A DNA stretch of 64,000 nucleotides from Ectocarpus siliculosus (Eukaryota; Sar; Phaeophyceae; Ectocarpales; Ectocarpaceae). The notes under the pieces are model-generated. The model was not told the origin of the DNA, did no database searches, and was given only the letters and a program-made list of their open reading frames with translations. Shown piece by piece: positions 1 to 64,000 of the stretch. The DNA lies in contig FN649749.1 of NCBI GenBank assembly GCA_000310025.1, forward strand, positions 2,938,473 to 3,002,472, read 5' to 3'. How positions within the stretch are numbered: position 1 is the first letter of the stretch; each line of letters starts with the position of its first letter. Position numbers and translations under genes: made by a program.

Positions 1-469
1 TCGAAGCAGGCCTGAGCAGAGCGGTGCCAACGGAATGGTGTAGTAGAATGGCCAGCATGGGGACCGTAGCGCCATGATTTAGCTGTGCGAAAAACACGGC
101 TATACACAAACGATGAACGAGGAACCGACTGTGTTACAACAGTTGAAAAATTGCTAGGCTCCAAGGCGGAAAAAACTTCAAACTTTTTCTTGCGCCCAGC
201 GACCGAATTATCAAAAAAAGATGGTGCCATCCGTTCCCGTGTCTGATGGAAGGACACTACTGCGGTGCCGATATCGCTGTCCACACGGCAGTCATCCACA
301 AAAACATCATTGTTGCACGTGTAGAAAGGACACGTATACCAATCCACACGGTCGGTGGATCGAGGTATCCTCTGGTAGCTGCATGTATATCTACCACCAA
401 CAAGAGGAGTCGACATTCTTTCTTGTGCCAGAAGCACCCAGCTGCTGGTGCGGGGATCCCTCCCTGTGT

Positions 470-721
470 TCATGGTCTGGGTAGAGAGCCAGGGCTAGGC
501 TTTGCATCCGCCTGCCCCGTCGGGTTCATGCAACCCCACCCTACAGTTGCCATGACGTGGCGCTGCGCGGTGCTCAACACGTCCACGATTTCAGGCACCT
601 CCTTAGGCGTCCCGCGCACTCTCTTCTTCCCGTGCGTCTGCACCCCTAGCATTTGCTGCGACGTCGAGTGCACAAAGAGCGCGCCCTCATCTATAGCTCG
701 CAATTCCCACCGGTGACCCAC
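470..721 (-). other. Unassigned open segment, coding-like
   Basis: An open frame of 83 codons just downstream of the last visible thioredoxin reductase exon. Its composition looks protein-like (KKRVRGTPKEVPEIVDVL, then TAQRHVMATVGWGCM), but it does not match the expected next part of TrxR, the dimer-interface domain. It could be a fragment of a transposon gene, a small exon of another gene, or chance. I do not recognise it. Confidence 0.2.
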
Positions 722-790
722 ATGCTATCGTCATGAACGTACATCCCTCGACGACGATTCAACACAAGCGCGTAGTCCTGCAAGTCTCAC

Positions 791-6008
<5,218 letters not shown>

Positions 6009-8698
6009 CTAGGGGAGTCCGGCAAGAGGGCGAGGAGGGGTGGGGGGGTGGGGGGGTGGGGGGGCGTACTCTTATGTTTTGCATGCCTTAGCGGTTAGAC
6101 CATTGACTACGCGTCCTCGAGAGGACGGAGCACTGCTGTTCCCACAGGACCGATCACCGATGGCCAATCGTTCCTTGAGGGGAGGGGGGGGTATAATCTT
6201 CGAACAACAAACCTTGGCAGTCCCGCACAAAAACAAGGGGGGAGGGCACCGGGTTTTTGCCCAACAGGGTTGTCGATGTTTTTGTACCGAGTGGGAAGAA
6301 GAGAATGAGGGGGAACAAAGGATATCAGAACAGAGCCGGTAACCATAAGACTAAGGGAAACTTTCGAAATTTCGAAATGGACCTTTCGTCGGTGGGGGAA
6401 CGAACGAGGGACAATTGTGAGTTGCTGCAACTACGCGAAGGTAGGGGGGGGCTCCGCAATAGCGGCACGTTATCGACAGTGGGGGGTGTGCCACCACGGC
6501 CTGCAGTTATCTGCCGTCGGGAGAAGCTAACCAAGTCTGATCGTCTGATGCGGACACGGGGGTGCATATGGACGTCGCAATCCACTTGGACACTGCCTGG
6601 TCAACACTTGACACAACAGTTGACATCGATCCTCCCATTGTGGAAAAGGAGTGCTGGCCTCGAGGTTGGGCCAAGGGACAGGTTTCCAAGCAAGTGGGCA
6701 AACAAGAAGGCGGGTCGAGGGCCCCAACCTGGCCTTGTGTTGCTGTGGCTGCCACGGGATACATAGGGATGCCCACAGACTGTACTATGAACGCCGCCAG
6801 TTTTCGCGAACGGGTGCTCGAGACTGAAACTCAACCAACAACCAGGCTTTGAATCACACGCGTGGACCGCGGCCTTTTTTTTCCCTTTCCCCAAATCTGA
6901 TCAACATTTTTTTCGAGGCAGGCCCAAACCGGCCACGTGTGGCCACCAGAACGCACGCTGTCATGAACAAACACGTGGGAGTTGCTGTAACGATCGCTCC
7001 TTCGCCCATTGCTATTGCTCGCGCTTGACCGATGATGCGGACTACATATCTCGGCCTGAAATGGCCGGTCCCTCAAGAAATAGAGTTATGTAGGCTTGAC
7101 GCCGTGTTCGCCGTTTTTTGTCGTTTTCTCACGCATTGCCGAAGCTGAACGTCTTTTGTCGCCAACAGCAGTAGTAGTCTGCTGTTGCGCAGCGAATAGG
7201 AGCACTGCTGTTCGTACCCAACATCACGATATTCTCCCGCCGAACCTGAAAGATCTACGCAATCTCCGCACAACAACAACAACGACGACGACGACAACAA
7301 TAACAACACAACAACATCAAGAACGTAGCAGTCGCGTATCACCCTCTCTCGAACAATAGACTGGGGCCCACAACAGTATAGTAACTCCTGTGCCAGGTTT
7401 GCGCCGATCTGCTGTTACCGTGCCACGAAAGGCGGGCTCTTCTAGAACGCGTTGGCCGGGACGATTCAGCAGGAACTACAGCGGTGCTGGTTGTGTTGCT
7501 GCTGTGTTGTGTCAGACGGAAAAAACTGCAGGATAAGTACATCTGCATATGAAAGAGATTGATACTGGCAGCAGCAGCAGTAGCAGCGGTAGCAGCAGCA
7601 GCAGCGGTAGCAGCAGCCCTAGACTACGAAAACGGACGCTGCCACTATGAACAAGCTGTGCTCCGTCAGCTTGGTGTGAGTGCATGCGATTGGTCCTGTG
7701 TCCCTATCGCCGTGTGTGTCTCGAGAATGTTTCAAATTGCAAATATTGAAAAGTTATTGGTTGTGGTCACAAATGTAAGCTCCCTCTTTCGCTGTTGGTT
7801 TTCCACTTGCGTGCTGATGGTAAGCACCAATGCATATCTGTTGATTGTACTCTTGCTGCAGCTACTGTTGTAGATACGCCCCTTTTTCGCCTGTGCTCTG
7901 CTGCGGCTTCTGATATGTACCGCTGTAAGGCACGGTTGCTCCTGGTCACATCACCCACCAACAAAGGCGGAGCTTTTTCTCTGCTTTACCCCGATCACAC
8001 AGGTCACGCATAGCGAAGAGCAGAGAGCGTGTGGCGGGCACCACCCCCATCGACCTGCCTATAGGCCACAGCTCACCACCTTACCACACGTATGTAAGAC
8101 GGCAGTGCGTAGGGATCCTTGGCACCGTCGAAGGGAGAGAACTCCAGAGAGATGCAGCAGATGCAAATCGAAATGCGAGCACACACAGCAAGTCTGCTGT
8201 CCTTGGAGAACAAAAAAAGGGCGGCTGTTGCCTCTCCTCGGTATGCATTTCCCGCCCTCTGTCTCTCTCTATCTCACCTTCGTTAGCTGTCATGGCTTCT
8301 GCTAGGGTGGTGTCTTCGGATGCCAAGGCGCTAGCTCTGCTTAGCCCCTCTATCAGTGCTGCTGTTGCTGTGTTGGTTGGGGGTGGTCATTCCGCACGTC
8401 CTTCTATCGACGCCATGATCGTTCACGTACGTCCTGAGTCAAAAAGCCTTCGATGTTTTTTCGGGGCTGTGTAAGCCAACTCCATCAACCCCAACACAAA
8501 AGGGACAAGGGAGGATAGCCACCGCCGTCCGCTTGTTGGCACAAGCCGTGGGGCGGACACTAGCTAGAGACTACGAGGCCGTAGCACGCACGTGAGGTGC
8601 TAGGATCCCGCAGGACTTGGGCGGGAGAAAGGAGAAGGAGGAAGGAAGAGAGCGAGAGACAACACCGGACCTCCGAAGCCGTAATTTGAGCCATCATC
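6009..8698. other. Region between divergent TrxR and WDR5 genes
   Basis: Holds the unidentified first exon(s) and 5' region of the minus-strand thioredoxin reductase and the 5' region of the plus-strand WDR5 gene. I see one dispersed repeat, GCACTGCTGT motifs at 6130 and 7202, an AAC/ACG triplet tract near 7270-7315 and a GCA-rich tract near 7567-7618. No exon could be assigned with confidence, so the TrxR start and any targeting peptide remain unknown. Confidence 0.6.
6080..6180 (+). repeat. Dispersed repeat element, copy 2 (tRNA-like D-arm segment)
   Basis: Reads GCATGCCTTAGCGGTTAGAC, then CATTGACTACGCGTCCTCGA, GAGGACGGAG, CACTGCTGTTCCC and a GATCACCGATGGCC segment. AGCGGTTAGAC resembles a tRNA D arm/A box, so a SINE-like origin is possible but unproven. 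It is inverted relative to copy 1. Confidence 0.65.
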
Positions 8699-18185
<9,487 letters not shown>

Positions 18186-19940
18186 GCGGAGGGTTCCGAA
18201 GTGGTGCAGGGCTGCAGCTGGTGACGGTTGGTTGCGGCTTGTCGCGGAGGGCAACGTTTTCCTCTCTTTTTTTTTGTCAGGGATTGGCTTCGGACTGCTG
18301 CTTTTGCTATTACTGCTGTTGTCTGGCCTTGTGTGCGAGAAAGCGGCGTGTATGCATTGCATCTTTAGATTGAAGAGGCCTGACCACCGGGCTAGCACCA
18401 CTGGTCCACTGCTGTTGTTGGGACATGATTGAATGAGCAACCTTTTTCTGCACTCCAACGGCATCGCGTTCTATTCGTTTTTGTTCTCGTTCGACGTACC
18501 AGTCAACGTGGATGCGTGAGACACGATACGTTGGGTGTAGACGGCACAATGAGGAAATGGAAATCGGGGAGGGCTACTCACTGGATGAAGGGGGGGGGCG
18601 GCGACGTTGGGAGAAAATATAGGTACTGTTTTCATTCACGTCGCCCTCCCCCCCCCTCCCCTCCTTCGCTCTGTCACTTGGCTTTAAAGCGGTGACTAAC
18701 TCGTCGTTCGTGGGGATTTAGTTGCTGACTCCAAACAAACGCAATCAATCGGTGGTATCCTAAGTCTTGACAGTTGTTTTTAGTTTGTCGGGAAACGTTG
18801 CAGAATTTTTGCGGCCCGCCCGGGCGAGACGGGGGCCGGATTAGTGTAGCAAGATAGGTTTGACAGGTTTGTATTCTGCAGAAAGGCGCGTAACTTTCGA
18901 GTGCCTGCATGTTTCTGCTCGCCAGTTGGTACATGTCCGTCTTGTTGTGTGAAGCTTGAGTTCGTACGCATAGGGTAGGGTTTTGAATACCGAACCGCTC
19001 TTTGGTGTTTGTGGGTGTGTTCATTTGCGGCTGTTCGTATGGGGTGGGACAGCTCAACATTGGGTACAGGGGTCGTTTTCTCTTCGTTTTCTTGTTTCTT
19101 TTTTCAAGGGCTGACAGATTGAGGCGAGTTCGGTCGGCGCTTTGTGATTCGTGCTTTGGCTCAAACGGGCAACCAAGACGCCCTTGTCTTCTCTTAGAGT
19201 CGCTCTCTCGTATTGTCAAAGCGGCGTTCAACGCGTTCGCATGGTATTTATGCTTTGGATCCTTTGTGATTTTCGTTGGTGGTGTCGTTGACTGCGAGCA
19301 AACAACGCAGTAAATCAGAAACTTTATTTTGTAATCTAACTCACCGAATGGACCTGGGTATATGCTCACCACCGCCATCTTTTATACCCCGACCCCCTCA
19401 AAAAGAATCAACGGACACACAGATCGGACTGGCAAGCATCGCGGCGTGTGTTGTCGCATGTGCAACTTGTGTCGAGATGCTTTCCACCCGTGCAATGTCG
19501 AAATCACATCGGACACGTACCAGGTACCTCGCAGCATCCCCCTTCGCCAAGTCATGACGAAGACAAGACCAGTACATCGTGCACTGGGAAAACGCAGCAA
19601 AGCAGCCCTACATGAAAGTGTGCAGGTGCCCGTGACAAAAAAAAGTCCAACCTTGGATCAGAAACAAGACTGGGTGTGCTGGTTCGGATGCCGCTGGTGG
19701 TGTGCGTTGACAGCATCGGTCAAGGCTGGCATGCCGCCAAGAATGGCGTCCTCAGAGAAGGAAGGGAGGGAGGAAAGGACCCGTACCCTCAAGAATCCCA
19801 GACATCCGGGAGAGGCCGGGATGTTGGACAACGACAAACTGCGATATCCACACGTATTTGACTTGCACAATACTTGACGCGGGCAAAATTCCTCAAGCGG
19901 TGGTTCCTCTCAAGAAAATCTCGGACATCGTCTCTGCTGC

Positions 19941-20001
<61 letters not shown>

Positions 20002-20131
20002 GCCAGCCAATCAGACGACTACACCTTTCGCCACTCCTTCGCACATGGCCATCAGAACCGACCAAAAGAAAACACAACGGTTTTTACAGCACACTAGGCA
20101 CAACACAGACAGCAGCAATGAACGACTCTCG
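18186..20131. other. Convergent intergenic region, WDR5 and EMC3 3' ends
   Basis: Contains the 3' untranslated regions of two converging genes. No exon was recognised. A long minus-strand open frame at 18674-19378 has no recognisable domain and is not called. A CT tract lies at 19946-19998. Confidence 0.6.
19946..19998. repeat. (CT)n microsatellite
   Basis: About 26 CT units, 130 bp beyond the EMC3 stop codon. Confidence 0.95.
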
Positions 20132-23100
20132 TTAGTCGCTTCGTTTTCCGCTGGGTCGCTTCTTTCCGCCGCTGCCCTTGGGAGTCTTCTGCGCCGCCCG
20201 CCCTCCGTCGTTCGCCCCAAACATAGCCGCGCTGTCGTCGTGCATCCCCGCTAAGTCGTACACCGATGTCGTGGGGTACTGTTCGTGGATAGGTGCGTCG
20301 ACCACAGACGAAACATCATGAACGAAGGACGGGGAGGACAAAGGCCGTGCAGATAGAGCGAGCGGATGCAGGGGTGAAGAACACGCACGTTGTCAGTCAT
20401 CATAGAAGCCGTGCCCTGAACGCATTCGTACCGTAGACCGCGCACGTTTATCTAAGAACGGGGTGTATCGATCAGCTGGTGATAAAAAGGGGTACCTTTG
20501 TGTAACTGGGTTATTTACCTAATACATTTAAGAACGTTGGTATGGAGAATGAGGTACTGGAATGTCAGCCCAAGCGACAGAACGAAGATAGTAACGGTTG
20601 ACTTGACGTATAGCGACCACAAAGGTTGACTGCGCGTGTGGAAGAAACAAGAAACAATGGTTGAGTGGACGTATGGCAACCACATAAAGTTGACTGGACG
20701 TACGAAGACAGACAGCAACGGTTGACAGGACGCGTTCGGAGCGAGGGACGAAGCTACGACAACATACATCCAATACAGGTTCTCTTTCGTTTCGATTCCG
20801 TTTTCTAACTCTTCCTCCTTTTCTTGACACGTGCTATCCTCATCTCCAGGGGGACGGAAAGCACCGCACCGCGCTCGGAGACTCGGTTCACAAACCGCCG
20901 CCCTCACATGCACCCAACCATGTCAACTTCTGTTTGGCGGAATGTGTGTACCAGTGCACTATCAGGAAGGTGCCTGGTGCACTCAACACATAATTACGAT
21001 TCCCAACTTTCTCGACCAGCGCTTGCGCGCTTAAGAATTGAGTTTCGCGAACTCAGCACATTCCATCGTTAACCGACCTAAACAAACCTCGAAGGAATAT
21101 CTCACCTGCAGTGCAGAGAATTCACATACATACGCGCGATGAACGATTATACACAAAATATAACTCGGCATAAAGGCGCGTAACCAGCGAGCAGCGAGAG
21201 ACGCGTAAGGGCAAACGATTGGTGGTCACCTTGCTTCCCAGAAGTCTCTTTTCCACGTCGTTCAGCAACCACTCGTGCGGAGCCAGATCCAAGCTGTCCG
21301 CCTTTGCTCCAGAGAAGAGCACATTTTTTTTATTTTCGTGCGCATGCCCACAGTTGATCGCGGCAAACAAACAACGACGAAAACACGAACAAGAGACGAG
21401 AGATTAACCAAACACACGAATAAAAAAGCACCTGTTCCACGCAGCGGAGGTAGACGACAGCAAGAAGTGGACTACAATAACTATAGTATGTGCATCGCTT
21501 TCCGCGGATGGCAAAAAAAAAGGTGTTCGGCAGTGTACACTTGCCAAAAAAGAAACAATGATGTCCGTTTCCCAACGAATGCCGTGGACGCAAGTGAGTG
21601 AACCTTCCGCCACAATACCCCACGTTGGGAGTTTGATCGAAAAACGTGCCAACGTGTGCACAACGTGTGGCGTACACGTCACATACGATACGTGATACTG
21701 TACTATACCATGTCGTATGAGGCAGCCGGGCACACGTCCGTACCGATTACTGGCAGAGACAGTCTAGTACCTAAACAGGCGCAGGGCGCGCATCCGATCG
21801 TACACTCATTCGACTTCCAAGATAAAATACTTGTATGCCGTATTTTGGATACTGTATTTCTCGCACAGAGTTGGTGCAGATAGAGGAACGATCACGCAAG
21901 GTATGGCCTTGTCTTCACGTATGATACGTTTTCCTGTCGCTACCCTTGTGTACATTTCAGATTTACGCACGAAGGAGGCACGCATTCTTCAACACCTCGA
22001 CGATTGCCATGGCAAGGCTTCAAACCTACTTCTTCGCATGGTGCGTTGAAAAAAGCAAGCACCTCTTTGGGTAGTTGGCTATTGTACTGATCACGGAAGG
22101 CGTCCGAGCCATTCGGACCAGTACGGATATCAGAAGGCAGTCAGCGGGGACCGGAACGGTGTTTCATGTTTTAAGACCAGAACAAAAACAACAACACTTT
22201 CCGTTGTGGCAGTCAAATTCCAAAGCTCCGCACGACAAAGCGTATCAAGCACTTCTAACTTACCTCCGAGGCATAGACTTTCTTGGTGTCGAAACCCATG
22301 GACGCCGCGCCCACCCCCAGCTGAGACTGGATAACTTTCGCCTGTGGAGCAAGATGAGGGCATGAGGATGATAAAGCCCCCGAAGGAGCGGAAACCAGGA
22401 GACATAAGAGGCGCTCACGTTTCGGCGATTGTCACAAAGTGTTGACACAAACACGGTGTCTTCCGCGCTGGCATGCACTCGAAAAGCTACCTAACATCAC
22501 CAACAAGCTCGCCAGGCTCTCTTACTAAAGACGAGAGCAATCTTTCACGGTACCCTTGTCATGAACAGGGGTACCGGCAAATGGGATGGGTGATCGCTTC
22601 GTATCCTTGCCGCCGGCGAGCCACAAGGGTAAGGATCGACATGCCCCATGGACGCAGACTATAGGAAAGTGCCGCAGAAGGAAGGCGGAGACAAAACTCC
22701 TGCGCGGTGTTCTTCCTCTGTGAACCCGGCTGTGGTGGCGAGTCCAGAAGTGAACCGCAAGGTGAAAGTAAGGATCGATGTCCGCACTATATGGGATGAC
22801 AATAAAGAGAGTCAAAACCAGTCAGTCAGTGCAAAAGTCCGCCCCTCCGCAACCCCAAAAACGAGACATAAATCTCTGCGATACTTCCGTGGTGCTATGC
22901 CATTGAAAGTCAAGTAACCTCTTGTTGACGATGACGCAAACCAAGCAAGTTCCCAGTCACTGCGGTGTCATCGTCAACAAACCGCTGCCATTGCACCACT
23001 ACTTCTATTTCCTGCGATACATGTAGTCATCACATCCACATTCTGATTTGGGTAAGGCCGATGGTCTTTTACGAGATCTCTTGAGCCTCACGGACATATC

Positions 23101-26100
23101 TTTCACAAGAGCAAGGCCCCGTGTTGAGCTACAGTAGCTCTCACCTCGTGCTGAACAGGGGTCTCCCGAAGGAAGAGGTTGATGACAGACTTAAGGCCGA
23201 ACATCACGAGGAAGTACCACGACGTCGACGACACGTAGCTGGCGTCCAGCGTGCTCAGCTGCACCCCTCGCTGGAGCATCACCTGACAAATGCAAATTAC
23301 AGCCAGCACACAGCATCCCAACCAGCGATGGCGACGACGGGAGCAAATGCCCGAGACTTATGTGTCCCGGCAGAGACTAGGTTCGTATGGTCGACCACTG
23401 TATCGAATCCATGCTCTTTGGACAAGGAGCCAGACTGCCCACCAATCCATGCTCTCGACCTCTGCCTCGCGTTTTTGCGACAACGTCCAACCACTGTCAA
23501 GCCAAAAGACAGATAGTGCCCGCAAAAAAAACGTTCAAGCATATTCCAAACTATGAATAGAGAAAACACAAACGAAAATAAATCAGTGAAAGCGGCTGGT
23601 CAGCGGGGGCGCATCTCGAACAACCCCCTGGCCAGACCCTTGGACACATCGATAAGGGAGGGCGTGGTCAAGTCCTGACGACGCACACGAAAGCCAGCAC
23701 AAAATAACAACCAAACTGACTCCCAAAATCCCAGGCACAAACCATCCAAACGTCCCTTGAAGCGATAGGCAGCGAGGACGAAGTTCTTGCGAGCCCGCCG
23801 GGCCAACACACGAACGTGTGGGCGGGCAGCAGACAACCAAAAAGACTCCTAAGCACCGATAAACAGCCCGAAGATAAAAAACAGTATTACCTTGAAACGG
23901 TTGGTTAACGGGAACGGAACTCTGACGAGCACGAATCCCTCGAAGAAGTACGAGGTGAAAGCCATCATGAACATGTTCGTGCCCACGAACCCCATCTGCT
24001 CACGGCATCCGCAAGAAAACGCCGCAAGGATGTTATCAACGACGACATTGAAAATGCACACCCAGAGGAACAGCAAGCAAAGAGCAGCTAAATAGAGACG
24101 TGAGAAGAAACGCACAGACAACATGTGTTGGTGCTTATTTGTCAGTCGACAAGCACACAGAAAATACTCAGAATGACGCCCGTCCGTCGATGGCAACACA
24201 GCCGGAAACATGTAGAAGCGAGGGAAGGAATGTGGCCGGAAACGGGGTGGTGGAAGAAGGGGTGCGCCTCAACAAACTAGCAGCGGCAGATCCACTATGA
24301 ATAGTGTGTGGACGGCGGGGAGGGTGGGGCGAGCGGGCCCTTGGATAAAACTAAATGAATGTCGTGAAATTAAAAATGAAACCTTCTTTGACCAGGGCCG
24401 CGAGGCTGGGAACGTCTTCCAACAGACGGTAACGATGCAAACCTACTACTTGTTATATAGGAACCGCACCGGACGTTGTGCCCCAAGCTACCGCCGCTGT
24501 TGAAATATTTATCGGGCACTGTGCCGTAGCAACCGTTATCGTTCCATCTATCAACTGTTGGAGTTTCTTCGTAGGCTGTACACCAGTTCGTAACGGGTCA
24601 TTCAGGGCACGCGGCACATGACCGATCACGCCATGTAATGAGGACGCAATTGACCGGTGAGGATTTTGCTCTCAAAGTAAGGACCAAGGAAGCCCGCTGC
24701 AGCACCACCACCACAAGTCTACACGTTGCCGAGAACAAGCCGAGCAAAGGCTATAAAGGGTTGATGGTAGAGGCAGCGTTCGCACCTGGCTCTTCATGGG
24801 CCCCATCATTTTGTCGGGGTTTGCCATGGGGTTGGCCTGTCCCGGGAGGTCCTCCTGCCGCAGCAGCCCCCCTTCCTTAGCCGTGAAGTAGCCCTTTCGC
24901 CGCGAGAAAGCCTCCCTGCAGATAAAACGCCCATTGCCCCTCAGCCGCTTCGCCCTCGTCAGGGTTTGCCTGCGATAGAAGGACGGCATGGCCGCAGCAG
25001 GGTGCTCAAGAGTAAACTACACAGCAGAGAGAGGGAGAAACCATCCGGGACCCGCAACAAAAATGTGGGCTTGGGCTCACGTTGAGTGCAGTGACGACTT
25101 TGTCGGGCGCGCGCAAGGTGGAACCGAAGCAACAGCATTTTCCGGGCCACCAACGCCCCGCGACCGATACACGTAGGACATCGGAAAAAGCCTTTCTAAT
25201 TCCTTCTTCCCCTCGCTGCCTCGGCAAGGCTTTTGCTTACGCATGGCCCATAGCGAGGGGGGGGGGGTCTTTCTAGCGAGCATGGCTAGACTCACCCTCA
25301 AGGGACTGATACCTTCTTGCTGCGGTGCACCCGCCGCGAGGCGTGCGTAGTGGTAGAGTTGGGTCGGCACTGGTGCGTCAGGTACAAAAGTGCGGATGCG
25401 CGGGCCTCGTGGCCGTCGGTGTAGACAGCAATGTCCATCTCAGTTTTGTGCGCGGAGGCAGATGCCATCAGAAAGGTGGACGGGCACTATGTACACGGCC
25501 CTAGGTTAGCTAGACTGTCTCAGTTAACCTGGCTTCGCCATCAAAGGGGAGGAGGGAACAGGTGGTGACGAGCTGAGTGGGCCGGTTGACCCTTCGGCGC
25601 GAGAATTTTCAGACAAAGAACCCTAAGTGCAACGGGGGACAAAGCGAGGAACCGACTGGGTAGGACAGCAACGAGAGCGTGTACGGACGGAGCGGGTCGA
25701 GTTTGGTCGTGCTAAGACTGGCCGCAGCGACACCGGAGCACACGGGACGACATCGAACCGTGACGCACGGACGAACATTTTGTGTTGTCAAATATTTTCC
25801 GTTTTTTTCCTGAACATCGGTGTTGAGTGTGTGTGATGACGTCACTGGTTTGGTAGAGAGACGCGGCAGAGATGGCGCGGATACCCCGGGTGCCTTTATT
25901 GTGTACCTGCATCGTGGAAGACCCCTTCAATGTGGAACGATTCCTCGTCAGTGTCGATTATTTACACTGCTGTGTCCAACACAGAGATGACCGGGGGTAG
26001 ATTCGGTGATTGTCAATTTCAATTATGGCTTTGGTTGGTTGTTCTTTTTCACTGTATGTCCACGGACGCATTCTGACAGCACTCCAGACAGCAGCTGCGC

Positions 26101-27314
26101 GCCCCGAACTTGTACCATGCCTACCATGGTGTTTTTGTACAGGCAGCACTCCAGACAGCTGTACGCTGTAGTCGACAAACATTCATTTTGGTAAAGTGTG
26201 GGACAGGGGGGGGATGATGCTGCTGTAGTCGAATGTAGTGTGTGGACGGGTAGTTCAGCTTTTGGGCACGCAAACGTGCTGCAGGGATGCAGGTGTATTT
26301 GTACCTCTTCGGGCTTGTGTACCCTTTTCTTGCTAGTTTGCGTGTTGTTTACATCTTCTGATGGCTCTACTGTAGCATTTTTGTGACCACGGACCGCGTC
26401 TTTGCTAGATTTTGAGATTAGCAACTGACACGAGTTTAATGTGAAGACAACAACAACAACAACAACAACAAAGCAGGCGGCCCTGCATAGTGTCAAGACC
26501 TTGGGCTAGGCGTTTCGGTAGGGCTGTCAAGCTGATGGTCTCTTCTTAGTCGTAGACGAGTACAAGCTGTTGGGTTGTTTAAGTCTCTTTGGGTACGACT
26601 GCAGTGCACCACACCATCGGTTGGATAGCTACTGTACTGTGCCAGGTGGACGGGTTCTCAAGGTGGACCTCAAGAGTAAAACATACATCGAACCGCCGAC
26701 GAATTGCCGTGTTTGCGGTTGAAACGTTGAACCGCAACTCGAGCAGTCTATGCATACCTACAGCAGTAGCGGGGGGGCTAGCGCGTACGAGTGAGGAGGC
26801 AAACGTTGCTGTTGGTTCTCGTCGATATAGCTCTCTCTTGAACTACAAGCCACGCTTTGTGGATACATTGTAGCCCTGGACGTGTGTGCGGGCGCGACAG
26901 GACATGAGGGCGGGCAGAACCATTGCTGTGCTAACGATATCGATACAATGTAGTCTGTCAGCAAAACGGCCTTTGTCGCATCGTTCTTTACAGCGGCGCG
27001 ATCTGTTCGCGAAGACGGGGCAGAGGGCATCTGGGATTCGAGCAGCAATTCAAAGGAAGAACAAAACTGCAGCTACGACCCAGCGCGAAATATTGCTGTC
27101 CACAAACCCTCGTACCCGTACAATACTTCGGGGCTGCTTGCTGGAAGGAACTAACTCACTTGTAGCTGAGCTCTTCCTTGTCCAGAGGCTTGTCCGCCTT
27201 GAGAAGAGCCGTGATGTTGTGTCGCAAAACTCCCACCAGGATCACCATGAGCATCAGCGGAAATACGACCCAGTCCCGGATGGCCGGGTCGAGAACTAGG
27301 TGCTCGCCTCCCAT
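20132..27314 (-). CDS. EMC3: ER membrane protein complex subunit 3 (EMC3/TMEM111)
   Basis: Oxa1/YidC-superfamily core of the EMC insertase, which inserts tail-anchored and multi-pass proteins in the ER. Exons in transcript order: 27314-27160, 24969-24786, 23995-23891, 23282-23145, 22341-22264, 21301-21230, 20278-20132; all phases agree, giving 292 residues (human 261). Start [22 protein letters not shown]1 runs about residues 15-30 and is followed by Arg31-His32, the same position as the groove arginine of human EMC3. The central region has [18 protein letters not shown] and [15 protein letters not shown]2 leads into [12 protein letters not shown], and [20 protein letters not shown] precedes TM3. 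The cytosolic end has [17 protein letters not shown]. The last exon adds a Lys/Gly/Ser-rich tail longer than in animals and is the least certain part. Confidence 0.94.
26446..26472. repeat. (AAC)n microsatellite
   Basis: About nine AAC triplets inside the first EMC3 intron. Confidence 0.85.
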
Positions 27315-27622
27315 AGTGCCGGTGCTGGTGCGTGTGTGGATCGCTGTTGCACCTGCCCTAGCCAGATAGCTACACTATCCACACTGCTGTCTGCGATTCC
27401 GGAGGCGGAGGGCGATTCCAGCCAAGGCTGCCCGCAGGGGGGCTCCGTGAGTGAAGACAAGCGTACTGGTGGTTCCGTGTGCATGTTGTTGGCTGTTGTT
27501 GTGGGTTGTTGTGGGCCGCACGACACACGTTCACCCTCCTCAGCTCCTTAGTTAGGGGTTAGGGAGGACGCAAGCATTAAAGGAAGGAAGGAAGTTTGGC
27601 GCAGGGCTGTGAAGGCTCCGAC
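27315..27622. promoter_or_regulatory. Putative bidirectional promoter, EMC3 / repeat-domain gene
   Basis: Only 308 bp separate the EMC3 start codon (minus) from the start codon of the novel gene (plus). Both 5' untranslated regions and core promoters must fit here unless upstream non-coding exons exist. The stretch holds a GTTGTTGTGGGTTGTTGTGG tract and GGAAGGAAGGAAG just before the plus-strand start. No clear TATA box was seen. The promoter role is inferred from position only. Confidence 0.5.
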
Positions 27623-30600
27623 ATGAAGAGAACTGGTAGTCACCATAGTAAAACCGTGCAGATTGATGGCAAGTCGTACCTGGCGCCGCCATTTGTATCT
27701 CTGCAGAAGCGGGGCAACTACCAGTTCATCGGCATGAAACTCCAGCTCGGATGGTGCGAAGTGAACGGAAAGAGGGTGTCAAAACCGGTCAGAATTGCCC
27801 ATCAGGAGTCCAAGATCACCATGGAGACCTTTTTGGTCGCCAGGTGAATACACATCAGTGCTCTCCTAGATGTGCTTGGAATTGACATGGCGGAACATGT
27901 TGCTTGTAGAATGAACCGCTTGTTGTGAGCAAATAAATGACACACAAGACAGCTACCAAACTGTCTTGTTGAGCCTGTTACCCGCAGGGGAGATGTCCCT
28001 ATATGCTGTCTGGGAAATCGTAGACATACAGGTACTTTCTGACGCTATGAATCCATTGCTAATCTGTCTCAGACTCTTTTCTATGACAGAGATGGTTTCG
28101 TTGTGTCATATTAAGAAAAAAAAAAAAAATGTGGACCGCATGGTCTGTCTGTGTTCCGTTGCATGTATGTACATAGATACAAGGGCGCTTCGCGGCGTAC
28201 CGCTTCGCGGTCGCCGCTACGCTCGTAGGTTCAATGAATGGCGATGGCAAGTGTGTGCGGGTGGAGTTTTGAAATGAGAGCTACGAAGAAAAAATGCTGC
28301 GAAGAGGGAAAAATTTGTTTGTTTGTTCGAAGAGCAGAGACGCACAGTGACTATATTCATATGTTGTGTTACGCGACGGCCGGAGGACAGAGTGTTTAAT
28401 TAATTGCTTTGAGTAAGAAGTTTGTTTTTCAGAAACAAAGGCTCACTTTCCACGAAAAAAGTAGGACAACAGGGTTGGTTACGTAACATAATAATAGCTT
28501 CACCTGGGCCACACCTATAGAGAAGAAACGTCTCAATAAGAAAACAGACAGAGGAGCGACCCCTAAAATGCTCTACTATTTATTCAAAGACACAAGAGAG
28601 AGGGGTTACTGGGGTGTGTGTCGAGTAATTAAACTAAGAAAGAAACATCAAGCAACCAGCTTTCCTTTTCTGTCTCTTCCCCCCCTCTCTCCCATCCATG
28701 TGTTACCCACCCCCTCAGCGAGACGTTGTAGCTGAATAAAGTTCGCTACTTCTCGGGTGTGCGGTCTTCGTATGTATGTGATCTGATGTACAGCCGTCGG
28801 TGATGAGAATCGGGGTTGATTACGGGAGGCGAGGAAAAGCAGTTGTAGCGCAAATAAATCAATTACGTGTGCATACATACCGTAGTTTTTTTAGTTTTTG
28901 CAGCACGAAACCACAGAAAAGCAGACAACTTTTTCTGCCGATTTATGAAAATATGGAAACCCACAGCAGCCTAGTATTTCTATATGTTCTGCTAGAGGGT
29001 TTTGGGAGTCAGATGACTGTAGAACTTCGTGTGTTGGTGTGTGTTGGTAGGTGGGATGCGGAGCATGTCCCGGTAGCCGCTCTACAATAAAGTGCGGTAG
29101 GTATCCAGAAGATATTTCCGGGAAAAAAAAAAGTATTTCTATGAAACGGAGGAACAAACAACGTATTTCATTTTTTTTTTTCTCGGGCGGGTGTAGTTTT
29201 GCAGACAGCTGTGCGCACGACACTGGCCGCTAACCCCCCCGCCTTTCGCCTGGATTAAAAGGGAGACGCACTACAGCAGTAGAGTACTTTGTCTCGTCTC
29301 ATGCGGAGACTTGGTGGCTTGGTTGTCGTGTGTGGCAGGGTGTGTGGTTTGTAGCCAGCGCACACGCACAATCCACGTGAGCCGCTTGCCGAATGTATGT
29401 ATGAGTGGCCTGCACTGTCAAGAAATCGGGGTGTGATTGGTGGATCCATGGTAGATGTCGGAGACGCGACTTTCTGCCCTCGCTAGCGCTGCACGCAGTC
29501 CGCCCCGAGAGCGCGCGGCACGCCGGGAGGGCCCTCGCAACACAGGGCTATCGGTAGGTGCAAGTCTCGTTTCGAGGCGAGGTCAACGGGCGGAGAAACC
29601 TCGAAAAAAAGGGCTCTAGGCTCACGAGATCATCAGGATTGCCTTTCCTGCGATCTCGTGAGCCCTCAGCCCGTAGGAAATCCGTCTATTCAAGGTCTAT
29701 TATGCATCCTTCGTTCGGTTGTTGTTTGGGTGTTCGAGAGCGATGTGGTCATCGCGAGCCATGCTATCCATGAGACCGACCCACCGGGGGTCTTGCTTGT
29801 AGCAGCTAAACTGGCTGTGTATCTACAGCATCCGCTGCCCTCTATTCTAGAAGTATTAGGTTACGGTTGTATTGCTGTAGATGATGCCTGGTCCTCCTAC
29901 TCTAACGAATTACGCGTAGGGCGGAAAAAGGAACACATAGTTGATGGGCGATTTCGTTCATGCTTTCGAGACACATCAACGGCACATTCAACGATGCGTC
30001 CACAGTACCAGAACATGCTTGGGTTCACTTCCGTGCATCCTCTAATCGCCCCAACTGCTGTGGTCTGGAATATCGGCTGTCTTGTTTTCCAACAACGCAG
30101 AGCCTTACGAGAGACGCTGATGCCGATGTCTGGACCTGCACAGGCGACGGTCCACAAGATCATTGCCGCCTCCATCATGCAGATGTTTGACCTAGAACAC
30201 CCTGATTTCGGTATCCTCGACACGGACGAAGTTGCTGTGAGCTTCAAACGACATGTGTATGTGAAGGAATCAAGCTTCCAAGCTGGGGAGCTTCGGCAAG
30301 TTAACAGAACGAGCGAGCTCAACCTCTTGGCAACATCCCTGCGGCAAAATGGGAGCGTGACGTCGGGTGTGCTGGAGCTTGCTCCTTCTTCTCTGGAGTC
30401 TTCCATCAGCAGTGTCGAAACCGCCGCCATGGCCCGGAAATTACTGGGCTCTAGCGTGGCTAAACCAAACAGGACGGACATTGGCGTGAAGGGACCGAGA
30501 ACTGTAACGTGTGACGACGGCACCTCTTGGCTGCTTCCTCCACACATCTCCTTCTGCCGTGAGAGCACGTTTTTGTCGGGAAACCACCAACCACTCATGC

Positions 30601-33600
30601 TAAAAATACTTTTGAAGAAAGGCTCGTGCCAGGTCAACGGCAGAACCATCGTCCGCCGCGACGTATCAGTTCGGCACCTGTGCGAACATATCAACAAGCA
30701 AACGGTACTTGCCTTAAGGTGAGTTCGACATGCCATTCCGTCTGATTGAGAGATACTGCTGCCGTGCATTATATATGCTGCACTTCAGTCCATAATGATG
30801 CCATGTGCCCCAAACACGGTCCATCGCATGTGCCCCAAACAGCCGCCGCTTCGCCCTTGCGTGTCCAACAATCGATTGCTGGCGTTTAACAATCTCGTTA
30901 AGGAGTGACATGACGTATTCAGCTTGAACGTACGTCTATGATGCGTGCGTGAGATTGGTGGTCCAGTCCCTCGTGAGTGACTGCTGACGAAGTTTTACGG
31001 TGCTATCGATTTTGCAATGATGCGGTTCTTTGCTTGCACTTGCTGACTGCTCACGAACTTGTTGCGTGAAATGGAGCGTTCAGCTACCAGCGTGTATCCG
31101 GTCAGGCACCGATGCTGCACACAAGTGTGACGTTTTTCCCACAGTTTCTGGAAATTGTGGATATTCCGTCGTCTAAACTCGACGATAGACAATTTCCTTT
31201 TCCATGCAGAAGGTACAGATCTTCACCGCGCTTTGCGCTTGGTACCGGGCCAAAACATTGACTTGTTCCGACCCGGCCTGTTGGACGATGCAAACTTCTG
31301 CGGCCATGTACCTGACAAATGAACCATCAAATCGAGGAATCTTCGTCTACAAACAGCATGTCGTCATGCTGAGGAGCTTAGCAAGGCGTGTACAGGGGAC
31401 ATGAAATTCACGAATCCTGGGACATCAATGGTTCACAGCACCCATGACCTGTTGTCCTTTCGTGTCCCCGCTGGTTTCGTTTGCACGTTTTCCGGTCCTT
31501 GTTCTGTCGATCCACGCTAGGGCACTAAGCGCGGAACTATTCCCGGTGTACGGGCCCGCGCAAGACCAGGTCCACAGAAGCGTCGCTGCCCGAATCCTTT
31601 GCATGTTTGACAAGGAGAATCCCAGTTCCGACATCCTTGACGACACCGTCGTCAACATCAGGATTCAACGGCATCAACTTGTCCGGGAGTCCTCTTTCGT
31701 CGCCGGTGATCTGCGTGTGGAAAATAGGAACGACCTCGCCATTCTGACTGAGCGCTTCCGGAACGATCCGGCGGTGATTTCCGGAGAGCTTCTACCTGCC
31801 ACTGCCCCTGTTACGTGCACGGCCTATGCACCACCTCTCCCCTCTGGGAGTGCCACGGCACGAGGTAAAAAAGAGAAGAGCAAGGACAGAGAAGAGGAGG
31901 TCTCGACTGTTCGAGCTACGGCGTCCGATGAGTTGCCGGACACGACGCTTGTGAGCAAGGAGCGAGAGAATAAACCGGGTGAGGTTTGGCGCGTCACAAA
32001 CGTGGACGACACAAGCCCTCTTTCGCTGCCCTGGGGTATCTATTCCGATGCGAAGGATGCCAACGGAGACGAGACCATGCGGCTGAAAGTAAAACTTGGA
32101 GCCTGCTGGGTAAACGGCGAGAAGGTGGCGCATGCGAAGAAGATGAAGGTGGTCGGGGGAGTCGCCGTGAACGCCAGCAACATTGCTGCACTCAGGTTTG
32201 TCCGAAACTGATTGATGCAGGCCGGCAGAAATCTGATTTGTTGGGTGCTCGTAGTTGCGGGTTCATTCCGCGTGGGAATCGGCTGGACGCTTCGATTTTC
32301 CCTCCGGCTTGCCGAGACACCCGCAGAGACCCTCGGTGTCTTGAACATGCAGGCGCCCCCCTGGGTGGGGATAACGCTAAACATCAACCGGTGTCTGACG
32401 AGCAACGGGAACAAACCTCGTTGCCCTGCTGATGCTCTTGTGCGTGCTCTTGTGCGTGCTCCCCTCTGTCAGGTCTCTGCGCGATGACTTCGGGCTTGGA
32501 CTAGGGGCATCGAAACGTGTGAAAATGATCATCGCGGCAAAGGCTTTCCGTTTGTGGCTACGAACAAGGCGAGGTTCTGATTTTTCGGGTAGCGCACCAG
32601 TGAGCATCACCGACGCTGTCGGAAACGTACTCCGACCGATCGTCGTTGCGACGGCGGGGGAACTTCGTGGAGTTAACATCGAGAGATCGAGAGTTGTGAA
32701 GGAGCTGCTGCATGCTTTGAGGGCAACAGGTACGGACGCAGAGAGGGGTTCGTGCGACCGCCCTATTCCGGACACACCCATTTCGACAAAGGGGAAGAAG
32801 CGCAAGAGAGTGAAAAGCGCCAATGAGGCGACGCACTCTAGCGACCCGGTGTCTTCCACCGCGAACGACCCGAGGAAGAGGGTGCGCGGTGTCGAGTGTG
32901 GGAGCGGAAACAAGACAGCGAGGGGCTGCACGAGCCTGGGTCGACCTGCGGCATCGGATGGAAACGCGGAAAGGGCGCAGGGCGATAGTGCAGAGGTCTT
33001 GAAGGAGCGGCACGGGCGTAGCGGTGGCCGAGTGACGCTGGGATGCAGCAAAATGGATGGGGCTTCACCGATGGCCAAGACGGTGGTCATTGATCTCACG
33101 TCCAGACCTGCTGCAAGTGAAATCGAGGACTCTGACCAAACGGATGCAGCTGGCCCGGGTCCATCATACGAACTTCCGAGAGGAGCGAAAAGGAAGAAAC
33201 GCCGCCGCAGCAGCAGCAGTACCCCAGCGCAGGAATGTAAGTCTGAAGAGAGGGTCGTGGGCGAAACCAATAGAGGCGATATCGTTTCAGCCGCTGCATC
33301 CTCCTGGGGACGTAGCAACGGCAAGACGAGGAGCGGGAAAGATCAGCGAATATGCCTGAGTGAATCGGTACAATCAGGTGGGGTGGGGGAAAGGGCAGCG
33401 AGGGAGCGGAAGGCGGAGAAAGGAACTCACAATGGGAGCGGCAACGGCGTAGCGGGCGGAAGGGGCGGTGTACAGTACAGTTGTGCTCAGGGGTGGGCGA
33501 GCGCGGTCATCGTTTCGGCTTCGTGCTCCTCTACAGCTACAAAGCGAGATAAGAGAAAGAACAAGAAGGGCAACAAACGGGACAATGTCCATATGGACTC

Positions 33601-33841
33601 TGATCAACCGACCGTCTCGAAGGCGGCCGAAAATCGAGTGTGCAAGACGGCAGAAGAAACCGCCGGCCGCAGACGCAGCAGCATAGGGCAGAAAGACGAT
33701 GGGCCGGACCATGCCACACACAAGCCAACGCGGTCGGTAGAGGGTCAGAGTCGCGGGGCGAAGACACAGCGATTCGGAAAAGATATGCCACCCTCCAAGG
33801 ACAAGAAGAAAAGGCTCATGCAGTGGATTGTCCACGGGTAG
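27623..33841 (+). CDS. Unrecognised protein built of alternating repeated domains on duplicated exons
   Basis: I do not recognise the family. Exons: 27623-27843, 30101-30718, 31521-32195, 32473-33841; every junction splits an Arg codon as AG|A or AG|G (phase 2), giving 960 residues. Two unit types alternate. Unit B (about 70 residues) ends exons 1, 2 and 3: LPP or LPW near its start, then LGWCEVNGKRV, KGSCQVNGRTI or LGACWVNGEKV, closing on VA(R) or AL(R). Unit A (about 95 residues) opens exons 2, 3 and 4: RALRETLMPMSGPAQATVHK versus RALSAELFPVYGPAQDQVHR, both followed by an AA.I..MFD helix, an ILD segment, VKESSFQAGEL or VRESSFVAGDL, and a second helix. Exon 4 carries a diverged unit A (SLRDDFGLGLGASKRVKMII), then about 365 Lys/Arg/Ser-rich, probably disordered residues ending KKRLMQWIVHG. 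The basic tail hints at a nuclear or nucleic-acid role; this is inference. The repeat reading is firm, the function unknown. Confidence 0.8.
29619..29664. repeat. Perfect inverted repeat (hairpin), 13-bp arms
   Basis: GGCTCACGAGATC at 29619-29631 pairs with GATCTCGTGAGCC at 29652-29664 across a 20-bp loop that can pair partly further. It lies in the first intron of the repeat-domain gene, about 440 bp before exon 2. Confidence 0.85.
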
Positions 33842-35024
33842 AACGCAGTTGTGATACTTGGAGCAACGGGCGGGGTGAACTAACATGTGACATGAAGTCG
33901 ATATTGGTCATTTTGGCTTTCGCGCTCTACACAGTTTCTTTGTGGTGCAATTAGAATGCACTCAAATTGGCACGTGAACTGTGAGGGTTCTCGCGTCGCT
34001 CAGCAGTGGTATGCAATTTCTGGCAATAGCTTACATCAATCCATTCTTGGACCACACACGAATCTGTGCGTACGCAGCTGTACGTAGGCGATGCCCCGAC
34101 TAGTTTGAAAGAGAACGGTTGCCACCGCGAGCAAAAAAGGGCAACTCGAATGAAGGCAACCACCAGCAACACGGTGTTGCCGGAATGCAGGCAATCACGA
34201 CAACAAGAGAATCTTGCCGGAATGAATGCCTGGAGTTCCCCCAACACTTAGCAAAGACGACGTTTGTTTGTTCGCTCGTCTCTTCGCAGGAATATATTCA
34301 TTCGTTGTTGATTCTGTTTGCTCTGCTGGTCAACTAGCTTTTGGTGGAATGTTCGGGTCCGTGCGCGGACTACCGGCTTCTTTGTGGTGTTTGAATGCGT
34401 ATGACCAACTAACTGAGATGCTAACATTGGCATTACTCACTCACGACAGTTCGGCTTCACCGTCGACAATGGAAAGAAAGAAAGGGAGGCACCCAAGCTC
34501 TCTCTCACATAGTCTAATAATAATCCCTCGTACGACTCAAAATTCAGGCAAGCACCGTAGTACATGTTATGGGATTTGAAAGTGTAGGAAAGTAGTGCGG
34601 GCTAATGCCCAGAGCAAAGCGCGGGAGATTGAAGGATGATAGGGGACAGGACCTTTGTAGCCCCTGTTAGAGGGAGCTGGTCTGCCCCCACGAGCTCAGT
34701 CTCCTCACCAGGGTCTTCAGGGATTTTGCTACGCGTGTCTATACAATTGCGAACAGGGAATATTGCGAGAAAGAGAGTCTCCAGCAATAGATTTTGAAAA
34801 ATGCCTCGTACGAAGTACGTGATGTCCTCCTGAAGCGTGGTGAGAATATCTTGTGAATCTTGGTGAAACTTGAGTTTTCATTCCGGTTGTTTCAAGCTCC
34901 ACAGACTATATGTATGTATACGACATACGTGGATGGAATGATCGGCCGTCTAGTAGTGAGCCTTGCTTTATTTTGTCGGTTGGGGCAGGATACTCGAAAG
35001 AGGCATGCCGGTTGCTTGTTTGGA

Positions 35025-35081
<57 letters not shown>

Positions 35082-35698
35082 TCGGATCATCGCCGAGACA
35101 AGCAAGATAGACAGAGTGACGAGTGACTACTGCTGTATACCACCAGCACACAGCACAACAGCTAACTAACTCCTGTGACAGGATCTGTGACAGGATCGAT
35201 CGGCACATGGTGTTGGCGACGAGGAGGAAAAAACGATCAAAGAAAAGGATACAATTTACTGTGTGGAGCGGCAGCAAGGAGCAGCAGATTCTGCTTTCTC
35301 CTTGCCTTTCCTCGGGTCTCTCTCCATTCACCTCTGTGAGTGAGCGTGTGGAGGTGGTGACATGTGAACTGTGACATAGACGCATGGACGCAGGACGCCG
35401 GAAGAGAGAGAAAAAAAAATGGAGGGGGGTGAAAATGCCGGACGATCATGCGGCGCCCCCTCGCGAAAGCGTCCGATGCTATGATGTCTCTTGGTGTGCA
35501 GGCGTGTTACCATCCGCCGTGTGTGTTGCCAGGAAACTTTCTCCTATCCCTTTTTCTTCCTTTTCGCCGTCGCACACCAGAGCTTGTTGTGCTTCTTGGA
35601 GGTAAAGGCGGGAAAAGTGTGGCAAACAGCTTGCAGCAAGGTCTGGACCTGTTTTTGAATTTGCTCCCACGAAATAGAACAAAATCCTCGGAGCAGAC
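33842..35698. other. Intergenic region before the ALDH gene
   Basis: Holds the 3' end of the repeat-domain gene and the promoter side of the ALDH gene. A GA tract lies at 35027-35073. No coding exon, RNA gene or transposon was recognised. Confidence 0.6.
35027..35073. repeat. (GA)n microsatellite
   Basis: About 23 GA units in the intergenic region upstream of the ALDH gene. Confidence 0.95.
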
Positions 35699-38600
35699 AT
35701 GTGGACGCCGGAGATGCGGAGCGCAGCTGCGGAGGCAGCAAGAGAGGTGCTGGAGGGCGTTGATCCTATCAGGGCAGTGGCGACGTTGGCGGTGTGCTAC
35801 GCGGTGTTGAAGCTGGTGCACCTTGTCGTGACAGCCCCGGCGATCCCAACATCGGTGTGGGTGCCCCTTGAACCAGGTGAAAAAAGCAGTCAGTACTGCT
35901 GTAGCAACAGTACGATAGGTTGCTCTGCTGTGTGCGCGGCCGGCAGGGGTCTATCCCAGTATTGATAGCAGTACCCGCCAGTTAGACATGCTAGCCCGCG
36001 GGCGCATTGTGCTGTAGTGAAGCAGTTGCTTGCTCAATGGATCATCAGCGACGACCAGCATGTGTGGGATATTGGGTGCCGTCCTCTCTAGAGCAGTATA
36101 CTGTTGTACAGCGGTAAGATACGCACCGGCAACCCTCCGCTGCTGTGGTTCGGCGACCAGTGCAGAGGTACCTAAAACTGGGGCCTGTTCTTCACATAGG
36201 TCAACCCACCAAACTAGATTGATTGCCAGTGCTTACTGGTAGCCTATTGGGTCAGAATAGCTAAGAAACAATGTGAGACAAACAACGGAAAACGGTACAC
36301 CGAAGCGGGTTGGCGACTGGTGACACGAAAACGGTACACCAAGTACGGTACCGACCGAGGAGTTGACCCCGAAGTCCCACGCTGATTGGCCAAACCCACC
36401 AGCAGGCGCCGGTTTTCGCTCACGCAGCGGGTGTTATGATACGACCCGGCTTGTCGAGGTCGGCTTTCGGCGTGCTTTTTTCTGTGATGCCTCAGGGCGC
36501 CGACAGACCCTCGCTTTGGTGGGACGATTCGACTTCGACGTGCAACTACAAGACAACAAGAGCAGTATATAGTATTCCCTGTGGGCAGTAGGCTACAGCA
36601 GTATGACAAAGGAAAAAAGAAGCTTGTTGTATACTGCTGTACTGCCGTACTGCCCGAATTCTTTTGTCGTCCCAGTGTTCTACAATGCGGTGCAGGGGTT
36701 TTATATCTACGCCAGAGACAATTTTGTATGTTCGAAGGAGTATGGTCGATGAGTTAGGGCCTGCAAGATACTGACGAGCACCCTGCCCTCACTGGCTGCA
36801 TCCCCCCTCCTTCCGGATGCATCGCTTTGCCGTTCAGCTGAATCTGCGGCGGAAGGTCTTTCGGGGCCGTCTTGCAAAGGGATGCAACTCAAGGTAAGCG
36901 CACGGCGTAAACTTCCCTTTCTTGGAAACCTTCGTTGGTGGTCAGTACGGTGAACTTTGCGTGTGGTCGTCAGCACAGCATGGGAAGTCAAGCGAGTTCA
37001 TTTTCGTATTACCTTTCATACTTGTAGCCATGCATGAAGGGAATCCGCTACTGTACTGCTGCTTTCCCGTATTCAGCAGCTACGTACTGTACAGCTTGAG
37101 TTGACGCGACCACACCCCTTCCCCTCCATCAGTCGTTTCCCTTCGGGGGGGCATTGGTTACTCCGTGCGTTCGTGTCCTACTGCTGTGTACGTGGAGGTT
37201 CGTCGATCTATCAATGCGCAGATTTGCTCGAGCCTGGCGTGTTCATGCGCTGGGCCCCTCGCGGCAGCATGTGCTTTAGTCATCAGAACCGCGAAAATAT
37301 TTCCTCCCACACCGCGAGCCCTACCCTTGCATCCATCTCGTGACTGATACTGCTGTCTACTTGGTCCTGTGTGTGCGCGTTGACCAATCGTTCGTGGTTG
37401 CTGTCTATCTTTCTTGGCCAAAGGATCCTGAGCGGCCAGGCTTCATCCAGTGCTTCGACCCTTGTACCCTCCAGCGCTTGGGGGAGGTTAAGGCCATGGA
37501 TGCAGCTGATGTGGAAGATGTAGTACGACGGTAAGGGGAGACAAGACGATGCAAGCGAGATTGAGACAAACAGCGCAGAGGGGGACAATAATATGGAAGG
37601 GCATTGACCGCTGGGGGAGGCAAGGAGAAGCGGGTGGTGCTGGAGCAAAGAGTTGCAGGAAGAATATTCTCAATTTGCCGGGTGGGCGAGAGAGCGGGAG
37701 GATAAGTGGGAAGCGCGAGAGCTTGAATACATACAACGTATGATCATGGAGAGTCATCACTTTTGAAGCGGGAAGACATGGAACCGTACCCCCAACCTGT
37801 GGCCTGCTCTTCTCCTCTCCCATGTCCATGCTTGCCCCCCACCATCGATGTACACCTGCGTCCTCCAGTGCACGCGTTGCCCAGGAGGAGTGGGCTCTGA
37901 CGACCTTTGCTGAGAGAAGGCGGGTTCTCGCATGCCTGCAGAGGTACATTCTTGACAACCAAGACGACATTGCCAGAGTGGCGTCGAGGGATTCGGGAAA
38001 GCCAGGTAAGCACCCCAAGCACGCTACCTCCCTCCGCCCTACGCGGTCATGGCCACCTCGTTGACGACCTCGTCATGTTTGTTATGTTTTGCCTTTGGTT
38101 TGTTGTGCTATACCCCCATCGTTGATGGCGTTTGTGACATTGGCGTCAGGTTTTATTTGGGCCGTATTCTGTCGGGTCGAGTTTTCTTTCTTGTGGTGCT
38201 TCATTGAAGCGCAAGCATAACAATGCTCAACGCAAGCACGCTGGCACACGAGCCGTTGCCCGGTGCAATCGTGACCGTAGGTTCTGGTGTGTTTATGTCT
38301 CCGTGAAACTGTGGCAGCAGCATCTGCTCTCCCGTCCAAGGTTATGAAGGACTGGCATTGGTCATAACTGATGGTTGCAGACTGTTGCACGACAGCAAAC
38401 CTCGTGTTCGGTCTAAAGCTAACTCCGGTAGAGAAGGGATTCTTGGCTGGGTCAAGGAGTTCCACAAGGAGGGGAACTATGAGAAGCACACTTGTGTTGT
38501 TTTGCATCCTTCGTCCTTTGGTAGTGGCATTCATCTTCATCCTGTCGAAACAACTCTTGGCTCTCGCTTCTCTTGTTGGAAACACCTGCCTTCTATTATT

Positions 38601-41600
38601 TGGCAGCAGCCACACCCTGTCTCCGCTCTCCAAGCGTCCGCGCCTATTCCTGCCTTGTTCCCTCACTTTTCGTCTCATGGTGCAACCCTCCTCTCTTTGA
38701 GTTTGCCCCCACGATGAGACGATGCGTGCTAGCTTTGTTGCCGTAGCACAAAGTTGTGGACTCTTCTGAGGCCAGTAACACCCTGCTACGTATCTGTTGC
38801 GCTTCACACAACTAACATCGAACTTCGAACGGTTTGTCTCGTCGCGAGAGCAGTGGTGGACGCATTGCTGGCGGAAGTGATGATCACTTGCGAGAAGATC
38901 AGGTGCATTTCCAGCAACGGGGAGGGGTGGCTTGCCAGGGAGACCAGACCCACGGGCCCCCTGGTTTTCTACAAGAAGGCGTACGTCGAGTACATGTGAG
39001 TGGCGTATTTGTGTTTTCTTCTGGTGGGTTTCTAGGGTCTGTACGGTACGAAGGTAAAGTACCACGCACCTTCTGGTGTAGGATGCTACAGTACACCCAG
39101 GCGGTGGACATCATGGTAGCGGTTCCACAACAGGGGTCGTTTAGGATAAACGTCAGCGCGGGAGCTTGAAGAGTGTGCAGTCACGTCTAGAGAAAAGATG
39201 CGGCCGATTCTTGCGTAGCCGCCTCCACATCTCGTGTTTCTCGACACAGCAGGCATCTCGGAATAGTTTCCAAGCACGGCCGGCAAGACCCACTGCCCAC
39301 GAGCGATGACGTGCCTGGTGTGCTTCAAATTGCACGCAGAACGTGTTATTTTCCATTTGTTTCGCCGGGTGTTTTTTTTGCGTAGCAGCAAAGCGCTACG
39401 TTGTATTCCACCACATGCCGCTGTGCAAGCGTGGTCTCATCCTCTCTGTCACTGCGGCGAACACTTGCATGGACACAGGCCCTTGGGTGTGATCGGGGTA
39501 ATCGCACCTTGGAACTACCCCTTCCACAACGTGTACAACCACATCGTCTCCGGGATTTTCGCGGGCAACGCTGTCGTCTCCAAGGTCTCCGAGTACACGT
39601 GCTGGTCTAGCAGGTACGTGAAACCTCGTTTGCTTTTGCTGTTGCCACATGGGCGACCGGATGGAATGAATTGTCATACGTCCCTCCCTACACATATGTT
39701 ATTTGAATGCGTATTTTTTGGCGTGGCTCGCCTTTCGGTCGTAGAATACCACATTCTCATAGTTTCGCTGTCTGTGTTGCACTTTTGCGCGTGAGCACAA
39801 GAACTCCATTTGGCGGCTACCGTATTTTGGCAAGCTCACACGTGATGTTAACCCCCTTACCACGCACAGAAAATTTGGCGGTCTTGCGAAATTTCTGAAA
39901 TTTAAGAAAAAGAGCGAACGACGCCTGCTGATTGGATGGTGCAGACAGTTCCATCCCTGGGTGCAAGTGCAAAGCTGCCTTCCCACTTGAGCCGTTGTTC
40001 TATAATCCCTATCAATTGTCCCCTCGATGCGAGGGGACACGAGGGGACATTTGATAGGGATTATAGACAGCAACTGGCGGGAGCGTGGTAAACGGGGCAC
40101 GAAAAGGAGGTTTTCAAGATATTTATCTAGAGGGAAAGCGAGACCTTCTAACTCAAGCCCTGGGTTGCTTGGTGCCTCCTATCAACGGTGGTCTAGGTAC
40201 TTCTTCCGCGCTTGCCCCTAGTAGCGCTTTCCAACCAAGGGTAAACAGACGCGGCGCAACTTCGCTGTTGAACCGGCGGCGTAATCGCCCCGCGATTCGA
40301 CCTGTTCATTACCCTCATACTCCTCCACTCTACAAAGCATCCATACTAGACTAGAGTCGTCCCTGTGTACCCTGGCACTCCCCTGGTCGAGTAGTGCAAA
40401 GGAGGAGACAATCATGCCAATCTTCGCGAGGTAAAGCAGGTGAAGAAGATGGGGACAAAAAGTGTCCCCAAAAGGCGATCCAGCCCTAAAGGGGTTAAGA
40501 AGCACCCAACACCAGCACCGCCAACGTACCGTAGGACTATTTTCGTTGATTTGTTGTTCCTCATTGTTCCGGGTGGCTTGGAGTCTGGTGGTTGTGCCAC
40601 CCACTGCGTTTAGCTCGGTTGATAGTGAGAATTATTTTTTACCGGTAGCCCTCACGGCTAATTTTGGTTTGTTTGTTCCGGCGCACAAGTGCTCTCGCCT
40701 TTCGCCACCCACCCTGCATCCTCCTCTGGCCAAGCTTTGTGGCTTTGCCTTGTGCCTAATTGTGCGGTGGCTGTTTCATTCACACTGCTGTAGTGTGTTC
40801 ATATCTCCCGTAAGCTTCTTTCAGCCTCGCGGGCGGGGGGAGCGTGAATAGATGTCAGTTTTTTTTTCTCGCGTCCACAACTACGACAACTTGGCCAACT
40901 ACCCCCGAACACCTCCTTCTTCGATACAATAACAGGTACTTTACGGCGATCATGGCCGAGGTGCTGAAGGCGTGCGGACACAACCCGGACCTTTGCCTTA
41001 CCGTTACCGGCTTCGGGGATGCCGGGGCGGCTCTGGTGGCCTCGCCCAACGTGGACAAGATTATCTTCACCGGATCCCCTGAAGTGCGCAACGTGCCGGT
41101 TTCCAACGATTCATGTTACGATTTTCCTTCTCAGTGCCGGTCGAGCATGGAGTGTCTACGCTTGGCCCTTCCAAGACATGCAATGGATTAATTAGGGGGG
41201 CATGTGTTGTATACTCGGAGTATACTGTACAATACAGGCCCACGCGCAGATGCACACGGGTGTTTTTCCATTCTCTCGTGGAAACCGCGAACCGTTCCGC
41301 CATTTGAGGTTCTCTGCTGGTGCTCTGCTGCGGGGGCTGGCAACCCCCCCCCTTTGTGTGGAGCTGGAGCTGACTGAATTTTGGCCGACCTCCTAGGTCG
41401 AAAATATCCACCATGGTACCTGGTACGTATCGATGGATGGAGATGCTCACCACGGGGAAGACATGAATACTACGGGACGGTAGTGTTGCCTTTCGCGGTA
41501 CGGGACTGACGGGTTGTTCACGCTTGCAAGTCTGCTCAAGACTCAATGGTAGACATGACCCGAAGTCCTCTTCACTGACAAACGCGGTCTTTTTCGCGGC

Positions 41601-42807
41601 AGGTCGGCCGGAAGGTGATGGAGGGCTGCTGCAAGACCCTTAAGCCGGTGGTGCTCGAGCTTGGCGGCAAGGACCCCTTCGTCGTATGCGACGACGTGGA
41701 CATCGAGCGCGTGATGCCGTTCGTCATGAAGGGCTCGTTCTTCAACGCCGGTCAGAACTGCATCGGCGTGGAGAGGGTCTACGTGTACGAGAAAGTGAGG
41801 CCCGTCACACGCCAAGGGCGGCGTGCTTGCTACATGGCTGTGCTTTGACGCAGACGTGTGTGTGTTGTTAGCTTCGACCCCGCTAACCGGCTGACCAACC
41901 AAATTACATCAGGCTCAGTGCGACTCGAGACAGGAAACGCTTCTAAGGCCGCATCTGTTGGTGCTTGTGCGCGTTCTGTTTCTTTGCATCGCTATCCGGC
42001 TGACCATTAAGAACACATCAGTCAGTCTCAGCGCGACTACATCCGGATATTCTAGGTATCATGGTTGCCGATGCACGATTTATTCTTGCCCCCTTGCGTG
42101 AAATCTACGTTGATTTCTCGAATGTTATAGATCTCTTGGTGGATGTCGTGGCTTGGTCAACGGTATTATATTTTGACACGAGTTGATTTCCTTCGGTCGA
42201 CAACGAATAAATAGTGAATTGCGCCGTTAGGGCAGCCGGTACTACGGGACAGGGAGTGTCGGTGTCGTGTGTTCATTTGTTGTTTCAAGGAACCTTTTTT
42301 TGTCGTTTGGTTTTCGTGTGGCCGTTTCGTTGTTGCTATTCTTTTGATTCGTTTTTGCTAGAGAGAGGACAGCCGCACTCAGGAATAAATAAGATCGTCT
42401 GCTGTGGACTTGTTTTAGGCTTGCCTTGCACAACAAGGGCAAGGGTTGGATAGACCTCTTTTGTGCTGTCCTCCGGAATGGCTCCTTGAGCACCCTTCTG
42501 CCATGCCCTGTTTCTCACCAGCACACTCGGAAGACGCAAGCCCGGTGCCCACCTTTCGTCTTGATGAAAATGTCGATGGCACCGTCCCCATGACTTTGTC
42601 AAGCATCTTGCTCTCGGCGTGTGATATCATCTGCTTCTACTGCCCTCTCCCACTATTGCAACATCTCTCATATCTCTCTCTCGCTCTCTATGTCTCTCTC
42701 GCTTCTGTCTGTCTGCCCCTGTCTCTTTCTTTTTCTCTCCTCTGTCTCTGTCTCTGTTTCTCTCACTGTCTCTCTCTTCCCCCCGTTCTCTCTCTCTCCC
42801 TCTCTCC

Positions 42808-42840
<33 letters not shown>

Positions 42841-45213
42841 TATCTATCTATCTCTCTCTCTCCCTCTCTGGGACGTTGTGTGCTCAGGTGTACGATCGAT
42901 TTGTGGCGAGGGTCACCGAGCTTGCGTCAAAGCTCCGCCAGGGGCCGGTGCTGGGGCCAGAATCGGTCGACTGCGGGGCGATGGTCATGCCCGCTCAGCT
43001 GGACATCGTGCAGGTACAAACTGGTACATTGATACGCTCTCAATGTTAACGCAGCAGCAGTATTTCTTTGAAGACAACAGGAGCTGTTTTGCGGAGGACA
43101 TGTTTTTGCTGACCTACGTTGGGCTCTCAGCCTTGAGCGCATGTAGCTGTTGTTGGGTATTAATTTGCAATCCGGTTTGCCTGGTGCCGTTTGAAGGGTG
43201 GCGGAAAATGGTGTTGCTCCTTCATTTGTCCATCGGCAGGTGGATCGTTTTACCCTCCCTACCACCGCATGCTTTATGAATGCGTCCTTGTGTTCGATCT
43301 CTTGAATGTACGTGCCCATGTCGAGTTAGGAATTGCTTAGGTTTTTGTGGTATAATGAGGCAGTTCGAGCCGTGGCTTGCGTGCTTTGGTTGCAGGGTGA
43401 AACGTGCAGCGCCGCTGCGTGCTGAACTAGGAAAATGTTTGTGATGCTGAACCAGTAAAGTCGGCTTGTTACTTGTGGATTCTGATAGGTTGCGATCTGC
43501 TGGTTCCGTTCCTCGGCTTTTGACAGTGCAACACCGGTGCTTGTTTGTCGCCACATCAACCACACCCAACCCTGAACCGTATCTCCCACGACATAACATA
43601 CACACGTGGAATTGTGGGAAACCCGTCTGGCTGATTGCCCGGAGTTCCGCCATCTTGGTGGTGAACGAACGTTTGTCACTTGTGTGTGCTGTGCGCATGA
43701 CACAGGATCTGGTGGATGATGCGGTGTCGAAAGGAGGCAAGGTCACCACAGGCGGCTCGAGGAATATGGAACACCCGGACGGTCTCTTCTACCTCCCGAC
43801 GGTTAGTGATAGTGTTCCCCCTGCACAGTAATATTGTAGTAGCCTCACTCCTCCCTCCCGCCACCTGAAGACTTGAAGAATCGACCCGCTTGATCGGATT
43901 GTGCCGGAAAGGATGCCGGGGCCGGCTTTAACGATGTCATGGTGGTGACGGTGCAAGATTACCCACGGAGGTAGTCTGTTTGCAAGTGCAGTTACAGCAC
44001 ATCGAGGACACTCGACAATTTTTCTTCATCGAAAGTATCCTTAGTGCGGGTTGCTTGACCTCATACCCCCCTGCTGTTTTTATGTTCTGCTGGGCACCGT
44101 GCTTCGACCAATCATGCCGCCCTTGTAACGGGGAGTGTCGTTGCTCTTGGTGTCCTTGTATCGCGGACGACTGCTGAATCGACTTGTCAATGGTCATTCT
44201 TTTATGCAACGACGACCCATTGCTTTCAAAGATCGGCGGTTTCATTCCCCGGTCTCCCGCACCCGTCTCTTGTGTTCCAGGTTCTGGCGGGAGTGACTCC
44301 GGACATGAAGATTGCTCAGGAGGAGGTGTTCGGTCCTGTGATGACGATCATGAAGGTGCCCGGCGACAGCGACGAGACATGCATCAAGATGATCAACTCC
44401 AGCAAGTGAGGCCGAGGGTGTAGCTGGCTGCTGTACAAGATTGTATTGCATTGAGTGGAGAACGAGCATTTATTATTTTTACACGAAGTTAGAGAATGAG
44501 AAAGAGACGGCTCAACCTTTTCCGGGATGACATTTAAGGCAAGCGCGCCCCCGAAGGAAGCCTCAAGGAAAGGAAGGCGGAGAAGTGTTGACAGTGAAAC
44601 GAAATCAACCCTGTGCGTCAACCCTTCTGACTCGTCGTGTTGGGTCCACACATTCCCGAAGGTGTAAACGTGATACCCGGAGCACAGGAGAAGGCGGTAG
44701 CACACACACATAGGTTTTGTACACACATGGCAGCGACGTCGCGAAAGCATCGAGGTGTAGGTAGCCTTTGTGCCACAGCTGGAGCCGCCTACATGTCCGG
44801 TGTTCTGTGGCAGTTTCGCTCGCACCTGCAAGCGGGCGTATTATGGCCTGTGTCGGTATCCTTTCTCACGCACCATTGAAATGTTGTAAACGTCGCCTGG
44901 ACAGTAGTGGGACGTAGTGAATGATCTGAGAACATCCGTTATTGCGGCCTCAGTTGGTGATGGCCCACCTTTTTGGGGGATTCGCCCATCTAGCCTCACA
45001 TGCCTCTTTCTCCCAATTGAATTATGGTTGCACCAACCATGCTTGAACACGACAACCCATTGCCCTTGCCCTGTTGGCTGCCCGATCACGCGAAGGTACG
45101 GCCTGGCGAGCTCTGTGTTCTCCGGTAGCAGCGCTCGGGCGGTGAGGCTGGGGGAGGCCATTCGCTGCGGCATGACGAATGTCAACGACTTCGGCGTCAA
45201 CTACCTGGTACAG
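35699..45213 (+). CDS. ALDH22-like aldehyde dehydrogenase, membrane-anchored (3' end missing)
   Basis: NAD(P)-dependent aldehyde dehydrogenase, closest in motif order to plant ALDH22A1. Exons: 35699-35876, 37440-37530, 37869-38005, 38854-38995, 39479-39613, 40936-41083, 41603-41794, 42888-43013, 43706-43801, 44281-44405, 45096-45213; phases agree, 496 residues so far. An N-terminal hydrophobic segment (AVATLAVCYAVLKLVHLVV, about residues 26-44) suggests a membrane anchor. Seen in order: SRDSGKP, EVMITCEKI, the cofactor loop GVIAPWNYPFHN (catalytic-site Asn), IIFTGSPEVGRKVM, general base Glu in LELGGKDPFVV, nucleophile Cys in FNAGQNCIGVERVYV, EEVFGPVMTIMKV, and NVNDFGVNYLVQ. The expected last exon (LPFGGVK..G and the C-terminal arm) is absent: 310 bp on, a different gene's exon begins. 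The small exon at 37440 is the least certain. Confidence 0.92.
40000..40066. repeat. Long inverted repeat with nested palindromes
   Basis: CTATAATCCCTATCAA at 40000-40015 pairs perfectly with TTGATAGGGATTATAG at 40051-40066. The inner arm TGTCCCCTCG can pair with either of two direct copies of GAGGGGACA at 40031 and 40041. It lies in the ALDH intron between exons 5 and 6 and could be a short MITE-like element or a transcribed hairpin. Confidence 0.88.
42660..42872. repeat. CT-rich imperfect microsatellite
   Basis: Imperfect CTCTGT/CTCTAT/CTCTCC runs in the intron directly before ALDH exon 8, merging into its polypyrimidine tract. Confidence 0.85.
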
Positions 45214-45523
45214 GTACGCATACACGCATTCATCCATTCATTCGTTTGTCCATCTATCCATTCCTTGGTTCACTCGTGTTTTTCGCGCTGACGTTCATGT
45301 TTGTGATTCGGCGGCTACGTGACTGCATCCAGTTACGCTACTGCTGTAGTGTATTTCGTTTCCTCTAGCATACACAACAGTAGTGTTTCCGTGATGGCGT
45401 CAATTGAGCATCTCCCCCCCCCCCCCTCTTTAAAAATCCCCCCCCCCCCCCCCCCCCCCTATACCTCAATCTCCACACACACACACACACACACACACCC
45501 GTTTCGAAACACTCACGTTCCAG
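45214..45523. other. Suspected assembly join or deletion between ALDH and PGM2
   Basis: This 310-bp stretch follows the donor of ALDH exon 11 and precedes the acceptor of a PGM2 internal exon. It contains poly-C runs at about 45414-45426 and 45441-45460 and a CA repeat at 45473-45498. Neither the ALDH last exon nor the PGM2 N-terminal exons are present. The ALDH exon ends in phase 0, but the PGM2 exon needs one upstream base, so a direct fusion would be out of frame. Confidence 0.7.
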
Positions 45524-46498
45524 GCATCCCGTTGGTTCTGGCCAACGATCCGGACGGGGACAGGCTGGCCGCCGCCGAGAGGCAGCCCTCGGGTGACTGG
45601 TACGTGTTCTCCGGCAACGAGATCGGGACCTTGCTCGGGGTGTGGCAGTGGGAGGAGTGGCGGAGGAAGCACGCGGATGAAGACGCGTCCAACGCGGTGA
45701 GTTTGATTGAGAAAGGACAGGTGAAATTATTGGAAGAAGCGTGTTCTTTTTGTTTTTTCTTGAACCTTGTGTCTGTTGTTTCGACGAGTGTTTTTTTGGC
45801 CTGAAACGTCGGTGTGTTGAGTGGTTGCGGCACGCTGCTCTCATGTTGTGCTGCCTAAAAATGATATACTTCTACATTTTTTTTCTTTTGTTTTGTGGCG
45901 GTAATGTAATGGTTCGACGAGTGGTCGAGGCAATCTCTTCTCATGCTGTCCTTCCTTGTGATGCGTAGAATCGCGGCCTTTGTGCTTGCTTATGAGGTGT
46001 GTGGGGAGATGACCCGCACCTCGACGCTTCCGATGCCCCAAGCGACGGCAGAGACCTACCGAAATGAAAACATCTCTCCTTATTTTTTCTGTGTCGTGAC
46101 TGATTTTGTCAGGTTATGATCGCCAGCACAGTGTCCTCCAAGATGCTGTCAGCGGTAGCGAGGTTCGAAGGCTTCACCTTCGAAGAGACGCTGCCGGGCT
46201 TCAAGTGGATGGGGCACCGCGGACAGCAACTGAAGGTGCGGCGGAACTGTTGTTTTCAAGAAACCGCGATGAAAATAATGACCCCCATCTCGTTTTAGTG
46301 CGAGTGGCCGACTCCTAAAATAATAGTAGAAGTAGTCGTCCACACCATCCCATCGTTGCTTCGATCCAGGTGACACCGGATGTGTTTCTTGCAGCATTTG
46401 CGATGCTGGCCGTTACTTTCGCGAGTGTGCCGGGAACTCTCCTCGTCCACCCCATCGCTCAAAACAAAGTGACCCGTGCAGTGCCAGTCCCTCAACAG

Positions 46499-46535
<37 letters not shown>

Positions 46536-49500
46536 CTTGACATAAAAACCGTCCCGGTCTCCTCTCAGTGCCTTCTAATGTCCGTACTGGTCCAACTAAT
46601 GCGCACGTCTTCCGTGGTCACAAGCCAACTACCCAGAAAAAAGGGGCTCTACTTTCTAGAAGTCAAATAAAAACGAAACGGACGCCAGAAAAACTCCCAA
46701 GACGCGATTTGCTACCCAAACGAAAATAGTGCCGGTTGATTACTAGTACGACTGCCCGGTGTAGTGCCACCGGTGACATCGCGTTACACGGACTGCGAGT
46801 TGCCTCATGCTCTGGATATCTGTGAGTGCCCGGCAAAGTCCCGGTGAATCTGGCGGGCACACGCTGAGGGACCCGGACTTGCGTGCATGGATCGTTCCCT
46901 CCTTCCCGTCCCGACTTTACTCTACGCTTGCGTTGGTGCCCGGGTTTGTCTATTCAGGCGGAAGGCAAGACTATCCTGTTCGCGTACGAGGAGGCGATCG
47001 GCTTTGGTCCAGGCGACGTGGTTTTCGAGAAGGTAAGGAGGCCGACACAATGTCAGTTGTCGTCGACGTCGTTGTCGTCATCGTCATTGAAGAGTCTTGG
47101 CCTGCTTTGGCGGTTGTCGTTGCCCTAGGAATCATGATTACACGCATGCGAGATAAGACCCTCCCTGGAACACGCAGCTACAGCTAGCTGTCAACAGCAC
47201 CTTGTATACCTCCCACCCCCGAAAGCCCACGTGTCACATATATATACACCACCCATCGAGAGTCCACGTGTGTAAGCCATGTAACACCCGTCGATGTCTT
47301 TTGCCCCTGCTGACATTGTTTCCGTGCATGCTGGCCTAACAAACGCACGCGTTCTCTCGTCTCCAGGACGGCCTGTCATCCGCGGCCCTCTTCGCCGAGA
47401 TGCTGGTAGCTCTCCGCGGCCAAGACGAGGTCAAGACTTCGGCGGCGGCGGCGGCAACAGCAGCAGCGGAAGCTGAAGCCGTCACGTCCGCCTCGCCCCT
47501 TTCTTTGACGCTGCGGTCACCGTCCTCTTCACCTTCAGCGTGCACTTCCTCCTCCTCCTCCTCCTCCTCCTCCTCCTCCTCCTCCTCCTCCTCCTCCTCC
47601 TCCTCGTCTCTGGGATTTTCGGACGGTGGGCGTACCGTTGACCCGGTCGAGACCCCCTCGGGAAGCAGCGGTAGCTCGGGAAGCAGCGGTAGCGGCATCG
47701 TCAAGGCAGCAGCAGCAACCGTACCGTCGACGAACCTCTCAGACGGCGGCGGCGGCGGCGTTGAGAAGAGCAAGGGGACCCCGTCGGACATCCCCCCTCC
47801 CTCGCCCTCCACCGTGAGGGCGTCGCCCCCTCCTTCTCCCTCCGCGGTCGGCGACTGTTCCTGGGACGGTTCAGCGAACCCTTCCTCGGTTGTTCCCGTG
47901 TCGGCGACGGCTGGTGCGACAGCAGTGGAGACGGCGGCGGCGGCGGCGGCGGCGGCGACACCAGGAGCGGCACCGGCAGGGACAGCGCTGGGCGACAACG
48001 GCTCCGCCGGAGAGCAGAAGAGCAAGAAGAGCGTTTCGTCTGTCTTGCTGAGGCGTGTGCAGGCCCTGCACAAGCGCTACGGCGAGTTTGCCGAGGAGAA
48101 CGGCTACGTGCGCTGCGAAGACACGGAGGTGTGTTTGTGTTCCCGTGGAAGTTGTTCTTTTTTAGCACAGGCTTGCCGAGAGTACGAGGTGACAATCCAC
48201 CATTTATGTAGTTGTTTTTTTATGCAAGTGATCCCCTCCGGAGTTGGCTCATGAGAGCACAGCAGCAGTGTCATCAAGGGGTGATGCAATGCAAGATGAA
48301 AAATATAAGCTGCCGGTTGCGACGATTGCTCAAAAAGCAATCAGCTGACGACCTGTTGACTCGGAGATCTCGGAGATCCTCAACGAACCAAAACTACAAA
48401 AACCTGTTTGCTGCCTAACATACACAGCTCGCACAGCAGCCGACGTGCGCTTGACTCGAAGAGCCCAGCGAACATCATCGAACCGAAAATCTGTACGCAG
48501 TCTTCTTTTTCATATTTTTTTTGTTGTTGCAACGACGTCCTTCCCCCGACTCTGGCAACGCAGGTGGTGTCCAAGATATTCCAACGCCTCCGGGGAAGCG
48601 GAAGCTACCGCTCCTCGTTCGGCGGCTACCGAGTCTCGGCCGTCAGGGACCTCGCCGAGGGGCACGGCTTCGACTCGGAGACACCCGACGGCCAGCCTTC
48701 GCTCCCCGTGGTTGCCGGAGGTGCCCACTTCCTGACGTTCAAGTTCGAGGAGGAAGGGGTGGTGGCCACGCTGAGGACCAGCGGAACGGAACCCAAGATT
48801 AAGTGAGTTTGTTGCTTGATTCGGGGGTTGTGTTGGCGGCGGTTGTGATATATGTTGTTGTTGTTGTCGTTGTCGTTACTGCTGCTGTCGTTGTTGTACG
48901 TCTTTGCGGTGGCAGTAGTTTTTCATCACGGTCTCGCTGGCAGTAGATTTTGTCCGTGGTGTGGTTGCGTGTGAGGGTAGGTGCCGTTAGCGCTGATGAT
49001 ACCTTCGGGCTTAACCCTTGCCTCCCAGTCCGCGCACGTGCATATAGTAGAGCATTTCACACCTGGATGCTGCATGCTCTACATAGATGGTGCACTAGTA
49101 AACTTGTATTTCAATGCCAGAGCAGTAGTAGATCGATTGTGCGTCGTCCTTCTTAGACATTCCGTGACTGTGGGAGTGATGCCGTGGACCAAAGTCCACA
49201 TCTCGACTGCTCCAACAACCAAGAGGGTGCTATCGAAAACCAGCCGGTAGGTCCAAGGAAAGTTAGCCCTCTCTCGACGAGGTATACCCAAACACCACCC
49301 TTTTTGGCTGTGGCAACTTCCTGTCTGTGAAACGATGAGAGTTGGTCAAGGGGCGGTGCGGTCGAACACTCGCGCAGTTTCGGACAGGTACCCAAATAAA
49401 GTATTGAGTTGGCGTGTTCTGACCAGCTTTTTCACCCGTTTGTTTTTTTGTTTCCAACCCGGCAGGTTCTACCTCGAGAAGCAGGGGCGGCCGGGGGTGC

Positions 49501-49604
49501 CGTTGGAAGAGGTCTCCGCTCAGCTTTCCGAGCTCGCGGCCGTCTTCCTGGAAGACGCGCTGCAGCTCAAGCGCTGGGGGATGAAGAGGGTTGCCCTGGC
49601 CTGA
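45524..49604 (+). CDS. PGM2: PGM2-family phosphoglucomutase/phosphopentomutase, C-terminal half
   Basis: Alpha-D-phosphohexomutase superfamily; PGM2 members interconvert hexose- or pentose-1- and -phosphates in the cytosol. Exons: 45524-45696, 46113-46235, 46958-47032, 47367-48128, 48564-48802, 49466-49604 (stop TGA); phases agree. Seen: metal-binding loop [10 protein letters not shown], then [34 protein letters not shown], sugar-binding [31 protein letters not shown], and the phosphate-binding loop [10 protein letters not shown]. The catalytic-serine loop and domain 1 are not in the window; about 300 N-terminal residues are missing at the poly-C join. Exon 47367-48128 inserts about 200 residues of Ser, Ala and Pro repeats between LVALRGQDE and [17 protein letters not shown], where PGM2 normally has a short linker. 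The frame is kept across the insertion. Confidence 0.92.
46498..46535. repeat. (GTT)n microsatellite
   Basis: About 12 GTT triplets in the PGM2 intron between 46235 and 46958. Confidence 0.9.
47546..47606. repeat. In-frame TCC serine tract in PGM2
   Basis: About 20 TCC triplets coding for polyserine inside the PGM2 low-complexity insertion. Confidence 0.9.
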
Positions 49605-52600
49605 AGCTGAAGGCGGGCATGGTCCGTGGCGGACGTGGAAGTATATTGGGTATCTATCCGCAGCATGATCCACTGCGGACGTGAAGTATATTGCGTTTCA
49701 ATCCGCAGAGAGGGGTTGATTTGCCGTGTTCGCGCGGCGACGAGTTGTGGGCAGTTAATGGTAGCTAGTTCATGGAGGGGGGGTTCACGGTTGTGCTGAG
49801 GCGAGAAAACATGTTGGGGCGAGTGTTTTCTTCGCCGTTGACCTCCCCACACGGGGACGTGCTCTGAGCGGCGTATGACAAGCCCTGAATGACAGACACT
49901 ACAGTACCCCTCCAAACTCCTGGCCGGCCAGCTTCTCGCCGCCTTTCCTTTGCTCGGTGTTTACGGCTACACCACACATTGTGGCAACTGCTGTGGCCGA
50001 CGGCGCGTGTTTGTTGTACATGTTTCGCCCTCCTCCCGAAACGGTGTGTGTTGCACCGCCGTTGTCGTGTACGGGTGGAGGTTGTTTTTGTACCGGTGGT
50101 GGCAGCGAGCGGCGGGCGTTTCATGTGCGTGTGTTTCCGCCCCCGGTCGTGGTATGAGTAACTGTCGGTTCTTATTTCCTCTTGCGGGCTACAAAAGGCC
50201 GCTATAGGTATCTGTGTAGGATTGTTCATCCGGGCTCACAAACGGTTGTCTTTTGTTCGGGCTTACGAAAGTTCTTCGCAGCGCCACCATTCATTTATTT
50301 GTTGCCCCGGCGGGTGGACGGTCTCCGCGACTTGTTTTTTTGTGTTTTATTTAGGCCTGTTTCTCTCCGCGCGGGTCTCTCCGCGCGAGGGCTCCGTGAG
50401 ATCCGTGTCCGGGAAGGGGGAAGTGTGATGTAGGTTTAGGGTTCGGTGTGTTTTTTAAGTGTTGTCATTCTTTGTTTACCCTTATTGGGGAGGGGGCTGT
50501 GGTGTCCGGTGGGAAGCGAAGTGGGAGTCTCGCAACGAGATGCATCGCAAGCGAGACGCAGTAGTGGTGGTGCGGAGAGGGCGACTGCCGATGAGGGGGC
50601 CGGGCAGGCTAGCGGGGGGGGGGGTTGTGCGTTCTGGGAGACAGGATCGATTGAATTTTTTTTTTTTTGGTGGTGCGTGCGTGGGTGCGTGTATGACACC
50701 TGAACGATTCCCTTGTAAATACCACGGTTTATTTCTGTTGTGTGTGCCACGTAGCTTTTGAGCGAGAGAAACGGATGGCAGGAAACGGGTGTGGAGGCCA
50801 GGCGGCGAGCTATGTTGACGGCGGCGTGTGTGTGAGGTGTGTTTCCGCAGCGAGGAGGGAGTATAGGTCGGCGCGCGGTGTTCGATGTACGGCGGTGTGT
50901 ATTGCTTCCCAACTAGTTGAGGTTACCCCCGAGGCGCCTTTCAAGGTGTGAGTCAGGTGTTGCTTTCCAAGCGAAAACGTGGGGTGTTTGGTGTAATTTT
51001 CTTGCCTTGAATGCACGCTTATTCCGCCGTAGTAAAGCATGTTTTTTTTAGTGGGGTCTGGTGCCGCCAGCGAGAGGATGCTGTAGGAAGGAGCTGTTGC
51101 CGTTGTCTAGCATGTTCATCTTCTCGAGAGCTCTTGAGTATGTTACGGGTGTGGGATGTATTGAGCGAGGGGCTCCATGAGGTGGTAGATGTCGTTATGT
51201 ACGCGTGTTGTTGGTGCGATAAGTTTATTGTATTGTATAGACGTGGTGGTTCAAGATTGGGATCCCCCGTCACCCCCCCCCCTCCCCCACCAACAGTGTT
51301 GTCGTAACTGCGTATATATGTTTGTGTTTCAAATGAATTGTTATATCGCCTCCTCTCTCGCAAGACGAATGGTGGGCTCAAGATGACACGTAAGAAAAGC
51401 GGATCGGTGAAGACATGTATGTATGAATTTCAACTCAATCGATGTACGATGTACCACTTCTTTTTCGTGTTGTCCTGTCTAGATATGTTTTGTGGGCGCC
51501 AGAATATTTCGCATTTCGGTGAATGTGTGACGCACCAGCCGGGGTCACACAGACAGGAGTTCTTCCTCGAAGGTGCTTCTGTTATACTGTCAAAGCGCGA
51601 GGAGGGCCGGGAGAAGTGTGTGTAACAATTACACGCCAGAGTCCCTGTAAATGAGCAGTATCGGGTGCCTACAGTAGTACCCCAAACATGTTGCGATATT
51701 CAATCAATCCCGCCGCCAGCTCAGCCTAAAACAACTGTAGTCTGAAACCTGGCGCTATTATTGGCACAAATAAATTTGTTTGTGCGAGAATGAATGGTTC
51801 ATACAGCGAACGTTTTCGCAACACATGCACCAAAAACGCGAGTGAGTTTCTTTCCCAGATAATAATATGCGAATCTGAAAATTGACCATGCCACCCCCCC
51901 CCCCCCCCCCCCCCTGGGTAAAAACATAATTCACATTTTTTTTTTTTCCCCCTTTACACCCCAAAAAAAAACATCATCCCAAGGAAATATAAGTGGGGAA
52001 ACGAACTACACTACATACATACATACCAAATATGAAACCGTCCACTGGAGGGTGCCCCAGGGAGGTTAACCCCCGGCATCGGCCTTGTTTTAGGAAGCCG
52101 TAAATAAAATGTATGTATGTGTAGCATACCCCTGTACCCGGGAAACTATACTTCATGGTTTTGCTGCTTGGACAGTAGTCTACACAGACAGACAGACAGC
52201 TGCATCCTATGATTATAATATGCGTCCCGCTCTCGCTCGGAGAAGTTGAAATAAATTTGAATTTATTTCCATCCACATCCCTCGACGTACTTCCCGCATG
52301 AAGCAACCCTCCCTGCAATGTGCAACGACACACCGTCTTAACTAGCTGACTCAATCAACCTCTCCTTACCTTCTATCATCACCGGTGCTAGGTATAAGTA
52401 GGGATCTGTCGACGATCCCACCGCCTTGCTTGCCCGTTGTGCAACCGTCCTTTACCGAATGATGCAAATAATCACCGCCCACGCACAACACACACACACA
52501 CACAACACATTATTTATCCCCACATGGCACCAGCCCCCCACCTCATCAGCTGACCAATTGCCGCTGTCACCCTGAGTGTACGCAGACTGACGCAGAACAA

Positions 52601-53147
52601 TTTACAAATTGCACATGATGAACAGTCGATGGTCGTGATCCACTTGGTCCATAGTCGAGGAATATTTTTCCGGTGGCCAGGGCTGAAGTTGGAGTGGTGA
52701 ACTCACTACAGCAGTATGCAGTAGATGGCAGTGTGTGAGGCAGCACGTGTTCGCATACCCCCCCGCCCATTTCGGGAAAAAATGATCTTAGTATGGGGGG
52801 GGGGGGGGGGGGGGGAAAAAAAAAAAGGGTTTTTTTTTCCTCCCTTCCTCCAAAAAAATTTTGAAAAAAAAAAAACCCCNNNNNNNNNNNNNNNNNNNNN
52901 NNNNNNNNNNNNNNNNNNNNNNNNNNNNNNNNNNNNNNNNNNNNNTACCCTGTGTTTGTGCCGTGTGTGGGGTGTCATCCGTGCCAAGTGTCTCATCAGC
53001 TTTGCCGGCAAGAGGAGCAGTCGCCCTTGCCGGTCGCCGGGGGGGGGTCTGTCTCTTCGAAGCTAGACCAGAAAGTGGGACGCTGCCGAATGCTGAAAGA
53101 GAGACGCACACAACCACACTGGTGAAAGAAGGGGAGCAATATCTGGA
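49605..53147. other. Intergenic region between PGM2 and the bactofilin-RGS-globin gene
   Basis: Contains the PGM2 3' untranslated region and the upstream region of the next gene. There are poly-C/poly-T runs at 51893-51950, poly-G/poly-A runs at 52796-52878 and an N gap. A TACATACATAC tract lies near 52013-52025. No exon, RNA gene or transposon was recognised. Confidence 0.6.
52880..52945. other. Assembly gap of 66 N
   Basis: Sixty-six N characters, flanked on the left by inflated homopolymers (poly-G, poly-A, poly-T) typical of poor read ends. The true gap size may differ. Confidence 0.98.
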
Positions 53148-53180
53148 ATGCCTGCTGATGGGGCGACACGTACATACATC

Positions 53181-56100
53181 ATGACCGATGCTGTCTCGAA
53201 GCCGTCGACGTGGCAGGGCTCCCCCCCGACTACCTTCAAGCCCAAGAAGCCCTTCATGCCTCGCCTGGTGCGATCGAACAAGCCAGACCATGTCATCGGC
53301 CCAGGCGCTATGCTGCAGGTATGCACGTGTATCCGCACACGACGAACATGCAAAAATCCCTGCACACAAAATACAAATCATTCCAACAATCCCTGCACAC
53401 AAAATACAAATCATTCCAACGTGTCGCCCACTACATTATTAGCAAGATGTGTTACACTCTGAATCTGCCTCTTGTCTTGTAGCTTGCTGTCTCTTCCACA
53501 AGAACTATTATAATGAAGACGGCTGTTCGTATGCGTACTCTTCGTTATGACAGCTGAGATTTGTCGCCCGAAGGTTCATGTCCGCTGGACGTTTCGTCCC
53601 AGTGGTAGACACCGCCGTTATGTTTGGTCACCTCATCGTTGAGATTAATAATTGCGTACCCAAACGCGTTCGTAAATTCCTCCTGAAGCGCGGAAAGATC
53701 AAGGATGGTTGGGAAATACTTGCTCCAGTGCTGGGCCGCAGTCATTTCGATCCGTTTTTGTCCGGCTGTGTGTGTGTCTGTCTTCTCTGGTTTCATATTT
53801 GACGAGAGTCATGCGTGCATGCCGTGTTGCAGCGTTGCTGCTTTTTGTTTCCCCGTCGGCAAGTCTTCTTGTGGCCCCCGGCGTTATCCCTCGCCTTCTC
53901 CCCTCCCTTTCGAGTTGAACTGCTGTAAGATGCATGTACGTGGCCCACCACCTCCCTCTCTCTTTGGTCAGGATTACAACCAAAGTTTGCGCCACACGCA
54001 AGCTGACTACAAGTACTACTGTAGAGGGGAAAATGTGGTAGCACAGCCGTTGTCGCGGAAATACTTTTTCGTTGTGGGATGGGGAAGGGAGAGCAAGCCA
54101 TTTACTTCGAGTATTTTTTTTTAACGGGCACAATTTACTCCTGGTGGCTGTTTGTTCGAGACACTGCACTGTGCGACTTGCTGCGCGTTCGCGCCCTAAC
54201 TACTTGGGCAAGAGATCAGCACCGGATCGCAGTGTCGTAGCTTGAAAAACACACGCTGCCAATAGTATGGCAACAGCACCCAGCATAATCCGATGCGCTT
54301 CGAGCGGGGTGACATCCTGCGCAACACGGAGAAAAAAGAGAGGCTGCGACAATTGCGACACGGCGGTATATTGTGTTGCATTAGACTTCTGTTGCAGACT
54401 ACGTAGAATAGATGTTCGTGTGTACAGTATTGTGCAATCTCGCAAAGATCGGGGTAACACCTCTGTGTGTAGGTACACACCCAGGAGCCGAGGAGTCGAT
54501 GTGATACTCCTGTAGCAAAGGTTCGAAACTACGCACATACGCACATACCCCGCCGGACACATCACAACAGCGGCAGCAAGCCTCGCTACTTTTGTAGCTC
54601 TCAGCTCTTCGATTCACCAACGGATCCCACGGCAAGTTTTGCAAGGATTTCGACCGTTGCCAAAATTAGCGGATATTGTAGCGCCAGTTCGAGTGTACAC
54701 AGAGGGAAGAGAGTGCTGAACTCTTCTCGCATTAGAAATCGAAGGCAACGTACCGCAGGAGGGGAGGGTAGAGAGGGGCCCTTCTGTGTGACCACGGGTT
54801 AAACAGCACTATAATAGTTAGTGCTGTGAGCGGTGATTTGAAGTGAAACAAGAAAAAAAAAATGCCCAGACAGCCAGACGACGTTTTCATGGTCCGCAGC
54901 AACCGATGGTTCACTCTGTGTGTTTCATTTCATCTCTCTATCTATTTATAGTATCTACATGCTGCGCGCTGTTGTAGTATGACGTCGACTTCATTTTTGT
55001 TTCGGTACTATGTACTGCTGTGTTATTGTATTTTGTATTTTCAACCACAACTTATGTAGCGAATCTGTCGGCTACTGGGTCGGGACTTGTTGTATGGTGA
55101 ACTCGGTGTGCTTGTCGTAAAGAACGTGCCACCTACATACTCGAAGTGTAGCAGTGAAGAGCCTATGTATGGAAAATCCAGTATCTATGTATGTCCACTA
55201 TGACGTTGGCCATATAAGAGCAGCTTAGAATAAATGCGTAGTCGCCGTGGGGGTACAGTACCCCATGTACATCGACAAAATAGGAAACAAGCCTCCGCCA
55301 AAATAACAGGCGCGTACTACTGTAAGCAGGTTGGGGTGGTGCGTAGTTTGTGAGGTCTTGCGCTCTCGGAGATACCCGTCTGCGACAAATGGCGTCTCGG
55401 GTCTTCTCTTACATAAGTCACCTTCCCTTGGTTCCGATGGCTGAATGCTCCCCCCCCCCCCCCCCACCTTTGCTCCAGACCCCCCAACCATTCTAATACG
55501 GGTCCGCAGTTGAGAAAATGTTTCGTGAAGAAACAGAGGCGGGCTCACATTTTCACGAAAAACGAGAAAAGAAATGGGTTAAGAAACACACCTCCTCAGC
55601 GGCGGTGCATCCTTACACTGAACTCTTCTTTTAAGTATATATCAACGTGTGCTCGACTGCTGCTGTGGTGACGAAAATATGAAAACTGAGTCCTCGACCC
55701 GATTTTGAGTTTGACGTTCCTTGTCCCCGTGCCCGTACTGCAGGGGCGGTTGCAGTTCAAAGGCCTGCTGCGCGTGGAGGGCCGCTTCGAGGGGGTCCTG
55801 AAGGCGGCGGAGGGCGCCAACATGATGGTGGCGCGGTCGGGCGTGATAGCTGGGGACGTGGAGGGATGCCACTCGGTGATCGTCGAAGGAACGATTATTG
55901 GCAACGTGAGCGCGAGCGTTGTGGTCCTGCGTCGGTACGCCAACGTTCAGGGGTGAGCTACGTATTCTAGCTGTCTTGTGTACTGCTGTCGAGATTTTAT
56001 CTTTAGGGGAGGGGTTTCCATTTTGCGTGTAGGGGAGAGGGGGCGTGTTTTTCTCGGCATGCGACAACGACGTGACAAACCTCGTCCTTTCACGTCTGTA

Positions 56101-56741
56101 TAAGCGTACGTGTGTATGCTTACTACTCTGAAGATATGTATTGAATCGTTCATTGTTCGCACAGAGGTGACTTGCCCGCGGTAATGAGGACCCCCATCAT
56201 GAAGCCATCATGAGGCCAACAGCAGTCGGAGCACCCCCCCTCCCCCCCCCTTTCCGGACTCTCGACCCCATCGATGTTGAGGGTGCCGTCCGTGCCGCCT
56301 CAGCAGAGCGATTAGCCTCTTCGGTGTCAGCCATGGCCGTATCACGATGGCCCCGCGCCCTAGTGAGATACCCCCCCTCCCCCCACTTTCCCAACCGCCC
56401 CCCTCCCCCCCTTGAAAACCAGGAACGTGTGGTGCAAGGACTTGGCTGCGGCGGCAACGGCGGTGTTCCGCAACCGGGCCACGGAGTCGCCGGCCCCGAG
56501 CTCTTCCTCTTCTTCCCACCACCACCGCCGGTCGAGCTCGACCTCCTCGGGCGTGATGGGCGACGCAGCAGGCAGTCGTTCACGCGGCGGCAGCGGCAGC
56601 GGCAGCGGCGGGAGGGCTCTTACGCCCCCCGCGTCCTCCTCCGGCAACCGCACGACCCAACCGACCCCTTCCCCCGATTCAGAAAGGCAGGCTTCCTCGA
56701 CTACGACGGCGGCGACAACGGCGGACGACAGCGACGTGTCC

Positions 56742-56778
<37 letters not shown>

Positions 56779-57029
56779 AGGGCTTGCCGGACGCCATCGC
56801 GGTTGCCGTCGCCTCGACGTTTCCCACCGCAGGCGGCGGTGGCGGTGCGGGGGGGAGTTCAGCAGGGGGAGGCTGTCCTTTTTCGGGTCGCGACGGGGAG
56901 GCGTTTGCGATGGACGCCTCGTCATCGACGGTGCTGGCGGCGGCACAGACCTCGGCGGCGTCTACTACAAACTCCGTCGTTGCGGCGGCGGTAGTGGTAG
57001 GGAGAGGCGTGGCGAAGTCGGGCGGCGAA

Positions 57030-57072
<43 letters not shown>

Positions 57073-58841
57073 GCCGCGGCAGCGGCGGTGGCGGCGGCGG
57101 CGGCGGCGGCGGGCCGTGGTCGTCGTCGTCGCCGAACGATTCGCGCGCGCTCGTGGTGCCCGTCGCGAAGAACTTTGCAAAGGCTAACGGCAACAACAGC
57201 AACAACCTGCTGTCGCCTCAGACCCCGCCGCCGTCGACCGGCCGCCGGTACGGAGCTAGCGGTGCTTCCGGTTGCGGCGCCGGCATGGACGCCTACGGCC
57301 GCTACTCGACGGTGGAGTCGCCCCCGCGCACGCACCGGCGTGCCGTTCACGCCGGGAGCACCCCGGGGAGAGCGCTCTCGTCGGGCTTCTCGACGGCGCC
57401 GGGCGGCGGCGAGGGAAAAGCTTTGGCAGGAGGAGGAGGAGGGGGGCCGGGGCAGGAGCAGGGGGGTGCGGGGTTTCAGTCGCTGGCGTCCGGAGCCGCG
57501 GCGGGTCCCGGTGGCTGCTGCGCCGGTGGTGCGGCGAACAGCCAGACCGATGTGAGTTTTTGGTTGGAAAAGTTGTAGATGGGTATATAGCCTAACGCTA
57601 ACAAGGTGTGTGTGCTCGGAACGAGCTCGGGGGGGGGGGGGGGGGATACTCGGTCTTGCCGAAGCGGTCGTCGGTAGGAAAGCGACATTATTAGGCGGAA
57701 AACGCCTTCCAAGAGAGGCCAGACGGACGCTACGTGGCGTACACGGGGATGGGCTTGCTCTCTGGCCCTTTGTCTTGGTTGCTCTTGGTGGTGTGACTGC
57801 TGTCTCATTTCGGTGGTAAAATGATAGCAAACTGATGGCTGTGCCACTGCTTGATATGGGCCTGTCGTAGCTGGCATCGACTGCGGCAATCTGCTGACCA
57901 ATGAACAGGCGGCGTATGTGTGCGCGTGCGTGTGCCTGCATGCCGTCTTATGTTCCGCCGCATATTTTTGCCACGTCCGACCGAGTGTAAAGACCGACAC
58001 TGCGATGCTGCTGTGCTTGTAGCTGTTGGTGCCATCGAGACTCACATGACGCACTCAGCTGCGCTGTGTTCCGCCTACAAATTGTACGCCCCTGCTGTGT
58101 TTGAAGCTCTTCACACGTTTCGTAAGCGTCCTAGCTACCTCGTTTCAACCTTTGCAATCGTAGCTGTGTGTCCCTCTCGAAGCTTACATTGTGACCAACT
58201 CAGACCACGCTACGTCTCTGTGCTCCCAATACCGCTTTGTATGCGCCCCCTATGCAACAGGGCTGTTTATTTAAGCTTGTGCGTCCGGCCTCGTTTGGAC
58301 CCACCTGGTTAGCTGTTTAGCAGCTGGCAGCTAGCAGCTAGCAGCTTTTCTCTGCGAGTCCTGGCGTTTAGCACGTTGCTACTGCGCATGTATCTGTCGC
58401 GTCGATGAAAACGCGTGGTGTGCGTCCCATGCTTGCACGCCAATTTGTCGGGTGCTCTTCCCCTATCGTTTCGTCGGTAACGAGAACGTTGGGCATCTTG
58501 TGTCGTCACGGTACGGGCGTGCGCGGTGCGCCGGCGTCCTTCCCCCCCCCCCGCCCCCCCGAGGACGCGTGGTTAATGGTCTAACAACTGCTAAGGCACG
58601 CAAAACTCCGTCCTCTCGAGGAGGACTCGTGGCCATTGTTCTGAGGCATGCAACACATGCGTACGCATCCCTCCCCCCCCCCTGCAGCGGTGGCGCCACT
58701 CCGGGAAGGACTACGGGGTAAGGGCGCCGTCCCTAACCGCGGCGTTCTCTTCGGTGGCGATACTGCTCCGGTTCGACGGCGAAGCGGGCTTCGACAAGCA
58801 CCTGGAGATGGAGTATGCTGCCGAGAACCTTTGGTGAGGGG

Positions 58842-58881
<40 letters not shown>

Positions 58882-61800
58882 GTTCGGGGAGGAACAAAGG
58901 AAACTAAGGGACGGGAGGGAGAAGGTCTGCTGCTGCTCCCATGCTAGCTTCCAAATTGTAGTCACAGCAGTGATTGTTTGGATCTCTTGTTTTGGGGCAG
59001 GAGACCTTTGCTGACACCAGATTCTCGAGCGGAGAAGAAGCACCATCGAAAACCTTCCTTGTCCTCTGTGTCGATTTGTGCGCTGCACTGCTGCTACTGT
59101 TGTACGCGCACGATGACCCACCCGCGCATGTGTCTGGTGAGATTTACAGAAGCCCTGTATGGTCGGGTGCATAATTCTGTAAAACCCATGTAAACAATGG
59201 TTGGCCTGCACTACCTAGTTTCCTCCGCGCCCACGGCAATAGCTCGTGTTCGTGACCAATTAGCCCCCTCTAGCCCAGACACCATCAGCGCCTGCTCTGT
59301 TTTTCTTCGGTTTTTCAGGACAACCAAACCGGCAGATAGGAAATCCTCTCTCGCTTGCATCCATCCTGTCACGCTTCTTGTTTTTTTCCTTACGAAACAC
59401 CATGGTAATACCCATGGTACACGACAAATCCTTGTTGTTTGAGCAGGTTCTGGAAGCAGGGCATGAAATTCCGGTCTACTCAGTTCGAAGAGACAGCTCG
59501 GCGACGGGAGGAGGCCCGCAGAATCTTCGATACCTTCCTCGCCGTCGACTCCCCTGACCAGGTTCGAAGGCATGACTAGTAATAAGGCACAGCTACGTTA
59601 CTGCTGCGGACGGATATTAGATACTGCGTTGCCCGTTGGAGGATTTTTGGGCACATTTCTATTGTAACTGACATGCATTTTCGTATGGATTCCGAGCGAG
59701 CCCATTCCCATCGAGTCAAAATGTTGTAAATGTTTATTATTTGATACTGTATCAAACAACAGCTACAGTGTTTTATTTTCGCCGGCGCTTTTTTTTTGTG
59801 TCTCTCTGCTTATTTGCGACGGCTGTAAGAGGCCGAGAGAGCGGAAATGGAACTCTCTGAGAACCCGACAGAATGTGCGACTGCTCACAATGAAAATACC
59901 TTAATTGGTTCATATTATTTCAAATTTTATGCGCAGCTTTTCTTTTTCGCCCACGTGTTGCTGTATGCATGTATATGCAGGTTAACATCTCCCATGAGGA
60001 CAGGGAGGACGTGCTGGCGGCGCTAGAGAACAGGCCCGGGGCTCAGGCCGTCGGTGCCGGGCTCTTCGACGAAGCCTTGGTTCAGGTGACATTTGGAGTA
60101 GAGTAGTCCTGCAGGCTCTGCTGACGCTATTTTATGTCTTGATAGTACAGGTGACATTGGAGTAGAGTAGTCCTGCAGGCTCTGCTGACGCTATTTTATG
60201 TACTGATAGTACAGGTGACATTGGAGTAGAGTAGTCCTGCAGGCTCTGCTGACGCTATTTTATGTATTGATATTACAGGTGACATTGGAGTAGAGTAGTC
60301 CTGCAGGCTCTGCTGACACTATTTTATGTACTGATAGTACAGGTGACATTGGAGTAGAGTAGTCCTGCAGGCTCTGTTGAAGCTATTTTATGTATTGATA
60401 GTACAGGTGACAACGGTTGGATGGAGTAGTCCTGCAGGCTCTGTTGACGCTATTTTATGTATTAGTAGTACAGGCGACAACGGTTGGGTGGAGTAGTCCT
60501 GCAGGCTCTGTTACGGCTATATTGTTAGTACAGGTGACAACCATCTGCAGGCTCTATTAACCCTTTTATCTTTACCCTTGGGTAGTCCTGCAGGCTCTGC
60601 CAACGCTATACCCCAAAGTTCGACAATATGAGGGCCATTCGGACACAAGCGCGAATACCAATGGTCCCTATACTTGCGAACATGATGTGGTATTGTTGAG
60701 ACAGTTCAGGGGTCCTTGTGTATACAAAGGCCGCCAAGCGATACGGCGTGATGTCGCCCTCATGACAGCCGCTTGTGCCCGCTCGATACTGTACCCACGA
60801 GTTACTATTTCGCCGCAAACAAATCTCGCCGGATACGCACCATGTCATAACTGCGTCCGCTGCTCGACTGCTGTGCTGCCTCTGGCGCCTCGGCTCCCCG
60901 GTGCAACAACTGTGCTAACGTGACGCCTGCGCGTCCCGTGACGGTATTGCTTCCGCTGCCGCTGCCGCTGCCGCTGCCGCTGCCGCTGCCGCTTCCGCTC
61001 CCCGGCTGTTGCTAGGTGGAGAACATGCTGGTTCTGGGACCGTTCCCTCGCTTCGTTTCGGTGACGGTCGAGACCGTCAAGACGAGCTGGCAGAAGGTCT
61101 TGGACAGATTCGGCTTCCAAGACATTGCAGGTGAAACGGCGGTCTTGCTTTCGCGGTGGTAGCGTGCTCTACATGGGAAATCTATCTCATACGTGAATGA
61201 CGCTGCTGCTCTTGGGGTCGTTTGTGGGTTCTTCTTGAAGGTACCTCCCGGCACCTTCGACCCCTTCCTCGCGGGTTTTTTAGTCGATTCAAAACTCCGA
61301 TCCACTAGTCATGCGGCGGGCACCATTGCCGCCGCCACCACCACCTACTACATAGCTACTAAGGCTACCACTGCTAGTGAGACTTGTACAGAACATGCCA
61401 CCCGTTGAGAACGTTGGAGTTCAGAAGTTCAGGCTCAACAACACCGAAACTCGCGAACTCGACCATGACCACCGGTGCGCTGTTCAGAACAGTGAACAAA
61501 AGAAGTTGATGTTGGGATACCCCAAAGATGGCATAAGAAACGAGCCTTAGGATAAAGCAAGAGGTTCTGAGGGTGTTGTCTGTGTCTCCCTCTATGGTTG
61601 GTTCCGGCCAGGACCCAGGCTGCAAGGCCCGTGAGATGACCTAGATAGCAAATCTCCCGCGACCACTGGGCGTAGTAAGCACCCTGACGCATGCAGGCTA
61701 CGTGCGATGCCCCATCTTACGCAGTCTATAAACCGCAACCCGCCTGGGTAGATGCGGCGATGAGTGCCCGGTGAGTTATCCCTCCGCGCCGCCGCCCTCG

Positions 61801-62072
61801 CTTTGTCAACCGACGCTTGGCTGCCAACATTTTGGTAAAGATAAAGGTTTTGGCATATAATGGAGATTGTTTGGCTTGGGACGCATCACACGCGTGAAAA
61901 TGTCTGGCGTGGGATCCCCCCCCCCTTCACACTGTGGGTGCCTCTCCCCCCCCACTTCGTTTTCTTGCCCTGTTCAGGTAAGGCATCCCTTTGCACGCCC
62001 TCTCACCCGTGATTGCGCCTCTCTGTCTGTCTGTCTGTCGGCCCGCTCTGTCTGTATTGTCATTGTGCTACT

Positions 62073-62148
<76 letters not shown>

Positions 62149-63543
62149 GGAACGGCGGTTTAATCTCGTGTCGGCGCCTGTCGCTTGTCGCTTGTGGGTT
62201 ATCATGACCAGACTCGTTCTACTCGGTGCTCTTCGAGGTGGAGCCCTCGGTCGAGAGCTTGTTCACGAGGTCCAAGCGTTTCCACGGAGAGGTGCGTCAA
62301 TGTGCCTGTTGTGTTTTTGGTGTTGGGTGATGTGGTCTGTTGGATGCCGTTGATATGTTTTTGCTGTGCTGTTTGGTGTTTGCTGATGATGTGGTCTGTT
62401 GGATGTCGTTGATGTTGTTGCTCGTGTTGTTGTTGTGCTGTTCTGTGTTCGCTGATGGTGTGGTCTTTCGGATGCCGTTGATGTTGTTGCTCATGTTTTT
62501 TTTGTCCTGTTTGGTGATTGCTGATGATGTGGTCTGTTGGATGTCGTTGATGTTGTCCCTGATGTTTTTCTCTGTCATTTGGTGCTGTTTGTTGTTTGCT
62601 GGTGTGGTCGGTCGAATGCCGTTCGGTGGCGTGGTTGTCGATGTCGTCGGCGGCGTTGGGTCGTCGATGTCTGTGGTAGTGTGATTGTTGCTTTGACTAC
62701 TGTCGTCGTCGCTGTTGCTGCTGTTGTTGTTGATTTTTTGTCCTTGCCGTTTTGTGGTGCCTGTAGGTTCACACCAGTCGATGCACGCGTGGCTCAATTC
62801 AGACCTCTCAGATAACCAGAACGACACATGCCTCAATTTCGTGTGTAGAATTCCCTTTGGTTGCTCTCTCCCTCAATCTGTGTAACACGAACTGTGCTGA
62901 AGATGACGGGGTGACCTTTCATGCCAATGCGTTCTAGACATCGGCGCGACCCCCGCTCCTGCTCCTCTCTCTAGGCGTCGTAAAAACAAACGGCCTCGTT
63001 GCTCATGAAACCGCAGATGCTCATGCGCATGGTGGACACGTCCGTGAGGCTTCTCAACAACCTCCAGGAGCTTGTACCCGACCTCCTTCAGCTCGGCCTT
63101 CGACACAACGCGTACAAGGTGCGAAGTAGTATTCTGTATCCCTTACCCTCAATGACCGATAATGTTAAAAGTACTTACTTTGGCCTATTTTTGTTTTAGT
63201 AAGAACAGGTCAGCCCCACATCGTAATCACGTCCCCCCCTCCCCCCAACGCCTTATGCCACTTCAGACCCGGCGTGGTGTGCGAGCCTGGTCGGTTCCAG
63301 TTGGGATGCGAGGTTCCACGATGGAAAGAGTCCCCCTCGGCATCCATGACCACATCCCCCCTCCCTCCCCCAATCGTATTGACGAAACCGCCTCTCCGGC
63401 AGGTTCGAAAGGAGCATTTTCCCGTCGTCGGGGAAGCCCTGATAGCCACGCTGGGCCTCGTTCTCCAGAACGAGTTCACCGACGAAGTCAAGCAGTCGTG
63501 GGCAGCCGTTTACAACCTCTTGTCCAACATCATGGTGGGCTAA
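53181..63543 (+). CDS. Bactofilin - low-complexity linker - RGS - globin multidomain protein
   Basis: Exons: 53181-53318, 55744-55952, 56423-57551, 58688-58833, 59447-59561, 59981-60085, 61016-61130, 62212-62291, 63017-63118, 63403-63543 (stop TAA). All nine junctions agree in phase (0, 2, 0, 2, 0, 0, 1, 0, 0), giving 759 residues. Another in-frame ATG lies at 53148. Residues about 35-135: bactofilin beta-helix. 140-490: Ser/Gly/Ala/Pro-rich linker. About 500-630: RGS fold, which in other proteins speeds GTP hydrolysis by heterotrimeric G-alpha. About 630-757: globin of the bacterial single-domain type. Exon 61016-61130 encodes the end of RGS and the first globin helix together, and exon 55744-55952 joins exons 1 and 3 within the bactofilin fold. 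The linker-RGS junction rests on phase only. I infer a heme-dependent regulator of G-protein signalling on a polymer-forming scaffold. There is no transcript proof of a single mRNA. Confidence 0.8.
53280..56480 (+). other. Bactofilin (polymer-forming cytoskeletal) domain, three exons
   Basis: Reads VIGPGAMLQGRLQFKGLLRV, EGRFEGVL, VARSGVIAGDVEGCHSVIVE, GTIIGNVSASVVVL, then ANVQGNVWCKDL: the regular G-hydrophobic repeats of the bactofilin right-handed beta-helix, about 100 residues. Bacterial bactofilins form filaments without nucleotide. The exon junctions at 53318/55744 and 55952/56423 fall inside the fold and restore its periodicity, which supports both splices. The short N-terminal extension (about 35 residues, Lys/Pro-rich) resembles those of bacterial homologues. 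Confidence 0.85.
56480..57551 (+). other. Low-complexity linker (Ser/Gly/Ala/Pro) in exon 3
   Basis: About 350 residues rich in Ser, Gly, Ala and Pro with polyserine, polyalanine and polyglycine runs. It contains one conserved-looking patch, VVPVAKNFAKANGNN. It probably acts as a flexible spacer between the bactofilin and RGS domains. The GC content and the triplet repeats open long frames on both strands, so frame choice rests on the exon junctions. Confidence 0.65.
58560..58652 (-). repeat. Dispersed repeat element, copy 3 (tandem pair of half-units)
   Basis: In reverse complement it reads GCATGCCTCAGAACAATGG, GTCCTCCTCGAGAGGACGGA, then GCGTGCCTTAGCAGTTGTTA, GACCATTAACCACGCGTCCT. These are two related half-units of the element at 6080. 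It ends about 35 bp upstream of the RGS exon acceptor. Confidence 0.65.
58847..58879. repeat. (GA)n microsatellite
   Basis: About 16 GA units, 13 bp downstream of the 5' splice site of RGS exon 4. Confidence 0.9.
60083..60600. repeat. Minisatellite of 64-65 bp units, starting at a 5' splice site
   Basis: About eight copies; CAGGTGAC recurs at about 60083, 60148, 60212, 60276, 60340 and 60404, then with decay to 60540. Each unit contains GTAGTCCTGCAGGCTCTG and a TATTTTATGTA segment. The first CAGGTGAC is the exon 6 end and donor, so the donor sequence itself has been multiplied. Later copies are more diverged. Confidence 0.93.
60952..60998. repeat. (GCTGCC)n repeat
   Basis: Seven or so GCTGCC hexamers ending about 20 bp before the acceptor of exon 7 at 61016. 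Confidence 0.9.
61061..63534 (+). other. Globin domain (exons 7-10)
   Basis: VKTSWQKVLDRFG forms helix A, and SFYSVLFEVEPSVESLF helices B-C. RFHGEMLMRMVDTSVRLL is helix E, with His at the distal E7 position in a gapless alignment to bacterial single-domain globins. LGLRHNAYKV carries the proximal F8 His. HFPVVGEALIATLGLVL and VKQSWAAVYNLLSNIM are helices G and H. The length (about 125 residues) is normal. Both heme-pocket histidines are present, so heme binding is likely. Confidence 0.88.
62070..62147. repeat. (CT)n microsatellite
   Basis: About 38 CT units in the intron before globin exon 8. Confidence 0.95.
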
Positions 63544-64000
63544 CTTGGATTTATCCTTGCTCTTCTTGTTCTCCGAAGGCTTTGGTTTCGGGTCTGTTTT
63601 GTGTTAGCGTCTGTCTGTCGTTCGAGCCCCTTTGCATTATATGGCGACCTAGAGTATTTTTCATGCTGCGGACGATTCAGAGAGAAGGAGGGGGGTTGTG
63701 AGGGGGGGGCCAGAGAGAAAGACAGGGAGACAAGATGGTCAAGAGAAAAATAGAATGCGACGTGAGGAATCGTTTCTCCTTGAATAGGCAAGGCGGGGGC
63801 GGGGGCGGGGGGGGGGGGGGGGCCAAACCCGGGGTAACAAGGGGGGTTCCCCAAAATTCCGAAACCCCCTTTAATTTTTCCCCCAAAAGGGGTTGCGGAA
63901 AAGCCGCGGAAAAGTTTTTTAAAGGGCCGAAAATTTTGGGGGAAGGGAACCCCCAACCCCCCCGCCAGGTAGTTAAAAAATAAGTCAAAAACGTTTACCC
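63544..64000. other. 3' flank of the globin gene and low-quality contig end
   Basis: After the stop codon the sequence degrades from about 63785 into inflated homopolymers (runs of G, C, A and T of 4-18 bases). That resembles an untrimmed read end, so nothing should be annotated there. Confidence 0.75.

What the first reader, a model, noticed from the sequence alone, without database searches (positions are those of the whole stretch)
53181..63543. Predicted bactofilin-RGS-globin fusion protein
Ten exons with fully matching phases join a polymer-forming bactofilin domain, an RGS domain with its G-alpha contact residues, and a globin with both heme histidines. Bactofilins are scaffold proteins best known from bacteria, RGS domains switch off heterotrimeric G proteins, and globins sense or carry O2, NO or CO. 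Together they suggest a gas- or redox-controlled G-protein regulator anchored to a polymer. I know of no described protein with this set of domains, but I could not search.
Basis: partly seen in the sequence, partly recalled or inferred. Interest (0 to 1): 0.93.

Follow-up and report, generated by a model that had tools for sequence, protein, structure and literature searches.

The report
Brown-algal bactofilin–RGS–globin fusion protein
A brown alga carries one gene that joins a bacterial-type filament-forming domain, a switch-off domain for G proteins and a haem-binding globin, and relatives of it occur in other brown algae, so it is probably a real signalling protein whose job still has to be tested.

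The parts
53181..53318 (+). Exon 1: start codon, conserved basic N-terminal stretch (FKPKKPFMPRLVRSNKPDHVIG) and first bactofilin strand
   Evidence: 29 of 35 aligned residues of aa 1-37 identical in P0001; P0005 and P0007 keep the stretch and have a Met 6-8 residues before the matching Lys, though both models read on upstream of that Met
55744..55952 (+). Exon 2: core of the bactofilin beta-helix
   Evidence: PF04519 aa 38-132, E 3.3e-15; genome scan 7.6e-11 for this exon
56423..57551 (+). Exon 3: last bactofilin turn (NVWCKDLAAAATAVF, with Phe131) and a ~360-aa low-complexity Ser/Gly/Ala/Pro linker with HRRSSS and SPPRTHRR motifs
   Evidence: join 2/3 in P0001, P0005, P0006; join 3/4 in P0001, P0002, P0003; linker identity 135/327 to P0001, 271/323 to P0002; HRRSSS in 5 and SPPRTHRR in 3 relatives
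58688..58833 (+). Exon 4: start of the RGS domain (..EYAAENLW), Glu534, Glu538, Asn539
59447..59561 (+). Exon 5: RGS domain, middle helices
59981..60085 (+). Exon 6: RGS domain, VNISHEDRE.. to ..FDEALVQ, Asn581
   Evidence: (85% identical to P0001)
61016..61130 (+). Exon 7: end of RGS (GPFPRF) running straight into globin helix A
   Evidence: P0010 has the same continuous stretch
62212..62291 (+). Exon 8: globin helices B-C and start of E, Tyr656 (B10), His677 (E7; Gln in relatives)
   Evidence: helix names by alignment to Hell's Gate globin I and recall
63017..63118 (+). Exon 9: globin helices E-F, proximal His709 (F8)
   Evidence: boundary supported by P0001, P0012, P0014
63403..63543 (+).
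   Evidence: P0001, P0010, P0011 continue past this point
53292..56471 (+). Bactofilin domain (PF04519), split over exons 1-3
58775..61057 (+). RGS domain (PF00615), split over exons 4-7
   Evidence: RGS8 5do9_B E 6.1e-10
62217..63528 (+). Globin domain (PF00042), split over exons 8-10

Best explanation
One spliced gene encodes a single bactofilin-linker-RGS-globin protein with a probable C-terminal tail. Shown by sequence: the three domains, their order, exon joins compatible with one reading frame, and conservation in brown algae. Inferred: the N-terminal bactofilin domain assembles or docks on a bactofilin polymer, perhaps at a membrane through the conserved basic N-terminal stretch; a long flexible, possibly phosphorylated linker lets the RGS-globin head reach membrane-bound G-alpha; the RGS domain binds activated G-alpha and speeds GTP hydrolysis; the globin, whose first helix follows the end of RGS without a linker, binds haem and a small ligand (O2, NO or CO) or changes redox state, and movement of that helix alters the adjoining G-alpha-binding face. 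The output would be local, gas- or redox-tuned shut-off of G-protein signalling.
For: Gene model and phases; three Pfam domains over cut-off; full-order homologue P0001 that maps to all ten exons of this locus alone; partial homologues across the joins; domains conserved (71/95, 102/140, 89/123 identical to P0001) against a fast linker (135/327). A Phe near the end of the bactofilin domain (F131) is kept in all 5 relatives that cover it (P0001, P0002, P0003, P0005, P0006) and aligns to a Phe at about chain position 105 of Thermus bactofilin (my count); F105R is the mutant named in the title of 6ria, and a conserved Phe of this interface is needed for self-assembly in Caulobacter BacA (PMC12448750, passages). 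Proximal His in 6 of 6 and Phe at CD1 (assignment recalled). The helix after GPFPRF is globin helix A in the Chrysoparadoxa model. Targets exist: 22 G-alpha exon matches on seven contigs, five of which have a match over the cut-off (one control, Thermotoga, gave a match below the cut-off), one with switch I RTTGI (L014). Precedent: a bacterial globin fused to a GTPase-regulator domain, HGbRL (PMC4476040, passages), is third among PDB sequences; human neuroglobin acts as a GDI on G-alpha-i/o (PMC4842972, passages).
Against: In Pylaiella the bactofilin part (P0005, partial) and the RGS part (P0009) are separate models, each listed with a contig of 417406 bases. The Ectocarpus sp. 13 model (P0006) leaves the frame in the linker repeat and ends there. 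P0010 is partial and the Discosporangium model P0011 starts at the end of RGS, so a bactofilin part is not shown outside brown algae. RGS contact positions L159 and D163 read Met and Gly, so GAP activity may be weak or altered. Distal E7 differs between species. No co-factor, GAP or polymer data. The RGS part of the predicted model has low confidence (blocks at pLDDT 32-63).
Confidence: 0.45

Rival explanations
1. The fusion is real, but the RGS domain is a G-alpha binding or scaffold module rather than a GAP, and the globin only protects or scavenges (for example NO dioxygenase-like chemistry without a reductase), so there is no gas-gated switch.
For: L159 and D163 equivalents are changed, and GPFPRF is kept in P0001, P0009, P0010, P0011 and P0013; the only NCBIfam match of P0001 is flavohaemoprotein, far under its cut-off (67.9 of 432 bits); neuroglobin shows a globin can act on G-alpha directly.
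Against: Glu, Glu, Asn, Asn and Arg contacts are kept; a G-alpha with switch I RTTGI is present; no linker between RGS and globin helix A, which favours coupling.
Confidence: 0.3
2. Two neighbouring genes: a bactofilin with a disordered tail and an RGS-globin gene, read as one by phase coincidence and by gene predictors.
For: Pylaiella models are split; the 1.1-kb intron 3 separates the linker from RGS; low-complexity linkers mislead predictors; only RGS-globin is seen in the partial Chrysoparadoxa protein.
Against: Three predicted proteins run from linker into RGS (P0001, P0002, P0003) and join at the same place; in E. fasciculatus 9/10 and 8/10 residues on either side are identical, though P0001 (5 and 4-6 of 10) and P0003 (3 and 5 of 10) are weaker there; exon 3 ends at a GT donor in phase with exon 4; P0001 has the whole order.
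Confidence: 0.1
3. The fusion is real but the bactofilin domain has lost polymerisation and serves as a rigid membrane or protein adaptor; the unit acts in flagellar or polarity signalling of zoids rather than on a filament.
For: The last turn of the P0001 model is low confidence and drawn as a helix (121-134); the linker is long; other bactofilins of this genome could form the polymer instead. The cell-biological setting is a guess.
Against: Interface Phe kept in 5 of 5 relatives that cover it; beta-helix core predicted at block pLDDT 88-96.
Confidence: 0.15

Closest known systems
HGbRL of Methylacidiphilum (globin-Roadblock/LC7; PDB 3wfw)
   Same: A related globin fused to a domain class that regulates GTPases (MglB is a GAP for MglA; PMC4476040, passages); its globin is third among PDB sequence hits, after two Hell's Gate globin I constructs
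   Different: Bacterial, globin N-terminal, Roadblock instead of RGS, small GTPase instead of heterotrimeric G-alpha, no bactofilin
Globin-coupled sensors (HemAT, RsbR and others)
   Same: A globin joined to an output domain
   Different: GCS globins are a different subfamily (recalled); here the best matches are Hell's Gate globin I, flavohaemoglobins and neuroglobin, and the output is eukaryotic RGS placed N-terminal of the globin
RGS8/RGS4-type RGS proteins
   Same: Same domain with 5 of 7 recalled G-alpha contacts
   Different: No description of an RGS-globin or RGS-bactofilin protein seen in the paper listings (partly capped), and outside this gene's relatives none in the protein searches
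Bacterial bactofilins (Thermus TtBac, Caulobacter BacA)
   Same: Beta-helix fold, conserved Phe near the domain end, RVEGRFEG stretch shared with an unnamed-source bactofilin P0008
   Different: Intron-containing eukaryotic gene; the basic stretch is internal rather than a terminal MFSKKKK-type membrane tag (PMC12448750 section 8); fused to signalling domains
Neuroglobin as a G-alpha GDI
   Same: A globin acting on G-alpha under oxidative stress (PMC4842972, passages)
   Different: A separate globin with no RGS domain; acts on nucleotide release, not on hydrolysis

Membership tests
Bactofilin (PF04519) | Profile match over the curated cut-off | tested here: met
   56.6 bits against 27.9
Bactofilin (PF04519) | Right-handed beta-helix fold | tested here: met
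Bactofilin (PF04519) | Self-assembly into non-polar filaments | not testable with these tools
   Conserved Phe is present; no assembly data
RGS domain (PF00615) | Profile match over the curated cut-off | tested here: met
   49 bits against 23.9
RGS domain (PF00615) | Seven principal G-alpha contact positions (RGS4 E83, E87, N88, N128, L159, D163, R167; recalled) | tested here: inconclusive
   Five kept; L159 is Met and D163 is Gly in the alignment to RGS8
RGS domain (PF00615) | GAP activity on G-alpha | not testable with these tools
   No assay; a G-alpha with switch I RTTGI exists in the genome
RGS domain (PF00615) | RGS fold in a predicted structure | tested here: inconclusive
   RGS part at block pLDDT 32-63; the globin filled the match list
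Globin, 3/3 (PF00042) | Profile match and proximal His F8 | tested here: met
   45.9 bits against 22; His709, kept in 6 of 6
Globin, 3/3 (PF00042) | Globin fold | tested here: met
Globin, 3/3 (PF00042) | Haem and ligand binding | not testable with these tools
   Needs spectroscopy
Flavohaemoglobin | C-terminal FAD/NAD reductase domains | tested here: not met
   No such Pfam domain in the model or in P0001
Globin-coupled sensor | Globin of the sensor-globin subfamily N-terminal to its output domain | tested here: not met
   Globin is C-terminal to RGS; best sequence matches are Hell's Gate globins, flavohaemoglobins and neuroglobin

The most novel reading that the evidence does not exclude
A eukaryotic bactofilin that has become a signalling scaffold: brown algae carry a haem-gated RGS protein in which the globin, joined to the RGS domain without a linker, sets the lifetime of GTP on G-alpha according to O2, NO or redox state, and a bacterial-type polymer confines this to one place in the cell.
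Probability: 0.33. Interest if true: 0.9.

Novelty: new variant of a known kind. Interest (0 to 1): 0.74.

Why it matters
If right, it would be an RGS protein with a built-in haem sensor, a case of a bacterial-type cytoskeletal domain recruited into eukaryotic G-protein signalling, and a handle on how brown algae, which evolved complex multicellularity separately from animals and plants, sense oxygen, NO or redox stress. It would make two questions testable in a laboratory alga: can haem state gate a GAP, and do eukaryotic bactofilins polymerise?

Tried and rejected
A short extra exon at 56165-56180 between exons 2 and 3 breaks the phase and was dropped. Using the upstream acceptor before exon 9 gives a stop and was dropped. 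Per-exon genome scans with PF00615 and PF00042 missed this gene's own RGS and globin exons, so they cannot be used to say that there are no other RGS or globin genes. The C-terminal tail of the relatives was not found in the window. No relative of RGS-globin among viral contigs (0 of 101 pattern matches confirmed); no prokaryotic contig with a confirmed relative of the bactofilin part (0 of 104), which with the introns speaks against contamination. The P0001 full-length model (seven rows) did not show the globin (mean pLDDT 48.4; the helical matches are generic bundles, and one search had no match at E<=0.001, Thermus bactofilin being best at 6.4e-3); the shorter P0010 model did. Absence of RGS chains from those fold lists says nothing. 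Papers: nine searches bore on this. No title or abstract start that I saw describes an RGS-globin, a bactofilin-RGS or a brown-algal bactofilin protein; listings were cut (20 of 1,092; 20 of 38; 40 of 130; 10 of 15; 10 of 27; 5 of 2,264), and the library lacks most subscription papers. Deng et al. 2019 on bactofilin filaments was not read; Curtis et al. 2024 was not held; PMC7203096 gave no bactofilin passage in the part held.
Full report
Observation. I rebuilt the gene from the sequence. Ten exons with GT..AG introns and matching phases give 759 aa. Pfam finds bactofilin (aa 38-132, 3.3e-15), RGS (522-628, 9.6e-13) and globin (655-755, 9.4e-12), each over its cut-off. The window lies in a 189-Mb genome in 492 contigs. 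I cannot name the species; P0006 from Ectocarpus sp. 13 is 59/60 identical in the bactofilin part and 101/139 over a linker stretch that includes its frame change, and P0002 from E. fasciculatus 271/323 in the linker, so it is an Ectocarpus or a near relative (inference).

Is it one gene? Three protein searches were made: residues 493-759 with candidates sized by the whole model (4 hits of 4157 candidates), a linker-less two-sequence profile (6 of 7997 scored), and an RGS-globin profile (9 of 7994 scored); in the last two only the candidates sharing most words were scored. They list 15 different proteins. One, P0001 (EukProt, species not given), has all three domains in the same order. P0004 is a flavohaemoglobin-type protein and P0008 a bactofilin of unnamed source. 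The other 12 I read as pieces of this gene from named ochrophytes or unnamed contigs: P0005 and P0006 join bactofilin to linker, P0002 and P0003 join linker to RGS, P0010 joins RGS to globin, P0009 is RGS, P0011 is globin, and P0007 and P0012-P0015 read out single exons (no Pfam match on their own).

Mapping the nine junctions: 1/2 in P0001, P0005; 2/3 in P0001, P0005, P0006; 3/4 in P0001, P0002, P0003; 4/5 in P0001, P0002, P0003, P0009, P0010; 5/6 and 6/7 in P0001, P0009, P0010; 7/8, 8/9 and 9/10 in P0001, P0010, P0011. Some of these are weak: 7/8 has 1-3 of 10 identical on the left in all three; 3/4 has 3-5 of 10 on the left in P0003 and P0001; 5/6 in P0010 has 2 and 3 of 10. P0001 also gave one spurious extra alignment at 2/3, and P0004 and P0008 distant ones. 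P0007 and P0012-P0015 gave none. Searching the own genome with P0001 gave ten matches, one per exon, all at this locus.

Against one gene: Pylaiella has separate models for the two parts, each listed with a contig of 417406 bases. The Pylaiella RGS model ends in what looks like a shifted reading of globin exon 8 (compare), so its annotation is unreliable. P0006 leaves the frame in the linker repeat. No RNA was available. I put the single-gene reading at about 0.9.

Constraint. Identity to P0001 is 29/35 (N-terminus), 71/95 (bactofilin), 135/327 (linker), 102/140 (RGS) and 89/123 (globin): folded parts are conserved and the linker drifts, as expected for a working multidomain protein. DNA of relatives was not available, so no codon test was made.

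Depth. P0010 is from Chrysoparadoxa australica, placed in the PX clade outside Phaeophyceae, and P0011 from the brown alga Discosporangium. This suggests that RGS-globin predates brown algae; whether bactofilin was already joined is not known, because P0010 is partial. No RGS-globin outside ochrophytes came up in the three searches, whose reach is limited to proteins sharing exact words and within set length ranges.

C-terminus. All three relatives with this region continue past the globin (NIM[IM]S[VT]LD...), and two have a basic serine-rich motif further on (SFKNQFSKLVRK in P0001, SFKTRLSKFVGG in P0011; P0010 has a looser SFKRKSIRML). The window's stop comes two codons after NIM, at a possible donor. 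The 759-aa model is therefore probably short at its end.

Context. The genome holds 22 G-alpha exon matches on seven contigs; one at L014 reads TRIRTTGI...VDVGGQRNERRKW, the kind of switch I that RGS proteins recognise (recalled). Five further bactofilin loci exist; of the loci compared, the nearest to the model is on contig C23 (28.7% identity, 2.8e-9). The RGS scan found three other loci. That scan and the globin scan (0 matches) missed this gene's own exons, so they give no count.

Mechanism. Shown: anatomy and conservation. Inferred: polymer or membrane tethering, G-alpha binding, haem binding, and coupling through the RGS-globin boundary. The nearest known arrangement is HGbRL, where a related globin is fused to a Roadblock GTPase-regulator-type domain and its conformational change is proposed to pass on the signal (PMC4476040, passages). 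Neuroglobin acting as a GDI on G-alpha-i/o is a second precedent (PMC4842972, passages).

Novelty. Each domain is known, and bactofilins have been noted in 'a few eukaryotes' (PMC12364344, passages) and in Imitevirales giant viruses (PMC12192438, passage). No description of the combination was seen in nine searches of an open-licence library, some of whose lists were cut (named in Tried and rejected). I class it as a new variant of a known kind (globin-linked regulators and multidomain RGS proteins).

Noticed in passing
60083-60510: Minisatellite of 6.6 copies of a 64-bp unit that begins at the exon-6 donor (CAG|gtgaca) and runs into intron 6, so a donor-like site is repeated in tandem.
   Followed up: partly
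L002, L003, L004/L005, L006, L007: Five further bactofilin loci in the same genome; the one at L004/L005 carries a core resembling the fusion's (LRRSAIVIGNITCYSL). This alga seems to have a small bactofilin family.
   Followed up: partly
L013-L020: G-alpha exons at several loci, one with an RTTGI switch I and one reading MTSGV there (L014 and L016): possibly a mix of RGS-sensitive and RGS-insensitive G-alphas.
   Followed up: partly
56743-57112: GCG/GCA-type codon repeats in the linker exon; the Ectocarpus sp. 13 model (P0006) changes frame at the first of them, so the repeat may vary or be mis-assembled between strains.
   Followed up: no
62355-62569: 69-bp tandem repeat, 3.1 copies, in intron 8.
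   Followed up: no
56423-57551: P0001 and P0003 share a short stretch in the linker (GRRLATGRWAGCPLPEDVQRAMEREQRKAG and GRRLIAGRWVGCPHPDDIERVMEQRARGE) that I do not see in the window model or P0002, so the Ectocarpus lineage may have lost a linker element.
   Followed up: no
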